From NCBI RefSeq assembly GCF_001436255.1, contig NZ_AZEI01000083.1, positions 1 through 64,000 on the forward strand: DNA of 64,000 nucleotides, read 5' to 3'. Below are positions 1 through 64,000 of this stretch, one piece after another (the stretch's first letter is position 1; every line of letters begins with the position of its first letter). The position numbers were made by a program, and so were the translations under genes. This DNA comes from Lentilactobacillus rapi DSM 19907 = JCM 15042. GTDB taxonomy: Bacteria > Bacillota > Bacilli > Lactobacillales > Lactobacillaceae. The notes beneath the pieces are model-generated. The model saw only the letters and a list, made by a program, of their open reading frames with translations. It made no database searches and had not been told where the DNA came from.

Positions 1-39
1 AGCGTTTGTCTCAGTTTTCCTACGCCGCTTTTAGAGATC

Positions 40-1313
40 TCAAACAGTTTCTAAGCCGCCAGAAGTGACCAATTGGCGGGGATATTTGAACGGGTAAGCT
101 TGAGCGGCCCACATTTGATGCTGACCGACATCAGTCACGACGATTGCTTCACCATTAGTGGCTTTACCAACGGCGGAATAACTGCTTTTGGATCAAATTG
201 ATCAGTCGTGTGAATGCTGGGTTTGGTCCGCGACTGCTTGCGAATTTCATTAATTGCCAACCAATCTGTACTGGTTCGGTTACCAACCGGCAGTCGGTTC
301 ATGGCTTTTAATGCTGCTTTCGCATCGGCCCTGACTGAAAAGTCTGCCGGTAGAATCTTGTTAAGTTCATTGGTATCAATATCTATGTGCACAATCGTTT
401 TGTCCTTGGCAAACTCACCGGCATTCGGAATGAGCCGATCATCAAACCGGGATCCAATGTTTAACAAGAAATCACAATCCGCGAGTGCCATGTTGGCGCT
501 ATATGTACCGTGCATGCCACCCATTCCCAGAAATAGGGGATCATGGTTGGGGAAACTCCCCAGCCCGAGTAGCGTGGAGACAACTGGCAATTGCCAATTC
601 TGGATGAATCGCTGAAACTCATGCGTGGCACCAGCTGCCGCAACGCCCGCTCCGATCACAACCAGTGGTCGAGATGCTTGCGCCAGCTGATCAAGGGCCG
701 CTTTCAAAGTTGATTTCTGCTTTTGCCGAAGCTTACAACCGCCGGCTTTGTATATTTGATCTGTGTTAGTTGTAAAACTGGTTTTCGCTGCAGAAACATC
801 CTTTGGCAAATCAATGAGCACCGGTCCTTTACGACCACTTTGGGCAATTTTGAACGCTTTGTTCACAGTTGCCTGCAAGTTATTGACGTCTTGAACTTGG
901 AAGTTCGCCTTGGTAATTGGCTTGGAGACCCTGACAATATCTAATTCCTGAAACGCATTGGTTCCAATTGCCGACCGAGTCACCTGACCAGTTAGGACAA
1001 CTAGTGGGACTGAATCCATCATCGCGTCGGCAATCCCGGTGACGACATTTCCGGCTCCGGGACCACTTGTAACGCAGACCACTCCGGTTTTGCCGGTTGT
1101 CTTGGCATAACCTTCTGCGGCGTGGATCGCTCCCTGCTCGTGGCGGGCTAATATGTTATTGAATGATTTGGTGTAAAGCGCATCGTATAACGGTAACACT
1201 GCGCCGCCGGGATAGCCGAACAACGAGTCAACCCCGTTATCCGCCAAAGCATCAATCAAAATTTCCGCACCAGTTTCAACCACCGGCTCAGTTTGGGATT
1301 CCTCTAGTAGCAT
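40..1313 (-). pseudogene. ilvB: acetolactate synthase large subunit, frameshifted and truncated
   Basis: The reading frame from ATG at 1313 (GGAAGTGAG ribosome site 5-13 bases upstream) gives an anabolic acetohydroxyacid synthase N-terminus, with the ThDP glutamate in RHEQGA and the GYPGGAVLPLYDALY signature. The frame runs about 390 residues and stops at 135. A one-base shift near 172-180 restores family sequence ([20 protein letters not shown], then PRQLVTSGG) up to about position 50. There the homology ends and a stop lies at 40-42. The family is usually about 560 residues, so the gene looks both frameshifted and cut short. Bases 1-39 match nothing I recognise. A sequencing error could explain the shift but not the lost 3' end. 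A longer TTG start at 1334 is unlikely because it would overlap the ribosome site. Confidence 0.75.
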
Positions 1314-1718
1314 ATGCGACTCACTTCCTTTCAAAAAATCGTGGCATCACTTCCAATCCGATTTGACCTAATCAATTCATAATTTTTTTGTGATGCTTAT
1401 CAAATTAACACGTCATTTCATAATTAGCAACAGTTAAATTAATACATTCTCATTTTTAACTAATCATTTTGTAATCTTGTGGAATGCTCAAATGCCTGAT
1501 GTGGCTGGAGAATTCCGATGTGAAATGATTATCAAAAAATAATTTTCAGCAAATATTTTGCGGCTAACTCAGCTGCTTTTAATTATTGCCTATTGACAAT
1601 ACTAGCTAAAAAACGAAAGTCAAGCACAAATTTTAATTCTCAAATCCCTAATTTGGCGCATTATATGAAGATTTTCCTTCAAAAAATTTTTTCACATCTG
1701 CAAGTCGCAATTTAAGGC
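1314..1718. other. intergenic region, AT-rich, no gene seen
   Basis: This lies between the divergent acetolactate synthase gene and the T-box promoter. It is AT-rich with no supported gene. A TTGACA at about 1593-1598 has no good -10 partner. The promoter of the leftward gene is presumably here but I cannot place it. Confidence 0.5.
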
Positions 1719-1746
1719 TTGCTTTTTTTGTTGCCTGTGATATATT
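1719..1746 (+). promoter_or_regulatory. promoter of the T-box transcript
   Basis: A -35 TTGCTT at 1719-1724 and a -10 TATATT at 1741-1746 are separated by 16 bases, just upstream of the T-box leader. Confidence 0.55.
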
Positions 1747-1751
1747 TTGTG

Positions 1752-2018
1752 AAACTAGTAAACAAGTGAACCAAATTCAGGAAAAAGTAACTTGACTGAC
1801 TGCTTAACAGAGAGCTCTGGGTTGATGGAACAGGGTAGCAATCGCCAAATGAAAGTAACTCCAATTAATGAATTTGGATCTGGCGCCGCCCATTATCCGG
1901 TCGTGATTTTAGATCATGTCGTTTGAGGCGATCGAAAGCTTGATCGTGAATAAAGGTGGTACCGCGTTATAAACGCCCTTTGAGCAATTTCTTTGGAAAT
2001 TGCATCAGAGGGCGTTTT
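1752..2018 (+). promoter_or_regulatory. T-box riboswitch upstream of the ICL/PEP mutase-like gene
   Basis: The T-box consensus AAAGGTGGTACCGCG is at 1952-1966. It is followed by an intrinsic terminator (1970-2018; AACGCCCT paired with AGGGCGTT, then U-rich). Stem I is closed by CCAAATTCA (1771-1779) with TGAATTTGG (1869-1877). The distal loop has the family's AGAGAG...GGTTGATGGAA pattern. The specifier loop 3' side is about 1841-1852. I cannot fix its register: ATC, GCC, CAA and ATG are all readable there. By family knowledge an uncharged tRNA stabilises the antiterminator and turns on the gene starting at 2058. Confidence 0.93.
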
Positions 2019-2057
2019 GTGTTACTTGCAGAATGATTTTAGAAAGGAATGATGAAT

Positions 2058-2771
2058 ATGACAACTCACATAATTCCAGCAGCTGCCAATGCACCAATGC
2101 TCAAATACTTTGAATCTCAAGGCTTCAACGAACTTTACATAGATCAGGAATCAGTTGCCAACCAGTTATTTGGGGCCAACAGCCATCAAAGGTTGGGGCT
2201 GGGAATCTATGCTGATTACCTTCGCTGTTTGCGAATGACAACCCAAGCGGACTTGTTTGCAGATACGTCGTTTGGCCAACCAGACAGTATTGCCAGTACG
2301 GCCAGCCGGCTTGCCCAAGCAGGCGCAAACAACTTATTAATCTCAGATTCAACCAATAGCAGTAAGCAATCGACACCGATTTTACTTTCGGAAGATGCCT
2401 ATACGGAAAAATTGGCAGCAGCTCAAACCGCTCTTGCAGAAACAAACACAACGGCCATCGCCAATCTGACAGGCTTTTCAGAATATGGTTTGGCAGGCCT
2501 TCAAAGCAGAATTGAAGCGGCTCATTCAGCCGGCATCACCAAAATTGTCATCAGCAATATCTCGTCAAAGGATATTTCGATCATTGGCGCCATTATGGTG
2601 CCAAACCAAGAAATTGGTTTGGCGTTAGATAATGCGAAAATGACATTTGGCAATACGCAAAGAATCAGTCCGGCATTCATTTTGGATACGTACCATCCCA
2701 AGCAAGCGGCGCAAAAGTGCACGCAAGCAACGGGATCGTCGTATGTGTTGCAGTTGTATATGGAAAACTAG
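2058..2771 (+). CDS. isocitrate lyase/PEP mutase superfamily-like protein
   Basis: The predicted protein has 237 residues. The layout resembles the ICL/PEP mutase TIM barrel: an early LKYFESQGFNELYI strand-helix, then FADTSFG in the place of the family's DADTGYG metal-binding loop, a following helix and LLISDS, and later IANLTGF and AAHSAGITKIVIS. The usual KKCGH catalytic loop is not seen and the protein is shorter than typical members (about 290), so the reaction is unknown. ATGs at 2049, 2052 and 2058 are in frame. The AGAAAGGA site at 2041-2048 best suits 2058. It is expressed from a T-box leader and precedes ilvA, which suggests amino acid or keto acid metabolism; this is inference. Confidence 0.6.
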   Translation: MTTHIIPAAANAPMLKYFESQGFNELYIDQESVANQLFGANSHQRLGLGIYADYLRCLRMTTQADLFADTSFGQPDSIASTASRLAQAGANNLLISDSTNSSKQSTPILLSEDAYTEKLAAAQTALAETNTTAIANLTGFSEYGLAGLQSRIEAAHSAGITKIVISNISSKDISIIGAIMVPNQEIGLALDNAKMTFGNTQRISPAFILDTYHPKQAAQKCTQATGSSYVLQLYMEN

Positions 2772-3107
2772 AGTGTGGAACCAAGCGCTTAGCAATCAGT
2801 TCATAAGTCTCCGTAACTGGAAATCCCGGTTTTGGATTTGTAGTTGCGGTGCTTATGAGCAGATTGCTGCTTGGTGGAACACATTTCGACTAGAGTGTGA
2901 AGCAAAGCGCCTAGAACCCGGAGCATAAGTCTCCACCAACCTAAATCCCGGTTTTGGGGATTTGGGTTGGTGGTGCTTATGGGCAGGGTTCTTGCTTTGC
3001 GGAACACGTTTAGAGTGTGGAACCAAGCGGTTAGCAATCAGTTCATAAGTCTCCATAACTGGAAATCCCGGTTTTGGATTTGTAGTTGTGGTGCTTATGA
3101 GCAGATT
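2771..3107 (-). repeat. three tandem ~115-bp hairpin repeats (last one truncated)
   Basis: Copies lie at 2771-2884, 2893-3009 and 3013-3107. On the plus strand each begins GAGTGTGGAACCAAGCG or similar, has CATAAGTCTCC before and GGTGCTTATG after a central palindrome, and ends TGCTTGGTGGAACACA. Outer arms AGCAATC/GATTGCT (copy 1) and AGAACCC/GGGTTCT (copy 2) differ between copies but stay complementary. Copy 3 loses its final arm. They belong to the window-wide hairpin family. Confidence 0.9.
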
Positions 3108-3167
3108 CATCAGCCCACCCAAGCCATATACCACAGCCCCAACAAAGAATGAACCCTGCCCCACCCC

Positions 3168-3208
3168 AGACTGAAAGCAAGCGAAACTTGCCCTCAGTCT
3201 ATTTTTTT
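3168..3208 (+). terminator. intrinsic terminator or attenuator 62 bases before ilvA
   Basis: AGACTGA (3168-3174) pairs with TCAGTCT (3194-3200), with an inner GCAAG/CTTGC stem, followed by a run of seven T. It could end the upstream gene or attenuate ilvA. Confidence 0.8.
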
Positions 3209-3270
3209 GTCTATTTTGCCATCTCCACCCCTGTTCACCAAAAAAATAGTTCCAGAAAGGAAATGATCCC

Positions 3271-4539
3271 ATGTTAGTTGAGAACCAAGTATTAACCAAA
3301 GAAGATGTCCAAAAAGCCTATGAGGTACTGGCGCCAATCGTTAACCATACGCCACTTCAGTACAATTCCTATTTGTCCGAACGTTATCACTGTCAGGTAT
3401 ATTTAAAGCGGGAAGATTTACAGTTGGTCCGATCGTTCAAGCTTCGCGGTGCCTATTACGCCATTTCTCAAGTCCCAGAAGCAACCAGAAAACGCGGGGT
3501 GGTGTGTGCCAGTGCGGGGAATCACGCCCAGGGAGTCGCCTGGACTTGTGCAAAGATGAAAGTTCCCGCCACCATCTTCATGCCAACCACGACGCCGGCT
3601 CAAAAAATCAATCAGGTAAAATACTTTGGTGACAGTAACACCCATATCCAATTGATCGGTGACACCTTCGACGAATGTGCTGCGGCGGCAACCAAATTTT
3701 GTACGACCAATCGCCAAACATTTATTGCCCCCTTCGATGATCCCAATACGATTGCGGGTCAAGGAACGATTGCCGTTGAAGCACTGGCCGATGCTAAAAA
3801 GGCTGATCTTCATATCGATCAGGTCTACGTTGCAATTGGCGGTGGTGGCTTGATCAGTGGCATCAGTACATACGTTAAAGGCAGTGATCCGAGCACTGAA
3901 GTTGTTGGCGTTGAACCGACCGGGGCTTCCTCGATGCAGGCAGCTTTTGATGCGCATAAACCAGTTGCCCTCGCCGAAATTGATACCTTCGTGGACGGAA
4001 CCGCCGTGAAAAAAGTTGGCGGCCTCACCTATCAGACAACTAAACGAAACGTTGATCGCCTCTGCCAAGTTCCCGAAGGCCAAGTCTGCAACACCATCTT
4101 AGATTTATATACCAAATCAGCAATTGTTGCGGAACCAGCAGGCGCGCTCAGCATTGCCGCCTTGGAACTCAATCAGGAACAAATTGCCGGTAAAACCGTG
4201 GTTTGTGTTCTCTCCGGTGGAAACAATGACATCAACCGGATGCAGGAAATTGAAGAACGTTCCCTTATCTACAATCAGCAGCAGCTTTATTACATCGTGA
4301 ATTTTGCTCAACGCGCTGGTGCCCTCCGTCAGTTTGTCAACGAAATCCTAAATCCCGATGACGATATCACCAAATTTGAGTACACCAAAAAAGTCAATAG
4401 CGGCTCAGGACCAGTTTTAATCGGGATTCGGTTGGGCCAATCCAAGAATCTGGCTGGTCTGGTGGATCGATTAAAGCAATTTGACCCGAACTACATCAAC
4501 CTGCAGGAAAACCAGATGTTATACCGAATGCTGGTTTAA
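3271..4539 (+). CDS. ilvA: threonine dehydratase (threonine ammonia-lyase)
   Basis: This PLP enzyme deaminates threonine to 2-oxobutyrate, the first step toward isoleucine. The PLP lysine is in VRSFKLRGAYY (residues about 48-58). The glycine-rich phosphate loop GGGGLISG and the late SGGNND motif are present. At 422 residues it is the short form, with one C-terminal ACT-like regulatory segment (about 330-420), so isoleucine feedback is likely but not proven. The start ATG follows AGAAAGGAAATG with good spacing. It lies after a terminator-like hairpin and three repeats, and I see no promoter in the 60 bases between hairpin and start. The next transcript to the right carries ilvD. Confidence 0.95.
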   Translation: MLVENQVLTKEDVQKAYEVLAPIVNHTPLQYNSYLSERYHCQVYLKREDLQLVRSFKLRGAYYAISQVPEATRKRGVVCASAGNHAQGVAWTCAKMKVPATIFMPTTTPAQKINQVKYFGDSNTHIQLIGDTFDECAAAATKFCTTNRQTFIAPFDDPNTIAGQGTIAVEALADAKKADLHIDQVYVAIGGGGLISGISTYVKGSDPSTEVVGVEPTGASSMQAAFDAHKPVALAEIDTFVDGTAVKKVGGLTYQTTKRNVDRLCQVPEGQVCNTILDLYTKSAIVAEPAGALSIAALELNQEQIAGKTVVCVLSGGNNDINRMQEIEERSLIYNQQQLYYIVNFAQRAGALRQFVNEILNPDDDITKFEYTKKVNSGSGPVLIGIRLGQSKNLAGLVDRLKQFDPNYINLQENQMLYRMLV

Positions 4540-4731
4540 GATAACTCACTTGTACTACGATAACTATTTTTTCGGTTTAATTAGTTTTTTGATAACAATT
4601 CCGTTATTTAATTGTGTAAAATTAATCACTCGCAAAATGTAGACCTACCATGGTCCCGTTACTTATTTATTAGAAGAATCTCCTTATTGGTCAATTAGTC
4701 AAACAAATCCTTGAACCACCGATTATTAAAA

Positions 4732-4767
4732 TTTACTGTTTACAGATTAGTTTTATTATAATAAACT
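4732..4767 (+). promoter_or_regulatory. promoter of the ilvD leader transcript
   Basis: TTTACA (4739-4744) with TAAACT (4762-4767) at 17 bases, or TTTACT (4732-4737) with TATAAT (4757-4762) at 19 bases. Either would start transcription about 30 bases before the leader peptide. Confidence 0.5.
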
Positions 4768-4805
4768 AACATCAATTCTCATATAGCTGAAAGGAAGTCA
4801 AAACC

Positions 4806-4868
4806 ATGAAAAATACCAACAATTTATTATTACAAATTATTGTCCTCGTCGTGATTGTCATTAAATAG
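4806..4868 (+). CDS. BCAA-rich leader peptide of the ilvD operon
   Basis: The peptide is MKNTNNLLLQIIVLVVIVIK, 20 residues, of which 12 are Leu, Ile or Val, in nearly unbroken runs. A GAAAGGAAG ribosome site lies about 9 bases upstream. The stop codon TAG overlaps the first arm of the downstream RNA switch. By analogy with classical leader-peptide attenuators, ribosome stalling at Leu/Ile/Val codons during starvation should alter folding of 4868-4955 and allow read-through into ilvD. The peptide itself is probably without function once released. The mechanism is inferred from architecture. Confidence 0.85.
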   Translation: MKNTNNLLLQIIVLVVIVIK

Positions 4869-4955
4869 GCGGGTAATTTGTGATTGCCCGCCATCACAGC
4901 GGGCAGCGTTGGTATTCCAGGCCAAGAGCTGTTCAACACAGCTCTTGGCCTTTTT
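4868..4955 (+). promoter_or_regulatory. attenuator of the ilvD operon
   Basis: Arm 1 GGCGGG (4868-4873) can pair with CCCGCC (4887-4892). TGCCCGC (4885-4891) can instead pair with GCGGGCA (4899-4905). TTGG (4909-4912) can pair with CCAA (4922-4925), which is part of the 5' arm of the terminator GGCCAAGAGCTG/CAGCTCTTGGCC (4920-4950) followed by five T. A ribosome stalled in the peptide covers arm 1. Mutually exclusive stems and the U-tract are visible; the order of switching is inferred. Confidence 0.85.
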
Positions 4956-5016
4956 CTATCTTTGATTTCAGTTAGTTGAAAAGATCAAAAGTACATAAGA
5001 AAGAGGATGAGGTTAC

Positions 5017-6765
5017 ATGTCAGATACACTAGATTTTAATGCAGAAGGCGACGGCATCAACAAACGGAGTGACAAAATCAAAGTTGGTGTCGACCAAGCA
5101 CCCGCAAAGAGCCTACTTTACGCAACTGGACGGGTTAAGAACGAACGGGACATGAAAAAGCCGTTCATTGCCATTTGTAATTCCTATATTGAAATTGTTC
5201 CTGGCCATATCCATTTGCGCAAGTTAGCCGATATCGCCAAACGCGCCATTCGTGAAGCTGGCGGCATTCCGTTTGAATTTAACACGATCGGGGTTGACGA
5301 TGGGATCGCAATGGGCCACGTTGGCATGCGTTATTCATTACCAAGTCGGGAAATCATCGCAGATTCTGCTGAAACGGTGATTAACGCCCATTGGTTTGAC
5401 GGCGTCTTATTCATGCCAAACTGTGACAAGATCACACCAGGAATGTTAATGGCTGCCGCAAGAACCAACGTCCCATCAGTCTTCGTTTCCGGCGGCCCCA
5501 TGAGAGCCGGAGTTGATCCTAAAGGTCGGGCAACCACCCTTTCAACCATGTTTGAAGCCGTTGGTGCTTTCAAGGGTGGCAAGATTTCCAAAGACGACCT
5601 GCTGGAATATGAAAAGAATGCCTGTCCGGGCTGTGGTTCATGTGCCGGTATGTTCACGGCCAACTCAATGAACTCCCTAATGGAAGCCTTAGGAGTTGCC
5701 CTTCCTTACAACGGAACAGCCCTTGCCGATTCGGACGAACGGAAGGAATTGGTTAAAAAAGCAGCTAAACAAGTCATGTACATGGTCAAGAACAACATCA
5801 AACCACGTGATCTGATGACCAAGGAAGCTTTTGATGATGCTTACGCTTTGGACATGGCAATGGGCGGCTCAACCAATACAGTGCTTCATGGATTAGCAAT
5901 CGCGCATGAAGCAGGCATCAATTACGATTTGAACGATATCAACAAGATCAGTAAACGGGTTCCATATCTCGCTAAGATCGCCCCATCCTCTCACTGGACC
6001 ATGCAAGACGTCCATGCCGCCGGTGGTATTCCTGCCATCTTAAATGAATTAATCGAAAAAGGCGACGTGCTTCATCCAGATCGCATGACCGTTACTGGCA
6101 AGACCTTACGAGAAAATGTTGCCGGTGCCCATACCAAGAATCCAGAAGTTATCCATACTGTTGATAACGCCTATTCCAAGGTGGGTGGTCTATCCGTCCT
6201 TCATGGCAACATCGCGCAAAACGGTGCCGTTATCAAGGTCGGTGGGGTTGATCCAGAAATCCGTGATAAGGGTAAATTTGTGGGAACGGCAATTTGCTAC
6301 GACTCCCATGATGACGCCGTTGCCGGAATTGATTCTGGTGAAGTCAAACCCGGTCACGTTGTTGTCATTCGCTACGAAGGTCCTAAAGGCGGCCCTGGTA
6401 TGCCAGAAATGTTGAACCCAACTTCAAGTATCGTTGGCCGGGGCTTAGGAAAAGTGGTTGGTTTGATCACCGACGGTCGGTTCTCAGGTGCCAGCCGTGG
6501 GATTTCAGTTGGCCACATTTCACCCGAAGCAGCTGAAGGTGGGAACATCGCCCTCATCAGAAATGGCGACCAGATTACGATTGATTTAAATAATCACGAT
6601 ATTTCAGTTGATATTTCTGACGAAGAATTTGCTGAACGCCGAAAAACTTTACCTAAATTCAAGCCAAAGGTCCGTTCAGGTTACTTAGCTCGCTATGAAG
6701 CCCTCGTTACTTCTGCCAATACCGGTGGTGTGATGAAGAGTTATGAAGAAATGTTTAACGAGTAG
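5017..6765 (+). CDS. ilvD: dihydroxy-acid dehydratase
   Basis: The enzyme converts 2,3-dihydroxy-isovalerate and -methylvalerate to the 2-keto acids of valine/leucine and isoleucine. At 582 residues it has family length. Iron-sulfur cysteines are visible in NCDKITPG (about 125) and [11 protein letters not shown] (about 197-207). Other family motifs are GGSTNTVLH and [17 protein letters not shown] follows GAGGATGAGG. It is the first gene after the BCAA leader peptide and attenuator and precedes a BASS transporter by 34 bases, so the two should be co-transcribed. ilvC, ilvN and leu genes are not in the window, and the ilvB copy here is broken. Confidence 0.97.
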
Positions 6766-6799
6766 CACAAATAAACACATATAATATGGAGGAATGCTT

Positions 6800-7774
6800 A
6801 TGCAAGCAGTATCAAAAGTTGGTAATTGGATGAGTAAATGGTTTACGTTATTGGTCATCTTATGGGCCGCGGTGAATTATTTCTTACCCCAAGCAAGTTT
6901 ATGGATCGCCCCAAACACTTCCTATCTATTAGGAATCATCTTGTTTGGAATGGGACTGACATTAAGTAAAGAAGATTTTGCCCGGATTTTGAAACGACCG
7001 GTTCCCGTTATCCTCGGAACGGTTGCCCATTATGTCATCATGCCTTTTATCGCATTCTTACTTTGCCAGATCTTTCATTTAACTGGCGCAACCGCAGTCG
7101 GCGTTATCTTAGTTGGTTCATGCCCAAGTGGAACTTCTTCTAGTGTGATGGCCTACTTAGCTAAAGGTGATGTTGCCTTGGACGTTTCAATCGAAGCTCT
7201 TTCAACCTTGTTAGCACCAATCATGCTGCCATTTTTACTTCAATTCTACGCAGGCCGTTATGTTGCCATTCCAACAACCTCTCTATTCCTGAGTACGTTA
7301 AAGATTGTTGTGATCCCAATTGTTTTAGGGGTTGTTGTTCACAGTCTCTTCAGTAAGCAAGCCGCAAAGGTTAACTTGGTCTTGCCACTGATTTCTCAAA
7401 TTGCAATTCTTGCGATCATCGGTGCTGTGTTTGCGGCTAACCACGATGATCTGTTCACCGCTCAAACCGCTTTGGTGATCCCAGTCGTAATGCTCCATAA
7501 CTTAAGTGGCTATGCACCTGGCTACGTCTTTGGTCATCTGATTCGTCTTCACCAGCCACAACGAAAGGCCATTACTTTCGAAGTCGGCATGCAAGATTCC
7601 AGCTTGGGCGCTACGCTGGCAATGAAGTACTTTGTTCCAGCAGCGGCCATTCCATCAACGATCTTCTCAATCTGGCACAACATTTCCGGTTCAGTTCTTT
7701 CTTCCTGGTGGCGTCAACATACCACTGAAGAAGTTCACAAGACCGTTAATGCACCAGTTGCCAATAATAACTAA
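6800..7774 (+). CDS. BASS (bile acid:sodium symporter) family transporter
   Basis: A hydrophobic 324-residue protein with about nine or ten membrane segments and the family's LVGSCPSGTSSSVMAYLAKGDVALDVSIEALSTLLAP-type crossover region around residues 106-145. A second in-frame ATG at 6800 lies 6 bases after GGAGGA and is preferred over 6794. It shares the transcript of ilvD and therefore the BCAA attenuator. Some BASS proteins carry pyruvate or 2-keto acids (for example plant BASS2 and BASS5), so import or export of branched-chain keto acids is an attractive but unproven role. No substrate is readable from sequence. Confidence 0.85.
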   Translation: MQAVSKVGNWMSKWFTLLVILWAAVNYFLPQASLWIAPNTSYLLGIILFGMGLTLSKEDFARILKRPVPVILGTVAHYVIMPFIAFLLCQIFHLTGATAVGVILVGSCPSGTSSSVMAYLAKGDVALDVSIEALSTLLAPIMLPFLLQFYAGRYVAIPTTSLFLSTLKIVVIPIVLGVVVHSLFSKQAAKVNLVLPLISQIAILAIIGAVFAANHDDLFTAQTALVIPVVMLHNLSGYAPGYVFGHLIRLHQPQRKAITFEVGMQDSSLGATLAMKYFVPAAAIPSTIFSIWHNISGSVLSSWWRQHTTEEVHKTVNAPVANNN

Positions 7775-7845
7775 CTTAGTATTGAGAACACATATTGTTT
7801 TACCCCCTGATCGGGACACATAGAAAAAGATCATTATAATAGGAA

Positions 7846-7895
7846 GAAACCCATCAAAGTGGATTCGAGTTCATCGACTTTGATGGGTTTCTTGT
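7846..7895 (+). terminator. terminator of the ilvD-BASS operon
   Basis: GAAACCCATCAAAGT (7846-7860) pairs with ACTTTGATGGGTTTC (7877-7891), followed by a T-rich stretch. Confidence 0.85.
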
Positions 7896-7988
7896 TGGTT
7901 TTTAATTAACATTCCCCGCAATCTATCATTCCCGGACTGTTTTGGGTTATCATGAAACTATCAAAATAAGTAAGGATGGTCGTTCAAC

Positions 7989-8993
7989 ATGAAAAGCGTA
8001 ACCATTTCCGACGTCGCCAAAGAGGCTGGCGTTTCGGTTACCACAGTCTCTCGATACCTTAATGGTAACTTTGCAAAAATGAGTTCTGAAACTCAAGCAA
8101 AAATTACCCAAGTCATCAAAGAACTCAATTATCATCCTTCTGCGTCAGCCAGAAGAATGCGAACCAACCAATCCAAAGTAATTGGTCTGGTCGTTGGCGA
8201 TATTTCCAATGTCTTTTCCTCACTGCTGTTTAGTGGAATTTACGAAGTGCTTCAACCTCGTGATTACAGCGTTCTCCTATTGAACGCAAACAACTCAGCG
8301 CAAGAGGAACGCAAAGGGATTAATCGACTTCTTGAGCAAGAAGTCGATGGTTTAATCATCCAGCCAAGCCAAGCTAAATTTGCCGATTATCAATTCATTT
8401 TAAATAACCAGGTCCCATTCGTCACGGTTGACCGAGACCTCGTTGACCAACCAAAGTCAGTTGGTAAGGTCATGACCAACAACTTTGAGGCCAGCAAACA
8501 GCTGGGCGCTGAGTTGATCTGTGCCGGCTATCAGCAACTCTTATTAATTAGCAGGACCACCGTAGACATTTCCGCCCAAGTTCCGAGAATTGAAGGATTT
8601 AAGCAGACCGTTACCGGTACCACTGCGACTGTGACCGAACTAAACTTAGCGGGTCATCCCGAAAACTGGCTGACTCAGCAAATCCAACATTATAACGCAA
8701 ATGGATCAAAGAAGACTGCTATTATCTCTCTAATGGGGCCATTATTATTTAGAACCCTCGCTGCGCTTCAGGAATTGAAACTGACATTTCCTGCCCAAAT
8801 TGGCCTTGCCAGCTTTGATGACTGGGACTGGTCAAAATTTGTGAATGGTGGGATTGATTTAATGCAACAGGATCCAAAGGAAATCGGCCGTCGCGCGGCA
8901 ACGATGATCCTGGCTTCGATTGAAGATCCCCATGGTACAAAGCCAAGCACAAAATTGATCCCGGCAACTCGGGTTGATGGTCATTCATTTTGA
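7989..8993 (+). CDS. LacI-family regulator, probable gluconate repressor
   Basis: 334 residues. The N-terminal helix-turn-helix is typical (VTISDVAKEAGVSVTTVSRYLNG, residues 4-26) and is followed by a hinge (HPSASARRMRT) and a periplasmic-binding-like effector domain. AAGGATGG precedes ATG by about 9 bases. It faces convergently the GntP permease/SDR pair. A perfect LacI-style palindrome lies upstream of that pair (11525-11540), so it likely represses gluconate or related sugar-acid use. No such palindrome was seen before its own gene. The effector is unknown. Confidence 0.85.
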   Translation: MKSVTISDVAKEAGVSVTTVSRYLNGNFAKMSSETQAKITQVIKELNYHPSASARRMRTNQSKVIGLVVGDISNVFSSLLFSGIYEVLQPRDYSVLLLNANNSAQEERKGINRLLEQEVDGLIIQPSQAKFADYQFILNNQVPFVTVDRDLVDQPKSVGKVMTNNFEASKQLGAELICAGYQQLLLISRTTVDISAQVPRIEGFKQTVTGTTATVTELNLAGHPENWLTQQIQHYNANGSKKTAIISLMGPLLFRTLAALQELKLTFPAQIGLASFDDWDWSKFVNGGIDLMQQDPKEIGRRAATMILASIEDPHGTKPSTKLIPATRVDGHSF

Positions 8994-9145
8994 AGTTCCC
9001 CATGCTATCGCTCAAGCATCGTTCAACAACCGTTCCAAAATAAGGCCGGGACATATATTGATTTTCAATCGATGATCATTCACCTAGATCGCCGTAGCCA
9101 TTTGGATAAAAGCTGCGCCAAACGGCTGATCCCCGCCATTTAAGC

Positions 9146-9187
9146 AAAAAAGTAATGCATTCCAAAACCAGAATTCATTACTTTTTT
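9146..9187. terminator. bidirectional terminator between lacI and gntP
   Basis: AAAAAAGTAATG (9146-9157) pairs with CATTACTTTTTT (9176-9187), serving two convergent genes. The loop resembles the core of the hairpin repeats (CCAAAACCAG). Confidence 0.85.
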
Positions 9188-9262
9188 CACTTAAATTATG
9201 GGATCAAATCGCCTATCCCAGTCTCATATTGTTTTTCTAGCACGCTTTCTTAGCTGATCAAA

Positions 9263-10594
9263 TCAGACAAATACCGAAACTGCTAATACTGACAATAACC
9301 CGGTTACCGACAAGACCGACGTTAACGTTGTCCAAGACAGGAAGGTTTCTTTTAAAGTTAAGCCGAAGTATTCTTTAATCATCCAGAAGCCAGCATCGTT
9401 AACATGGTCAGCAAATACTGAGCCGGCACCCACTGCCAATACCATTAACACAGGATTGGCACCGGATTGAGCAATTAATGGGGCCACCAATCCAGCCGCC
9501 GTTAATGAAGCAACGGTGGCCGATCCCAAACTAACCCGAAGCAGCGCAGCCACAATCCAGGCAGCAATCAATGGTGATAGATTCATCTGGGTAAAGAGAT
9601 CTGAGATATATTTGGCAATTCCGCCATCCATCAAAACTTGTTTGAACGCTCCACCACCACCAATAATCAGGAGCATCATTGCAATTTGCTTGATGGCAAC
9701 GACCATAGAATTACTGATCTCCGCCATCTTCTTACTACGGGCAAGTCCCATCGTATAGACGGCAAATACCAGCGAAATCAGCATTGCCGCATCTGGAGCG
9801 CCAATAAATTGAATCGTTTCATTAATCGGATTCCCTTTTGGCAGGAGAAATTCACAAATTGTTGCCAAGGCGATTAAAATAACTGGCATCACCGTTAAAG
9901 CACTAATCCCGAACCCTGGCGTGTCTTCAATTTTAAATTCTTTAAACTCTCCCAACGTGCTGATATTAATATCGCGACGGTAAACCTTTGGATACACTTT
10001 ATGCAAAAACATGTTAAACAACGGTCCCGCAACAATAATTGTTGGGATTGAAACGATAATCCCAATTAGCAATACTTGCCCCAATTCCGCATGGAAAATC
10101 CCAGAAATTGCGGTTGGTGCTGGATGGGGCGGCAAAAATGCGTGAGTCACATTCAACGTGGCGGCCATTGGAATTCCTAAATACATCAATGGCAAATCAA
10201 TTTCTCTGGCAATCACGAAAATGATTGGTAGCAAAACAACTAACCCAACCTCAAAGAATAAGGCCAAACCAACAATAAATGAAGCCAAAACAACCGCAAT
10301 TTGAATATGGCGTTTGCCAAATTTATCGATCAACGTGTGGGCGATTCGATAACCGCCCCCTGAATCGGAAACCAACTTACCAAGCATTGAACCAAAGCCA
10401 AAGATAACTGCCAAATGCCCCAACTGACCACCAATTCCAGTTTCAATACTTAAGGGAATTTTCGCAACTGGAATCTGCAACATCAAAGCCACAACAAACG
10501 ATGTGATAATTAACGATAGAAATGTGTTGAGCTTAACCACTGTGATCAAGAAAACCAACAGGGCAACGCCAATCGCAACAATTAGTAATGGCAT
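9263..10594 (-). CDS. gntP: GntP-family gluconate:proton symporter
   Basis: 443 residues, about 12-14 hydrophobic segments. Family features include GFGSMLGKLVSDSGGGYRIA near residue 50-70, HAFLPPHPAPTA around 150, and a C-terminal GAGSVFADHVNDAGFW segment. Members import gluconate or related aldonic acids with protons. AAAGGATG lies upstream of the ATG. It follows the SDR gene by 87 bases on the same strand, likely one transcript, with the LacI-type operator at 11525-11540 upstream. Substrate is inferred from family and the neighbouring dehydrogenase. Confidence 0.9.
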   Translation of the reverse strand: MPLLIVAIGVALLVFLITVVKLNTFLSLIITSFVVALMLQIPVAKIPLSIETGIGGQLGHLAVIFGFGSMLGKLVSDSGGGYRIAHTLIDKFGKRHIQIAVVLASFIVGLALFFEVGLVVLLPIIFVIAREIDLPLMYLGIPMAATLNVTHAFLPPHPAPTAISGIFHAELGQVLLIGIIVSIPTIIVAGPLFNMFLHKVYPKVYRRDINISTLGEFKEFKIEDTPGFGISALTVMPVILIALATICEFLLPKGNPINETIQFIGAPDAAMLISLVFAVYTMGLARSKKMAEISNSMVVAIKQIAMMLLIIGGGGAFKQVLMDGGIAKYISDLFTQMNLSPLIAAWIVAALLRVSLGSATVASLTAAGLVAPLIAQSGANPVLMVLAVGAGSVFADHVNDAGFWMIKEYFGLTLKETFLSWTTLTSVLSVTGLLSVLAVSVFV

Positions 10595-10681
10595 ACCTAA
10601 AACATCCTTTCAAGATAAATAAGTGCCTGATATCACAATTAACTTTACTAATCGCTTAAAATTCTCTCTCAATAATCTGGA

Positions 10682-11455
10682 TTATCTGAGTAAATAGCCC
10701 CCATCAACAGGTAACATGACCCCTGTGACATAATCCGATGCTTGACTGGCTAAAAATACCATTGGCCCCATCAATTGTTCGGGGACGCCCCATTCACCAG
10801 ATGGAATATGCCCTTTAATTTCAGGCCCCCGGACCGGATCGTCTTGAAGGGCCTTAGTCATATTGGTCTTAATATAACCTGGTGCCAAAGCATTTACTTG
10901 AATGTTATATTCAGCCAGTGCATCGGCATAAGCCTTCGTCAACCCAAGAACCCCATGCTTGCTGGCGGTATAAGGAAAAATAAACTTGCCAGCCCGATAA
11001 GATTGCATCGAGCCAATATTGATGATCTTGCCACTTTTTTGGCCGGCCATTACCTTAGCCGCTTCATGGGACATGTAATAAAGGGCAGTTAAATTAAGGT
11101 TGATCACCTTCTGCCAATCTTCATCTTTGAAATCTAACACGTCGTTTCGAAGCTGCATCCCGGCATTATTGACGAGAATATCCAAGTGACCAAACTGTTT
11201 AACAACGGCCGCCACTGTTTCTTTGGCGGCACCAGGCTCTGTAATATCCTTTTGAAGAAACCCAATTTTCTGACCATTGTCTTCAACAATCTTTTGCGTC
11301 TCTTCCCAACCCTTTTGTGTTCGACTGACAATAAAGATATCAGCACCATACAGTGATAACGCGATTGAATAATTCTTCCCTAATCCTTCTGCCCCTCCGG
11401 TAATCAGGGCAACTTTCCCTTTTAATGAAAAACTATTTTGATCAAAATATGCCAT
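10682..11455 (-). CDS. SDR oxidoreductase, gluconate 5-dehydrogenase-like
   Basis: 257 residues. Classical short-chain dehydrogenase: NAD(P) loop TGGAEGLG (TGxxxGxG), NNAG, catalytic Ser in GSMQS and YTASK (Tyr/Lys). The FSLKGKVALITGG start and the pairing with GntP point to gluconate 5-dehydrogenase (5-keto-D-gluconate/gluconate), though substrate cannot be read directly. ATG at 11455 lies 8 bases after GGAGGA; the alternative at 11464 overlaps that site. First gene of the operon downstream of the LacI operator. Confidence 0.85.
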   Translation of the reverse strand: MAYFDQNSFSLKGKVALITGGAEGLGKNYSIALSLYGADIFIVSRTQKGWEETQKIVEDNGQKIGFLQKDITEPGAAKETVAAVVKQFGHLDILVNNAGMQLRNDVLDFKDEDWQKVINLNLTALYYMSHEAAKVMAGQKSGKIINIGSMQSYRAGKFIFPYTASKHGVLGLTKAYADALAEYNIQVNALAPGYIKTNMTKALQDDPVRGPEIKGHIPSGEWGVPEQLMGPMVFLASQASDYVTGVMLPVDGGYLLR

Positions 11456-11524
11456 GAGTCTCATCCTCCAAATCGTTAGTACGTACTTAGATCACATATG
11501 AATGGCCAATTCATTTTTGAATTT

Positions 11525-11540
11525 GGTGTATCGATACACC
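11525..11540. promoter_or_regulatory. LacI-type operator before the gluconate operon
   Basis: GGTGTATCGATACACC is a perfect 16-base palindrome with the central CG usual for LacI-family sites, 70 bases upstream of the SDR start. The likely binder is the regulator at 7989-8993. Confidence 0.7.
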
Positions 11541-11573
11541 TTCCAGGATAATGTAACTCATTCCGGCAAAATA

Positions 11574-11587
11574 ATCAAGCGCTTATA
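11574..11587. promoter_or_regulatory. cre-like site
   Basis: The AAGCGCTT core sits in ATCAAGCGCTTATA. It matches the CcpA consensus in the centre but is weak at the flanks. It lies upstream of the gluconate operon promoter region. Confidence 0.35.
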
Positions 11588-11597
11588 TTTTAAAAAT

Positions 11598-11637
11598 TAA
11601 AAAGGTCTCCAGGATTAGTTCTTCGCCTGAGGCCTTC
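11598..11637 (-). terminator. leftward terminator
   Basis: On the minus strand AAGGCCTCAGG pairs with CCTGGAGACCTT, followed by a T run. It is the first terminator after the antitoxin gene, so that transcript includes about 290 non-coding bases. Confidence 0.6.
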
Positions 11638-11923
11638 TCTGTATAAAATCTATGATGTTTGCTACTTTCAATTGAACTATTCTAATTTGGCTAAGCCACC
11701 AATGTCCTTGAAGACTTCTTTCCCAAGAAGGGGATAAGGCTTGCCCTTCGCTCACTTCAATTCATTACCATTTCGAATCACTTTAGAAAATACGATACGA
11801 CCTATTTTACTATATGTCGTATGCCAATTTAGCAATCATGAGAAGCCTTTTAGGTTTTTCAACACTATCTCTGCTTGCATGATCAAGCCTCAAAATGTCA
11901 AGTCCGTCCTCTGTCTTAAATGA
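11638..11923 (-). other. decayed sequence downstream of the orphan antitoxin
   Basis: No intact gene. On the minus strand short open stretches separated by stops are visible (for example GRIVFSKVIRNGNELK, stop, then AKGKPYPLLGKEVF), as expected of a decayed gene. I could not match it to a toxin family. Confidence 0.35.
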
Positions 11924-12190
11924 TTATGCATTCAAGTCTCGCCACAGATCCTCTAGGGAATCATAAGTCTTCCCATCGCCAGCTTTAGCTTCTTTTTTTG
12001 CTGCCATTGCTTCAGGCGTATCTAAAAAATCAATAAACGCCACTTCATGATTAGCAGCTTTCTCAATTGAATCCCGCAGATAATTTTCTGATGTCAAATG
12101 ATCTTTCTTCAGATAGTCTTGAGCTCTATCGCCCAGCTCTTCACTCGCGTGCGTAGAATATGTCTTTTTGCGATTGGCCCTTTTTACCAT
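11924..12190 (-). CDS. RelB/DinJ-like antitoxin, no toxin gene beside it
   Basis: 88 residues from the ATG at 12190, which follows AGGTGA at good spacing; the longer frame to 12223 lacks a ribosome site. The basic N-terminus (VKRANRKKTYSTHASEEL) and helical middle suit a ribbon-helix-helix-like DNA-binding part. The C-terminus (FLDTPEAMAAKKEAKAGDG, KTYDSLEDLWRDLNA) matches the pattern of RelB/DinJ antitoxins. No RelE/YafQ gene follows; the next 290 bases look decayed. Function as a solitary regulator or an immunity remnant is possible. The family call rests on pattern alone. Confidence 0.55.
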   Translation of the reverse strand: MVKRANRKKTYSTHASEELGDRAQDYLKKDHLTSENYLRDSIEKAANHEVAFIDFLDTPEAMAAKKEAKAGDGKTYDSLEDLWRDLNA

Positions 12191-12245
12191 GATGATCACC
12201 TCACGTATCTGTTTGTCGGCCATTGCTTACGAAGCTCATTGTACT

Positions 12246-12273
12246 AAAAACAGCCCATCAAGTCGATGAGCTG
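12246..12273 (-). terminator. terminator of the DUF5776 surface protein gene
   Basis: On the minus strand CAGCTCATC pairs with GATGGGCTG, followed by TTTTT. Confidence 0.75.
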
Positions 12274-12290
12274 CTCGATCTTCGATTCAA

Positions 12291-14333
12291 TTAATCATTT
12301 CCCTGAATAATCAACTTTTTATTACCTGTAATATAATCACCGTTGCTTAAAACGTACCGACTGGTTAAATTGTGCTTAACAATCTTCTTAACCTTTACGT
12401 GGGCACCCTTCTTGTAATGCTTAACCTTTTTAGTGAGGTTAACATTTCGATAGGCGTTGACGCCCTTCTTAGAAATGACCGTTATCTTCTTATCTTTTGG
12501 CATGGAAGCATAGTAAACCGGCACCACATACTTTCGGTTAGCAGTGATGTAGCCAACTTTGCCGGCGGTCTTGCTGCCGTGGTTCACATCTCGAACTTTG
12601 TAACGCAGGACGCCACCCTTTGATCGAGCGTAATCCGTTACTACGAACATTGGTCGGTTAACCCGTTTGGCTTTTGGATAAGTGGCGATGCGCTGTGCTT
12701 TCTTGAAAGTTGCATTCTTATAAAGATAAATCTTCTTAGTAGCGTACACTGCGGCGCCTTCTTTAGCAGCGTAGTTTGGTACCGCTGGTTCCGTGGTGTT
12801 CTTGGTACCATTTGAAAAGTTGCTGTTATTGCTTGGCGTTGTTGCTGGCGTTGTTGGCGTTGATGATGAACCACCGCCACCGGGAACAACGGGCGTCGGA
12901 TTACCCTTACCAACTGTGATTGTGATTGTCTTTTTGACTGTAACACTGCCAGTAACCGGATAGATATAAGTAACCTGATAAACACCATCTTTGGTCATGT
13001 CAACTTCATTATTGGCAACCTTTGTGGCTGTCCCGTTAGCGTCAATCTTTTGAACCGTATAAGATGCATTCGCCGGTTTATCGATTTTCTTACCATTTAT
13101 ATCATAGAACTGTACATCTTTATAAGCGTTCGGATCCCAGGTTGTTTTTGATGATACGGGATAAGTTTCGTTCTTGGCATCGATTAACTTATGCATGTAT
13201 AGATAGGCATCCCCCAATGTCCGCCCATTATACTTAGTTTCATTCATGATGATTGCCCCATTATCCCCAAAAATCGATCCGCCTGTTCCTAGCGTAAAGG
13301 TATAAGTAGGCTGCTCAGTCCCGTCGGGCAAAATATTATAGGCATAACCTTCATTATGAAGTTCATCGGTAAGCGGTGTTTGACCATCTAATCCTTTTAG
13401 TTTAGCTAAATGAATCGTCACAGTAGAGCCAGTGTACGCCGCCCCGCCTGCTGGAATTGTCTCACCACGAATGTTTGAATACGTAAAGGCATCCAGATTC
13501 CTAGAAATAATTGGCATCAGATCCTGAACATCTTTCGCAAGAATTGGTAATCCATCACTATCATCAATGGTTGCAATGAATACATTCTGATTCTCAGGAT
13601 TCCAATAATCTAGAGGGCTGACATATTTACCAAAATGGGCAAGTAACCCAAATTCTTGAGTATTCCATCCTTGACCGTCAGCAGTTCTTTGATTACTAAA
13701 ATCACTCACTTGCATACCGTCAATCGAATTATTAGTTCGTGGTAGAACTTTCAGCGGTGTGTTAACCTCAATTGAATCTCCTGGCTGTAGTGTGCCCATC
13801 ACTCGATATTCATAGAGATCTTGTAAGTCGCTTGTATTACCATTCAAATACATATACGAAATATCCACATCAGAGACAGACTGATTTGAACTATTATAAT
13901 GTGTCACTATTTTTGGCACATCATCTCCCGCATATACAACGTTACTTGTGTTGCCATAGTATCTTGGCAGGGAAATAATTTCATTTACAAAAACCGCTTT
14001 GTCCGATATATTCGTTGCTTTAAAATGCTCAACAACACTCTGATAAGTTTGGCTTTCAATAACAGAGTCATTTTGATCACCTGATCCAGATAAAGCCGCG
14101 TAATTAGAATTCGCCGTGGTTCCATCCTTACCAGTTACAGAAAAGTATAACTCATGTGTAAGATTATTATACGTAGGTACATTCGTATTGGGTTTAGTCC
14201 CAGTATAAACCAATGGATTCCCCGCTGCTTTTATCACTGTCTGCGAGTGCATCCCCCCAATTACGAAGCCAACCAATAACAGTCCTAATAGTAATAAATA
14301 TCTCCTAAATACTTCTTGATGTTTACTCATCAT
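12291..14333 (-). CDS. secreted surface protein with DUF5776-type C-terminus
   Basis: 680 residues from ATG 14333 (GGAGGGGG just upstream). A signal peptide with a long hydrophobic core (YLLLLGLLLVGFVIGG) is near the N-terminus. The large middle (about 40-390) has no family I recognise. A bacterial Ig-like segment (about 410-490, ending VTVKKTITITVG) follows, then a Pro/Gly/Ser/Thr linker (about 495-530). Lys/Tyr-rich wall-binding modules fill the last 140 residues, including a DUF5776-like end (GAHVKVKKIVKH, TSRYVLSNGDYITGNKKLI). There is no LPXTG, so it is probably held non-covalently to the cell wall. Role in adhesion is inferred. Confidence 0.8.
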   Translation of the reverse strand: MMSKHQEVFRRYLLLLGLLLVGFVIGGMHSQTVIKAAGNPLVYTGTKPNTNVPTYNNLTHELYFSVTGKDGTTANSNYAALSGSGDQNDSVIESQTYQSVVEHFKATNISDKAVFVNEIISLPRYYGNTSNVVYAGDDVPKIVTHYNSSNQSVSDVDISYMYLNGNTSDLQDLYEYRVMGTLQPGDSIEVNTPLKVLPRTNNSIDGMQVSDFSNQRTADGQGWNTQEFGLLAHFGKYVSPLDYWNPENQNVFIATIDDSDGLPILAKDVQDLMPIISRNLDAFTYSNIRGETIPAGGAAYTGSTVTIHLAKLKGLDGQTPLTDELHNEGYAYNILPDGTEQPTYTFTLGTGGSIFGDNGAIIMNETKYNGRTLGDAYLYMHKLIDAKNETYPVSSKTTWDPNAYKDVQFYDINGKKIDKPANASYTVQKIDANGTATKVANNEVDMTKDGVYQVTYIYPVTGSVTVKKTITITVGKGNPTPVVPGGGGSSSTPTTPATTPSNNSNFSNGTKNTTEPAVPNYAAKEGAAVYATKKIYLYKNATFKKAQRIATYPKAKRVNRPMFVVTDYARSKGGVLRYKVRDVNHGSKTAGKVGYITANRKYVVPVYYASMPKDKKITVISKKGVNAYRNVNLTKKVKHYKKGAHVKVKKIVKHNLTSRYVLSNGDYITGNKKLIIQGND

Positions 14334-14588
14334 TTCCCCCTCCAATTGCGGACGCCGCAACGAAAATGATTAACGAAAGCGGCATCTATCCCCTTATTGT
14401 AATCTTTAATTAACATGATTATTATTTCATATTTTAGTGGTATTGTGAAATATAAAGTTTCGATTATCGAAAGAGAGAGAATCCCGTTAGGAGTCAACAT
14501 GAGTAGGAGTGTAACGGCCCGTTTCAAACCAATTATCTTTGTCAATGTTTAGCCATTTTAAGTGAACCATTTATGATGATGATTAAGC

Positions 14589-15437
14589 TTAAATCATCAC
14601 TATCATCACGGCCCCCACAATCAACACTGCTAACCCAATCGAAGCTGAGATGACCTTTCGGCGGTTGGCTTCCTTCAAAATCACAATTCCTAAGATAGTT
14701 GATACCACCACGTTTAACTGCGTTAAGACAAATGCGCTTACTAACCCGTTGAGCTCAAGTGAAATGAGATAGGTAGCCGCCGCGACTGAAAAGATCAGGC
14801 CAGACGTAATATTTCGAATTCCAAGCGAATCGTTCCCGGGGAATTTCTTGCGACCAAATCCATAAATCAGCCCAGCCGTGGTCAGCATCCCCAATGACTG
14901 CGGTAAAAAGCCGTTAATCCCAGCATCAGAACTGGCAAAGTGGGGGAAGCCTGAATACCCCCAGTACCCGACTGTCGTCACCAACAGAAATACATATTCC
15001 GGAAAGTTTCGCCAAGTCATCGTCCCCAACCCATTGGTAATAACAACGCCAACGATAATCACAATCAGGGCACCAATTCCAAGTAAATTCTCAGAAATCC
15101 CGTGCCATTCACCAAACAGCCAACCACCAATCAATGAGTTACCAATGATCTGAAAGGCTGTCGAGATGGGCATCGTCGTACTCACTCCAAGCCGACCATA
15201 CTCCCGATACTGACCACCTTGACCAACACTCCAACAGGCACCTGATAAGTAATAAAGCCAAAAATCATGAGAACTAATCTCAAAACCAAAGATGAGCTGG
15301 AGAGTGGCCGCAGTGATCACAATGCCGACACTGGTTCCTAGTAATTGCTGTAAGAAACTGCCGCCGGTAATTTTTCTCATCCAAATTGGTAAAATTCCCC
15401 AGAAGAGGGCTGGCACAATCCCAATTAACAGATTCAT
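14589..15437 (-). CDS. GRP-family (GlcU/RbsU-like) sugar permease
   Basis: 282 residues with ten hydrophobic segments. It starts MNLLIGIVPALFWGILPIW and contains SVGQGGQYREYGRLGVSTTMPIS-type signature of the glucose/ribose uptake family (quoted in part; residues about 75-98). The ATG overlaps the TGA of the upstream GH28 gene (ATGA), so the two are translationally coupled, with AAGAAGG inside the upstream gene as ribosome site. Coupling suggests it imports the sugar or oligosaccharide handled by that enzyme. Substrate unknown. Confidence 0.85.
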   Translation of the reverse strand: MNLLIGIVPALFWGILPIWMRKITGGSFLQQLLGTSVGIVITAATLQLIFGFEISSHDFWLYYLSGACWSVGQGGQYREYGRLGVSTTMPISTAFQIIGNSLIGGWLFGEWHGISENLLGIGALIVIIVGVVITNGLGTMTWRNFPEYVFLLVTTVGYWGYSGFPHFASSDAGINGFLPQSLGMLTTAGLIYGFGRKKFPGNDSLGIRNITSGLIFSVAAATYLISLELNGLVSAFVLTQLNVVVSTILGIVILKEANRRKVISASIGLAVLIVGAVMIVMI

Positions 15438-16696
15438 GGCTGGCCTTCTTTCTGTGCATTCCAAAGATGGCCGCCAATATCTGTTACCCTAAAATTCTGC
15501 AATGAATAGTGATTGCTATGGACAGAATTGATGCCGGCTAATTTCGCACCAACTTTTGCGACCCCTTTCCAAGGACGCAGGTCAAATTCCGTGGCGGCTG
15601 CTAATGCCTTCCTGAGGCGAATCTCGACATGATCAAACAAGACATTTGTGATCATCCCATCGGCGGCCGAGCCAATAAAGACGCCATTTTCAGCGTCACA
15701 CTGAATGTTTTTAAAAATCACGTTCCGAATCCTTTGCCCAGTCAGATCTGTTTGGTTATCCCGCGGTAAAATTGAGATAAAGATTGGTTCGCCGGATCCC
15801 CACCAGTCCTTGCTGTAATGCTTAGTCTTGATGGTAATATTTTCAAACAAAATATTTTCAACGCTACCGGGATCCCGCAGTTGAAACGCTAAGCCACGGT
15901 TGGTATCCTCGATCGTAAGATTAGAAAATTGGCAATTTACGAAGTTGCCAAAACTACTACTACCAAATTTAACCGCTGCGCTCTGGGTCGTGATTCGGCA
16001 ATTAGTGACAATCAACCCCGTACAGTCGCCATACCGGGCCGTTTCCTCAGTGCACTTCGGACAAATGGCATCGTCGCCGGTAATGATTTCACAATCATGA
16101 ATAACTGTATTCTTACTCCGGTCAATGTCAAAGCCGTCAGTATTCGGCATCCGTTTTTCATTATGAATGGTCAACCGCGCTGCCTCAGTATTCAAACAAC
16201 CGACCAAATGAACCGTCCAAAACGGGGCATTTTGAATCGTGATACCCTTTAAGATGACATTGGTACAGTCTTCAAAATAAACGGTCATCGGCCGCGGGTA
16301 CTTGTAGAACTTCAAATGCAGGGCCTTGGGCTGGTTCGGCAGGACAAATTTCTGATAATTGCCATCAATCGTCCCTTCACCAACAATCGCAATATTATGT
16401 TGCCCTTTAGCCGTAATCAAGCCAGAAATCGGTGTCTGATTGGCATTCAACTCAAACGGTCCCGGTCGAAATATGTATTGGGATTCATCACCCGAGCCGA
16501 TCAGTGTCGCTCCCGCCATCAAATTAAGGGTGACATGACTCTTCAATGTAATTCCATTGATCACGTAAGTGCCGCTGGGGACAATGACTGTCCCATTGCC
16601 AAATGCATGGCAGGCATCAATTGCCTCTTGAATTGCCTGAGTGGCATTATCGCGAATTGCGGCATACTCATAATGATCCAAAATATTAACTCTCAT
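15434..16696 (-). CDS. GH28-family polygalacturonase-like glycosidase, cytoplasmic
   Basis: 420 residues, right-handed beta-helix pattern. GH28 motifs NTDGFD (about 190) and GDDAI (about 212) provide the catalytic aspartates. The usual GHG motif is replaced by KFGSSSFG, and the RIK motif by QLRDPG, so activity or specificity may be unusual. No signal peptide, so the enzyme acts inside the cell on imported oligosaccharides. ATG at 16696 follows GGAGG by 7 bases; the longer frame to 16738 is unlikely. It is coupled to a sugar permease and preceded by a cre site. Confidence 0.85.
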   Translation of the reverse strand: MRVNILDHYEYAAIRDNATQAIQEAIDACHAFGNGTVIVPSGTYVINGITLKSHVTLNLMAGATLIGSGDESQYIFRPGPFELNANQTPISGLITAKGQHNIAIVGEGTIDGNYQKFVLPNQPKALHLKFYKYPRPMTVYFEDCTNVILKGITIQNAPFWTVHLVGCLNTEAARLTIHNEKRMPNTDGFDIDRSKNTVIHDCEIITGDDAICPKCTEETARYGDCTGLIVTNCRITTQSAAVKFGSSSFGNFVNCQFSNLTIEDTNRGLAFQLRDPGSVENILFENITIKTKHYSKDWWGSGEPIFISILPRDNQTDLTGQRIRNVIFKNIQCDAENGVFIGSAADGMITNVLFDHVEIRLRKALAAATEFDLRPWKGVAKVGAKLAGINSVHSNHYSLQNFRVTDIGGHLWNAQKEGQP

Positions 16697-16764
16697 CGCA
16701 TTGCCTCCACTGACCTGTTTAATTAACCGATTATGCATCTACATAAATAGTAACTCATTTGATT

Positions 16765-16778
16765 TGTAAGCGCTTATC
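16765..16778. promoter_or_regulatory. cre (CcpA) site before the GH28-permease operon
   Basis: TGTAAGCGCTTATC fits the cre consensus TGWAANCGNTNWCA at 12 or so positions, 69 bases upstream of the GH28 start. Glucose repression is expected. Confidence 0.65.
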
Positions 16779-16872
16779 TTTTTTTGCCGAACGGATTCTC
16801 TCAGATTCTAATTTAAATCCACCCGTTACTTTTCCGACACTCATTCGTTATTCCTAGTGAAAGGGGGTTGTC

Positions 16873-17364
16873 ATGAAGCTCGATGGTTACGAAACATTAA
16901 TTAAAAATATCTCGATTGACCTGATGCACTACTTGATCCAGCAGGGTGCCGACCGAGAGTTGGCTGAAGATGTCATTCAAGATGTCTTTGTCAAAATTCT
17001 CGAAATGGACATCATTTTGCCACCCAACGACATTCGGCCTTATATGTATCGGATGGCGCGCAATCAATATTTTGACCGCTATCGGCACCAAGCCCGATTT
17101 AAAAAACTCTTGCAATTATATTTGATCCCTAAAGCTGATCGGCCCCTTGTTCAGACCACCAGCGAACAAAATGACCAGCTCGCCAAAGTGTTGCACAAAT
17201 TGGCTGCAAAAGACCGACAACTGTTGAAAGCAAAGTACCTCGACAACCAGTCAATCGACCAACTTGCAACTCAAGCTGGGAAAAGTCCGGCCGCTATCAA
17301 GATGCGCTTGTACCGCATTAGACGCAAAATCAGAAAGGTGTTAGGTGATTCTTCTAATGGATAA
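16873..17364 (+). CDS. ECF-type sigma factor
   Basis: 163 residues. Region 2 is seen in GADRELAEDVIQDVFVKIL and YMYRMARNQYFDRYR (promoter -10 recognition). Region 4 is KDRQLLKAKYLDNQSIDQLA followed by a helix-turn-helix (GKSPAAIKMRLYRIRRKIR). AAAGGGGGTTGTC precedes ATG. The next gene overlaps its end and encodes a membrane anti-sigma factor. Target promoters and the signal are unknown; envelope stress is the usual theme. Confidence 0.9.
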   Translation: MKLDGYETLIKNISIDLMHYLIQQGADRELAEDVIQDVFVKILEMDIILPPNDIRPYMYRMARNQYFDRYRHQARFKKLLQLYLIPKADRPLVQTTSEQNDQLAKVLHKLAAKDRQLLKAKYLDNQSIDQLATQAGKSPAAIKMRLYRIRRKIRKVLGDSSNG

Positions 17365-18283
17365 TAAACAATTTGAAAAAATGGCATTTAAAGTCAAGTT
17401 AAAAAGATGGCTCATCACCATCTTAATTGTGATCATCACTGTGCCAATTATGTTTGGAATTGGCTACAAGTTTACTCAAAGTCTCGCTGGGCACCAGACT
17501 CAGCTACTGAGTAACAAAATGGAAACTGTTCAAGAAATTGCGGCTCCCAACATTCAAATCAGTGACCAAGCACTCGATGATTCTTCATTTTGGGGAGGTA
17601 AAGTTGTCAGTCATCAATACAAGGAAATTGACGGCTATCATATTCCATGGTCCACCATAGTTGGGCAATACAATTGGTCCTTCAACTCGATACCCACTAC
17701 TAGCCTGATCGACACCACCCCGACCGCGGCCTATACCCGATTAACCCAACAAAAGATTCCACTATTTTACAATAACAACGTTGCCAAGCCCAACGTTAAG
17801 AAAGCCTTCGAACTGCCAGCCGTTGCCAAGATGACCGGATACGTTGCCGAAGTCGCAATCACCTTCAAGAAGCCTCTCACTTACCAACAAATTCAGGCTC
17901 GGCTCCCCCATAACCTTCGGGCCGCCTGGTATTGGATAGGCGTTAGCGGCAAGGCCGACCCCACCTTCGAACAAAATAACTTTTTGGGGATCCAGTCAGG
18001 ACTGCCAGCGGGCAAGTTATCCAGCTTAGACTATCGTTATTTCCAGAAATCGCTCAAAAAAGTATCAGCTTCCACTCTGCACTCATATAACAATTTCTCG
18101 TTAAGTGGCTATGCCCATAAATATGCCAAGCAGCACCCAACGTTAAAACAGGCTAAATTTGCTGGCGTGATCGTAACGGGGAAAAGTGAGAACTTTAAGG
18201 CTTTACGCAACCGTTCTTGGATTACTGAAAGTTCTGTAGGAGCCACGATTAAGCGGGTTCCTTATATCAAACCGACTTACTAA
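17357..18283 (+). CDS. membrane-bound anti-sigma factor
   Basis: 308 residues from ATG 17357, which overlaps the sigma gene stop by 8 bases and has AGGTGA upstream. A short cytoplasmic N-terminus and one membrane helix (LITILIVIITVPIMFGIGY, about 20-40) precede a long extracellular domain resembling the sigma-factor-regulator C-terminal family. By position and topology it holds the sigma factor inactive until a surface signal arrives. Confidence 0.8.
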   Translation: MDNKQFEKMAFKVKLKRWLITILIVIITVPIMFGIGYKFTQSLAGHQTQLLSNKMETVQEIAAPNIQISDQALDDSSFWGGKVVSHQYKEIDGYHIPWSTIVGQYNWSFNSIPTTSLIDTTPTAAYTRLTQQKIPLFYNNNVAKPNVKKAFELPAVAKMTGYVAEVAITFKKPLTYQQIQARLPHNLRAAWYWIGVSGKADPTFEQNNFLGIQSGLPAGKLSSLDYRYFQKSLKKVSASTLHSYNNFSLSGYAHKYAKQHPTLKQAKFAGVIVTGKSENFKALRNRSWITESSVGATIKRVPYIKPTY

Positions 18284-18293
18284 GCAAATAACC

Positions 18294-18349
18294 AAAACGA
18301 GATCCAGTTAGCCACTGACATTGATCAGTCCTAACTGGATCTCGTTTTT
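18294..18349. terminator. bidirectional terminator
   Basis: AAAACGAGATCCAGTTAG pairs with CTAACTGGATCTCGTTTTT. It serves the anti-sigma gene and the convergent PanE-like gene. Confidence 0.9.
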
Positions 18350-18376
18350 CACTTACTTTTAGAAATAAACTCTAAC

Positions 18377-19408
18377 CTAGGCGTCGGCCTCAACCTTTTC
18401 CGTCTTAGCTTGCGTCTTCTTTGCATTTTCTGCGTCCAACACCGACTTCATATAACCATCCACGTCAAACGTGCCGGCAAATTCAGCCAAATGAACCAAG
18501 TTTCTCAAGAAATCATGGGTCTTGGCTTCATAATGGTACTTGAGGCCTAAATCATAGATGTAACCATTGATATAATCAACCTCAGTCTGGCGATTCTTGG
18601 AAATGTCTTGGTACATCGATGGGAAGTGCAGTGGGTTGGAAACGGTGCTGACATATTTGACGGTTTCCCACTCCTCTTGGCGCGTATTGAGTAGGGTAAT
18701 CCCGGTTCGTTCGCAGACGTCAAAGGCCTCATCAATTAATTGAACGCCCAACTTTTGGGCAACTGGGGATTGAATATACTCACCCATCCGGATCTTAAAC
18801 ATCGTGCAAAGCGTATTGATCACGGAATTGAAGATGACTTTGGCCATTAAAGTGCCTAAGAAATTGGTGGTCAAGTTGGGATTAAGGCCTGCCTGTTGGA
18901 ATTCATCGACAATCTTATGGGTCATTTCATCCGGTTTTTCAGTTTCGTTGGCGATGTTCATCGACCCGGCTCCCTTAGGGCCAATGAAGTCAACGTCACC
19001 GGCTTTATTTAAGACAGTCCCGATTAATGCGGTGCCACCAAGCAGCCGTTCTTTAGGAAAATATTGATTTAATTTGTCAACGTGGCCCATGCCGTTCATG
19101 CAAGTGACGACATACTGGCGGTCGTTAAAGAAACGCGCAGACCGCTTCAAGAAATCAGCTAACTGATACTGTTTGGTGAAGACGATTAAAACATCCGGAT
19201 CACCTTTGTATTCCTCTGGATAATAGACATTCACCGGCACAAGGTGCTTATTTTGACCATCCCGGGAAACGTAAACACCCTTTTGCTTGCGAATGGTTTC
19301 AACCTGCTCGTCCCAAGTGTCGACAAAATCCACGTCAAATCCTGCTTCTTGCAACAATACCCCATAACGCAATCCCATTGCACCTGCACCTAATACTGTA
19401 TATTTCAT
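18377..19408 (-). CDS. PanE-family 2-keto acid reductase
   Basis: 343 residues. N-terminal dinucleotide-binding GAGAMG (residues 7-12), a conserved lysine in AKVIFNSVINTLC (about 195), and the ketopantoate reductase C-terminal helical domain. The family reduces 2-keto acids such as ketopantoate. Lactococcus PanE is known to reduce branched-chain 2-keto acids to D-hydroxy acids. A T-box leader lies upstream, which supports a link to amino acid metabolism rather than only pantothenate. It extends about 30 residues beyond typical PanE with a charged tail. Confidence 0.8.
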   Translation of the reverse strand: MKYTVLGAGAMGLRYGVLLQEAGFDVDFVDTWDEQVETIRKQKGVYVSRDGQNKHLVPVNVYYPEEYKGDPDVLIVFTKQYQLADFLKRSARFFNDRQYVVTCMNGMGHVDKLNQYFPKERLLGGTALIGTVLNKAGDVDFIGPKGAGSMNIANETEKPDEMTHKIVDEFQQAGLNPNLTTNFLGTLMAKVIFNSVINTLCTMFKIRMGEYIQSPVAQKLGVQLIDEAFDVCERTGITLLNTRQEEWETVKYVSTVSNPLHFPSMYQDISKNRQTEVDYINGYIYDLGLKYHYEAKTHDFLRNLVHLAEFAGTFDVDGYMKSVLDAENAKKTQAKTEKVEADA

Positions 19409-19439
19409 ATCTAATACTCCCTTTCTTGATTGACTATTA

Positions 19440-19732
19440 TGTAAAAACTGTTTGAATGTCCGTTAAAGTTGACGGTGGTGGGCTCAGGTGATAGATCTTT
19501 GGAAACCGTGCCAAGTGATGCTTTGCTGGGTGGAAACTTCCGCATATGCCCTCTTTCTAGGCAACCGAGTCGAATGATGATCCGCCGGGCAGAAGATTTA
19601 GGCAACATAGCCGAATGATGCTCCACGCAATTGACGCTAACATCTAAAGCACTTCGGACTAAAACCCAAGCCCAGGGTTTCAGCCCGAAGTACTTTAGAT
19701 ACCGCGTCAGCCCATTGCGTTCCGCATACTAC
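19440..19732 (-). repeat. composite repeats with one long hairpin
   Basis: A hairpin at about 19623-19731 has outer arms GCAATTGACGC/GCGTCAGCCCATTGC and inner arms ATCTAAAG/CTTTAGAT, ACTTCGG/CCGAAGT and AAACCC/GGGTTT. It resembles the common hairpin family in design but not sequence. Beside it, units like TTAGGCAACATAGCCGAATG followed by ATGCTCC occur at about 19554-19587 and 19592-19625. The T-box transcript must cross this stretch to reach the PanE-like gene. Confidence 0.7.
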
Positions 19733-19985
19733 AAAAAAGTCGCCCCCTCATCATTTCTGATAAAAGGACGACATTTGGCCGCGGTACCACCTTCATAGAC
19801 ACATTGTGCCCACTCGTTAACTGCTTTAACGGACAAGTCCGAAGTTGGCTTACTCATCGCTCACCAACTTAGAGGTAAAGCATGAAAGTCACAATCGTTA
19901 AATTCAACACCATCTCTCAGCCGCCGAATGGTTTTTCTGTCGAAGAATGTTAACCAAAGCTTCTTTCAAATTGATACCTCGTATT
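19733..19985 (-). promoter_or_regulatory. T-box riboswitch upstream of the PanE-like gene
   Basis: T-box sequence AAGGTGGTACCGCGG is at 19793-19779. The terminator (19772-19733, GTCG...CGAC then TTTTTT) follows. Stem I is closed by GAGGTA (19980-19975) and TACCTC (19877-19872). The specifier loop reads GATTGTGA. ATT (Ile) or GTG (Val) fits the rule that a purine follows the codon, but I cannot fix the register. The gene start is 325 bases downstream of the terminator. Confidence 0.9.
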
Positions 19986-20011
19986 ATGAGAGGCGGATTA
20001 GAAATTGTCAA
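19983..20011 (-). promoter_or_regulatory. promoter of the PanE-like T-box transcript
   Basis: TTGACA (20011-20006) and CATAAT (19988-19983) with 17 bases between them. Transcription would begin at the foot of stem I. Confidence 0.7.
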
Positions 20012-20055
20012 TAGTATTTTAAAAATAAATATGAATATTATTTTTTGCCTAACGC

Positions 20056-20092
20056 AAAAAGGGCTCCGGTCGCGATCCAGAGCCCCTTTTTG
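20056..20092 (-). terminator. terminator of the LPXTG adhesin gene
   Basis: On the minus strand AAAAAGGGGCTCTGG pairs with CCGGAGCCCTTTTT. It separates the adhesin gene from the next promoter. Confidence 0.85.
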
Positions 20093-20135
20093 TCATTTCA
20101 TTGGATTATTATTTTTCTCATCAATTCATTCCTTT

Positions 20136-23100
20136 CTATTTTGCATTCTTACGTTTTGTATAGTAAATCGTTCCAATTACCGCTAACATAACCAAGGCAA
20201 TCGCCCCGATAATCGTGTACAATTTGTCATTTGCTTCGCCAGTTTGTGGTAAAGCTTGCTTGCCGGTGTACCCGGCTGACGGTAAGCCTTGGGGACTGGT
20301 GATTCCATTGGTTCCGCTGCTGCCACTGGTTCCATTTGTGCCATCACTGGCTGGTAAGGCATCCGGTTCGTCTAAGGTTGCACTTGAATCCGGTGTGTCT
20401 TCATCAGCAGGTAATGGTAATTCAGCTTCATCTTCTTCGATATCGTTGTGGTAGCTGATGGCATCATTGTCACCCGTTGCCGTTCCAAATACGTGAGTGC
20501 CGGTATAGGCCGCACCGCGTTTCGTTACGGTCGTCACATAGCCATCCTTGGTGTAATCCTGTTCGGAAACTTCATAGCGGGCGCCCATTGGTAAGACAAA
20601 TTTGATACTTTGACCATGGGTTAACGTGAACTTGGCATTACCACCAGTAATGTTAATCATGCCGCTGGTTGGCGTGCCGCCATTCGTCGTTATCTGGGTT
20701 TTAAAGGTCCCATCCAGTGGATTACCTGCTCCATCAACAGCTTCTAAGCTAAAGTTGAAGGCCCGAGTGCGGTCACCAGTTTCGTTCACGAACTTGTTAA
20801 CGGAGAATGATCCCATGCCGATGTCGCCATCCTTGGTGTTGGTAAATTCGACCGTACCGTTTTGGTCAGCAATCATCTTGAAGAAATCAGTTGTCATACC
20901 GTTAGTGACCGTGCTGCCGTTTACCTTGTAGGAAGCAGCGTAGTCGCCAACATATTGTTCGCCAACCGCGTAAGTGTGCTCGATCGGCAAGCCGGTTACG
21001 TTCAATGATTCATCAGCCCGTAACGTGATCACATCAGACTGCCCATTCTGAATGTTAATGGTCGTGTTGCTGGTGTGACCATTTTGTTGGGTCTTGACTG
21101 CCTTGTAGGTGCCGCTTGCCCCAGAATAAATTCTGAAGTTGAAGACGCGGTCCTTATCAGTATCAGTGAGGCCGTCGCCGGCAAGCTTTTTGCTGATCTT
21201 TAAGTTGGCAGTGTCGGGGGCTTGTTTACTGTTGGTGAAGAGGACTGGGGTGGTCTCTTGATTCATCATCTCAAACTTCGTTGTTTGCTTACCATCTTGA
21301 TTCTTAGCGTTGTTGACCAGCCAGTTAGTCTGGAAGTCGGTTGCCCCTAACTCAATTACTGAGAATTTAGTTTCAAGTGGCAGGCCGGAAATGGTGAGCC
21401 GCTCATCGCTCTTCAAGCTAATGGTATTTGATTTACCATTCTTGAATTCAATCTCAATATCTTTAGTTTGAGTACCATCTTGGTTAACCTTAGTTGCTTT
21501 GAATTCGCCAACAAGATCCGTCAACACTTGGAAATCAAAGGTCTTATCCTCATCCGCTTCCGTAATGCCAGATCCGGCAAGCTGTTTTTGGATGAGCAGA
21601 CTGCCAGTTTCTGGAAGATGCTTGGTGTTGATGAACTCAACTATGGCACCCTCTTCGCGGAGATCGAAATCAGTAGTCTCACTCTTCTTAATCACTTGAC
21701 CGTTGTTGAGGCGGTGAGTAATTTCGAAACCTTCAGCAGTCTCTTCATCTTCACTTATAGTGAAGTCCACATCAAGTGGGAGACCGGAAATAGTGAGCGT
21801 TTCGGTATCGCGAAGTTCAACGTTCGCAACCCCCTTTGTGAATTCAACCTTAGTATCTTCTTTACGACCCGCTGCCGTCTTCTTTACAGCGTCGTATTCG
21901 CCATTCACTTCAGGAGAATCTGCTGTAATGGTAAAGTTGAAGCGTTTGTCACTGTCTTCTTCGGTTATGCCGTCGCCAGCGAGAGTCTTGGTAAGAACTA
22001 GTGAGCTGGCTTGTTTACTGTTTAAGAAGAGGACAGTTGTCTTGTCGTCTTTCTTCAGCTTAAAGTCCTTAGTTTCTTTGCCTTCATGCGATCCGGTATC
22101 ATCCATCTTGTAATGAGTCTCAAATTCTGCTGCATTAGTTTCAGTTACAACATAATCAATATCAGTCGGTAACCCATAGATCACAAGACGTTCTCCAGCC
22201 TTCAACTTAATTGTGTTTGAACTACTATTTTCAAAAGTAACATCCTGACTTGACTCTTGCCCATGATCATCAAACTTAATTGCTCGGTATAAACTATCGT
22301 TGATTTTCTCGTCAGTTTTTATTTGGAATTCAAAAATCTTGTCTTTATCTTTTTCAGTAATGCCATTACCATCCAATAACTTGGCAATTTCTAAAGATGC
22401 CCCGTCACGGGTATTGATGAATTCAACAGTTACTTGAGTTTGGTCAGCAATCGTAAGAGGATCAGTTGAATTTCCCTGACTTTCCACTTTTCCATTCACC
22501 TTGTGTGAAACAACGTATTCCACACCTTCAAGCATTATTTCTTCAACAATGTATGAATAGTCAGCGGACAACCCACCAATCTCCAGTGATTCATCACCTT
22601 TCAAAGTGATGTCTGTTGCAACACCGTCTTTAAATGTAACGTCTTCTTTAGCAGTTCCAGTATCGGTATATTTCCAAGCACTAAACTTGCCGTTCAGTTT
22701 AGCGTTCCCGTTTAGTACAGTCGCGGAAATCTTGAAGTCAAAGGCTTTCGTCTTATCGCTTTCCTTAATACCAGCACCTGCCAAAGTCTTACTAATTTTC
22801 AAACCAACGTTCTTCTTTGTATTAATGAACTTAACCTTAGAAGGCTTATCCTCGTCCGTTATAAATGAATCAGCCTTATTCCCTGGCTTCTCAGAACTCC
22901 CATTCACAATGTAACTTGGGTTGTACCCAAAAGCATTTGTTTCAGTAATTATCACTTTGGCGCCATTCGGAAGCCCCAGAATGGTCATCTTCTGATCGTT
23001 CTTGATTTTCAACCGAGTGGTTTCTTTGCCATCAACGGCTGCGACTTTACCCTCTTCAAACTTAATTGAACCAGTCTTTACCTCACCATTAGTTTGTTCG

Positions 23101-26100
23101 AGTTTGTATTGAACCTCTTTGGTGAGTGGTTTATTTTCACTATCATTGGCCATCACATCAAAATTGAATGCCTTGTTGTAGTCTGACTGGCTTAGGTTGT
23201 TCCCCACAACCTGTTTCTCAATCTCCACAACCGTTCCCGGCACATGGTTATTGAAAATGAGAGGTGGGAGACACGGCTGATCACAGTCATTATTGTTCAA
23301 TTCAACCTCATGTGAATTGCCCTTTTGTTTGTGGTTGCCGTATTGATGACTAACATCATAGCCTTCAGTCTTTTCAATTACCTCGACATTCAAGCCTTTA
23401 GGGAGATATATTGTGATTGATTGATCGGCCTCAAGCTTAATTGTCGTTTTATAATTAGAACCGTCCTTCTTGAATTCTAGTTGGAATTCCTCATCTCCAT
23501 CGCTCATGATGGCATTGAATTCTTTTGAAGAGCCCCAATTCTGACCCGGATTCTTGATTAAGACATCGAACTCAAATTTCTCATGCTTCGGCGGGACAAC
23601 ACCGCTAATCGTCTTCTTGATTGTTAACGGGATATATCCCTCATTGATATTTTCAAACAGAATCGAATTTTGAACGTGCGGTCGATTCAATTCGATTGTT
23701 GCATCTTTACCTTCTTTACGTGGTTCACCTTCAACATGAGTAAAGGTATCAAACTTACCATCAGTTGTCTCAACAACTTTAAATTTAGTCGCCTTTTCTG
23801 GTAATCCAAGGATCACCAGCTTTTGCCCATGTTCTAATTTGATGTCTTCAGGGTCAGTTTCACCATACTTAATCCGTGTCGCCTTCCCATCTTCATCAAA
23901 AGTAATTTTTCCAGTATTATTTACGGTCGTGCCACTGCCAGCATTCTTAACCAACGCTGTATACTCATTACCTTTGATACCAGAGTTAAGTGTCTCTTTG
24001 TCCACGCCTTCAACAGTAAACGTGAATTCTTTAATGCTTTCAGGAATTTCGCCACTGACAGATTTTTCAAATTCAAAGGAGTTTTCTTTTTGTTCATTGA
24101 TGAATTTGAGGTGTTTATCATCTGCGCTGATAGGGCCAACAACGTGGTATTCTCCATCCTCTTTAGCTTCGTTTTCACTATCATCGTTGATTTTGTAGGC
24201 AGTATGAGTGTATTGACTATCCTTTTTTTCATAAACTTTCAAGTATACGTCAGCAGGCAACTGAATGTTATTGTAGTTTTCACCAGTCTTCAGTTGAATT
24301 GCTTGTTCTTTGCCATTACTATCAAATTTCATCGTATCACTGACACCGTCTTTGAAGACAAAGTACATAGCTTTATCTGAACCATCCGAGTGCTTAAGTC
24401 CTTTGATATCTCCAGTGAAGTCTTCATCAACATTACCTTTTTGGTCGGTCACTTCCAACTTGAAGTCGAACTGTTTATTTTTATCCTCTTCGTTGTTGAC
24501 GTTTGGTCCTTCAATTTTCTTGGAGAAGGAGAAGTGGGTTGTTTTGTACTCGTTGGTAAATTTAACAATGCCAATTTTAGGCTTCTGTCCTTGATCAAGT
24601 TCAAAAGTATCAGTTTCCGTGCTTTCATTACCATTAACACTTACACGATGAACGTTTGAAATCTTATGAGTCGTGTTATACGAGCCATTCTTCATTTCAA
24701 TCACTTGGTAAAATTGGCTTTGTGGCAAACCTGTAATTGTAATGACTTGGTTGTGCTTGATTGCAGGTAGGCCTTGAGATTTCCCTTTCACAAATTTAAC
24801 CATGCCAGATCTGCCATCATTGACTTGGTAGTTGAATTGCCCATTAAAGTTATCATTCAATTTGCCATTGTCATCGTTCACAAGAACCGTAAAGCTGAAT
24901 TGATCATTCTCGACAACATTTTCCTGATTGGTTACAATCTTTTTAATCTGTAATTGACTGGTTCGTTCATTCTCAACATCTATACAGAATGTACTTTGAT
25001 TGTTACCTGTGCCTTGGGCATCTTTAATAGTAAAGTCATCGGAAATAAAGTTTCCATCATAATTTTCAATGCCACTCACTTCCACAACTTGATAAGTTGC
25101 TTGATCGTACAAGCCTTCAAATGATACAAATCCATCCTTATCGGTTTTTCTAATTTCACTCACAGGTACATAGGAACCACTATCACCTTTCCTGTTAACT
25201 TGGAAGCCAACACCCTTTAGTGGATCGCCGGTTATGGCATCACGCTTTTGAATGTTAACCGCAAAATTTGTGAAATATCCAGAAACGTCTCCTTGAGAAA
25301 CAACTTCTTCCTTTTGTGAATAATCACCTGATTTTAATTTTAATTCGATCTCGTTACTATAAGACGTTCCAACAGTGTTATCGACAACAGTATGGTATTC
25401 AATCATTAAAGGCCCATAAACCTTATAATTCCCATCAAATTCAATTTCCATGGTATTCAAGTCACTGGAATAGTTGACCGTAAAATCCGTTCCTTCACTT
25501 AGAGGATCACCGTCTTTTACATATTCAACTTCTCCTGACTTATTGGCAACAAATTGTTTTTTTGCTTCATATATTTTTAATTCGTAGTTTTTATCGGTTG
25601 TCTTTAAATGATGGTGACTACCACCTTTAATCGTATCCTTAATTTTTACCGGATTATTTAGTTTAAAACTGTTCCCATTAATCACGACGTCCCATTTCAG
25701 AGCCGAAACTTTTCGCTCATGATCTTCTTCTTGAATCGTAATTGGATCCTTCAAAAGCTGACCCGATTTATTCAAGAGATACCCATTATCGGTATAGGAC
25801 AGATTAGCAGTTGTTTTAAAGCCCCGGTTATCAACTTTGATTCCAACTTCATTATTAAAGGTCCAGGATTTTAAATGCTCATAAGTCTTATCATCATCAA
25901 GCCCCAAACCAGTCACTTCAGATTGATAGTTCAGTTTAAAGACTTTTTTGCCAGCCTGTTGATAAATTGTATTGTAGACATCTTCCTTTAGTTTCAAAAT
26001 AAACTGAACTTCTTGTGGTGACTTCGGATCATTTTTTTCAACACGGATTGTGTAATCCGTATTCTTATTGAGCTTAGTTTCATCACTAATCGAATATCCA

Positions 26101-29100
26101 TTTGAACCAATTCGATTTAGCGAAACTTCCAGTTTATCCAATAAAACATCCACAATTTTTTGCAAGTCCTTAGATTTCAAATCTCCGGCAGCATCTTTAA
26201 TGACATCCTGACCAACTTTATCGGTAATATCAATTCCATCATCAACTAAAGCCTTTTTCTCATTATTGCCAAAGTACTGACGATAGTTGAAAATAGTCGT
26301 CCAATCAATCAGCTTATCATTGAAAAAATGATTAGAAAATGTTCCTGCCTTGGTGATATTCTTCTTGATTTGACTTGGAATACCCTGACAGCTGGAAACA
26401 TTACCGTCATCAATTCCTTCGTAATCAATGGATGCGGTATTACAGATATTTTTCAATTCATTATTTGAGTTGCTTGCTGCATAAATCTTTTCTTTATCCA
26501 TTGGAATATCAATTAATCGAATACTGAAGGCCTTCTTATCAGCTGGTAAATGATCAACATGAATAATAATCTGATCATTTTGATACCTAATCGTGAATGC
26601 TTTTTTGAAAGGTTCACCTGCCGACTTCCAACGCGCATCGCCATTTTTGGTAACTTCATAATCGATCTTGTCTTCATCTCTATCAAAAAATTGAAGATAG
26701 TTTACCGCTTCTGATTTTAGTCTCCCGTTTTTCTGGGCAATCTTGTCATAGTAGGCCTTATAATCCAGGTAATTGTTTTCCCCAGGTTGAGGATCCTTTA
26801 TGGTAAAACCATTCTCAACCGGTCGATCTGATTGATTAACCAAGATTTTCCAACTAGTCATCATTGTTTGCCAATTAATTTCTTTCCAAGCTTTGTCATT
26901 CAACGTTGGCTTAAATAAATGCCCCTTTTGGTGATCATTCCAAACAACATGATTGGACAAATTAAGGTAATGTTCATCCTCAACTGATCCGTTAGGCTTA
27001 ACCAGATACGTTAGCTGATACGTTCGAGTTCCCCCTTCGTTAGGTGGCACAATTGAAGGTTTAAACTGAATCGTCATTGTCTGCCCATTGATTGTGGGAC
27101 CATCTTTGCGCCAATCGGATTGTGCAACTCCGTCTCGAAACAACTTATAATCGTTTGGATCTGAAGAAAACTTGAAGTTTGTTGAATTCAGCGTATCCGT
27201 CATGGTCAAATTAGTCTGCCCATGCTTAACCGTAAAGGCAACCGTATATTTGATATTCCCATTGCTATCTCGTTCAGCAGTCTTTTTCAATTGGGCGTTT
27301 TTTCGACTGATAGTTGCCTCGGTATCAAGAGTTGACAATTTCTTATCCGTGTCAATAACCCTAGCAGATTGCACCTTTATCTTATTTTTAAATGTTTCTC
27401 GTGTAAGATCAGTTGTCGGGGTCTGCATTTCAACAACAATTTTAGTGATGTCCTTAATTTCAAGTTCGGCACTCTTGAAATACATGAACTGTTTGTTATC
27501 TGTTGGGTCCGAAGTCAAAATATAGCCGTATTTATCGCTACCTTTCTTGATTTCGACGGGATCATCTTCAGACGAATAGACTGTAAAGGTATAGACAGCG
27601 TCGCCCTCTTTGTCCGTTTTCGCATAACCCTCCCCAAATGTATCTTCAAGGACTACTTCAGAAGCCTTTTCACCATCCTTAGTTTGAAAGGTAGATGTCC
27701 ATACAAGTTTGTCTAAGTCTGTAACTCCACTCGTATTATCCTTAAAAAATTCGCCTTCCTTTTTTATATTGATAAGTTCTTTCTCAACTTCAATTCGGCC
27801 ATCTTTAGTTACATTCTCGCCAAACGTAATGTCCTCTGCATCAGCGTTAATTTCTGTTTGAAAATTTGCAGCATACCAAATGTTTGCTTGTCCTTCTAAT
27901 TCACCCGGCAAGAAGACAATTGTCACTTTTTGCACATCATCCCTGTCTGCATCTTCAGAATCATTGCTGGCCTTCATCATAACGCGACCAATTGTTTTTC
28001 CTTGATATTCAATAAACTGGTCAAATTTACCACTGCTGCCATAGTTATATTTCAAGCCTTTAAGTTTGAATTCGTAATAGTCACCATTTTGAATTGTTTC
28101 AACGTTGGTATTCTTTTCAATGGCAGCAATATTCCATTTATAGTCAATTTGAACATTCTTATTTGTTCTTAGAATTTCCGGTAGTGATTTCGTATCATTC
28201 AGGACCGGATCGATTGGTTCTGTTTTTGGCTCTCCGGCCGCATTTTTATATGATATAGTGATCGAGTCGAAGAACTTGGGGTTCGTACTCCCATTTATTT
28301 CATCCGTAATATTTCTCACCATGCCATTATCAAACGTCTGCATTACTGGCAATTTTTTCTTTAGGTCGTCACCTTCATCCTCACCGTTGACAGGATCAGC
28401 TTCAGTGCTATCACCACCGGTCACTGCCCGTTTGGCACCATCAACATTAGCAATACTTGGTGCTTGAGGCGTTTGACTCTCACGATTGGTTCCCGTTTGA
28501 TCATTATTATTCATAGTTGAATTCATGCCAGGATTGTTTGATGACTGATCATCGGTTTTCTTAGCATCCTCAATCGCCTGGCGACTCTTCTCCTCCGCCG
28601 CCTTCTCATCTGCCTCACGTTTTTCCTTCACAAACTCTTTGGCCTTGTCAGCGTCAGATTTTTCTGGCATGTCAATGGCATCTGCTTGCGAGGAATTTTC
28701 GTCAATTTCAGCTTCTTTCTTTGGTTCTTCTGCCACGGGCTGCTCAGTGGCTTCCTCTTTCTTGTCAGCCTCTTTCTGTTTGGCATCTGCCTGCTTCTTA
28801 GCTTCTTCTGCTTGCTTCTTGGCATCTTCAGCCTGCTTTGCAGCTTCCGCCTGGTCGCTGGCAGCCTCATCTCGTTCAGCTTCCGCCAGCACTTTATTTA
28901 CCAAATCATCGTCCTGCAAATTGCCGTCAACTTTGCCTTTGTCAGGCGTAGTGGTTTCCTTGCTCTTTTTGGAATCCTTGTCAACCACCGTCAACGTCGG
29001 CAGCTTCACTTCCCTTTCATCAACCGTAAACGTCAATTCACGGTGGTCCACTGCCTGATTAAATTTCACGGGCAAAACAACTTCCAGGTCAGTCCGACCA

Positions 29101-29465
29101 ACAGCGTGTTTCCACTGAATAGTGGAATCCTTGCCATCGATATCGACAACAACCTGGGTCCTGCCATTATGAAATTTGTATTTCTTTTTATCAATCCGCA
29201 AAACGTCCTGATCATATTCAAACTTAACCTTACCGGCCTGTGACAATGAGCCCACAGTCGTATCGAACGCCAAGTTTGCCTTGTCACCCACCTTAGCGTT
29301 ACTCACTAACTGCCGCTTATCATCAATTAGCTTGGCATTCTTTGCGGCGATTTCATCGGTCGAAACCACGTCAGCCACAGCTGCACCAGCAGTGTAAAAG
29401 TTCCCAAACACTAAGGTCAGGACTCCTACAAATTGAACGATAAAACCTTTCTTAAGTACTTTCAT
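20136..29465 (-). CDS. giant LPXTG-anchored adhesin with 11 Ig-like repeats
   Basis: 3109 residues. Order: signal peptide (1 to about 32); a beta-rich segment (about 40-165); an Ala/Lys/Glu-rich, coiled-coil-like stalk (about 180-310). Next are several collagen-binding-like adhesin modules (about 400-1390) and one CnaB/SpaA domain (about 1396-1495, NIQKRDAITGDPLKGVGF). Then come 11 DUF5979-like repeats (about 1500-3005). Last are an acidic Pro/Ser/Gly linker, LPQTG (about 3073), a membrane helix and a KRKNAK tail. Repeats keep a Lys near the start (SKTLAG, TKTLAG), a Glu (VTETN, ISED, VGEQ) and an Asn (FINT, FLNS, FTNT), the pattern of intramolecular isopeptide bonds. ATG follows GGAGGGAAATATA. 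Sortase would link it to peptidoglycan; adhesion is inferred. Confidence 0.92.
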   Translation of the reverse strand: MKVLKKGFIVQFVGVLTLVFGNFYTAGAAVADVVSTDEIAAKNAKLIDDKRQLVSNAKVGDKANLAFDTTVGSLSQAGKVKFEYDQDVLRIDKKKYKFHNGRTQVVVDIDGKDSTIQWKHAVGRTDLEVVLPVKFNQAVDHRELTFTVDEREVKLPTLTVVDKDSKKSKETTTPDKGKVDGNLQDDDLVNKVLAEAERDEAASDQAEAAKQAEDAKKQAEEAKKQADAKQKEADKKEEATEQPVAEEPKKEAEIDENSSQADAIDMPEKSDADKAKEFVKEKREADEKAAEEKSRQAIEDAKKTDDQSSNNPGMNSTMNNNDQTGTNRESQTPQAPSIANVDGAKRAVTGGDSTEADPVNGEDEGDDLKKKLPVMQTFDNGMVRNITDEINGSTNPKFFDSITISYKNAAGEPKTEPIDPVLNDTKSLPEILRTNKNVQIDYKWNIAAIEKNTNVETIQNGDYYEFKLKGLKYNYGSSGKFDQFIEYQGKTIGRVMMKASNDSEDADRDDVQKVTIVFLPGELEGQANIWYAANFQTEINADAEDITFGENVTKDGRIEVEKELINIKKEGEFFKDNTSGVTDLDKLVWTSTFQTKDGEKASEVVLEDTFGEGYAKTDKEGDAVYTFTVYSSEDDPVEIKKGSDKYGYILTSDPTDNKQFMYFKSAELEIKDITKIVVEMQTPTTDLTRETFKNKIKVQSARVIDTDKKLSTLDTEATISRKNAQLKKTAERDSNGNIKYTVAFTVKHGQTNLTMTDTLNSTNFKFSSDPNDYKLFRDGVAQSDWRKDGPTINGQTMTIQFKPSIVPPNEGGTRTYQLTYLVKPNGSVEDEHYLNLSNHVVWNDHQKGHLFKPTLNDKAWKEINWQTMMTSWKILVNQSDRPVENGFTIKDPQPGENNYLDYKAYYDKIAQKNGRLKSEAVNYLQFFDRDEDKIDYEVTKNGDARWKSAGEPFKKAFTIRYQNDQIIIHVDHLPADKKAFSIRLIDIPMDKEKIYAASNSNNELKNICNTASIDYEGIDDGNVSSCQGIPSQIKKNITKAGTFSNHFFNDKLIDWTTIFNYRQYFGNNEKKALVDDGIDITDKVGQDVIKDAAGDLKSKDLQKIVDVLLDKLEVSLNRIGSNGYSISDETKLNKNTDYTIRVEKNDPKSPQEVQFILKLKEDVYNTIYQQAGKKVFKLNYQSEVTGLGLDDDKTYEHLKSWTFNNEVGIKVDNRGFKTTANLSYTDNGYLLNKSGQLLKDPITIQEEDHERKVSALKWDVVINGNSFKLNNPVKIKDTIKGGSHHHLKTTDKNYELKIYEAKKQFVANKSGEVEYVKDGDPLSEGTDFTVNYSSDLNTMEIEFDGNYKVYGPLMIEYHTVVDNTVGTSYSNEIELKLKSGDYSQKEEVVSQGDVSGYFTNFAVNIQKRDAITGDPLKGVGFQVNRKGDSGSYVPVSEIRKTDKDGFVSFEGLYDQATYQVVEVSGIENYDGNFISDDFTIKDAQGTGNNQSTFCIDVENERTSQLQIKKIVTNQENVVENDQFSFTVLVNDDNGKLNDNFNGQFNYQVNDGRSGMVKFVKGKSQGLPAIKHNQVITITGLPQSQFYQVIEMKNGSYNTTHKISNVHRVSVNGNESTETDTFELDQGQKPKIGIVKFTNEYKTTHFSFSKKIEGPNVNNEEDKNKQFDFKLEVTDQKGNVDEDFTGDIKGLKHSDGSDKAMYFVFKDGVSDTMKFDSNGKEQAIQLKTGENYNNIQLPADVYLKVYEKKDSQYTHTAYKINDDSENEAKEDGEYHVVGPISADDKHLKFINEQKENSFEFEKSVSGEIPESIKEFTFTVEGVDKETLNSGIKGNEYTALVKNAGSGTTVNNTGKITFDEDGKATRIKYGETDPEDIKLEHGQKLVILGLPEKATKFKVVETTDGKFDTFTHVEGEPRKEGKDATIELNRPHVQNSILFENINEGYIPLTIKKTISGVVPPKHEKFEFDVLIKNPGQNWGSSKEFNAIMSDGDEEFQLEFKKDGSNYKTTIKLEADQSITIYLPKGLNVEVIEKTEGYDVSHQYGNHKQKGNSHEVELNNNDCDQPCLPPLIFNNHVPGTVVEIEKQVVGNNLSQSDYNKAFNFDVMANDSENKPLTKEVQYKLEQTNGEVKTGSIKFEEGKVAAVDGKETTRLKIKNDQKMTILGLPNGAKVIITETNAFGYNPSYIVNGSSEKPGNKADSFITDEDKPSKVKFINTKKNVGLKISKTLAGAGIKESDKTKAFDFKISATVLNGNAKLNGKFSAWKYTDTGTAKEDVTFKDGVATDITLKGDESLEIGGLSADYSYIVEEIMLEGVEYVVSHKVNGKVESQGNSTDPLTIADQTQVTVEFINTRDGASLEIAKLLDGNGITEKDKDKIFEFQIKTDEKINDSLYRAIKFDDHGQESSQDVTFENSSSNTIKLKAGERLVIYGLPTDIDYVVTETNAAEFETHYKMDDTGSHEGKETKDFKLKKDDKTTVLFLNSKQASSLVLTKTLAGDGITEEDSDKRFNFTITADSPEVNGEYDAVKKTAAGRKEDTKVEFTKGVANVELRDTETLTISGLPLDVDFTISEDEETAEGFEITHRLNNGQVIKKSETTDFDLREEGAIVEFINTKHLPETGSLLIQKQLAGSGITEADEDKTFDFQVLTDLVGEFKATKVNQDGTQTKDIEIEFKNGKSNTISLKSDERLTISGLPLETKFSVIELGATDFQTNWLVNNAKNQDGKQTTKFEMMNQETTPVLFTNSKQAPDTANLKISKKLAGDGLTDTDKDRVFNFRIYSGASGTYKAVKTQQNGHTSNTTINIQNGQSDVITLRADESLNVTGLPIEHTYAVGEQYVGDYAASYKVNGSTVTNGMTTDFFKMIADQNGTVEFTNTKDGDIGMGSFSVNKFVNETGDRTRAFNFSLEAVDGAGNPLDGTFKTQITTNGGTPTSGMINITGGNAKFTLTHGQSIKFVLPMGARYEVSEQDYTKDGYVTTVTKRGAAYTGTHVFGTATGDNDAISYHNDIEEDEAELPLPADEDTPDSSATLDEPDALPASDGTNGTSGSSGTNGITSPQGLPSAGYTGKQALPQTGEANDKLYTIIGAIALVMLAVIGTIYYTKRKNAK

Positions 29466-29623
29466 TATATTTCCCTCCGTAGTTGTATGCGATTACAGCT
29501 AACTTATTCATGCCATAAGGATAGCAATAAGTTTTACCCATTCTTTAAAGATTTTATGAATTTTATTAGTAATTGTTTACATAAGGAAATAATTATAGGC
29601 ATCTCTTCCTATAATATAACGTC

Positions 29624-29656
29624 AAAAAACGCCTCACATTTCTGCGAGACGTTTTT
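29624..29656 (-). terminator. terminator of lplA
   Basis: On the minus strand AAAAACGTCTCGCA pairs with TGTGAGGCGTTTTTT. Between it and the adhesin start (29466-29621) lies AT-rich DNA with an imperfect inverted repeat AGGAA...TTCCT at 29584-29610. Confidence 0.85.
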
Positions 29657-29667
29657 GTGGTGCTGTC

Positions 29668-30684
29668 CTATTTAGTTAAATGATCCATCAAGAATTGAAC
29701 CAATTGGTGACTATCAATATTTGTAACGTCAGCTTTCTTAACTGCCCGGCTCACGTTCCAGTGGCTTGGCTTCTTACCAATCAAATTGGCTTCAATTGAT
29801 CTCAAGTCGCCGGCCACCTTAAAGAATGGATTGAACTTAAGATGAACAAGTTTGCCATCCTCAATCGTCCAGTTTAACCCCAGCGTACCGACTGGCAATT
29901 CTGTGTCAGCATACTCAGCGTATCCGGGATTATGGCCATAGTTCCAGGCATCGGTTCCATATGTTTCGGCTAATCGCTGATCCACGGTTTGCCAGTCTGC
30001 CTCCGTCATGTGATAGGTTTCAATCTCATCTAGTGACTTCACCGCAAAGATTTCTTTCAACAAATACTCCCGAAAGTCCGCCTTGGTCATTCCGGTTGGC
30101 AAATAATCCTTCAAGTTCACGATCTCGCTGCGTTTTGAGCGAACGCCCAAGCTCTTTTGTTTCTCAAGCTGATCCTCGGTTAAAACTTTCCCGGCATTTT
30201 CGATATTCAAATCAACCATAATTGTCCCGCCGGCCGCCATCCCCGACCCGCTCTTAAACATGGTCATCCCCGACCACTTCTTGCCATTCAAAACCAGGTC
30301 GCTGCTGTTGGGTTTCATTTTGACATCAAGGTTCAATTTTCGGAGGGCAGCCAACACCGGTTCGGCAAAATGAGCATAGTCGCCAAAGTCATCAACATTG
30401 TCCGTCAAAATATTCTCGAAAATAAAATTCCCCAAGTCGTGATAGACCGCTCCGCCACCCGACGTTCGCCGCACTAGCTGAATGTTATGTTCATGCAAAT
30501 AGTCGATGTCGACTTCCGCCCAAACATTCTGGTTACGCCCGATGATCACTGATGGTTGGTTCACGTAAAATAGAAACCCATGACCGGGCAACTTCAGATC
30601 ATTGACAAAATAATTGTCTAACGATTGGTTAACCCGGGCGTCATAGATGGGCTTGCCATTTCTGGAACTATCGATTAAGTACAT
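29668..30684 (-). CDS. lplA: lipoate-protein ligase
   Basis: 338 residues from ATG 30684, which lies 7 bases after AGGAGG; the longer TTG frame covers that site. Lipoate ligase motifs are RRTSGGGAVYHDLGN (about 72-86), FKSGSGMAAGGTIMV and a conserved KW in NGKKWSG, plus the C-terminal accessory domain (to 338). It attaches scavenged lipoate to carrier lysines, using ATP. It is divergent from a GcvH-like gene, a plausible acceptor. Confidence 0.93.
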   Translation of the reverse strand: MYLIDSSRNGKPIYDARVNQSLDNYFVNDLKLPGHGFLFYVNQPSVIIGRNQNVWAEVDIDYLHEHNIQLVRRTSGGGAVYHDLGNFIFENILTDNVDDFGDYAHFAEPVLAALRKLNLDVKMKPNSSDLVLNGKKWSGMTMFKSGSGMAAGGTIMVDLNIENAGKVLTEDQLEKQKSLGVRSKRSEIVNLKDYLPTGMTKADFREYLLKEIFAVKSLDEIETYHMTEADWQTVDQRLAETYGTDAWNYGHNPGYAEYADTELPVGTLGLNWTIEDGKLVHLKFNPFFKVAGDLRSIEANLIGKKPSHWNVSRAVKKADVTNIDSHQLVQFLMDHLTK

Positions 30685-30750
30685 TGCCAATCCTCCTTGC
30701 AAATCTTTCTTATATCCTCAATTATACGTTATAATTTAACTAAACAATAC

Positions 30751-30792
30751 TTAGGACAGCTCCTCCAGGCAGCAACCTGGATCCGCTCACTT
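30751..30792 (+). repeat. miniature of the hairpin repeat (both ends, centre missing)
   Basis: TTAGGACAGCTCCTCCAGG joins directly through CAGCAA to CCTGGATCCGCTCACTTG. These are the two ends of the full ~120-bp repeat, with the central arms deleted. The remaining TCCAGG/CCTGGA still forms a hairpin. It ends just before the GcvH-like ribosome site. Confidence 0.85.
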
Positions 30793-30808
30793 GTTAGGTG
30801 GAATCAAC

Positions 30809-31186
30809 ATGGAAACAACTTCAATTTGGCAAAAATTAATTCATTTGTTTAAGCGTCGCAAAGCACCAAAATTGCGCAACCCGCAAGTAAAAAATGGTGT
30901 TTGGTACGCCGAAGATGAAAATGGTGATTATTTACTTGGCATCGATGAATCCGTGTATCAACAGATCGGCAAGATCACATTTGCGGATTTCCCAACCCAA
31001 CTCAAAATTATTGAGACCGATGACGATTTACTTGATATTGAGGGTGATAAGTCGGTTGAGACACTCAAATCCCCCATTTCTGGACGAGTGATCGAGCGCA
31101 ATACCGCAATTGGAGAGGATATTGATCGCTTGAATCAGCCGAACCCTCAGGTTAACTGGATCATGAAAATCGAGCCGGCTAAGTAA
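30809..31186 (+). CDS. GcvH-like lipoyl carrier protein
   Basis: 125 residues from ATG 30809 (AGGTGGAA about 8 bases upstream). The fold order follows glycine cleavage H protein: VWYAEDENGDYLLGID, QQIGKITFADFP, and IEGDKSVETLKSPISGRVIE, where the Lys in GDKS aligns with the lipoylated lysine of ESVKAVSDLYSP. No gcvP or gcvT is in the window. It probably serves as a lipoate carrier or relay for ligase LplA, encoded divergently 124 bases away. A basic stretch KRRKAPK near the N-terminus is unusual. Confidence 0.8.
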   Translation: METTSIWQKLIHLFKRRKAPKLRNPQVKNGVWYAEDENGDYLLGIDESVYQQIGKITFADFPTQLKIIETDDDLLDIEGDKSVETLKSPISGRVIERNTAIGEDIDRLNQPNPQVNWIMKIEPAK

Positions 31187-31211
31187 ATCATTTACATTTT
31201 TGAAACAATTT

Positions 31212-31241
31212 TTGCGCCAAAATTAAAATTTGAACTATAAT
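31212..31241 (+). promoter_or_regulatory. promoter of a small-protein gene
   Basis: TTGCGC (31212-31217) and TATAAT (31236-31241), 18 bases apart, 31 bases before the start codon. Confidence 0.5.
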
Positions 31242-31272
31242 GGTTATAGAACAACAAAGGAGGTAGTTACTT

Positions 31273-31494
31273 ATGGCAGAAGAACCCGGTGCAGAATCCC
31301 CATTATTGAACAAAAAAATGAATGAGGCTTTCGATTGGAGCGATAGTAAACTTCCAGTACGAGATGCTTTATGGGATTATTACATGGAAAAAAATGATCA
31401 TGACACCATGAAGACTGAAAAAGACATGGAGCCATACATGAATATGTCGACTGACGACATTACAGCTGATGCTGAGAAGTTACTCAAAAAGTAG
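31273..31494 (+). CDS. small acidic protein of unknown function
   Basis: 73 residues, rich in Asp, Glu, Lys and Met, no membrane segment or signal. A strong AAAGGAGGTAG site, a promoter 31 bases upstream and an intrinsic terminator directly after show it is a real, single-gene unit. I do not recognise the family. Confidence 0.75.
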   Translation: MAEEPGAESPLLNKKMNEAFDWSDSKLPVRDALWDYYMEKNDHDTMKTEKDMEPYMNMSTDDITADAEKLLKK

Positions 31495-31510
31495 CTTTCG
31501 GCTCTACCGA

Positions 31511-31547
31511 AAAAGCACTCACGCAAAATTTGCGCGGGTGCTTTTTT
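31511..31547 (+). terminator. terminator of the small acidic protein gene
   Basis: AAAAGCACTC pairs with GGGTGCTTTTTTT, with inner GCAAA/TTTGC. Confidence 0.85.
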
Positions 31548-31548
31548 T

Positions 31549-31709
31549 AGAGTACGGAACCAAGCAGTTAGAGATTGGAGCATAAGTCGTCTCAGCCGGA
31601 AATCCTGGTCTTGGGGATTTGTGGCTGAGGTGATTATGTGCAAGTCGCTGCTTGGTGGAGCACGTTTAAGAGTGCGGAACCCAAGCTTGTTGCTTGGTAG
31701 AACACATTC
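31549..31709 (-). repeat. one full hairpin repeat and one miniature copy
   Basis: The full copy is 31549-31666 (arms AGAGATTGG.../...AAGTCGCT, CTCAGCC/GGCTGAG). A miniature follows at 31669-31709, AGAGTGCGGAACCCAAGC, then TTGT, then TGCTTGGTAGAACACA, again lacking the central arms. Confidence 0.85.
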
Positions 31710-31773
31710 AGCTTACACAATGGCAGACGTTTTCAGGCTGCGGGCCATCATTTCTCCATTACATTGAGTAAAC

Positions 31774-31884
31774 GTGAGAAAACAAGCAGGGACTGGAATA
31801 TAAGCACCCTCCTCAAAAATCCAAAGGCAGGATTTCTGAGGAGGGCAACTTATATTTCAGTCCCTAAGCGCTTGTTTCCTCACT
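31774..31884 (+). repeat. hairpin repeat abutting the sedolisin gene
   Basis: GTGAGAAAACAAGC at the left pairs with GCTTGTTTCCTCAC at the right. Inner arms are AGGGACT/AGTCCCT, ATATAAG/CTTATAT and CCTCCTCA/TGAGGAGG. It ends 2 bases from the sedolisin stop codon and may act as its terminator. Confidence 0.85.
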
Positions 31885-31886
31885 CT

Positions 31887-33803
31887 TTAATAATCAAACT
31901 TCCCATACAACTTCTCAAAATTAATCGTTCCCAGTCCAGTTGCCTGGTTATACAACTTACCTGGTTGGCCAGTGTAATACAAATTGTTATTATCAGCACC
32001 GTCAAGAGTCGTAAACGGACTATCCGATTCTTGGGCAAACTTATAAATTTGTGGGTTCCAGAAGCCAATTGGCGTCTGGCGGCCGCTATTCATAATCGCG
32101 TTGGCACCAGCCATCTGAGGGGCAGTATAACTGGTCCCGCCGCCAATCATCCATTTCTTCGTTGGCACTTTGACCACGGTTCGCTTCTTACCAACCATTT
32201 TGACCGTCATGTCTTTCCCAGAAACGAAGCTGGCATATCCGGTTTGAACGTCCGCATTACCGGAAATGTCTGGGATGTTTCGAGCATTCGCGGTGCCAAA
32301 AATAAGATGTGGATGTGGGTTAACCACAAATTTAAACTTCTTGAACGTCAAATAATTGATCGCTCTAAACGTATTAACGCCAGAAACTCCTTGTTGGTAT
32401 CTTGGCGTTGGGTTTAAAGCCGAGAAGCCGCCACCACTGGCACCAAAGATTCCATATTTCAAATTAGTTGCAGATGTCGCGTCAACGTTTCCCCACGCCC
32501 GTTCAGTCGGCACACTAATGACCTTTTGATTGATAATCTTTTCGTAGGGTAAGGTCGTGCCACCGACTAAGACTTGATAGGGTGACGTTGACATCCCGTG
32601 GTTTTCCTTGGCACTTGGGGATTCCGTTCGGCCACCATCCCCGCTGGAACGGAAAACGGTGATCCCTTGAGCGGCCGCTTGTTCGAGCATCACATTAAAC
32701 GCATCGCTATATTGTTTGATTGATGCACTCGGGTCGCCCCAGTCAGCAGCCACTTCAAGATCTGGCGAAAAACTGGTTGAAATCTGTTTGTCCTGGTTGT
32801 CACCAATTGCCGTCATAAACGAAGCGTAGTGAGATGATGCATCAGACGTCTTGGTTCCGTTTGAATCATCCACGTACAAATCAATATCCGCCTGCGGAGC
32901 AACTGAAGAAGCTGCTTGAACGTCAACGGTTGCTTCAGTTTGCAAGCCGCCCAGCATCTCGTTTAGGGTCTGCTGAGCCTGGGTTTGAGTATTAACAGTG
33001 TAAATCCGGTGAATCCGGCTTAAGTTGTCGTTCACGCCGGCTTGTTGCCAGTAGGTGGTTAAATCGCTATCCCGAACGTCGCTGTAACTGATGATCCCAA
33101 TTCGCTGCCCTTGTCCTTGTAAACCTTTGTTATACAGGTCGTTTAGCTGATAGGCATTCGCAAATTTAGCAGCTCCGTATTTTTTGGAAAAGGCATTGCC
33201 GGTAAGCTGAGTATCCGGTTTGGTCGTTGTCGTCGGCAAGTCGGCAGTCAACGCCGTTTGTTGACTTGAAATTGCTTTTTGGGATGACTTGGAACTTGCT
33301 TTTTTGGTCTTCTTTGCTGGACTCTTGCCATAAAGCCCAATGACGGCCACAACTTGATCTGATAATTTTCCGGGCAATTTATAACTTGCGCGGGCATAGT
33401 CACCCTTCTTAGCTGGAGCAACATACTTGGCATTAAACGCTTTTCGCATATTTGCCTCAGTAGCAGTCAGCTTCAGTGATAAATTTCCTGGATACGTCTT
33501 CGTTTGAACGTGGTACTTAGCTAAATAATCTTTAAAAGATTGAATGTAGCTGTCAGATTGACCAAATTTAGCCGCAAATTCAGTCGGCGTTAGGTAATGA
33601 TGAAAATCACGACTCGTCGGATCAACCGTGTTATAAACATAGTCTGTCAGCTCTGACTGACTAGTTGGCTTAAAAGTCACGTTCACGATCGTCTTCTTCG
33701 TGGCGGCGTTAACCGGCTTAACGTTAGCCGCCATTGTCACGCCAACGACCGTTAAACTACCTAATAGCGCAACAATTAACTGTTTTCCCCTCAAAATAAT
33801 CAC
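31887..33803 (-). CDS. secreted S53 peptidase (sedolisin/kumamolisin-like)
   Basis: About 638 residues. A signal peptide (LIVALLGSLTVVGVTMAANVK) is followed by a pro-kumamolisin domain (to about 190) and the catalytic domain. The Glu-Asp pair is in TEATVDVQ, the oxyanion Asp in RSSGDGG, and the nucleophile Ser in GGTSYTAPQMA. A C-terminal calcium-site region (GLGTINFEKLYG) is present. Sedolisins are acid-active, calcium-dependent serine peptidases. The start is uncertain: GTG 33803 is shared with its paralog; ATG 33824 and TTG 33794 are alternatives. It lies 34 bases after the paralog's stop. Confidence 0.9.
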   Translation of the reverse strand: MIILRGKQLIVALLGSLTVVGVTMAANVKPVNAATKKTIVNVTFKPTSQSELTDYVYNTVDPTSRDFHHYLTPTEFAAKFGQSDSYIQSFKDYLAKYHVQTKTYPGNLSLKLTATEANMRKAFNAKYVAPAKKGDYARASYKLPGKLSDQVVAVIGLYGKSPAKKTKKASSKSSQKAISSQQTALTADLPTTTTKPDTQLTGNAFSKKYGAAKFANAYQLNDLYNKGLQGQGQRIGIISYSDVRDSDLTTYWQQAGVNDNLSRIHRIYTVNTQTQAQQTLNEMLGGLQTEATVDVQAASSVAPQADIDLYVDDSNGTKTSDASSHYASFMTAIGDNQDKQISTSFSPDLEVAADWGDPSASIKQYSDAFNVMLEQAAAQGITVFRSSGDGGRTESPSAKENHGMSTSPYQVLVGGTTLPYEKIINQKVISVPTERAWGNVDATSATNLKYGIFGASGGGFSALNPTPRYQQGVSGVNTFRAINYLTFKKFKFVVNPHPHLIFGTANARNIPDISGNADVQTGYASFVSGKDMTVKMVGKKRTVVKVPTKKWMIGGGTSYTAPQMAGANAIMNSGRQTPIGFWNPQIYKFAQESDSPFTTLDGADNNNLYYTGQPGKLYNQATGLGTINFEKLYGKFDY

Positions 33804-33837
33804 TCTTTTCTGTCTATGAATCATACCATCGCTCAAT

Positions 33838-35778
33838 TTAGTTGGCGGCACCATTAAACTTGCCAAACAGCTTTTCAAAATTGATGGTTCCTAGTCCGGT
33901 TGCCTGGTTATAAAGCATCCCCGGTTGGCCGGTATAGTACAAGTTATCATTATTATCAGCGTCATCCAGTACGGTAAATGGACTGTCCGTTTCTTGAGCA
34001 AACTTGTAAATCTGCGGATTCCAGAAGCCGATCGGTGTCTGACGGCCACTGTTCATAACCGCATTGGCAGCCGCCATCTGTGGGGCAGTAAAGCTCGTCC
34101 CACCGTCAACGCCCCACATCTTGGTGGTTCCTTTGACGGCCTTCTTCGTTTTGGCATTGTAAGTATATTTTGGTCCGGAAACAAATGACGCGTAACCGGT
34201 CTTAGGATCAGCGTTACCGGCAACATCAGGCAGATTTCGCGAATTCCCAGTGCCAACGATCACGTGCGGATTTTTAGTTAATGTATACTTGCCATTCTTG
34301 AAAGTTAAGTAATTAATGGCTCTAAATGTATTGACGCCAGGAACACCCTGTTGGTATCGAGGGGTTGGATTCAAAGCAGAGAAGCCGCCACCGCCGCCAC
34401 TGAAGCTGCTGTACTTGGTGTCGTAAGCTGGTCTGGAATAGGTATCGCCCCAAGCCCGTTCTTTTTCAACGGTGACCACTTTACCATCGATAATCTTTTG
34501 GTAAGGCAACGTGGTACCACCAACTTCAACTTGGTAAGGCGAGGTTGACATGATGTGATTTTCTTTGGCGCCAGAAAGTGAATAAGGGCCCCGGTCGCCG
34601 CTTGCCTTGAAAACGGTGGTTCCTTGGACAGCAGCCTGTTCCAAGACCAGGTTAAAGGCGTGGCTGTATTGTTTAACAGTTGAACTTGGGTCACCCCATT
34701 CAGACTGAATTTCGAAGCCGGGAGCCATGCTGGTTGTGATTTGTTTATCGTTATTGTCTGAAATCGCAGTCATCACTGAGGCAAAGAATGAGGATGGCAA
34801 TGTGGTTCGTGTGCCGGTTGAATCACCAGTATACAAATCAATCCCAGCTTGCGGGGCAATTGCTGAAGCGGACTCAACGTCTAGGGTTGCCTCCATTTGG
34901 CCGGCACTCATAATCTTATTCAGTGCTTGTTGAGCCTGAGCCTTGGAATCAACGGTATAAATGTGACGAACCCGGCTTAAATCCGGATTAACCCCGGCCT
35001 GTTGCCAGTAGGTCGATAAATCGCTATCCCGAACATCGCTGGCGTTGATAATCCCAATCCGCTGGCCTTGGCCCTGCAGCCCTTTTTCATATAATGGGTT
35101 AAGCTGATAAGCCTTCGCAAACTTCGCTGCGCCGTACTTCTTGGAGAACGCATTGCCAGTCAAATTGGTGTCCGGCTTCGTGTCAGAAGTTGCTACATCG
35201 GAAGCCGCCGCACTGGTAACGGCTGCAGCCTTGTGAGAACTGGCTTTCTTGGTAGCTTTGGTCGTCTTGGTAGCCTTAGTGGCTTTCTTCGCCGGACTCT
35301 TAGAATAAAGACCAATCACTGCCACAACTTCATCGGAAAGTTGACCGGGCAGCTTGTAGCTGGTTGTTGCCCGGTAACCCTTCTTAGCTGCCGGCACATA
35401 CTTGGCGTTGAAAGCCCGTTGCAAATTGGTTGCCGTTCCCGTTAACTTCAAGGACAAGTTACCCGGATAGGCATAAGTCCGAATGTGATATTTATTCAAA
35501 TAGTCCTTAAAAGATTGAATATAGCTATCTGGTTGACCAAACTTGGCCGCAAATTCCGTTGGTGTCAAATAGTGTTGATAATCACTGCTAGTCGGATCAA
35601 CCGTATTATAAACGTAGTTGGTCAAATCAGTTTCGTTGCTTGCTTTAAAGGCCACGTTGACAATGGTTTGCTTGGTTGCCGCTTGGGTCGGTCTGGCCGT
35701 TATGGCTGCGCCTATCCCCAGCGCCAAAAAACCACTCAGCGTTGCCATGATTAATTGCTTTCCCCTCAAAATAATCAC
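33838..35778 (-). CDS. secreted S53 peptidase, paralog
   Basis: 646 residues with the same layout: signal peptide, pro-domain, Glu-Asp in MEATLDVE, Asp in ASGDRG, Ser in GGTSFTAPQMA. A Lys/Thr/Ala-rich linker (AKKATKATKTTKATKKASS) separates pro and catalytic parts and is longer than in the neighbour. The first bases of both genes (AAAAGAGTGATTATTTTGAG then GGGAAA) are nearly identical, evidence of tandem duplication including the translation start. Start GTG 35778 or TTG 35769; no ATG is available upstream. It probably feeds the cell with peptides in acidic medium. Confidence 0.9.
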   Translation of the reverse strand: MIILRGKQLIMATLSGFLALGIGAAITARPTQAATKQTIVNVAFKASNETDLTNYVYNTVDPTSSDYQHYLTPTEFAAKFGQPDSYIQSFKDYLNKYHIRTYAYPGNLSLKLTGTATNLQRAFNAKYVPAAKKGYRATTSYKLPGQLSDEVVAVIGLYSKSPAKKATKATKTTKATKKASSHKAAAVTSAAASDVATSDTKPDTNLTGNAFSKKYGAAKFAKAYQLNPLYEKGLQGQGQRIGIINASDVRDSDLSTYWQQAGVNPDLSRVRHIYTVDSKAQAQQALNKIMSAGQMEATLDVESASAIAPQAGIDLYTGDSTGTRTTLPSSFFASVMTAISDNNDKQITTSMAPGFEIQSEWGDPSSTVKQYSHAFNLVLEQAAVQGTTVFKASGDRGPYSLSGAKENHIMSTSPYQVEVGGTTLPYQKIIDGKVVTVEKERAWGDTYSRPAYDTKYSSFSGGGGGFSALNPTPRYQQGVPGVNTFRAINYLTFKNGKYTLTKNPHVIVGTGNSRNLPDVAGNADPKTGYASFVSGPKYTYNAKTKKAVKGTTKMWGVDGGTSFTAPQMAAANAVMNSGRQTPIGFWNPQIYKFAQETDSPFTVLDDADNNDNLYYTGQPGMLYNQATGLGTINFEKLFGKFNGAAN

Positions 35779-35857
35779 TCTTTTCTTTGTTTATTAATGC
35801 AATTATACCAATCAGGATCCTTGAATACTTAAATTTAGATCATTTAAATCAACCTGA

Positions 35858-36175
35858 TCACAATTTTTGTTTTGCCTGGGCGATGATCGCATCGTCAACT
35901 TGTTGGCTGGTGAATCGCTGCAACGGCGTAAATTCATGACGGTCCTTAAAAGCCACCGGGTTGACCTTAATAATGGCAACCATCAAGTTATTTTCCGTCA
36001 TAAATACTTGGCCAATGTGTTTGTACTTGCCCTTGGTATGCTTTCCGGTGCGCCAGCTATGCAGCTTAAAATCCCCCTCCTCATCAGTTTTGATCTGATA
36101 CTGACCTGAATCGTTGGTTTCGAGGGGCACACCAATATATTGAAACACCTCATACTTCCCTTTCACATTCATCAT
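35858..36175 (-). CDS. conserved-looking hypothetical protein
   Basis: 105 residues or slightly fewer, soluble, no signal peptide. AAAGG lies immediately before two ATGs (36175, 36172); GTG 36166 has better spacing, so the exact start is open. I do not recognise the family. Confidence 0.6.
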   Translation of the reverse strand: MMNVKGKYEVFQYIGVPLETNDSGQYQIKTDEEGDFKLHSWRTGKHTKGKYKHIGQVFMTENNLMVAIIKVNPVAFKDRHEFTPLQRFTSQQVDDAIIAQAKQKL

Positions 36176-36305
36176 CCTTTCATTTTACATAAGTTAATTA
36201 TGAATAAAGTTAGAACTTATTTCTAATAATTTCGTAAAATCCAGACATAACTGTTTTCTTCATATACAATAAATATTGTGATCGTAACAATCAAGGGGTG
36301 ATTAA

Positions 36306-37145
36306 ATGAACCAGATAAAAATAGTAACCGACTCAGCCATTCATCTATCTAATGCGGACATTCATAACTATGGCATTGCAGTTATGAATCCACCTATTCT
36401 GATAGACAACAAGCTGTTCGGTTACGTCAATAAAATCAAAAGTGAAAAATTTCTCCAACTGTTTGAAAAGTGTTCGGTTAAACCAACCATTGGTGAAATC
36501 GCCGTTCCAGAGCTGATTGACACTTACAATCGTCTCGGCAAAGATGGCAGCCAGATCCTTTCCATCCATCTAAGTGACAAGTTGACCAACACCTATCAAA
36601 ATGCCCTCATTGCCGCAAAAGCATCCACGAGTAATGTCACTGTTATTAATAGTGGCGTCACGGCAGCGGGCTTGGCTTACCAGGTGCTCGCAGCCGCCAA
36701 ATGGCTCGCAGCTGGTACGGAGATCGCCGAGGTTTGTGATAAGCTCAAACGTATCCAAAACAATACCCGAATCTTCTTTTCAGTCCAAAATAACCCCCAG
36801 CTGATTAACCGCAAAATTGTCGGCAAAATCAGGGGGATGTTGGATAGACAGCTGAACGTTTCTTATATATTGCAATTTTTAAATAATGACTTTACATTTG
36901 TGACCCGCAGTCGAAAAGAAGACCTTATCGATCAATTCTGGGAAAAACAATTAGCGGAAATGCATGACCAAAATCTCGTCAAGCTGTCAATTCTTCATTC
37001 CGGCAGCGATGAGCGGGCCAAGTTCTTGTATGACATGCTGAACGAAGAATTTCCGTTTGTCCCAATTTCAATTGTTGCCACCAATCCAGAGATGACCACT
37101 TTTATTGGCCCAGAAGCAACTGGGGTCACTTATCTGCTGGGTTAA
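36306..37145 (+). CDS. DegV-family fatty-acid-binding protein
   Basis: 279 residues. DegV start IKIVTDSAIHLS and the later TVINSGVTAAGLAYQVLAAA and GATGV-like end (GPEATGVTYLL) fit the two-lobed fatty-acid-binding fold. The IHLSDKLTNTYQNA segment replaces the usual SSxLSGTYxSA. AAGGGGTGA precedes ATG. It overlaps the convergent LacI-family gene by 20 bases. A second, more typical DegV lies at 47237. Members donate fatty acids to the FakA kinase; this is family knowledge. Confidence 0.85.
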   Translation: MNQIKIVTDSAIHLSNADIHNYGIAVMNPPILIDNKLFGYVNKIKSEKFLQLFEKCSVKPTIGEIAVPELIDTYNRLGKDGSQILSIHLSDKLTNTYQNALIAAKASTSNVTVINSGVTAAGLAYQVLAAAKWLAAGTEIAEVCDKLKRIQNNTRIFFSVQNNPQLINRKIVGKIRGMLDRQLNVSYILQFLNNDFTFVTRSRKEDLIDQFWEKQLAEMHDQNLVKLSILHSGSDERAKFLYDMLNEEFPFVPISIVATNPEMTTFIGPEATGVTYLLG

Positions 37146-38145
37146 TACTACTTTCTCGTTTAATTAACCGGTTGCCCACAACGACTTTTTGGGGCGTCCG
37201 GTTTTCTTCTGCGCTCGTTGACGTATTCAGCTGGTTTAACAACTGCATGGCAACTTCCCCCATCATGCCAGTATTGACTTTCACTGCTGTCAATGATGGA
37301 ATGACGTATTTGGCCACGGCGGTATCGTTGAAGCTGACCAAGCTCACATCATCAGGAACCGCAATCCCATTTTCGTGAAGGGCTTTTAACGCCCCAACAG
37401 CCATGGCATCGTTGGCAACAAACAGAGCATTGGGAAAACTTTCGCGGTCTTTTTGAATCGCTTGATTGATTAAATTGTAGGCAGTCTGCAGCGTATAGTC
37501 CCCAATAAAAACATTGTCTGGGTTGTATAAGGACTTGTGTTCCAAATAATTCCGAAAAACCTCCAAGCGCGGATCCACGATCTTCAACTTGTGATCATTG
37601 GTATACTCAATTCCTGATAACATCCCAATTTGCTTCAAGCCATTATCAATAAAGTAGTCCAGCACGGATTTAGTCGAATTGTCAAAATCGGTGACAACAC
37701 AGTTGTAGCCTTTAGCTAAGGTATCAAAATCCACAAACACAATATTGCGGGTCGCTTTGAGCATTGCCTGAATCTGTTGGTCACTAAACTTACCAATTGC
37801 AATGATCGACTTGACGTCTCGATCAATCGCATTCAAAGAATCGCCGGCAAAATAGCGCTTAACCTTGTAATGGAGTTGATCGGCCATCTTCTCAGCACCC
37901 ATTCGAATCGACAAATAATATAAGTCATCTAATTCCTGTTGTTCGGAATACCACTCAACAACGGCAATGCTATCGCGAGTCGTGCTCACCCGATGCTTCT
38001 TGGTGTAATCCAAGTCTTCAGCCGCCTGAAAAATTTTCTTGCGTGTCGCGTCACTGACTGAAAGTGACTTGTCATAATTAAGTACCCGGGAAACCGTTGT
38101 AATTGACACCCCGGCTTTATGCGCGATATCTTTAATTGTTGCCAT
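37126..38145 (-). CDS. LacI/GalR-family transcriptional regulator
   Basis: 339 residues. N-terminal helix-turn-helix ATIKDIAHKAGVSITTVSRVLN; effector domain with FVANDAMAVGALKALHENG and VSLVSFNDT. The form with YYLSIRMGAEKMA after the hinge resembles GalR/EbgR-like regulators of galactosides. AAGGGGTGACATA precedes ATG. No sugar operon is adjacent: pgm is divergent and DegV convergent. Targets unknown. Confidence 0.88.
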   Translation of the reverse strand: MATIKDIAHKAGVSITTVSRVLNYDKSLSVSDATRKKIFQAAEDLDYTKKHRVSTTRDSIAVVEWYSEQQELDDLYYLSIRMGAEKMADQLHYKVKRYFAGDSLNAIDRDVKSIIAIGKFSDQQIQAMLKATRNIVFVDFDTLAKGYNCVVTDFDNSTKSVLDYFIDNGLKQIGMLSGIEYTNDHKLKIVDPRLEVFRNYLEHKSLYNPDNVFIGDYTLQTAYNLINQAIQKDRESFPNALFVANDAMAVGALKALHENGIAVPDDVSLVSFNDTAVAKYVIPSLTAVKVNTGMMGEVAMQLLNQLNTSTSAEENRTPQKVVVGNRLIKRESSINPADK

Positions 38146-38199
38146 TATGTCACCCCTTCAAATACAGTATAATCCCTTCTTCAACTGACCATTAACAAA

Positions 38200-38218
38200 T
38201 TTAGTTAATTTACTAAAA
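38200..38218. promoter_or_regulatory. inverted repeat upstream of the LacI-family gene
   Basis: TTTAGT and ACTAAA flank a 6-base AT centre, 55 bases before the regulator start. It lacks the central CG of typical LacI sites, so an operator role is weakly supported. Confidence 0.25.
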
Positions 38219-38289
38219 TAATTATCTTTTGTTTAGCCTGATAAGTCAAGGATATTCCGTCATAATAACGTTTTTGGCTAGTAAACTTA

Positions 38290-38318
38290 TTGACGTAACC
38301 GCTATGAATTTCTATAAT
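38290..38318 (+). promoter_or_regulatory. promoter of pgm
   Basis: TTGACG (38290-38295), 17 bases, TATAAT (38313-38318). The leader to the start codon is about 150 bases. It contains AGGACAGCTGCTCC, reminiscent of one end of the hairpin repeat. Confidence 0.8.
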
Positions 38319-38473
38319 GAACTTGAACTGAGTTACCAAGGACAGCTGCTCCAAGTTAAGCTCTGTTCATCAGTATCGGCAACGAACCTTTCAAAATCAA
38401 CATTTTCGTTACTGAACCTCATGGCAATTTGATACTTGGATCAGCTGACTGACTAAACAGGGAGGGTCATGTC

Positions 38474-40219
38474 GTGAAAGACACAATTAAGGAAGCCTAC
38501 CAACAATGGGTACAGCAACCGAATTTACCAGCAGATATTTTACTTGATCTAGATCAAATGAAGACTGATTCAAATCAACAAGAAGACGCATTTGGCACCT
38601 TTTTATCCTTTGGAACCGCTGGAATGCGGGGAATTCTGGGCGCCGGCACTAATCGCATGAACATTTTTACCGTTCGCCAAGCCGCCGAGGGCCTTGCATC
38701 CTTCATGGATACGTTGGATGAAGCTACTCGAAAACGGGGGGTTGCAATTAGTTTTGATTCCCGTTACCACTCCAAGGAATTTGCCCACGAATCTGCTAAA
38801 GTATTAGGATATCATCACATCCCTACCTTTGTCTTTGATGACATCCGCCCGACCCCGGAGTTATCCTTTGCGGTCCGTCATCTCCACACCTATGCCGGCA
38901 TTATGATTACGGCCAGCCATAACCCCAAGCAATACAATGGCTTCAAGATTTATGGCGAAGACGGCGGCCAGATGCCTCCAAAGGAATCTGATTTAATTAC
39001 CTCCTATATTCGTAAGAACAGTGACGTGTTCGCTATCAAGGTAACGCCTGAACAAGAATTGCGGGAAGCTAAAACCATGAATCTGATTGGCGAAGACGTT
39101 GATCAAGCCTATCTGGCAAAGGTCAAGACCGTCAACATTGATTTAGACCTGATCAAAAAAGTCGGCGCCAACATGAAATTTGTTTATACCCCCTTACATG
39201 GAACCGGTAAAATCATTGCCCGCCGTGCATTGGAAGCAGCCGGCTTTAAGAATTACGTAGTTGTGCCGGAACAAACCATCGCTGATCCTGAGTTCCCGAC
39301 CACCCCATTTCCTAACCCAGAGTTCCCACAAGCCTTTGATTTGGCTAAGGAACTTGGCAAAAAAGTAGCAGCCGACGTCTTAATTGCCTCAGACCCTGAC
39401 GCTGACCGGCTAGGTTGTGCGGTTCGTCAACCTGATGGCAATTATCAATTGTTGAGTGGTAACCAAATTGCCAGCGTCTTACTGAATTATATTTTAACCG
39501 CTAAAAAGAATGCCGGCGATTTACCAGCTGACGGCACGATTGTGAAATCCATCGTTTCAACTGATTTGGCCGTGAAAATTGCTGCTTCGTTTGGTGTTGC
39601 AACTAACAATGTTCTGACTGGTTTCAAGTTTATCGCTGAGGCCATTCACCATTACGAAACTGAGCATGATCACACCTTCTTGTTTGGCTTTGAAGAAAGC
39701 TTTGGCTACTTAATCAAACCATTTGTCCGGGATAAGGATGCTATTCAAACTGTCCTATTGCTGGCTGAAGTGGCTGCCTATTACAAGAATCAGGGCAAGA
39801 CTTTATATGACGGCGTTCAGGAAATGTTCCAGAAGTATGGCTACTACGCAGAAAAGACCATCGCTAAAGAATTCGATGGCCTTGATGGCAAGGACAAAAT
39901 GGCCCACATCTTGGCTGAATTGCGTGATAATCCGCTGACTGAAATCAACGGTCACAAGGTTATCCGCCATGCCGACTACCAATCATCTATTCTGACTGAT
40001 CAGGATGGCAAGACGTCAACCATCAGCTTACCTAAATCCAACGTGTTGAAATATTGGTTGGACGACGAAACCTGGGTTGCGGTTCGCCCGTCGGGGACTG
40101 AGCCAAAAGTGAAGTTCTACCTTGAAGTCGTCGACAAGAGCCAGAAAGCTGTGGACGCTAAGCTGAATAGCTACGTTGACGAATTGGATAAGTTGATTGA
40201 TAAATTAATTAATAACTAA
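38474..40219 (+). CDS. pgm: phosphoglucomutase/phosphomannomutase
   Basis: 581 residues of the alpha-D-phosphohexomutase family. Active-site TASHNPKQYNGFK (phosphoserine), metal loop DPDADRLG, sugar loop GFEESFGY and phosphate loop RPSGTEPK are all present. It interconverts glucose-1-P and glucose-6-P for envelope polysaccharide and sugar use. Start is GTG 38474, 6 bases after GGAGGGT; the ATG at 38469 is out of frame. Confidence 0.95.
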   Translation: MKDTIKEAYQQWVQQPNLPADILLDLDQMKTDSNQQEDAFGTFLSFGTAGMRGILGAGTNRMNIFTVRQAAEGLASFMDTLDEATRKRGVAISFDSRYHSKEFAHESAKVLGYHHIPTFVFDDIRPTPELSFAVRHLHTYAGIMITASHNPKQYNGFKIYGEDGGQMPPKESDLITSYIRKNSDVFAIKVTPEQELREAKTMNLIGEDVDQAYLAKVKTVNIDLDLIKKVGANMKFVYTPLHGTGKIIARRALEAAGFKNYVVVPEQTIADPEFPTTPFPNPEFPQAFDLAKELGKKVAADVLIASDPDADRLGCAVRQPDGNYQLLSGNQIASVLLNYILTAKKNAGDLPADGTIVKSIVSTDLAVKIAASFGVATNNVLTGFKFIAEAIHHYETEHDHTFLFGFEESFGYLIKPFVRDKDAIQTVLLLAEVAAYYKNQGKTLYDGVQEMFQKYGYYAEKTIAKEFDGLDGKDKMAHILAELRDNPLTEINGHKVIRHADYQSSILTDQDGKTSTISLPKSNVLKYWLDDETWVAVRPSGTEPKVKFYLEVVDKSQKAVDAKLNSYVDELDKLIDKLINN

Positions 40220-40341
40220 TGAGCATTTAAAGATAAATGAGATTTGATTACAGCCTGCTGGTGATGACTGTTAATCGGATCTTTTTTTATTTGGCGGAGG
40301 TTAGGCCTGCGTTGTGGGGTGGATACTGGTAGAATGGAAGG

Positions 40342-40590
40342 GTTAGAGGACAGCTCCGTAAAGCTGGGGCTTGCACCTAAGCACCTACTGCAAAAATTCC
40401 AGAACCAGGATTTCCCCAGTAGGAGACTTAGGTTTCAGTCCCAAACCGCTTTACTACACCCACTTTTTTTAGGACAGATCTGTAAAGCAGCAATCTGCAT
40501 GTAAGCACCCCGAATAAAAATTCCAAAAACCAGAATTTCTATTCGAGGAGACTTACATACCGATTGCTAACCACTTTACTACGCTCACTT
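40342..40590 (+). repeat. two tandem hairpin repeats before a secreted-protein gene
   Basis: Copies 40342-40464 and 40468-40590. Arms: CTACTG/CAGTAG and CCTAAG/CTTAGG in the first; AGCAATC/GATTGCT and CGAATA/TATTCG in the second. The second ends CTACGCTCACTT, 8 bases before AGGAGG of the next gene. Confidence 0.9.
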
Positions 40591-40611
40591 ATCTTTTAGG
40601 AGGATATTCCA

Positions 40612-41427
40612 TTGAAATCAGTAACAAAGATTAAGCTCACAACCGGTGCCCTATTGTTCCTTGGGGTAACATTATTCCAAGCTCAACCGGCTCAGGCTAA
40701 AATCAGCAAAAATAGTTTTGTCGTTACCAAACAAACCATCAAAACGACTAATAGCAAGAAACAGGTTAAAATAACTATTCCTAAGAACACACCATTACAA
40801 GTTGGTGGTGTCAAAACCATTGCTGGCAAGAAGTACGTTTATACCGACGTTGAACGATTGAGTTATAACCTGCGAAAACCGTTGCTCTCGTCAAAAGCCA
40901 CCAGCACCATTTCACGGTGGCTACCAGCCACTAAGGCCACTTTTAAGCAGATTGAAAAGCCAGTTTATTTAGACTACTACGCCGCCCAATCCGATGGCAA
41001 ACGATCGTTGAAGAAGGTCAAAACCGAGACTGGCAACCTTTGGAAGGGTTACATTGTCCCTGCCGACTATGCTTCTCAAACCAACACGAGAATTCGAGTG
41101 ACGACCGATGGTTATTTAGAATACTACGAAAATTCACCGTATATCTTCAAAGTTTCACCACAGCCAACTACCAGTGTTAAAGTCCAAAGCGCGACCCACC
41201 CAACCAGCAGCGGTAAGACCATTTTGAACTTCAAAACGGATGTGGCTCAACTGCCATTTGTTAAGCTGAGCCAAAACCATTACCAGCTCACCATTCAAGG
41301 AACCTCATACGGTAACGTGACGGTCATCCCAAATGACGAAGATGTCCAAAAGGTACTGACCAGCTGGGTTTCACGGATTAATAAAGAAGACTGGTTTGAA
41401 ATTAATAGTGTCAGCAACTTTAAATAA
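40612..41427 (+). CDS. secreted Lys/Thr-rich surface protein, paralog 1
   Basis: 271 residues. Signal peptide (LTTGALLFLGVTLFQAQPAQA) then mature protein with TKQTIKTTN...ITIPKNT, repeated in the next gene. Starts with TTG 40612, 7 bases after AGGAGGA; no ATG fits. Resembles SLAP-like wall-associated proteins of lactobacilli in composition but has no clear named domain. It is followed after 13 bases by its paralog, forming a two-gene unit. Confidence 0.8.
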   Translation: MKSVTKIKLTTGALLFLGVTLFQAQPAQAKISKNSFVVTKQTIKTTNSKKQVKITIPKNTPLQVGGVKTIAGKKYVYTDVERLSYNLRKPLLSSKATSTISRWLPATKATFKQIEKPVYLDYYAAQSDGKRSLKKVKTETGNLWKGYIVPADYASQTNTRIRVTTDGYLEYYENSPYIFKVSPQPTTSVKVQSATHPTSSGKTILNFKTDVAQLPFVKLSQNHYQLTIQGTSYGNVTVIPNDEDVQKVLTSWVSRINKEDWFEINSVSNFK

Positions 41428-41440
41428 GGGGGCAAGGAAC

Positions 41441-42271
41441 TTGATAACAACTAAACAAATCAAAAAAGCTGGTCTGGCATTGGCAGTGGCGTTATTTGCA
41501 ACAATCAGTTTCACCACCGCAACATTCGCCAGCAGTCAATATTTAACCAGCAAGTCTCATAATTTATTTTTGGAAACAAAACAGACCATCCATACGACCA
41601 ACGCCTATTTTAAGGATATTCCCATTACGATTCCAAAAGGCACCGTCTTTAACGCCGGCTCAATTGGCAAGGGTGTTACAACTGGCAAACCATACGTCAA
41701 CATTAACATGGATAACCTCCGCTGGCCGCTGCGAAAAGTGGTCGATGAGTCCAAACATAATCAACAGATGACCACTTACATTTGGGCGAAAAAGAGCCTC
41801 TTCAAAATCGTGAAGCAACCCAATTACCTCGCCTATACCAAAACACCAGATAATTACACTCAGGATCCTTACGTGTGGGAAGGCAATAAGGCCCTGCCAA
41901 GTGACCAATTCTTGTCGAAGCAGAATGCCTTTCGAGTCACTGACGACGGTTACCTGGAATATTTCACCGGTATCACCCGATACACAGATGGTGACGCCAA
42001 GCCAGCTGACTATGCCAAGCTCCAAAAGTTCGTTAAGAAAGGCAACACCTCGTACTTCTACACCAAGACCGAAGTTTCCGGCTTACCAATGACCAAAATC
42101 AGTAGCACCGGCAAGTACCGTTACCGTCTGAAAATGACCAAGACCAACCACTACTTGGCTACGGTGAACCATTCGAAAGTTCAAAAGTATGGCAGTAACA
42201 CGGTTATCTCTGTCAGGTATAACGTTGGTGGCAAAGACTTTTATGTGGGGAGTATGACCGTTTATCCGTAA
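41441..42271 (+). CDS. secreted surface protein, paralog 2
   Basis: 276 residues from TTG 41441, with AAGGGGG 8 bases upstream. Signal peptide (GLALAVALFATISFTTATFAS). Shares with the previous protein TKQTIHTTN, ITIPKGT, NLRWPLRK and RVTDDGYLEYF, so tandem duplication is clear. The reading frame upstream to 41396 overlaps the first gene and is unlikely to be used. No function recognised; wall-associated by inference. Confidence 0.8.
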   Translation: MITTKQIKKAGLALAVALFATISFTTATFASSQYLTSKSHNLFLETKQTIHTTNAYFKDIPITIPKGTVFNAGSIGKGVTTGKPYVNINMDNLRWPLRKVVDESKHNQQMTTYIWAKKSLFKIVKQPNYLAYTKTPDNYTQDPYVWEGNKALPSDQFLSKQNAFRVTDDGYLEYFTGITRYTDGDAKPADYAKLQKFVKKGNTSYFYTKTEVSGLPMTKISSTGKYRYRLKMTKTNHYLATVNHSKVQKYGSNTVISVRYNVGGKDFYVGSMTVYP

Positions 42272-42374
42272 AATGGCGAGTAATGCTTCTTTGGATAAAT
42301 TGATCCAGGTAGCGTCTGAATTAGCAGTTTTTAACCAATATCTGATTCACTTACTTCGAAAAGTTAGCGATCAT

Positions 42375-42422
42375 AAAAGGCATCCGAACAAATCCAATAA
42401 GATTTGCTTTAGATGCCTTTTA
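42375..42422. terminator. bidirectional terminator
   Basis: AAAAGGCATC pairs with GATGCCTTTT, with inner AAATC/GATTT. It lies between convergent surface-protein genes. Confidence 0.8.
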
Positions 42423-42441
42423 ATCAAGCGTAAATTAAATG

Positions 42442-43749
42442 TTACTTAGTAACTGTGACCGATATTGTCTTACTCGTGGATAATCCATAAGAATCGATTA
42501 CATACTTAGCGTGGTACGTTCCGTACCACATGCTGCCGGTAGTGGCATCACCACTAATTTGTATTTTTGAAGTTGCATCATTTCCCATTGCGTCAGTGGC
42601 AGTAACTCCGATTTTAGGATCATAGGAATCCACCTGTCCCAGTTCCATGCGTAATTGCTTATCCGTGGCACCATTAATCATAGGTTCCTGCCGCCAATTC
42701 AAATCAATCGTAATAACATTTTTATCCTTATCGAACGAAACATTAACGTTAGCATAATACTTTGGTGTCGTGCTAGTAGTTACTAACTGTCCGTTTCCCA
42801 GGGCTGATAACTTATCAACTGCACTGCTGGGATCCTTGGTCACATCATTTAGTGCGTTGGCATACTCTTGCTGATATTCCTTAATAATTGCATCGGATGC
42901 TTCTTTCTTTTGGGTACCAATTCGAGAATGAACAACGTAGTTAATCGTAAGTTCATTTTTTGCAGGAACTGTTACCGTTTTCGTCACCGTATTAGTGACT
43001 GTATTGGTCACAACCGTTGGATTAGGATTAATTACAGTCGGATTTGTGGTAGGCGTCGTCGTAATCTTGGATAACGCATTCCGATTAATCCAACCGTTAA
43101 ATTCTGGATGGGTCTCATCAGTCACATAATAGTATGTGTTGTAATATTGGCGGGTTTGTTGTTTTGCAGCCGTCACTGCCAACTTATCACTCCCATAAGC
43201 ACTGGAATCTTTAGTATGGATTTTAGCGTGATATTTTGACCACGGAATGCTTTCCCACGTATTATCTGTTCCACCATTACCTGAATTTTTTAACTGGAAC
43301 TGGGAATTCTTAATATCGTCGGATAATGTAACAACCTTAGTAGTTTGGGCAGATTTAATCCCACCTTGATAGGTATTTTTGACTCTGCCACCGTAAATCC
43401 AGCCTCGCCACTTACCTTCAAACGATACCACCTTATAATACACTTGGTGTTTGTTCGTGACGGCCATCCGATAGACATCAAAGAAATCTTTAGCTCGCTG
43501 CGAATTCTTTAACTTCTTCAACTGAGTCTTTGAAGTAACCTGCTTGGCATTTTTTAAAACCCCTGCCTTGGTATAAATCTTGTTTTTCCCAGTCAACGCA
43601 ACGTTCTTACTATCGACATTAGCAGATGTAATAGTAACATTAGAAACTACCTTGGTAGCCTTGGCTGATGCTTGTTGACTAGTGGCAAACATGAATATCC
43701 CGGCAGCAACTCCACCTAAGACAAGCCCCATTTTCCCAAATCTAATCAT
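42442..43749 (-). CDS. S-layer-like secreted protein
   Basis: 435 residues. Signal peptide (MGLVLGGVAAGIFMFATSQQ, then ASA). The N-terminal half holds two Tyr/Lys-rich modules with WRGWIYGGRV and FNGWINRNAL, as in wall-binding regions of lactobacillar S-layer proteins. A Thr/Val/Asn/Pro linker (about 225-260) follows. The C-terminal half is beta-rich and ends YVIDSYGLSTSKTISVTV. Structural or adhesive role is inferred; no catalytic motif. Confidence 0.75.
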   Translation of the reverse strand: MIRFGKMGLVLGGVAAGIFMFATSQQASAKATKVVSNVTITSANVDSKNVALTGKNKIYTKAGVLKNAKQVTSKTQLKKLKNSQRAKDFFDVYRMAVTNKHQVYYKVVSFEGKWRGWIYGGRVKNTYQGGIKSAQTTKVVTLSDDIKNSQFQLKNSGNGGTDNTWESIPWSKYHAKIHTKDSSAYGSDKLAVTAAKQQTRQYYNTYYYVTDETHPEFNGWINRNALSKITTTPTTNPTVINPNPTVVTNTVTNTVTKTVTVPAKNELTINYVVHSRIGTQKKEASDAIIKEYQQEYANALNDVTKDPSSAVDKLSALGNGQLVTTSTTPKYYANVNVSFDKDKNVITIDLNWRQEPMINGATDKQLRMELGQVDSYDPKIGVTATDAMGNDATSKIQISGDATTGSMWYGTYHAKYVIDSYGLSTSKTISVTVTK

Positions 43750-43962
43750 ATCATTATCCCCCTCTTGATGCTTGTAGCTTTAATTATTAATTGTATATCC
43801 ATATTATCATACTGAAGCTTAAATGGTTGATTAACGCTTGCTAATTATTCTCTACAGTATTCCAAAGACGGTCTTAAAATAATCAACCAAAATTCTGCGT
43901 AATTAATAACTATATGGGTAACAAGTAATCATCCTAGATACGAATCACAGGAGTGGCATAAT

Positions 43963-44292
43963 TTGGCAAAACAAACGATCTACCACGCAACGGCAGTTTC
44001 CGACTGGCAAAAGATTCAGGCAAACGGCCTTAAAATTCCTGCAATCGATTGGGCTCACTTTTACACGGATGGGAATCGGAAAAAGCCCGGCAGTCTTGGA
44101 TATGGCCTTTATGGATTTTGGAATGATCCAGAACTGACTAAGCAGTTTATCTCAAAAAAACCAAATTTGAAGGAATATGCTATCATTAGATTGACTTTGG
44201 AGGTTGAAGAAAAACACGTGTTGAATTTGTATGACCGTTTACGTGATATAACCTTCTTTCGAAACTTTATATTGAATCCTGATTTAAGCTGA
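43963..44292 (+). CDS. hypothetical protein, possibly truncated
   Basis: 109 residues from TTG 43963, with AGGAGTGG about 8 bases upstream. IYHATAVSDWQKIQANGLKIP and GSLGYGLYGFWNDPELTKQF recall ADP-ribosyltransferase-like DUF3990 or DUF4433 folds (His near the start, GxGxY later), a tentative likeness. The end is abrupt. A second degraded copy of its LKEYAIIRL segment lies at 44379-44420, suggesting the gene has lost its original 3' end. Confidence 0.5.
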   Translation: MAKQTIYHATAVSDWQKIQANGLKIPAIDWAHFYTDGNRKKPGSLGYGLYGFWNDPELTKQFISKKPNLKEYAIIRLTLEVEEKHVLNLYDRLRDITFFRNFILNPDLS

Positions 44293-44378
44293 AGCGAAAT
44301 CAAAGAGAGAAGCTAAAGAACAATGAAGCTACGGTCAACCATATGAAGATCAAAAATAACTATAAATGATTATCCCCA

Positions 44379-44420
44379 GGTCTGAAAGAGTATGCTATGA
44401 TTAAGCTAATTACGGGATAG
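44379..44420 (+). pseudogene. degraded duplicate of the upstream ORF segment
   Basis: Reads GLKEYAMIKLITG then stop, close to NLKEYAIIRLTLE at 44164-44202. The 85 bases between contain stops in the frames checked. Confidence 0.5.
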
Positions 44421-44513
44421 AACAGCTACCTACATGAGGTTACTGCCCCTCTCAAACAAGTGGCTAGTCTAGTACCAGCATCATATTAACAATTATGAAT
44501 TGGAGCGAATAAT

Positions 44514-44666
44514 ATGATTACATTCAATGCTTTAAATGATCAGGCACGCAAAACCATCGATAAAATGATCTCACAAGTTACGATTGGGAACTCAGCCGAT
44601 CCTGCCGTCAAGAAGATGAAAAAGAAACTAGCAGCTGAAAAGAAGAAGAATTCTACAACCAAATAA
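44514..44666 (+). CDS. small basic protein of 50 residues
   Basis: It starts [18 protein letters not shown] and ends [14 protein letters not shown]. Helical and very Lys-rich at the C-terminus. GGAGCGAATAAT precedes ATG and a strong terminator begins 13 bases after the stop, so expression is credible. Family not recognised. Confidence 0.65.
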
Positions 44667-44678
44667 TCATTTCTGTTA

Positions 44679-44722
44679 ACTTAAAAGGACCTGACAATGT
44701 TGAATTGCAGGTCCTTTTAAGT
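44679..44722. terminator. strong hairpin terminator
   Basis: ACTTAAAAGGACCTG (44679-44693) pairs perfectly with CAGGTCCTTTTAAGT (44708-44722), with T-rich sequence after it. Confidence 0.85.
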
Positions 44723-44832
44723 GTATATTTTATTGAGCTTATGACTACTAGGAAATGATGGTGATCCAATGGGCGCACAATTCGTGTCAAGCTTACTTGG
44801 CGTGTGCGTGTACGGCTTTCAATGTTACATAG

Positions 44833-45209
44833 GTTAGGATAACTCCACGAAACAGGAACTTGTACATAACCCCGCCATTAATCCAAAACCAAGAGAATTG
44901 ACTTGCTACATAGATTAGGACAGCTCCGCAAAGCAATAACCTGCACATAAGCACCTCAACCATAAATCCCCCAAAAGCCGGGAATTTCTTGGCATCATTG
45001 CCGAATGGTGCTCCGCAAAGCAGAAGTTTGCACATAAGCCCCGCCCGACATAAATCCAAAACCAAGAGAATTGACTTGCTACATAGATTAGGACAGCTCC
45101 GCAAAGCAATAACCTGCACATAAGCACCTCAACCATAAATCCCCAAAAGCCGGGAATTTATGGTTGAGGAGACTTATGCTCCGGTTATTAACCGCTTTGC
45201 TGCGCACAC
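44833..45209 (+). repeat. tandem half-copies plus one full hairpin repeat
   Basis: Left halves only start at 44833, 44915 and about 45002. A complete copy is at 45088-45209 (arms AATAACC/GGTTATT and CTCAACCATAAAT/ATTTATGGTTGAG). A stretch of about 88 bases beginning CCAAAACCAAGAGAATTGAC is duplicated with about 169-base spacing. The half near 45002 has GGCATCATTGCCGAATGGTG in place of TTAGGACA. The full copy ends 4 bases from the transporter stop codon. Confidence 0.85.
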
Positions 45210-45213
45210 TACA

Positions 45214-46533
45214 CTACTTTGTATAATCAATTCCCTTAGTTTCCTTAGTAAAGAACAGGGCAATCATTGAAACCACCGCCATGATCGCTAAATAGTAACC
45301 AACGGCATGGATTCCCCACTCTGCAACCAACCAGGAAGCAATCGTTGGGGCGAAAGCTGCTCCGACAATTGCGGACATATTATAAGCAATTCCCGCACCA
45401 GAATAACGCGTGTTAGTTGGGAACAATTCTGGGAGTAATGCCCCCACAGGCCCATAGACGATTCCCATTGCCACAAAACCAACTAGCAAGAAGAAGAGGC
45501 TCCCCCATACATTATGCTGGCCTTGGAAGAAGAATGGGAAGATAAATGCAAAGGCCACGATGACAACCGTTCCGGTTAACAGCACTTTTCGGCGACCAAA
45601 TTTATCAGATAAGATTGAAGAATAAACAATCATCCCGCCAAATGCAATAACGGATCCCATCAATAGTAACAAGAATTCTTTATTATCAAATCCAAGCGCG
45701 GTCGTCGCGTAACTCAATGACCAAGTTGACAATAGGAAGAAGAATGTGTAAGAAACGGCCATTGCCATCGTTCCTTGAAGAACTTGGCGCCAGTTCTTGG
45801 CAAATACTTCAACCAGCGGCGCTTTTTGAACTTCATCACGTTGTTGAGCCAAGCGGAACAATGGGGTCTCCTGCATTCTGCGGCGAACCCAGAGACCAAC
45901 GACAACCAGAATAGCTGAAGCCAGGAACGGAATCCGCCATCCAAATGAGGCCATTTGTGATTGGCTAAGTGTTGATTCCAAGATATAGTACAGCCCATTA
46001 CTAAGGAAGAACCCAATTGGGGCACCCAGCTCGGTAAAGGAACCGAACAATGCGCGTTTACCTTTAGGGGCATTTTCAGTGGCAACTAAAACGGCACCTG
46101 ACCATTCACCGCCCAAGCCGATCCCTTGAATGAAGCGGGCTAAACAGAGTAAAACAATTGAGGCCATCCCGATTGCCTTAAATCCGGGGAGAAATCCGAT
46201 GGCAACCGTTGATAGGCCCATCATTAATAATGAAACAACTAAGGCCCGTTTACGACCTAATTTATCGCCAAAGTGACCAAACAATAATGATCCCAGCGGC
46301 CGAGCCACAAAAGCAACGCCGAAAGTCAGTAAACTCAAAATCATGGCAATCGTTGGTGTTACGTTTGGGAAAAAGACGTTCGGGAAATAAGTTGCTGCGG
46401 CAGTTCCATATGCGTAAAAATCAAAAAATTCAATAGCCGTTCCAATCATTGATGCCATAATAACGGTCTTAATTGGGTCTCTTTCCAGTTTGGTTGCTTT
46501 TGTTGCGGTGTATGTAGTCGGTGTTTCTTCCAT
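45214..46533 (-). CDS. MHS-family metabolite:proton symporter
   Basis: 439 residues, 12 membrane segments. MFS/MHS signatures: FGHFGDKLGRKRAL between helices 2 and 3, RFIQGIGLGGEWSGAVLVATE in helices 4-5, and DKFGRRKVLL in the second half. Members carry proline, betaine, shikimate, citrate or 2-oxoglutarate. ATG 46533 follows AAGGAG by 8 bases. Its leader contains two hairpin repeats and, further up, a BCAA-rich leader peptide with attenuator. A branched-chain amino acid or keto acid substrate is therefore a reasonable inference. A separate promoter nearer the gene cannot be excluded. Confidence 0.9.
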   Translation of the reverse strand: MEETPTTYTATKATKLERDPIKTVIMASMIGTAIEFFDFYAYGTAAATYFPNVFFPNVTPTIAMILSLLTFGVAFVARPLGSLLFGHFGDKLGRKRALVVSLLMMGLSTVAIGFLPGFKAIGMASIVLLCLARFIQGIGLGGEWSGAVLVATENAPKGKRALFGSFTELGAPIGFFLSNGLYYILESTLSQSQMASFGWRIPFLASAILVVVGLWVRRRMQETPLFRLAQQRDEVQKAPLVEVFAKNWRQVLQGTMAMAVSYTFFFLLSTWSLSYATTALGFDNKEFLLLLMGSVIAFGGMIVYSSILSDKFGRRKVLLTGTVVIVAFAFIFPFFFQGQHNVWGSLFFLLVGFVAMGIVYGPVGALLPELFPTNTRYSGAGIAYNMSAIVGAAFAPTIASWLVAEWGIHAVGYYLAIMAVVSMIALFFTKETKGIDYTK

Positions 46534-46550
46534 AAAATTCACTCCTTATT

Positions 46551-46796
46551 TAGTGAGCGGAACAAAGCGGTTATCAATCGGAGTGTAAGTCTCCTCACTT
46601 GAAAATTCACGGGTTGGGAATTTTCGAGGGAGGTGCTTACATGCAGATTGTTGCTTTGCGCAGCTGTCCTTGTTTAGTGAGCGGAACAAAGCGGTTAGAA
46701 ACTGGAGCCTAAGTCTCCTTCTGCAGAAATCCCCGATTTTGGGATTTTTGCAGAAGGTGCTTAGGTGGAAGTTTCTGCTTTGCGCAGCTGTCCTAA
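46551..46796 (-). repeat. two tandem hairpin repeats in the MHS transporter leader
   Basis: Copies 46551-46670 and 46674-46796. Arms GAATTTTC/GAAAATTC in the first, AGAAACT/AGTTTCT and TTCTGCA/TGCAGAA in the second. In the transporter's sense the last copy ends CCGCTCACTAAATA, directly followed by AGGAG. Confidence 0.9.
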
Positions 46797-46898
46797 CGAT
46801 TGATTGACGAAAAGTTCTGAATAATACCATTAATTATTAAAATTAAATGAGAATCATTTCTACTGCAAAGTTTATCAAGCATCACCTCCCTTAAGGCT

Positions 46899-46988
46899 TA
46901 AAAAAACACCAAGGCCTGTTTTGACAGTCCTTGGTGTCTAAACCAATCCTGCCCGCGTCTTGCGGGCATGACAACATTGCCCGCGATC
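46899..46988 (-). promoter_or_regulatory. attenuator upstream of the MHS transporter
   Basis: In minus-strand order: GCGGGCA, a 9-base loop, TGCCCGC, then AAGAC and a second GCGGGCA able to compete for TGCCCGC. Next TTGGT can pair with ACCAA. ACCAA is also in the terminator arm CACCAAGG, which pairs with CCTTGGTG (46936-46929 with 46914-46907... stem ends) followed by seven T. The order of elements is the same as in front of ilvD. Confidence 0.85.
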
Positions 46989-47053
46989 TAAATAATGACG
47001 ACGATCTGGACGGCAATAATATTTAAGTTGAAAGTAAGATTAGTTTTTTTCAT
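46988..47053 (-). CDS. BCAA-rich leader peptide of the MHS transporter transcript
   Basis: 21 residues, MKKTNLTFNLN followed by IIAVQIVVII; 11 residues are Leu, Ile or Val and the C-terminal ten are almost all Ile/Val. AGAGGAAA lies about 6 bases before ATG. The stop TAG sits 3 bases before the first GCGGGC arm. It parallels the leader at 4806-4868 in length, N-terminal MK..TN and position relative to the stems. Ribosome stalling at Ile/Val codons is the presumed sensor. Confidence 0.85.
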   Translation of the reverse strand: MKKTNLTFNLNIIAVQIVVII

Positions 47054-47084
47054 GTCGATTTCCTCTTTTCATGGGTTGAATAAG

Positions 47085-47113
47085 ATATTATCATGTTGAT
47101 TATGAAAAGTAAA
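47085..47113 (-). promoter_or_regulatory. promoter of the MHS leader transcript
   Basis: TTTACT (47113-47108), 17 bases, TAATAT (47090-47085), 32 bases before the leader peptide. Confidence 0.6.
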
Positions 47114-47236
47114 TAAGAAAATTAAAATAATTCAAATTTGCGACAACTTTTTTTGATTTTTCAAGCGCGCTTCCTTTGTATTCCTTTCAAATCAAGGTTA
47201 GAATGATAAAGAACCCCGTAGGAGAGGAATTTGAAT

Positions 47237-48106
47237 ATGAAAACAGCCGTAATAACTGATAGTGCCAGCTATCTTGATAAGGAACTGGCTAATAAATACC
47301 GGATCACCGTTTTACCAATCACCGTGATTTTTGGTCAAACGCAATATCGCGATGGTGTTGATATCACCTCTGAAGCCTTTCTCAAGAAATTGGCTGAAAC
47401 TGATCAACTGCCGACAACCGCCCAAGTCACAATGGGCCAGATGCAGGCAGCATTTGACCAACTCAGTGAACAGGGATTCGATGAGGTCATCTGTGTCAAT
47501 CTGTCCTCTGGGATCACCTCGTTTTACGAAAACTTGGTTGCCTACAGCCAGCAAGTGACCAATATTAAGGTGTACCCATTCGATTCGAAAATCGCCAGCG
47601 CGGGGGAAGCTGACTTGGCACTGCTTGCCGGCAAGTTGGCACTGGTTGGTGAAAATGCCGCCACCATTATGCCAAAACTAGCCCAATTGAGAGACTCCAT
47701 TCACGTTTGTCTGGTGGTTGACAGCTTATCGCATCTCCAGCGAACGGGTCGGATCTCCAACACCTCAGCTTTTTTTGGCAATCTACTGAAAATCAAGCCA
47801 ATGTTAACTTTCGATGAGGCTGGGAAAATTGTTCCCTTGGCCAAAGATCGCACGATGAAGCAGTCACTTGAACACATCGTCAAATTCATCACCGAAAGTC
47901 AACCTGCCTTTCAGCTGCCGATGAGAATTTCGGTAGTTGACGCCAACAATCCAAAGCTCAGTGAAGCTTGGGTTAACCGATTCCATGAAGAATTTCCAAC
48001 CGTCTCCATCAGCACGTATCAAATTAGCCCAGCAATCACTGTTCACACTGGTGAAAAAGCCATGGGCGTTGTTTGGGATATTGATTGGGATAAACTTAGC
48101 AAGTAA
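47237..48106 (+). CDS. DegV-family fatty-acid-binding protein
   Basis: 289 residues. Typical DegV: AVITDSASYLDKELANKY, ITVIFGQTQYRDGVDI, TTAQVTMGQ, NLSSGITSFYENLVAY, DSLSHLQRTGRIS and a C-terminal HTGEKAMGVVW. ATG 47237 is 7 bases after GAGAGGAA. Predicted to bind a fatty acid and present it to FakA kinase for phospholipid synthesis. Monocistronic, with a terminator after it. Confidence 0.93.
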   Translation: MKTAVITDSASYLDKELANKYRITVLPITVIFGQTQYRDGVDITSEAFLKKLAETDQLPTTAQVTMGQMQAAFDQLSEQGFDEVICVNLSSGITSFYENLVAYSQQVTNIKVYPFDSKIASAGEADLALLAGKLALVGENAATIMPKLAQLRDSIHVCLVVDSLSHLQRTGRISNTSAFFGNLLKIKPMLTFDEAGKIVPLAKDRTMKQSLEHIVKFITESQPAFQLPMRISVVDANNPKLSEAWVNRFHEEFPTVSISTYQISPAITVHTGEKAMGVVWDIDWDKLSK

Positions 48107-48118
48107 CTTGAACCACAG

Positions 48119-48143
48119 CGAGTGAATTACCACTCGCTTTTTT
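48119..48143 (+). terminator. terminator of the DegV gene
   Basis: GCGAGTG pairs with CACTCGC, followed by six T. From 48144 to 48380 I see no further feature. Confidence 0.8.
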
Positions 48144-48380
48144 GTCGCCCTTTATTGAAATTGGCCACGCACCATTCGCTGAGATTTTAAATTTTATGAT
48201 ATTTTAGATAACCTATGATAAAATTTAAGTTGAATTTTAAAATATCACCATTTTTTCAAGTCTCGGCATAATATAATTACTAAGAATTGCAAATATGGCT
48301 ACTATTTCAAAATACACTTAATTCTAAACTCTCAGGTTTTCAATCATCATCAAAATTCGAAAGCAGAAGGTAAATCAATT

Positions 48381-49619
48381 ATGGCAAATTATCATAATTT
48401 GAAAGTTTTTAAATATGAGCATCCGACTGCTAACATCAAAGCGGAATATCAAAATCGATTTAACTCCCCGACCAGCATCATCACAAATCTCAAAATTAAT
48501 CCGATGAGAAAGGGCATTAAGCAAGCAACTGTTTTTCCACTCTTTCTACTACCCATCCAGGAGATCCTCAGGCTACAGGATCAAATCCAGCAAAATTCTA
48601 CCGAAATCACAAAACTAATGGCTGAATTGCCGGGCATTGCCTCTAGTCAGATGTTTCTTAACACCCTCTCAAATGAAATTCGAAGTACAAATGAAATTGA
48701 AGGGGTCAAAACAACCAATAAGGAAGTTAATCAGGCAATTGCAGCGGCTCAAAATCGTTCTGAAGAAAAGAGCCGATTACAATCGTTTGCCAAAATGTAT
48801 CTTAAAATTCAAAATCGCGAAAATCTCCAAATCAGATCTTTAGAAGATATTAGAAAAATCTATGATTTCTTGTTGGCCGGTGAAATTTCTCCGGATCGCA
48901 TTCCTGATGGCAAGCTTTTCAGGAACCGCTTTGTTCGCATTGGGAATGAAACCAATACCGTCCATTTACCGAAAGAATTTGAAGCCGATTTTTCTCCAGA
49001 CCTCATTGATTGGATTTCATTTATCAACGATGATACCGTGCCATTTTTAATCAAAACTTTTATTGCCCACTATTATTTTGAATATATTCATCCCTTCAAT
49101 GACGGTAACGGCCGAACTGGGAGATACATTGCCTGTGTTTACATTGGCTACAAGCTTGATCCGATGACAGCCATTACTTTTTCAAGCGAAATTAACAAGA
49201 ATCGAAATAAGTACTATTCTGCTTTTCAAGAGGTCGGCGATGAACGTAATATGGGTGAGATCACCTTCTTCGTCTTGGAAATGATGAAGATTCTTGCGAA
49301 AGGCCAGATTGCTTTAATCCAGAAATTCAGAGAAAATAGTCGGCGATTAGACGCAATTGGGGCAACACTTAAACGAACATTCACTGATGAAAATGTCAGA
49401 GAAGTTCTCTTCATCTATGCCCAATCATTTCTGTTTAATGACATTAGTGATGGTCTTGAAGATAGAGAGCTCCAATTGGCCACCACTAACATCGCCAATA
49501 CCAAGACAAGGAGAATATTGGACTCGTTGACCAAAGACAATATTCTGGAAGTAACCAAGCACTCGCCACTCACACGAAAATTAACTCAGGACTTTCTTGT
49601 TAAAAACGATCTTGAATAA
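48381..49619 (+). CDS. Fic-domain protein (AMP transferase-type)
   Basis: 412 residues. Full Fic motif HPFNDGNGRTGR (about residues 237-248) with catalytic His. An N-terminal inhibitory helix carries TNEIEG (about 113-118; S/TxxxEG/N), as in self-inhibited class II Fic proteins. A C-terminal winged-helix-like region follows (about 330-412). Targets are unknown; members usually attach AMP to proteins. AGAAGG is 8 bases upstream. A drug-exporter gene follows after 15 bases. Confidence 0.9.
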   Translation: MANYHNLKVFKYEHPTANIKAEYQNRFNSPTSIITNLKINPMRKGIKQATVFPLFLLPIQEILRLQDQIQQNSTEITKLMAELPGIASSQMFLNTLSNEIRSTNEIEGVKTTNKEVNQAIAAAQNRSEEKSRLQSFAKMYLKIQNRENLQIRSLEDIRKIYDFLLAGEISPDRIPDGKLFRNRFVRIGNETNTVHLPKEFEADFSPDLIDWISFINDDTVPFLIKTFIAHYYFEYIHPFNDGNGRTGRYIACVYIGYKLDPMTAITFSSEINKNRNKYYSAFQEVGDERNMGEITFFVLEMMKILAKGQIALIQKFRENSRRLDAIGATLKRTFTDENVREVLFIYAQSFLFNDISDGLEDRELQLATTNIANTKTRRILDSLTKDNILEVTKHSPLTRKLTQDFLVKNDLE

Positions 49620-49634
49620 AGAAGAGATGAAATC

Positions 49635-51047
49635 ATGACAATCAACAACGAAAAAATTAGCCGGCAAACAATGCTGGCTTTACTAGCAGCAGCGCTACTC
49701 TCATTTACGGGAATCCTCACCGAAACATCGATGAATGTGACTTTTCCTGAGCTCACCAGGATCTTCAACGTTTCCTTGGATACGGTTCAATGGATCACCA
49801 CTGGTTATCTGTTGATGGTCACCATCGTCATGGCAACAACGGCTTTCCTGTTGAAAAAATTCAAGTCACAACGGATCCATCTATTTGCGGCAATTGCCTT
49901 TGTAATCGGTGATGTCATGTGTGCCACGTCGCCAACCTTTTCGATACTGCTAACTGGTCGGCTCATTCAAGCAATCGCCACCGGATTATCCACGCCATTG
50001 ATGTTCCATATCATCTTCAACAAGATTCCAGCCGGGCGAATTGGTTCAATGACCGGGTTGGCCGGGATGGTCATTTCACTGGCCCCGGCATTAGGGCCAA
50101 CCTATGGGGGAACCGTTTCTTCAACCATGTCATGGCGAATGATCTTCTGGCTGATTCTGCCGATCATCGTAATTAGTTGGTGGCTTGGCTCCCACTACAT
50201 CCGAATCGATCCAGTTGGCACCGGTTCTTTTGACATCTTAAGTCTGGCATTGTTGGCGACCACCCTATTTTCAATGGTCTTCGCCGTCAGTAAGGCCGGC
50301 AAGTATCCCGTCTTCAGTTCTGCTGTCGTGCTGCCATTTCTCATCGGCTTGATTGCGCTGGGACTATTCATCTATTCGGATACCCACGGATCCTCGCAGT
50401 TATTGGATATTAAAATTTTAAAATGGTTGTCAACTTCCCTATCGGCCTTCACCTATTTTGTGCTGCAATTTGTGAATATTGGCGTTTCGTTTCTGATTCC
50501 GGTTTATTGTCAATATGTTCTGCATACGTCACCATTTATCGCCGGCTTGGTTTTATTGCCCGGTTCATTAGTCGGTGCCGCAATTTCTCCGTATGCCGGT
50601 CATCTGGCTGATATCAAGGGTTACGCGTTACCGATTATCCTCGGTTTGATCTCAATGACTTTGGGTGGTGGCATTTTCTTTGGTATCCAAAGCTTGCTAA
50701 CAGCCTGGATCATTCTGTTGGTTTATTCGTTTCTCCGATTTGGCTTCAACATGGGCTTTTCAAACACGATTTCCAACGCAATGCTAAACGTTCCCGAGCA
50801 ATATACGGCTGACGTCAACTCCTTTTTCAGCATGCTCCAACAATTTGCCGGCTCCATTGGTGTTGGGATTATGGCAGCGGTCATGGCAATCAGTCAAAAC
50901 AACGGCACCGGCAATTTAGCTGCCCGTTCGTTTATCGGTGGCCGCTACGATTTCTTACTCGCCACCCTCTTGAGTGCAGCCGCCCTTATCGCTACCATTA
51001 TCAACTTTAGAATTCAGCGGCGGCATCAATCACCCCAAACTAATTAA
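49635..51047 (+). CDS. MFS multidrug exporter, DHA2 type
   Basis: 470 residues, about 14 membrane segments, EmrB/QacA-like: NVTFPELTRIFNVSLDTVQWITTGYLL in segments 1-2 (partly quoted; residues about 34-60) and the antiporter motif GLAGMVISLAPALGPTYGG (motif C, about 140). Predicted proton-driven export of drugs or lipophilic ions. AGAAGAGATG precedes ATG, 15 bases after the Fic gene, so the two form an operon. No regulator gene is adjacent. Confidence 0.9.
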   Translation: MTINNEKISRQTMLALLAAALLSFTGILTETSMNVTFPELTRIFNVSLDTVQWITTGYLLMVTIVMATTAFLLKKFKSQRIHLFAAIAFVIGDVMCATSPTFSILLTGRLIQAIATGLSTPLMFHIIFNKIPAGRIGSMTGLAGMVISLAPALGPTYGGTVSSTMSWRMIFWLILPIIVISWWLGSHYIRIDPVGTGSFDILSLALLATTLFSMVFAVSKAGKYPVFSSAVVLPFLIGLIALGLFIYSDTHGSSQLLDIKILKWLSTSLSAFTYFVLQFVNIGVSFLIPVYCQYVLHTSPFIAGLVLLPGSLVGAAISPYAGHLADIKGYALPIILGLISMTLGGGIFFGIQSLLTAWIILLVYSFLRFGFNMGFSNTISNAMLNVPEQYTADVNSFFSMLQQFAGSIGVGIMAAVMAISQNNGTGNLAARSFIGGRYDFLLATLLSAAALIATIINFRIQRRHQSPQTN

Positions 51048-51161
51048 TTTCAACCTTTCCATTGTGCACAAGGCTTTTTGTTTGAATTTCAATTCAAAAC
51101 CAGTTAATCTGAATTTGGTTATTTAGTATCAGTAAATAGCTACATTGACTGTTGCTTCGGT

Positions 51162-51658
51162 TTAGGACAGCTGCGTAAAGCAGAAACTTCCACCTAAGCA
51201 CCTTCTGCAAAAATCCCAAAACCAGGGATTCCTGCAGAAGGAGACTTAGGTTCCAGTTTCTAACCGCTTTACTCCGCTCACTGTTTTAGGACAGCTCCTC
51301 CAAGCAGAAGTCTGCATGTAAGCACCAGTAAGGAAAATTCCAGAACCGGGAATTTACCTCACTGGCGACTTACACTCCGACTTCTAAGCGCTTGGATCTG
51401 CTCACTGTTTTTAGGACAGCTGCGTCAGGCAGAAACCTGCGCATAAGCACCTTGGTCAAAAATTCCAAAATCGGGAATTTCTGCCCAAGGAGACTTATAC
51501 TCCGGTTTCTAGACGCCTGACTCCGCTCACTTGTTTTTAGGACAGCTCTGCAAAGCAGGAATCTGCGCGCAAGCACCTTGGAGAAAGATTCCAGGACCGG
51601 GAATCTCCCTCCAAGGCGACTTACACTCCGATTCCTAACCGCTTTGCTCCGCTCACTG
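51162..51658 (+). repeat. four tandem hairpin repeats upstream of gap
   Basis: Copies 51162-51283, 51284-51407, 51411-51531 and 51537-51658. Outer clamps differ but pair: GTAAAGC/GCTTTAC, TCCAAGC/GCTTGGA, GTCAGGC/GCCTGAC, GCAAAGC/GCTTTGC. Inner arms also differ: CTTCTGC/GCAGAAG, CCAGTAAGG/CCTCACTGG, CCTTGG/CCAAGG, CCTTGGAG/CTCCAAGG. The last ends 5 bases before the gap ribosome site region. Confidence 0.92.
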
Positions 51659-51679
51659 TTTTAAAGGGGGACTTCAATT

Positions 51680-52699
51680 ATGGTAAAAGTTGGAATTAAT
51701 GGTTTTGGACGAATCGGCCGCTTGATTTTACGCCGTATTTTGGAAATCAACGATCCGGACTTGGAAGTTGTTGCAATCAACGATTTAACCAGTCCGTCAA
51801 TGCTCGCATATTTATTCAAATATGATTCAACCCACGGTACCCTGCCTTACGATATTTCTTCAACGGATGATTCATTGGTTGTTGATGGCAAGAAGTACCG
51901 GGTTTACGCGGAAAAAGATGCCAGCCAGATTCCTTGGGTTAAAGATAATGGGGTAGATTTAGTCCTTGAATGTACTGGTTTCTATACTTCAAAAGAAAAA
52001 TCACAAGCTCATTTGGACGCCGGGGTTAAGAAAGTCCTGATCTCAGCACCCGCTGGGCCAATGAAGACAATTGTTTATAACGTTAACGACGATACCTTAA
52101 CCGCAGACGATCAAATCATCTCGGCTGGTTCTTGCACCACCAACGCATTAGCACCAATGGCTTACTTCCTCAACAAAGAATTTGGCTTGGAAGTCGGCAC
52201 GATGACAGCGATTCACGCATTTACCAGTTCGCAGATGATTCTTGATGGACCTAAAGGCAAGAAGTTCCGACCTAACCGAACCGCTTCTGCCAACACCATT
52301 CCTCATTCAACTGGAGCTGCTAAAGCAATCGGCTTGGTTATTCCAGAGCTTGAAGGTCACTTACAAGGTCACGCCCAACGAGTTGCCGTTGTTGATGGCT
52401 CGGTTTGTGAATTAGTTTCCGTTCTTAAGACTAAAGTAACCGCCGATCAAGTTAACGATGCCATCAAACCACACACTGACAACAACCCAGCATTTGGCTG
52501 GAACGATGACGAAATTGTTTCTTCAGACATCATCGGTGACACCCACGGGGCCGTTTACGATCCAACTTTGACGGAAGTAACCTCGAACGGTGATTTCCAA
52601 GTGGTCAAGACTGCAACCTGGTTCGATAACGAATATGGTTTCGTTTCAAACATGGTCCGCACCGCCAAGAAATTCGCTGAAGTATCTGGCTTGAACTAA
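51680..52699 (+). CDS. gap: glyceraldehyde-3-phosphate dehydrogenase
   Basis: 339 residues. NAD site [10 protein letters not shown]; catalytic Cys in [11 protein letters not shown] (about residue 155); [14 protein letters not shown] and WFDNEYGF are typical. It oxidises glyceraldehyde-3-P with phosphate and NAD in glycolysis. AAAGGGGGACTTCAATT precedes ATG. It stands alone with its own terminator, not in the usual cggR-gap-pgk-tpi cluster, and four hairpin repeats fill the space upstream with no promoter between them and the start. It may be a second gap copy. Confidence 0.96.
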
Positions 52700-52725
52700 T
52701 CATTTAAATAAGCTTCATTCCAATT

Positions 52726-52777
52726 AAAAATCCGCAAAGTCGACGACTCGAAGTTCGTTGATTTTGCGGATTTTTTT
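52726..52777 (+). terminator. terminator of gap
   Basis: AAAAATCCGCAAA pairs with TTTGCGGATTTTT, followed by T. Confidence 0.9.
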
Positions 52778-52825
52778 AGTTAGTTCATGCTTAAAACCTG
52801 ATGATTAAAATGCTCAAATTCATTT

Positions 52826-53770
52826 CTATCGAACTGTGATATCCCCACCATCAGAAGTTAATCGGTAGAGTGGCCGGTTATTCTGAGCGATTTGCCACGA
52901 ATGGTTGCCCGATTGACCGAATAGGGATACATCGCCACCGTCAGCGCTGGCACTGACCTGCACCTGCTTGCGGTTAGGAATCGTTGCATCAATATCCCCA
53001 CCATCGGTGCTGGCAGTCAGCGAACTTTTGACCCGGTTATTATCCAAAACAACATCGCCGCCATCCGTATTAAGCACAGCATCCTTCAACTTGGTGGCGG
53101 TAAACGAAACGTCACCACCGGCTGTGGATATCGTCGCCGTTCCAGTTGTGAAATTCGAATTTTGATAAGTTAGATCCCCACCATCACTACTTTGGGTAAT
53201 TCCAGGCGCGGTGACATTCTTCAAGGTGGTATCATCGGTATTCTTTAATTCAAGCGCGGCTTTGGCAGTCACGTTTTCCAAATTAATTTCTGCATCTCCA
53301 GCCAACTGAAGTTGATTGACAGCAACGTTGGTTAATGAAACTTCATTGTCATTATGACCATCAATATGGGTTAATTGCGTATGCTTCGGCAAGGTGATCG
53401 TTATCTTCCCGCCATCATTTTGATAGCTGCTAATACTCAAGCCCATAATGCGGGTGTGATGTTGCTGCTCACCCTTAATTGTGAGTGTTTTTCCCGTCTG
53501 ACTAACCGTGTTGAATTTCGGATAGGCAATTGTCGGCCGCTTCACGTTGCCGGGTTGAACCACCACTTCACTATCAGTTGTAAAATTCAGTTGGTCAAAT
53601 GACCGGTTCAGCTGTTTGGTTTTCATTTTCATTGCCGTGCCCTGCTCGTCGTCAACCTTAAATCCATTGGCCCAAACAATTGGCTTAAAACCAGTATGGC
53701 CGAGGGCAACTGCGACCATGATGACACCAATGATGGTTAATGCTGAACCAATCACAATTGATTTCTTCAT
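52826..53770 (-). CDS. DUF4097-type surface protein with DGGD repeats
   Basis: 314 residues. One N-terminal membrane anchor or signal (IGSALTIIGVIMVAVALG). The rest is a beta-solenoid-like domain. Six spaced GGD units (SDGGDL, TAGGDV, TDGGDV, TDGGDI, ADGGDV, SDGGDI) mark turns of the repeat every 20-25 residues. This is the pattern of DUF4097/LiaG-like envelope-stress proteins. Its ATG overlaps the stop of the DUF1700 gene (ATGA), so it is the last gene of the PadR operon. Probably faces the outside of the membrane. Confidence 0.88.
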   Translation of the reverse strand: MKKSIVIGSALTIIGVIMVAVALGHTGFKPIVWANGFKVDDEQGTAMKMKTKQLNRSFDQLNFTTDSEVVVQPGNVKRPTIAYPKFNTVSQTGKTLTIKGEQQHHTRIMGLSISSYQNDGGKITITLPKHTQLTHIDGHNDNEVSLTNVAVNQLQLAGDAEINLENVTAKAALELKNTDDTTLKNVTAPGITQSSDGGDLTYQNSNFTTGTATISTAGGDVSFTATKLKDAVLNTDGGDVVLDNNRVKSSLTASTDGGDIDATIPNRKQVQVSASADGGDVSLFGQSGNHSWQIAQNNRPLYRLTSDGGDITVR

Positions 53771-54399
53771 TTTTGTCGTCTCCTTCCATGCTTCTCAGCT
53801 CGATTCTTTGGCACAATCTTCTGGTACGCCCAGCGAGAAAAAGTGGTGACCCCACGGACCACGCCGTTAAAGGCGGCTGAAAATAATGGTGTCATCAAGA
53901 TAATTAGGCCAACAAAGGCAATGCCGATGCCAGTGTAGAGAACGCCCAACCAAATGTCGCTCGGTAAGATGCTGATGCCGATAACCAAGCTGGCCAGCCC
54001 ACTGACGACGACCCCAAAAATTAAGCCAAGGAGCCCAACGATGATGCCAAAGGCTGCCGCGAAAACGCCAATTGACAACCCTGCTAATCCAAGCGCCAAT
54101 GGAATTGTAACTGGCGTAGATAAAACAGCCAGGATAATCAGCCAAACTGTCTTCATATCTTCCTTAGGCTTGGCCGTTCGCGACTGGGTGCTACTGCCAG
54201 CATCCAAGTTCTTGATCGAATAGTCAGCTAAAATTTTTCTGGTTAGCTGCCGTGGGGTCCCCAATTCACGAACACAATCGTTGTAAGTGGTGAAGTTCCC
54301 ATCCTGTAAATATTCGGTATAGAAATCAACCACTTCATTGCGTTCATCGGGATCCAGTTGCCCCAACAAAGCCGTTAATTCGGTTATATAATCATCCAT
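53767..54399 (-). CDS. DUF1700 (HAAS-type) membrane protein
   Basis: 210 residues from ATG 54399; the ATG at 54408 abuts the GGGAGA ribosome site. The N-terminal cytoplasmic part (MDDYITELTALLGQLDPDERNEVVDFYTEY region, about 1-65) is the HAAS/DUF1700 helical domain. Three or four membrane helices follow, and then a basic tail. It overlaps the PadR gene upstream and the DUF4097 gene downstream. The trio is a common arrangement and is thought to sense or respond to envelope stress. Confidence 0.88.
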   Translation of the reverse strand: MDDYITELTALLGQLDPDERNEVVDFYTEYLQDGNFTTYNDCVRELGTPRQLTRKILADYSIKNLDAGSSTQSRTAKPKEDMKTVWLIILAVLSTPVTIPLALGLAGLSIGVFAAAFGIIVGLLGLIFGVVVSGLASLVIGISILPSDIWLGVLYTGIGIAFVGLIILMTPLFSAAFNGVVRGVTTFSRWAYQKIVPKNRAEKHGRRRQK

Positions 54400-54709
54400 T
54401 CGTTTCATCTCCCAACATTTTATCTACCCCAACTTTAAAGTCTTGCCATTCTTGTTGAATCACGCTTAACTGCCGCTTTCCCTCTGCAGTAATTTTATAG
54501 TACCGCCGATTTCGCCCCTGATAAGGCTGATCGTACGTTGTTAATAAATCGTTCTTCTTCAGCCGCCGAAGGACCGGATACATCGTCGATTCGGAAACTG
54601 AAATGGATTCCTGAATTTTTTGAGTAAGGGCATAGCCATAATAATCATCATGGACTAAGAGGCCCAGGACACAACCGTCTAATAGCTCCGAACTCATCTG
54701 AATAGCCAT
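54392..54709 (-). CDS. PadR-family transcriptional regulator
   Basis: 105 residues. Winged helix: LDGCVLGLLVHDDYYGYALTQ, SESTMYPVLRRLKKNDLL and RNRRYYKITAEGKRQL (the wing). It heads the operon with DUF1700 and DUF4097 genes and most likely represses it, releasing on membrane stress or drug exposure, as other PadR regulators do. No operator was identified. Confidence 0.93.
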   Translation of the reverse strand: MAIQMSSELLDGCVLGLLVHDDYYGYALTQKIQESISVSESTMYPVLRRLKKNDLLTTYDQPYQGRNRRYYKITAEGKRQLSVIQQEWQDFKVGVDKMLGDETNG

Positions 54710-54850
54710 ATTGTCACCTCTGTAATACTATTTTATATATAATATGATTTCATATACATAATATCGATCTCTGCTCCTTTTGTCAACAATGAGTCTGATT
54801 AATCACCGCAAACCTCTCAAAAAAGTCGTTTTACGATGTTATTTGGAACC

Positions 54851-54907
54851 AAAAAAGCCAACAGCTCCAGTCACTCCGATCAAAAGGAATAATTAGGCTA
54901 TTGGCTT
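54851..54907 (-). terminator. leftward terminator
   Basis: On the minus strand AAGCCAATAGC pairs with GCTGTTGGCTT, followed by T. It ends the transcript of the 54947-55345 gene. Confidence 0.7.
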
Positions 54908-54946
54908 AAACGAACATTATAAATAGTTTAAAAGAAAGTCGGCCGA

Positions 54947-55345
54947 TTACTTTGCTCGAGTCAAACTAACCGTCAGAACATTGTCTGGGGTCGTATTATA
55001 ACTGGCCAAAATCCCATTCACCACGTCAGCGGCGGATCCGTGTTGCGATGTCGACCGGTGATACGTGTTGATCCAGGTTCCTAGCGCATCAAGGCCAAAT
55101 TCAAAGCCTTCAAACACCTGCATATATGTTGATGACTGGGGTTCGGGTGTCTCAATGGTGATTTTTTCGACCCGTTGGTGATTAATCTGCATCGTCAGTT
55201 TAATCTGGTCGGTATCAAATAGAACCACCGCACCATCTTCAACCGACTCCGGTAGCCGATAGTCCGTCAACCGCATATTTTGGTTATAGACGCGGGCAAC
55301 GTAGTCATAAGTGCCTAAATCATTGGTTCCTAATTCCTGTGACAT
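54947..55345 (-). CDS. hypothetical soluble protein
   Basis: 132 residues, acidic, no signal peptide or membrane helix. AAGGGGG precedes ATG and a terminator follows, so it is a real single-gene unit. No family recognised. Confidence 0.7.
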   Translation of the reverse strand: MSQELGTNDLGTYDYVARVYNQNMRLTDYRLPESVEDGAVVLFDTDQIKLTMQINHQRVEKITIETPEPQSSTYMQVFEGFEFGLDALGTWINTYHRSTSQHGSAADVVNGILASYNTTPDNVLTVSLTRAK

Positions 55346-55483
55346 TAAAAATCCCCCTTAAGCAATCCTGAAGTAACGCTGTTATCAGAATTATAAGGGG
55401 AATTTGGCTTGGCTGGGGAAATTTTGACTCCTCACCATTATTCAACTGGAACTGATCGTCCTTTTTGGAAATGCTTTGGGTGG

Positions 55484-57109
55484 CTAATCGTACATATCGC
55501 TCAATTTCTTTTGAACATCAGGATGGTTGATAAATTCATCATAGGTCGTATCAGCTTTATCGATAATCCCGTTGTTGGAAACTTCGATAATATGGTTGGC
55601 AATTGTTTGGATAAACTCATGATCATGAGATGTAAAGATGATCGACCCTGGGAAAGCAACTAATCCCTCATTCAACGAGGTAATTGATTCCAAATCCAAG
55701 TGATTGGTTGGATCATCTAACAGAAGCGTGTTGCCTTTCTGCAGCATCATCTTTGACAGCATGCACCGGACTTTTTCGCCTCCAGATAAGACACTCACTT
55801 CTTTGTTCACGTCATCGCCTGAGAACAGCATCCGTCCCAGGAAGCCCCGCAAGAACGCGTCATCATCATTGCCTTTTTGGGCATATTGGCGTAACCAATC
55901 AATGATCCGCAACTTGTTGTCATTGAACTCCGCCGAGAAGTCCTTTGGAATCGATGTCATTTCCACTGTTTGGCCCCAAGTAATTTCACCGGTATCTGGT
56001 TTCATTGTGCCTGCCAAGATCTGCATTAAAGTCGTTGATGCCAAATCATTTCGGCTCACCAAAGCAGTCTTGTCGCCAGGGCGCAAAGTAAAGGTGACGT
56101 TATCAAGAATTGTGACCCCGTCAATAGTTTTGGAGACTTTATCCACTCGTAAGAGATCATTGCCCAACTGACGTTCCTGCTCAAAGTGAATAAATGGGTA
56201 TTTCCGTGACGATGGCTTAATGTCATCCAGGGAGATCTTATCAAGCTGCTTCTTTCGCGAAGTCGCCTGCTTTGATTTGGAAGCATTGGCGCTAAACCGG
56301 GCGACGAATGCCTGAAGTTCCTTGATCTTGTCTTCCTTCTTGGCATTGGAATCTGCCCGCATTTTGGCAGCGAGCTGACTGGATTGCAGCCAGAAGTCAT
56401 AGTTACCCACGTACATTTTGATCTCACCAAAATCAACATCGCACATCATTGTACAAGTCTGATTCAAGAAATGGCGGTCATGAGAAACGATAATCGTAAT
56501 GTTTGGATAGTCAGCCAGGAAGTTTTCCAACCATTCAATTGTGTATACATCAAGCCCGTTGGTTGGCTCATCCAGTAATAAAACATCGGGTTCGCCAAAT
56601 AAAGCCCGGGCCAGCAATACTTTCACCTTTTGGCCTTCCGTTAATTCACTCATCAGCTGTTGATGAAGGTCTTCAGGGATCTCCAACGACTGCAATAATT
56701 GCGAGGCATCGGCTTCGGCGTTCCAGCCGTCCATTTCAGCGAACTCGGCTTCCAAATTGGCTGCCTTGATCCCATCTTCATCGGAAAAATCCGGTTTGGC
56801 ATATAAAGCATCCTTTTCAGCCATGATGTCAGCCAAATGTTGATAACCCTGAATGACAGTTTGGAGGACGGTCTGGTCTTCAAAGCCGTAATGATCCTGG
56901 CTCAAGCTGGAAATCCGTTCGTTTTTATCAATATGAATCTCGCCGGTTGACGGTGTCAGTTCACCTTCTAATAATCTTAAGAAGGTGGATTTGCCGGCAC
57001 CATTGGCTCCGATGACGCCATAGCAATTACCTGGCGTGAACTTTAAGTTAACGTTGTCGTATAGTTTTTTACCTGAGATTTGTAATCCCATGTCTGAAAT
57101 CGTAATCAT
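55484..57109 (-). CDS. ABC-F family ATPase (YbiT/YkpA-like)
   Basis: 541 residues, two ATP-binding domains joined by the ABC-F linker (about 250-310, Lys-rich). First domain: GANGAGKST (Walker A), ELTEGQKVKV signature, LLLDEPTNGLD. Second domain: LSGGEKVRC signature and LLLDDPTNHLD, but the Walker A is degenerate (ALVSRNDLASTTLM). That may be a trait of the YkpA-like branch. No membrane segments; ABC-F proteins act on the ribosome. Upstream (57184-57221) is a hairpin that contains a very short ORF. Confidence 0.92.
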   Translation of the reverse strand: MITISDMGLQISGKKLYDNVNLKFTPGNCYGVIGANGAGKSTFLRLLEGELTPSTGEIHIDKNERISSLSQDHYGFEDQTVLQTVIQGYQHLADIMAEKDALYAKPDFSDEDGIKAANLEAEFAEMDGWNAEADASQLLQSLEIPEDLHQQLMSELTEGQKVKVLLARALFGEPDVLLLDEPTNGLDVYTIEWLENFLADYPNITIIVSHDRHFLNQTCTMMCDVDFGEIKMYVGNYDFWLQSSQLAAKMRADSNAKKEDKIKELQAFVARFSANASKSKQATSRKKQLDKISLDDIKPSSRKYPFIHFEQERQLGNDLLRVDKVSKTIDGVTILDNVTFTLRPGDKTALVSRNDLASTTLMQILAGTMKPDTGEITWGQTVEMTSIPKDFSAEFNDNKLRIIDWLRQYAQKGNDDDAFLRGFLGRMLFSGDDVNKEVSVLSGGEKVRCMLSKMMLQKGNTLLLDDPTNHLDLESITSLNEGLVAFPGSIIFTSHDHEFIQTIANHIIEVSNNGIIDKADTTYDEFINHPDVQKKLSDMYD

Positions 57110-57175
57110 TGATTTACCTCACTGTTTCTTGCCTAAAAAATAAACTTCGCCTGCTTGGCGACAGCCTGCATAAAT

Positions 57176-57221
57176 CAAAGCAGTCAACAACGAACAAGAG
57201 CGTTCATCATTGACTGCTTTG
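57176..57221 (-). promoter_or_regulatory. hairpin with short ORF in the ABC-F leader
   Basis: CAAAGCAGTCAA (57221-57210) pairs with TTGACTGCTTTG (57187-57176). Between and into the 3' arm runs an ORF MMNALVRC (57210-57184). No ribosome site is clear. It may be an attenuator, or simply a weak terminator for the phosphatase gene upstream. Confidence 0.4.
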
Positions 57222-57295
57222 TTAGGCTTCCGGGTTGCCCCGAGTCTCGTCGCACTATCAAACAAATATATCATATCCGGCGACGTTAAACAACA

Positions 57296-57964
57296 CTATA
57301 CCTCGCCGAGATTATTAAAGTATTCAACTTGAATATCATCGTCAGAGATAATCAACTTGGTGACACTCCCGTTATCGGTTGGCTGGCCTAAATCCAACTG
57401 TGGGGCATAGCGGTCAACAATCGAACGAATTGTAATCCCATGAGAAACGATTAATATTTGTTGACCGTCATGGGTATTCTCTCGAATTTTGTCAAAGCCG
57501 CGGTTCAGGCGTTTCCAAAACATGTCATTGTTCTCAGCTTGGTTATAGAGATCGGCGTGATGAATGAGGTCCCGCGCCCGTTCCAAACCAAAGTCTTTTA
57601 AGACTTCTTTTTCATTGGTTGTTTTGACTTGAGCACCCACAAACTGCCACATTTGATTGGCGTCGTTACCTTCAAAGTAACCGTGGAATTGTTCTCTAAG
57701 CTCAGGATACTGATAACTGACGATGTTCATGTTATGTGGATTCTTCCGCAAAATAATTTTGGCGGTATCGATTGCCCGTCCTGAATCGCTGGAAAAAGAA
57801 GCCGCAAAATTAATCTTTGAGAGTCGTTCACCAGCACCCTCTGCATCGCGAACACCCTTGTCCGTCAACGGCGAATCGATCCACCCCTGAATCTTGTTAT
57901 ACAAATTCAAATAAGTTTGTCCATGTCGCACCATGTATGCAGTAACCTTTGCCAAAAAAATCAT
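57296..57964 (-). CDS. histidine phosphatase family protein
   Basis: 222 residues. Catalytic RHG in YMVRHGQTYLN (about 11-21), SDSGRAIDTAKI, a Glu in PELREQFHG and the second His in IVSHGITIRS. This is the phosphoglycerate mutase-like acid phosphatase branch; the substrate is not predictable. AAAGGAATGGG precedes ATG. It is on the same strand as the ABC-F gene, 186 bases upstream of it. Confidence 0.9.
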   Translation of the reverse strand: MIFLAKVTAYMVRHGQTYLNLYNKIQGWIDSPLTDKGVRDAEGAGERLSKINFAASFSSDSGRAIDTAKIILRKNPHNMNIVSYQYPELREQFHGYFEGNDANQMWQFVGAQVKTTNEKEVLKDFGLERARDLIHHADLYNQAENNDMFWKRLNRGFDKIRENTHDGQQILIVSHGITIRSIVDRYAPQLDLGQPTDNGSVTKLIISDDDIQVEYFNNLGEV

Positions 57965-58106
57965 CCCATTCCTTTAGATTTTGTCCACAACTTAAGTATA
58001 TCTAATCAGGCAACATTAATCACTTAAATCATCTTCAAAAATAATTGAATTGCGGCAACTACCCACAATTTCGTCATTTGGCCAACCCCTAAGAATGTTG
58101 CAATTT

Positions 58107-58123
58107 GTTATACTTAAGATAAC
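58107..58123 (+). promoter_or_regulatory. extended -10 promoter and near-palindrome before the ZIP gene
   Basis: TGTTATACT (extended -10) overlaps the near-palindrome GTTATACTTAAGATAAC, 30 bases before the start codon. A metal-responsive operator is conceivable but unproven. Confidence 0.35.
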
Positions 58124-58152
58124 AGTTACTCTATCAAAAAAGCGAGGTTACT

Positions 58153-58974
58153 ATGATTAATTTACTGAACTTTTCTGCCTGGGAGCAGGCCCTCATCGCC
58201 ACCCTTTTTACTTGGGGCGTCACTGCCTTGGGTGCGGCCTTAGTGTTTGCCTTCAAAACCATCCGCAACAACGCTCTTTCACTCATGTATGGATTCGCGG
58301 CTGGCGTGATGATTGCGGCATCCTTTTGGTCCCTACTGGATCCAGCCATTAACTTAGCTGAGAATCAGGATCGGATTCCTTGGCTGGTCGTTGCCATTGG
58401 CTTTATTGCCGGCGGTTTCTTTCTGTATTTGGCTGACAAAATCATTCCGGCCCTTTATTTAAAACATAATCGTCACGAGAAAAATTCGAAAGCGGAATTG
58501 AAACGGGCAATTTTGCTGGTTTTCTCGATTACGCTGCATAACATCCCCGAAGGTCTGGCGGTCGGCGTTGCTTTTGGGGCAATCGGCGCTTCGCCAAATG
58601 GCAGCCAAACTGCTGCGATTGTAGCCGCAATGACCGTCGCAATCGGAATTGGCCTCCAAAACTTTCCGGAAGGCGCTGCAGTTTCGATCCCTTTACGTCA
58701 AAGTGGCATGACCCGTTTTCGGGCGTTCATGTACGGCCAATCGAGTGGGATTGTCGAGCCAATCGCCGGCGTCTTGGGCGCATTGCTAGTCGCATCGGTG
58801 AATGCCATTTTGCCGTACGCCTTGGCATTCGCGGCTGGGGCAATGATTTACGTGGCCTGCAAGGAACTGATCCCCGAAGCCCACGCCAGAACTAAAGAAG
58901 AATCACACTGGGCAATCTTTGGTATTATGGCAGGCTTTACGTTGATGATGGTGCTGGATGTGGCATTAGGTTAG
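58153..58974 (+). CDS. ZIP-family metal transporter (ZupT/GufA-like)
   Basis: 273 residues, eight membrane helices. Metal-binding motifs HNIPEGLAVG (about 129-138) and NFPEGAAVS (about 170-178) are characteristic. Probably imports zinc or related divalent metals. GCGAGGTTACT precedes ATG. Monocistronic; its stop overlaps the left end of a hairpin repeat. Confidence 0.93.
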   Translation: MINLLNFSAWEQALIATLFTWGVTALGAALVFAFKTIRNNALSLMYGFAAGVMIAASFWSLLDPAINLAENQDRIPWLVVAIGFIAGGFFLYLADKIIPALYLKHNRHEKNSKAELKRAILLVFSITLHNIPEGLAVGVAFGAIGASPNGSQTAAIVAAMTVAIGIGLQNFPEGAAVSIPLRQSGMTRFRAFMYGQSSGIVEPIAGVLGALLVASVNAILPYALAFAAGAMIYVACKELIPEAHARTKEESHWAIFGIMAGFTLMMVLDVALG

Positions 58975-59090
58975 TGTGCGAAGTAAAACGGTTAATCACC
59001 GGAGCATAAGTGTCCTCAATCATCAATTTCTGGGCTTGGGATTGATGATTGAGGTGCTTATGTGCAGGTGATTGCTTTGCGAAGCACGAT
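58972..59090 (-). repeat. hairpin repeat
   Basis: Arms AATCACC/GGTGATT, GCATAAG/CTTATGT and CTCAATCATCAAT/ATTGATGATTGAG. It begins at the ZIP stop codon. From 59091 to 59224 no feature is seen. Confidence 0.88.
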
Positions 59091-59224
59091 TCCACTATAT
59101 AGACAAAATCCACTACTTCAGTATGAACGGATCCACAGCACCAATCCGCAGTTCCGTATAACCCCGCAATCCTAATCTGGACTAGAAATCAAAGCACCTC
59201 AAATTCTTAACAATCGAAGCATTC

Positions 59225-59260
59225 AAAAAGCGATCACTGGAATTCCAATGATCGCTTTTT
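59225..59260. terminator. bidirectional terminator
   Basis: AAAAAGCGATCA pairs with TGATCGCTTTTT, between the ZIP gene and the convergent aldo/keto reductase. 59261-59370 has nothing further recognisable. Confidence 0.88.
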
Positions 59261-59370
59261 AAGTCACTTATTTTAATCCTGGTTTAATGATCCAATGACC
59301 AGTTTCTTTTAGAAACAATGGTATGCCACTGATCCACCATGCCATCGAATCGAAGACTAACAGCCGTTTT

Positions 59371-60228
59371 TTAGTGATGTGGGTATTGATGGCCAATCTC
59401 ATAAACCATTTCTGGCTCCTGGCTAATTCGCGTATTTTTATTTAACGCATTGACCCAGTCTATTTCCTCATCAGTCATTTCAAAATCATAGATATCCGCA
59501 TTTTGTTTAATCCGATCTGGATGAACGGACTTGGGAATAAACGAATCGCCCCGTTGCAAGTGCCAGCGCAAAATAATTTGAGCGGCTGACTTGCCATGAT
59601 GCTTGGCAATTTTCAAAATCACTGGATCGTCGAAAATTCTGCCCCGGCCAAGGGGTGCCCAGGCTTGAGTCACAATGTGGTTTTCACGATCAAAGTGAGT
59701 CATTGCCTCTTGAGATAAGTAGGGGTGCACTTCCAGCTGGTTCAGAACTGGCATTTCATTTGCCTTGGTTGCCAAGTATTCCAAGTGAACCATGCCATAA
59801 TTACTGGTTCCAATTGATTTAGTTAACCCTTGTTCTTTCAAAGCTTCAAAGGCCTTCCAAGTTTCAAAGAAGTGTTGGTGAATTGGCCAATGAACTAACA
59901 GGAGATCAACGTAATCCAACTGCAATTTCTTGAGTGATTCTTCGACAGAGCCCATCACTTTGTCGTATCCCTGATTAGCTTCAGCCACCTTAGTGGTTAC
60001 AAAAATCTCGTCCCGAGCAACGTTCAACTCTTTGATTGCTTTTCCAACAGCGGCTTCGTTGCCATACATTTGAGCGGTATCAAACAAGCGATAGCCGGCA
60101 TCATAGGCGGCCTTCACCGAGTCAATCAATTCCCGTTCCTCAGTCATCTTGTAGACCCCGAGGCCTTGATTGGGCATCGTGTGACCGTCGGCTAACTTAA
60201 CTCTTGCATCGATTTTTTTCGTATCCAT
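59371..60228 (-). CDS. aldo/keto reductase
   Basis: 285 residues. Catalytic tetrad visible: Asp and Tyr in RLFDTAQMYGNE, Lys in VTTKV, His in LLVHWP. NADPH-site end FIPKSVHPDRIKQN. Reduces aldehydes or ketones; substrate unknown. ATG 60228 is 5 bases after GGAGGA. It follows the acetyltransferase gene by 15 bases on the same strand, one transcript. Confidence 0.93.
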   Translation of the reverse strand: MDTKKIDARVKLADGHTMPNQGLGVYKMTEERELIDSVKAAYDAGYRLFDTAQMYGNEAAVGKAIKELNVARDEIFVTTKVAEANQGYDKVMGSVEESLKKLQLDYVDLLLVHWPIHQHFFETWKAFEALKEQGLTKSIGTSNYGMVHLEYLATKANEMPVLNQLEVHPYLSQEAMTHFDRENHIVTQAWAPLGRGRIFDDPVILKIAKHHGKSAAQIILRWHLQRGDSFIPKSVHPDRIKQNADIYDFEMTDEEIDWVNALNKNTRISQEPEMVYEIGHQYPHH

Positions 60229-60243
60229 CAAATTCCTCCAATG

Positions 60244-60804
60244 TTACTTTAGTTTCTTAATGATTCTGGCAGGATTCCCACCGATTAGGACGTTGTCCCC
60301 AAATGATTTCGTGACAACGGCACCTGCGGCAATTATAACATTATTGCCTAACGTGACCCCAGGCGTGATGATTGCACTACCTCCTGCCCACACGTTATCG
60401 CCAATCGTCACTGGTCCTGGAATTTCGACGCCGCGGTTTCGTTCAGCGACATCAAATGCATGGTCGACGGTGTAAATTTGAACATTCGGCCCCAGCAGGC
60501 AATTATCACCAAATTTAATCTTGCCAACATCAATAAATGTACAACCATAATTGGCAAAGAAGTTCTCGCCAACTTCAATGCTGTAACCATAGTCGCACTG
60601 GAAAGGTGCTTGAATATCTACTTTTTTTCCGGTCCGTTTAAAGATTTTCTTGATGATATCTGAACCGGCATCAGGGTCCGTTTTCATCGTATCGTTAAAT
60701 TCATTTACTAATTTTCGGGTGCGACGCCGATCCTTGGCAAGTTCGGGGTCATTGTTCACATACCTTTGACCAGCAATCATTTTTTCTTTTTCAGTTAAAG
60801 TCAT
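60244..60804 (-). CDS. maltose/galactoside O-acetyltransferase family
   Basis: 186 residues. N-terminal helical cap (EKEKMIAGQRYVNNDPELAKDR region) and left-handed beta-helix with hexapeptide repeats (IGDNVWAGGSAIITPGVTLG). Catalytic His in YTVDHAFDV. Acetylates sugars using acetyl-CoA; the biological substrate of the family is uncertain. GGAGGATAACG precedes ATG. First gene of a two-gene unit with the aldo/keto reductase. Confidence 0.93.
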   Translation of the reverse strand: MTLTEKEKMIAGQRYVNNDPELAKDRRRTRKLVNEFNDTMKTDPDAGSDIIKKIFKRTGKKVDIQAPFQCDYGYSIEVGENFFANYGCTFIDVGKIKFGDNCLLGPNVQIYTVDHAFDVAERNRGVEIPGPVTIGDNVWAGGSAIITPGVTLGNNVIIAAGAVVTKSFGDNVLIGGNPARIIKKLK

Positions 60805-60923
60805 CGTTATCCTCCAGTTAAGTTTAAGGTTATGTACAGAAACAAGGTCGAGGCAAAATTGACTTGTCTCGACCTCATTTCGTAGGTTTTATATGGATGG
60901 TTCCTTGTTTGAAGAGTTGTTTG

Positions 60924-61051
60924 AAGCGACATAGCGGAAATGTGCTCCACCAAGCAACAACCTGCACATAAGCACTTGATCTGTAAATCCAAAATCAGGA
61001 TTTTCAGATCAAGACACTTATGCTCCGGTTATTCCCGCTTGGTTCCGCACT
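60924..61051 (+). repeat. hairpin repeat with alternative head, abutting araA
   Basis: The head GACATAGCGGAAATGTGCTCC replaces TTAGGACAGCTCC in other copies (first 20 bases meant). Arms CCAAGC/GCTTGG, AACAACC/GGTTATT and CTTGATCTG/CAGATCAAG. It ends at the base before the araA stop codon and may end that transcript. Confidence 0.85.
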
Positions 61052-62476
61052 CTACTTGATGTCGTTAAACGTCAAGTTGAACATTGTTGCTAAGTCTTGG
61101 AATTGAGTTTCAGTTGCGTTGAATGTCAAAACAGTGTGGTGACCACCACCATCATGGATCCATTGAGTAGCACCATTCTTCAAGCCCATCTTTGGTGTCC
61201 ACATTTGTTTGGCAACTGGAAGATTTGGAGTTGGCTTTGGAGCTTTGTGACCGTCAACGGCGTAACCAATCATTCTGTATTCGTTACCGAAGTCAGAGAT
61301 GGTAACATCCATTGCGTCACCTTCACGGCCAGTAAATACCAAACGTGCTGGATCAGCTTTGCCACCGATATCCAATGGGTGAACTTCAACACGAGGCTTG
61401 TCGCTGGCGATACTTGGGTCAACTTCAAGCATGTGTGATCCAAGGATAGCTTCCTTACCCTTTTGTAATTCAAGGGTGTAGTCTTCCATGAATGCAGTTC
61501 CTTCATTATGGGTCATGATCTTAGTCAAGCGATCCAAGGCAGCTGTCTTCCAGTCACCTTCAGCACCGAAGCCATAACCTTCAGCCATCAATAATTGAGC
61601 TGCAAGGCCTGGTAATTGTTCCAAACCATAAAGGTCTTCGAAGTTGGTTGTGAATGCTGAATAGTTACCTTTGTCAAGGAAGTTCTTGATACCGAAGTAT
61701 TCACGGATTTGGTAACGAACTGAATGTTCGTACTTGTCTTTGTCATTGTCACCTTGAACAAATTCGTACTTGTCTTGCAATTCTTTGTACTTCTTGTCAA
61801 TGTCGTCTTCTGAAACGGCGTTAACTGATTGTACCAAGTCACCAAGTGCGTAGTAATCAACGGTCCAGCCAAATTGAATTTGGGCTTCAACCTTGTCACC
61901 TTCAGTAACGGCAACGTTTCTCATGTTGTCACCAAAACGGGCAACCTTGATGTTAAAGCTTTCGTTGTAAGCAACTGCAACGTCTTCCCAATCAGCAATT
62001 TCGTCTTGGACTTCAGGATCACCCCACCAGCCGTAAACAATCTTGTTGTTCATGCGAAGGCGAGCATTGATAAAGCCGTATTCACGGTCACCATGAGCAC
62101 TTTGGTTCAAGTTCATGTAATCAAAGTCGATGGTGTCATATGGAATGTGATCAAGGTATTGAGTTGCTAAGTGAAGCAAAGGCTTTTGAAGTAACTTGGT
62201 ACCACGGATCCAGTTCTTTGCTGGTGAGAATGTGTGCATCCAAGTAATCACACCGGCAACTTTATCGTTGTAGTTAACTTCTTTCATTAAATTAGTGATG
62301 CTGTCAGCAGTCGTTGCAACCAATTTGAAGACGATTGGGTAAGGCAACTTGCCTGAGGCGTTCAACTTGTCAACCATGTCCTTAGCATCTTTTTCAACGG
62401 ACTTTAATTGTTCTTCACCGTAAAGATGTTGACTACCAGTAACGAACCAAAATTCATAATCAGGAACTTGTAACAT
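61052..62476 (-). CDS. araA: L-arabinose isomerase
   Basis: 474 residues from ATG 62476, with GGAGAG about 10 bases upstream; the longer frame to 62536 has no ribosome site. It converts L-arabinose to L-ribulose. Family stretches: [16 protein letters not shown] at the start, [11 protein letters not shown] (about 90), HGDREYGFI, and [13 protein letters not shown] near 300 with metal-binding Glu, and a conserved His-rich GGGHHTV at the end. araB and araD are not in the window; a sugar:proton symporter gene lies upstream on the same strand. A consensus cre site and an AraR-like site precede it. Confidence 0.97.
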
Positions 62477-62581
62477 AATGTTTTCTCTCCTCGTAATGAA
62501 ATATTTTTTACTGTCTGAACACAAGCATCCAGGCATTTATAACAAACAAATTGTGCCAACATAAGCAATTAATTGAGTTAC

Positions 62582-62595
62582 TGTTATCGCTTACA
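62582..62595. promoter_or_regulatory. cre (CcpA) site before araA
   Basis: On the minus strand TGTAAGCGATAACA matches the cre consensus TGWAANCGNTNWCA at every position, about 105 bases before the araA start. Confidence 0.8.
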
Positions 62596-62611
62596 TGAAT
62601 TATTATAAATT

Positions 62612-62627
62612 ATTTGTACGCATAAAT
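62612..62627. promoter_or_regulatory. AraR-like operator
   Basis: ATTTGTACGCATAAAT differs at two positions from ATTTGTACGTACAAAT, the form known for AraR operators. It lies 17 bases beyond the cre site, upstream of araA. Confidence 0.65.
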
Positions 62628-62661
62628 CAATCACTTTTTTAATTTGTTAGCATAAAATTTT

Positions 62662-63080
62662 GAGTGAGCGCAGCAAAGCGCTTAGAAGTCGGAGTGTAAG
62701 TCGCCTCTGAGGGAAATTCCTGCCCTTGGAATTTTTCTTAGAGGTGCTTACATGCAGACTTCTGCTTTGCGGAGCTGTCCTAAACCAAGTGAGCGCAGCA
62801 AAGCGCTTAGGGACTGGAGCCTAAGTCTCCTTCTGCAGAAATCCCCGGTTTTGGGATTTTTGTAGAAGGTGCTTAGGTGGAAGTTTCTGCTTTACGCAGC
62901 TGTCCTAATCAAGTGTGCGGAGCTAGGCGCTTAGAAATTGGAACATAAGTCTCCTCAATCATAAATCCTGGTTTTGAGGATTTATGATTGAGGTGCTTAT
63001 GTGGAAATTTCTGCCTAGCACAGCTGTCCTAAAAAGGTGAGCCAAGGCTTACAATCCTGCACCTAAGCCCCCATTCCCCA
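62662..63080 (-). repeat. three tandem hairpin repeats plus a fragment
   Basis: Copies 62662-62783, 62788-62908 and 62911-63033, then a fragment to about 63080. Clamps GCAAAGC/GCTTTGC, GCAAAGC/GCTTTAC and GCTAGGC/GCCTAGC. Arms AGAAGTC/GACTTCT, CTTCTGCAGAAAT/ATTTTTGTAGAAG and CTCAATCATAAATCC/GGATTTATGATTGAG. They separate the symporter gene from the araA control region. Confidence 0.9.
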
Positions 63081-63168
63081 GCCACACAAAAAATCAACCA
63101 TCCAACAACGGACAATTGATTTTTTATTTTCCATTCTGACATCAAAGCCCAGAATGGTTCGTTTTTAA

Positions 63169-64000
63169 TTAATTGTTAGAATTATTGGTTGCGGAAGTTT
63201 CTTCTTTAATCCCTGCAGCCTTGTGGAGATCAAGTTCAATCTCTTCAAGTGACTTACCACGGGTTTCGATAAACTTCTTGTGAACGAACCAAATAGCGAT
63301 TCCACAAATGATTGCATAGAACAGGAACGCATTGTCGAGTCCCCATGCACTTAACATCATTGGGAAAGTCAATGAAACGGCCATATCAGCGAGCCAGTTG
63401 GTTGCTGAACAGAGTGATGTTCCAAGGCCACGAATGTTCAATGGGAAGACTTCACCAATCAGAACCCAAGTAATTGGGGCCCAGGTTGAAGCGTAAAAGG
63501 CAATGTAGACCGTCAAAGCGATCGCACTGACATAGGCAGCAGCTTGAGAACCGTTATCAAACTTCAAAATGACATACATCACAACTAATGAGAGACCCAT
63601 TCCAGATGCCCCGAAAATAAGCATCTTTTTACGGTCAACTTTATCCATCAACAGCATTGCCACAATCGTGACAATAACGTTAACAACACCAATTCCGATA
63701 TGGGCAAGCAAAGCAGCGATCACTCCCCAGCCAACATCGGTAAAGATCGTTGGTGCATAGAAAATCACACTGTTACTCCCAATAACTTGCTGGAAGACGG
63801 CGGCACCAAGACCAGTAATCAAGGCTGGTCGAACGGCTTTACCAAACAATTCCTTCCAACCACCAACTGGTTGTTTAGCAGTTTCTTCGATTTCAGTCAA
63901 CGCAGTATCAACGGCTTTGGTATCACCTTTGTTGGTATCGAGCAAAACGCCCTTAGCTTCATCAAGGTGACCAATCTTAACCAAGAATCGTGGACTTTCT
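63169..64000 (-). CDS. MFS sugar:proton symporter, partial (N-terminus outside window)
   Basis: The C-terminal 277 residues or so of a sugar-porter family protein; the frame stays open to the window edge. ESPRFL at the edge is the PESPR motif after helix 6. QQVIGSNSVIFYAPTI (helix 7, sugar binding), FNIRGLGTSL-like signature (PLNIRGLGTSLC) and a C-terminal FIETRGKSLEEIE follow. Position before araA suggests L-arabinose or xylose import (AraE/XylT-like). The exact sugar is inferred. Confidence 0.9.
   Translation of the reverse strand, partial: ESPRFLVKIGHLDEAKGVLLDTNKGDTKAVDTALTEIEETAKQPVGGWKELFGKAVRPALITGLGAAVFQQVIGSNSVIFYAPTIFTDVGWGVIAALLAHIGIGVVNVIVTIVAMLLMDKVDRKKMLIFGASGMGLSLVVMYVILKFDNGSQAAAYVSAIALTVYIAFYASTWAPITWVLIGEVFPLNIRGLGTSLCSATNWLADMAVSLTFPMMLSAWGLDNAFLFYAIICGIAIWFVHKKFIETRGKSLEEIELDLHKAAGIKEETSATNNSNN

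Follow-up and report, generated by a model that had tools for sequence, protein, structure and literature searches.

In the his and trp attenuators of Escherichia coli and Salmonella, a cascade of mutually exclusive RNA strands is read out by the position of the ribosome. We know of no pairing in these attenuators between the start of the leader ORF and the linker that precedes the terminator. For branched-chain amino acids (BCAA), the leader of the Listeria monocytogenes ilv-leu operon, Rli60, has been studied with leader-translation mutants, which had reduced transcription of ilvD; in the part of that report available to us, Rli60 is like the leader described here in having a short ORF of BCAA codons upstream of ilvD, with an antiterminator formed by 2:3 and a terminator formed by 3:4 (PMC5864092). 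Unlike our leader, Rli60 is given a four-segment model, and the same part describes neither a helix between the ORF start and the linker nor an MHS target; in mechanism, Rli60 is a relative that has been tested by experiment (PMC5864092). The ilvD attenuator of Staphylococcus aureus likewise places a BCAA-rich peptide and a terminator before ilvD in the Bacillota, but its peptide is Leu-rich, and the proposed antiterminator frees a motif pairing with the U tract and not with the terminator 5' arm; the available text of that source also cites ilv leader-peptide predictions for Lactococcus and Streptococcus (PMC5794164).

The closest precedent for the long-range helix described below (P0) is ilvBNC of Corynebacterium glutamicum, in which an anti-antiterminator lies over the leader start codon and blocks initiation. 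There the element is a hairpin (H1), the mRNA begins one nucleotide from the leader start, the target is ilvBNC, and no 1:2:3 module is described in the excerpts available (PMC11857589). The authors of that study state, in the same excerpts, that AAT and AT are inseparable by conservation, whereas in the Lactobacillaceae leader P0 and the antiterminator are each supported by separate swap tests (PMC11857589). The ilvB-II and ilvB-OMG motifs, as far as the accessible part of their description goes, share the Ile/Leu/Val-rich upstream ORF, and ilvB-II also has a terminator and an antiterminator; both differ in being tied to ilvB, and ilvB-II comes from Corynebacterium (PMC10272879). Leader peptides have also been reported at hisS in Firmicutes, according to the part of the paper at hand (PMC2965389). 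As far as these partly available sources go, the class of mechanism is already known, and an anti-antiterminator over the leader start has its precedent in Corynebacterium. Among the open-licence papers listed by our literature searches, none describes the leader in Lactobacillaceae or BCAA control of an MHS transporter.

The leader and its transporter

We analyzed a 64,000-nucleotide stretch of Lentilactobacillus rapi DNA (the window). An initial annotation had proposed an attenuator-like leader at 46899-47113, on the minus strand before an MHS-type transporter, and the leader was found as described: a 21-codon ORF ending in Ile/Val, three complementary GC strands, and a U-tailed terminator. 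The peptide, said to end in nearly pure Ile/Val, has these two residues at 8 of its last 10 positions. The claimed order of GCGGGCA, TGCCCGC, GCGGGCA, TTGGT, and an ACCAA-containing terminator was borne out, and the leader of ilvD on the plus strand (4807-4964) has the same order. The features are as follows, those of the transporter leader first.

47085-47113, minus strand: promoter-like site, TTTACT (47113-47108), 17 nt, TAATAT (47090-47085), by eye
46988-47053, minus strand: leader peptide ORF MKKTNLTFNLNIIAVQIVVII and stop codon, with GAAAAGAGGA in front; Ile-rich peptides in the same place in relatives
47036-47046, minus strand: P0 5' strand (codons 3-6), partner linker 46940-46950; minimum-energy fold, covariation in 18 leaders, partner swaps
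46978-46984, minus strand: strand 1, GCGGGCA, partner strand 2; sequence, pair counts
46962-46968, minus strand: strand 2, TGCCCGC, partner strand 1 or strand 3; sequence, pair counts
46950-46956, minus strand: strand 3, GCGGGCA, partner strand 2; sequence, pair counts
46940-46950, minus strand: linker AGGATTGGTTT, the 3' strand of P0, containing TTGGT; covariation, swap tests
46942-46952, minus strand: antiterminator 5' arm, GCAG(GA)TTGGT, whose linker bases are common to P0; pair counts, swap test
46924-46935, minus strand: antiterminator 3' arm, ACCAA(GGA)CTGT, which is the terminator 5' arm; pair counts, swap test
46900-46939, minus strand: intrinsic terminator hairpin and T run, containing ACCAA; fold, pair counts
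46543-46794, no strand: tandem intergenic repeat of about 124 nt, two copies, between terminator and transporter
45214-46533, minus strand: MHS-type MFS transporter; comparison with relatives places its start at the MEETP methionine, and the mechanical ORF begins at 46542
4807-4869, plus strand: ilvD leader peptide MKNTNNLLLQIIVLVVIVIK and stop codon; sequence, fold
4870-4964, plus strand: ilvD leader strands 1, 2, and 3, linker, and terminator; sequence, fold, alignment
5017-6765, plus strand: ilvD, dihydroxy-acid dehydratase; PRK00911 819.9 bits, above cut-off
at 3271: ilvA; PRK08639 630.7 bits

Position 47113, the end given by the initial annotation, is by eye the first base of the -35-like hexamer TTTACT, and similar TTTAC(T/A)...TAA(T/G)AT strings were seen by eye at the same position in relatives. 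The promoter-like site is a weak call because the promoter scan did not list it. Downstream, the sigma-70 scan gave a single weak 9/12 minus-strand match at 46862-46833, with 4 sites in total versus 1.2 per shuffle; the transporter may therefore also have a promoter of its own. The leader ORF has a Shine-Dalgarno-like site, and the terminator is absent from the output of a simple terminator scan. No Rfam family, including T-box and other curated leader families, matched the window at its gathering score, and permissive Rfam searches of both leaders gave nothing near one. Four weak permissive matches were rejected; three lie in or near the repeat, and Ricks_sRNA10, over the leader, scored 16.9 bits versus a gathering score of 97.

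"MHS-type" is used here as a label. TIGR00883 is the best NCBIfam model for the transporter (416.6 bits, residues 34-425), and this score is below the cut-off of 443.45. The protein has a major facilitator superfamily domain (PF07690, 129.9 bits; PF00083, 130.2 bits). The transporter start (about 46533) is approximately 370 nt past the terminator because the two 124-nt repeat copies intervene. Tandem intergenic repeats flank the gene on both sides (46543-46794 and 44842-45159), and a 201-base query of the former had 85 matches in the same genome. At the other end of the window, an acetolactate synthase-like ORF of 399 aa (1-1334, minus strand) covers the first two thirds of its family model only; the reading resumes in another frame, indicating either a frameshifted gene or a sequencing error.

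Helix P0 and the pairings that compete with it

The minimum-energy folds of both leaders pair the start of the peptide ORF with the pre-terminator linker. This helix, P0, joins AAACUAAUCU to GGAUUGGUUU in the transporter leader and AAUACCAAC to GUUGGUAUU in the ilvD leader. P0 is a key part of the leader and was absent from the initial annotation, which had listed MK..TN and TTGGT as strings shared by the two leaders. The strings are indeed present in both, but we reinterpret them as the partner strands of one long-range helix, and it is for this reason that they are common to the two leaders. Conservation of the peptide was considered as the cause of MK..TN and rejected: TN varies across loci (TE in L056, PQ in L077, LS in L079, FA in L195) while the pairing is kept, so P0 replaces peptide conservation as the explanation. 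Outside the genus the string changes and the partners still pair, as in CCCAAAAUG/CAUUUUGGG (L077), ACCAAACAG/CUGUUUGGU (L069), and UGCCAUGC/GCAUGGCA (L090).

Among 18 alignable Lentilactobacillus leaders, 95.0% of P0 cells were paired, with two-sided compensatory changes in 4 pairs and 21 cells. None of 500 shuffles reached the paired percentage, the number of cells changed, or the covariation score; the number of pairs changed was reached in 16 and the number of further pair types in 111. Slid versions of P0 were at most 53.1% paired. In partner swaps, each leader's own linker gave a mean of -13.2 kcal/mol versus -8.1 (sd 0.30) for swapped linkers (0 of 10,000; 69 leaders, 64 of them distinct, after L076, L096, and L089 were dropped for a misplaced window). 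The own linker had a median rank of 4 of 64 and was first for 13 leaders only. The MHS-type leaders, including ten divergent ones, gave -13.1 versus -8.13 (sd 0.34; 0 of 10,000) for 53 leaders, 50 distinct, a set without L076, L089, and L208 that retained L064, whose gene is not on the contig and which paired poorly (-1.8). The swap statistics for P0, and those for the antiterminator below, ignore the relatedness of the leaders.

P0, 1:2, and the terminator combined were 94.8% paired in the 18 leaders, with two-sided changes in 51 cells. Neither figure was matched by any of 500 shuffles, and 374 of the 500 matched the number of further pair types. Changes between G-C and A-U were seen in the 1:2 helix. 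The 2:3 helix was 94.4% paired with only one pair showing two-sided changes, and a slid version of it scored slightly above the true one in covariation. The antiterminator was 91.7% paired; its covariation score was 0.066 versus a shuffled mean of 0.080. Within the genus, the case for the antiterminator is one of invariance alone, because it has no two-sided changes and all 500 shuffles reach its score. Across 62 distinct leaders (L076, L096, L089, and L098 left out), the antiterminator arm paired with its own terminator arm at -10.38 versus -8.72 (sd 0.22) for permuted arms, 0 of 10,000. Linkers without CAG carry compensating changes, CCC:GGG in L069, L071, and L073 and CGAC:GUCG in L061 and L062.

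The strand triple was found in 72 of 74 leaders, a set that omits L092, L093, and L100 (judged not leaders) and L044 (contig end, no gene). When the sequences of the strands change, 1:2 and 2:3 are both kept, as in GACGGGC/GCCCGTC/GGCGGGC and TGATAGGT/GCCTATCA/TGATAGGC. Strand 1 starts anywhere from the first base of the stop codon to 5 nt past it or, in a second MHS group and in L061 and L062, 7-8 nt before the stop codon. In this second group (L014, L015, L018, L019, L020), the stop codon is at the end of strand 1, and the peptides consequently end in (H/N)TAG.

These helices overlap. The antiterminator and terminator share the arm at 46924-46935, P0 and the antiterminator share the linker, and P0 directly adjoins 2:3.

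Predicted mechanism and ribosome-masked folding

We interpret the locus as a transcription attenuator, mediated by the ribosome, that controls the MHS-type transporter, belongs to a BCAA regulon found in many Lactobacillaceae, and senses mainly the charging of Ile-tRNA; we put the probability of this reading at roughly 85%. Without a ribosome, P0 and 2:3 would form, the linker would be sequestered and the ORF start covered, and the terminator would fold (OFF). Under Ile shortage, a ribosome stalled on the first Ile/Val codons would mask the P0 5' strand, and strand 1 would take strand 2; the freed linker would then pair with the terminator 5' arm and transcription would continue (ON). When Ile is plentiful, a ribosome at the stop codon would mask strand 1, leaving P0 and 2:3 free to form (OFF). 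P0 would thus be a default-off anti-antiterminator that a stalled ribosome opens.

We modeled this as equilibrium folding of the transcript up to the terminator 5' arm with an assumed 30-nt ribosome footprint, in 64 leaders (L076, L096, L089, L098, L080, L056, L064, and L099 dropped). Mean probabilities of P0 and the antiterminator were 0.81 and 0.06 with no ribosome, 0.22 and 0.39 when the ribosome was stalled on the first Ile/Val codon, and 0.78 and 0.08 when it was at the stop codon. The antiterminator was higher in the stall than in the stop state in 53 of 64 leaders, and 11 did not show this; P0 was higher in the stop than in the stall state in 55 of 64. For the window's own leader, the corresponding values were 0.88 and 0.01, 0.43 and 0.28, and 0.01 and 0.37; here the model does not recover the OFF state expected at the stop codon. 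In several MHS leaders, among them L009, L012, L013, L014, and L018-L020, P0 persists in the stall state because it lies too far from the first Ile/Val codon, and leaders of this kind may need a second ribosome queued behind the first.

These results bear on two other wirings. P0 alone could be the sensor, opened by leader translation through initiation rate or ribosome queueing, with 1:2:3 only tuning stability or pausing. Three observations would fit such a sensor: among the competing helices P0 has the best support, 2:3 shares only a few bases with the antiterminator, and in several leaders the Ile codons are too far from P0. However, 1:2 and 2:3 are both kept despite sequence change and the position of strand 1 at the stop codon is maintained, suggesting that both helices have a function, and we regard a P0-only sensor as unlikely. 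In a classical trp-type wiring, 2:3 itself would be the antiterminator, and stalling would mask strand 1 so that 2:3 forms. Strands 1, 2, and 3 do resemble the classical arrangement, but the helix that shares the terminator 5' arm is linker:CCAA and not 2:3, and P0 is left unexplained. The window leader has its 2:3 helix ending at 46950 and its terminator starting at 46939, which leaves 2:3 unable to block the terminator; geometry rules this helix out as a classical antiterminator, and we consider this wiring quite improbable. The preferred reading, in which P0 and the strand triple act together, makes control of transporter expression by the leader a predicted regulation drawn from sequence.

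The leader family in Lactobacillaceae and beyond

A pattern search for the three strands found five places in 4 of 24 Lentilactobacillus genomes; the reversed control pattern had no matches in the same 24. A transporter protein search gave 15 rows in 11 of the 24 genomes, corresponding to 14 MHS genes when two fragments in G009 are counted as one, and a leader was present before 13 of the 14. One of these, a third leader in the window's own genome (G000:C1), precedes a second MHS gene found by the protein search. The exception, G021, has a transposase-like gene upstream of the MHS gene (by eye); an orphan leader sits at the tip of a different contig. The ilvD search gave 9 rows in 5 of 24 genomes; all 5 orthologues (the ilvD of G005, in two pieces, counted once) had the leader, and the upstream DNA examined for three ilvD-like genes of 43-45% identity had none. 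The resulting 13 MHS and 5 ilvD leaders are the 18 aligned above, and a covariance model, R1, was built from them. The third site is no independent match to R1, because it is among those 18.

R1 gave 88 matches at E ≤ 0.01 in 397 Lactobacillaceae genomes, spread over 63 genomes and 14 of 40 genera. Eighteen were the model's own sources, and 37 of the other 70 had E ≤ 1e-7; the search thus reached far beyond the two sites of the initial annotation. Because the P0 pairs are part of R1, any leader known through R1 alone carries a bias towards P0. Sixty of the 70 further matches were read and 3 of these judged not leaders; the other 10 were weak (E 0.0012-0.0096) and comprised L095, at the same place as L044, and nine rows that were mostly antisense.

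The genes after the 60 read matches, assigned by BLAST, were MHS in 31 and ilvD in 5. A BrnQ-like gene followed in 8 (L079 by profile, TIGR00796 319.3 bits; the others by eye), four within 100 nt and four approximately 815 nt downstream of the leader; in L079 and L085, the two of the latter that were read, a hydratase-like ORF lies between leader and BrnQ-like gene, and one further match has a hydratase-like gene without BrnQ. Two precede an L-2-hydroxyisocaproate dehydrogenase-like (HicDH-like) gene, L065 and, by eye, L066; the best PDB sequence match of L065 was 1HYH, 387 bits versus 184 for the next. One had a PTS-like gene (by eye), three had no close co-directional gene, and two were at contig ends. 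ApbE-like flavin transferase genes lie 323-439 nt after the leader in L057 (by profile) and L060. L090 (G080:C44) has three tandem leaders, before an ORF without a family match, an MFS gene, and an MHS gene in turn, placing two other transporter-like genes in tandem with the MHS gene. The match at L051 (G108:C23, 1501-1651) is strong (E 6e-13); the fetched DNA beyond this leader contains no gene in the same direction, and the leader sits downstream of an ORF resembling the window's PEP-mutase-like ORF at 2049-2771.

The initial annotation had proposed a regulon built from one RNA module and a BCAA or keto acid role for the transporter. The occurrence of the same leader before MHS, ilvD, BrnQ-like, and HicDH-like genes points to such a regulon, and the downstream genes of the family support a probable link to BCAA or keto/hydroxy acids. 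They also bear on the nature of the ORF, which could instead encode a functional small hydrophobic peptide, such as a type I toxin or membrane peptide, with a terminator that merely ends the transcript. The ORF is short and hydrophobic, with its Shine-Dalgarno-like site and its own terminator. Its sequence and length (12 to 25 residues) vary while RNA pairing is kept, however, P0 accounts for the conserved N-terminus, and many of the downstream genes are BCAA-related, making a functional peptide highly improbable.

Searching the 397 genomes for the transporter protein provided a denominator of 64 MHS rows from 58 genomes and 10 genera. A leader was judged present upstream of 55: 13 in Lentilactobacillus, 31 among the R1 matches, and 11 divergent ones, ten with R1 E values of 0.00015 to 0.017 and L207 by eye; L208 was also read. 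It was absent before nine genes (G201, G219, G250, G087, G141, G223, G336, one G349 fragment, and G021). In G336 the contig extends only about 210 nt upstream of the gene, and a different contig carries an orphan leader. In G201, G219, and G250 (L191-L193), the MHS genes have 80-83% identity and keep a promoter-like TTTACTTTT...TATAGT, and no leader was seen.

The last 13 leader residues were Ile 44%, Val 9%, and Leu 4% in 44 MHS leaders, Ile 32%, Val 24%, and Leu 22% in 10 ilvD leaders, and Ile 50% and Leu 2% in BrnQ leaders; eleven loci and the divergent leaders are left out of these counts, and the poorest MHS leader had 4 of 13. This composition suggests that Ile is the main signal for MHS and BrnQ leaders and Ile/Val/Leu for ilvD leaders.

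Across the order, 7 of 395 genomes had an R1 match at E ≤ 0.001. A single one of these, G411 (E = 9e-4, 89 nt), lies outside the family and was judged a chance match; no BCAA-related gene was recognized among its listed ORFs. Of the best 80 of 340 MHS relatives, those examined here, 11 carry strong R1 matches (E ≤ 3.2e-13). All 11 are Lactobacillaceae, and the twelfth locus of that family, L110, had no match. Weak R1 matches lie just upstream of the Eggerthellaceae MHS genes of L122 (E 0.27) and L134 (E 0.5); L134 is Ellagibacter, which we take to be a member of that family. A scan for an Ile/Val/Leu-rich ORF, a strand triple, and a terminator found 6 of 71 loci, namely L107, L117, and L145 (Lactobacillaceae) and L122, L123, and L134 (Eggerthellaceae), versus 0 of 210 control windows. 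L120 is similar by eye. Of the 2 matches that an earlier, stricter triple scan gave in 70 loci, one was a real leader (L145); L117 and the Eggerthellaceae leaders escaped that scan. The Bifidobacterium MHS relatives had no leader by R1 or the strand-triple scan. In five of them (L113, L115, L116, L118, L159), the hydrophobic-ORF scan listed a frame with a GTG start, VQIVVG(V/I)M..., at 350-430 nt upstream, which we took for the putative end of an upstream gene.

The transporter would have a role in BCAA supply, perhaps by bringing a branched-chain amino, keto, or hydroxy acid into the cell. Alternatively, the attenuator could be real and the substrate tied to BCAA only indirectly, as an osmolyte or organic acid might be. 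The best-scoring profiles, none of which reaches its cut-off, are models for generic metabolite/H+ symporters, shikimate, and ProP, a PDB sequence search gave remote matches only, and the module also precedes ApbE-like and other genes. Against this, the same module stands before ilvD, BrnQ-like, and HicDH-like genes, and in Eggerthellaceae MHS relatives follow an Ile-rich attenuator of similar kind. We therefore consider an indirect substrate somewhat unlikely. That the design controls a branched-chain keto/hydroxy-acid transporter with no earlier assignment, and that a similar Ile-rich attenuator controls its Eggerthellaceae relatives, is a possibility we put forward tentatively.

P0 and the antiterminator are each backed by their own partner swaps, so the anti-antiterminator model, which conservation left unsettled in Corynebacterium, becomes directly testable. 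An attenuator before 55 of the 64 MHS genes in 397 Lactobacillaceae genomes provides a regulatory clue to the role of a transporter otherwise placed by family only. For the Lactobacillaceae, these data would make leader-peptide attenuation a multi-gene regulon, and they indicate that RNA pairing can be the reason why a leader peptide keeps its N-terminus.
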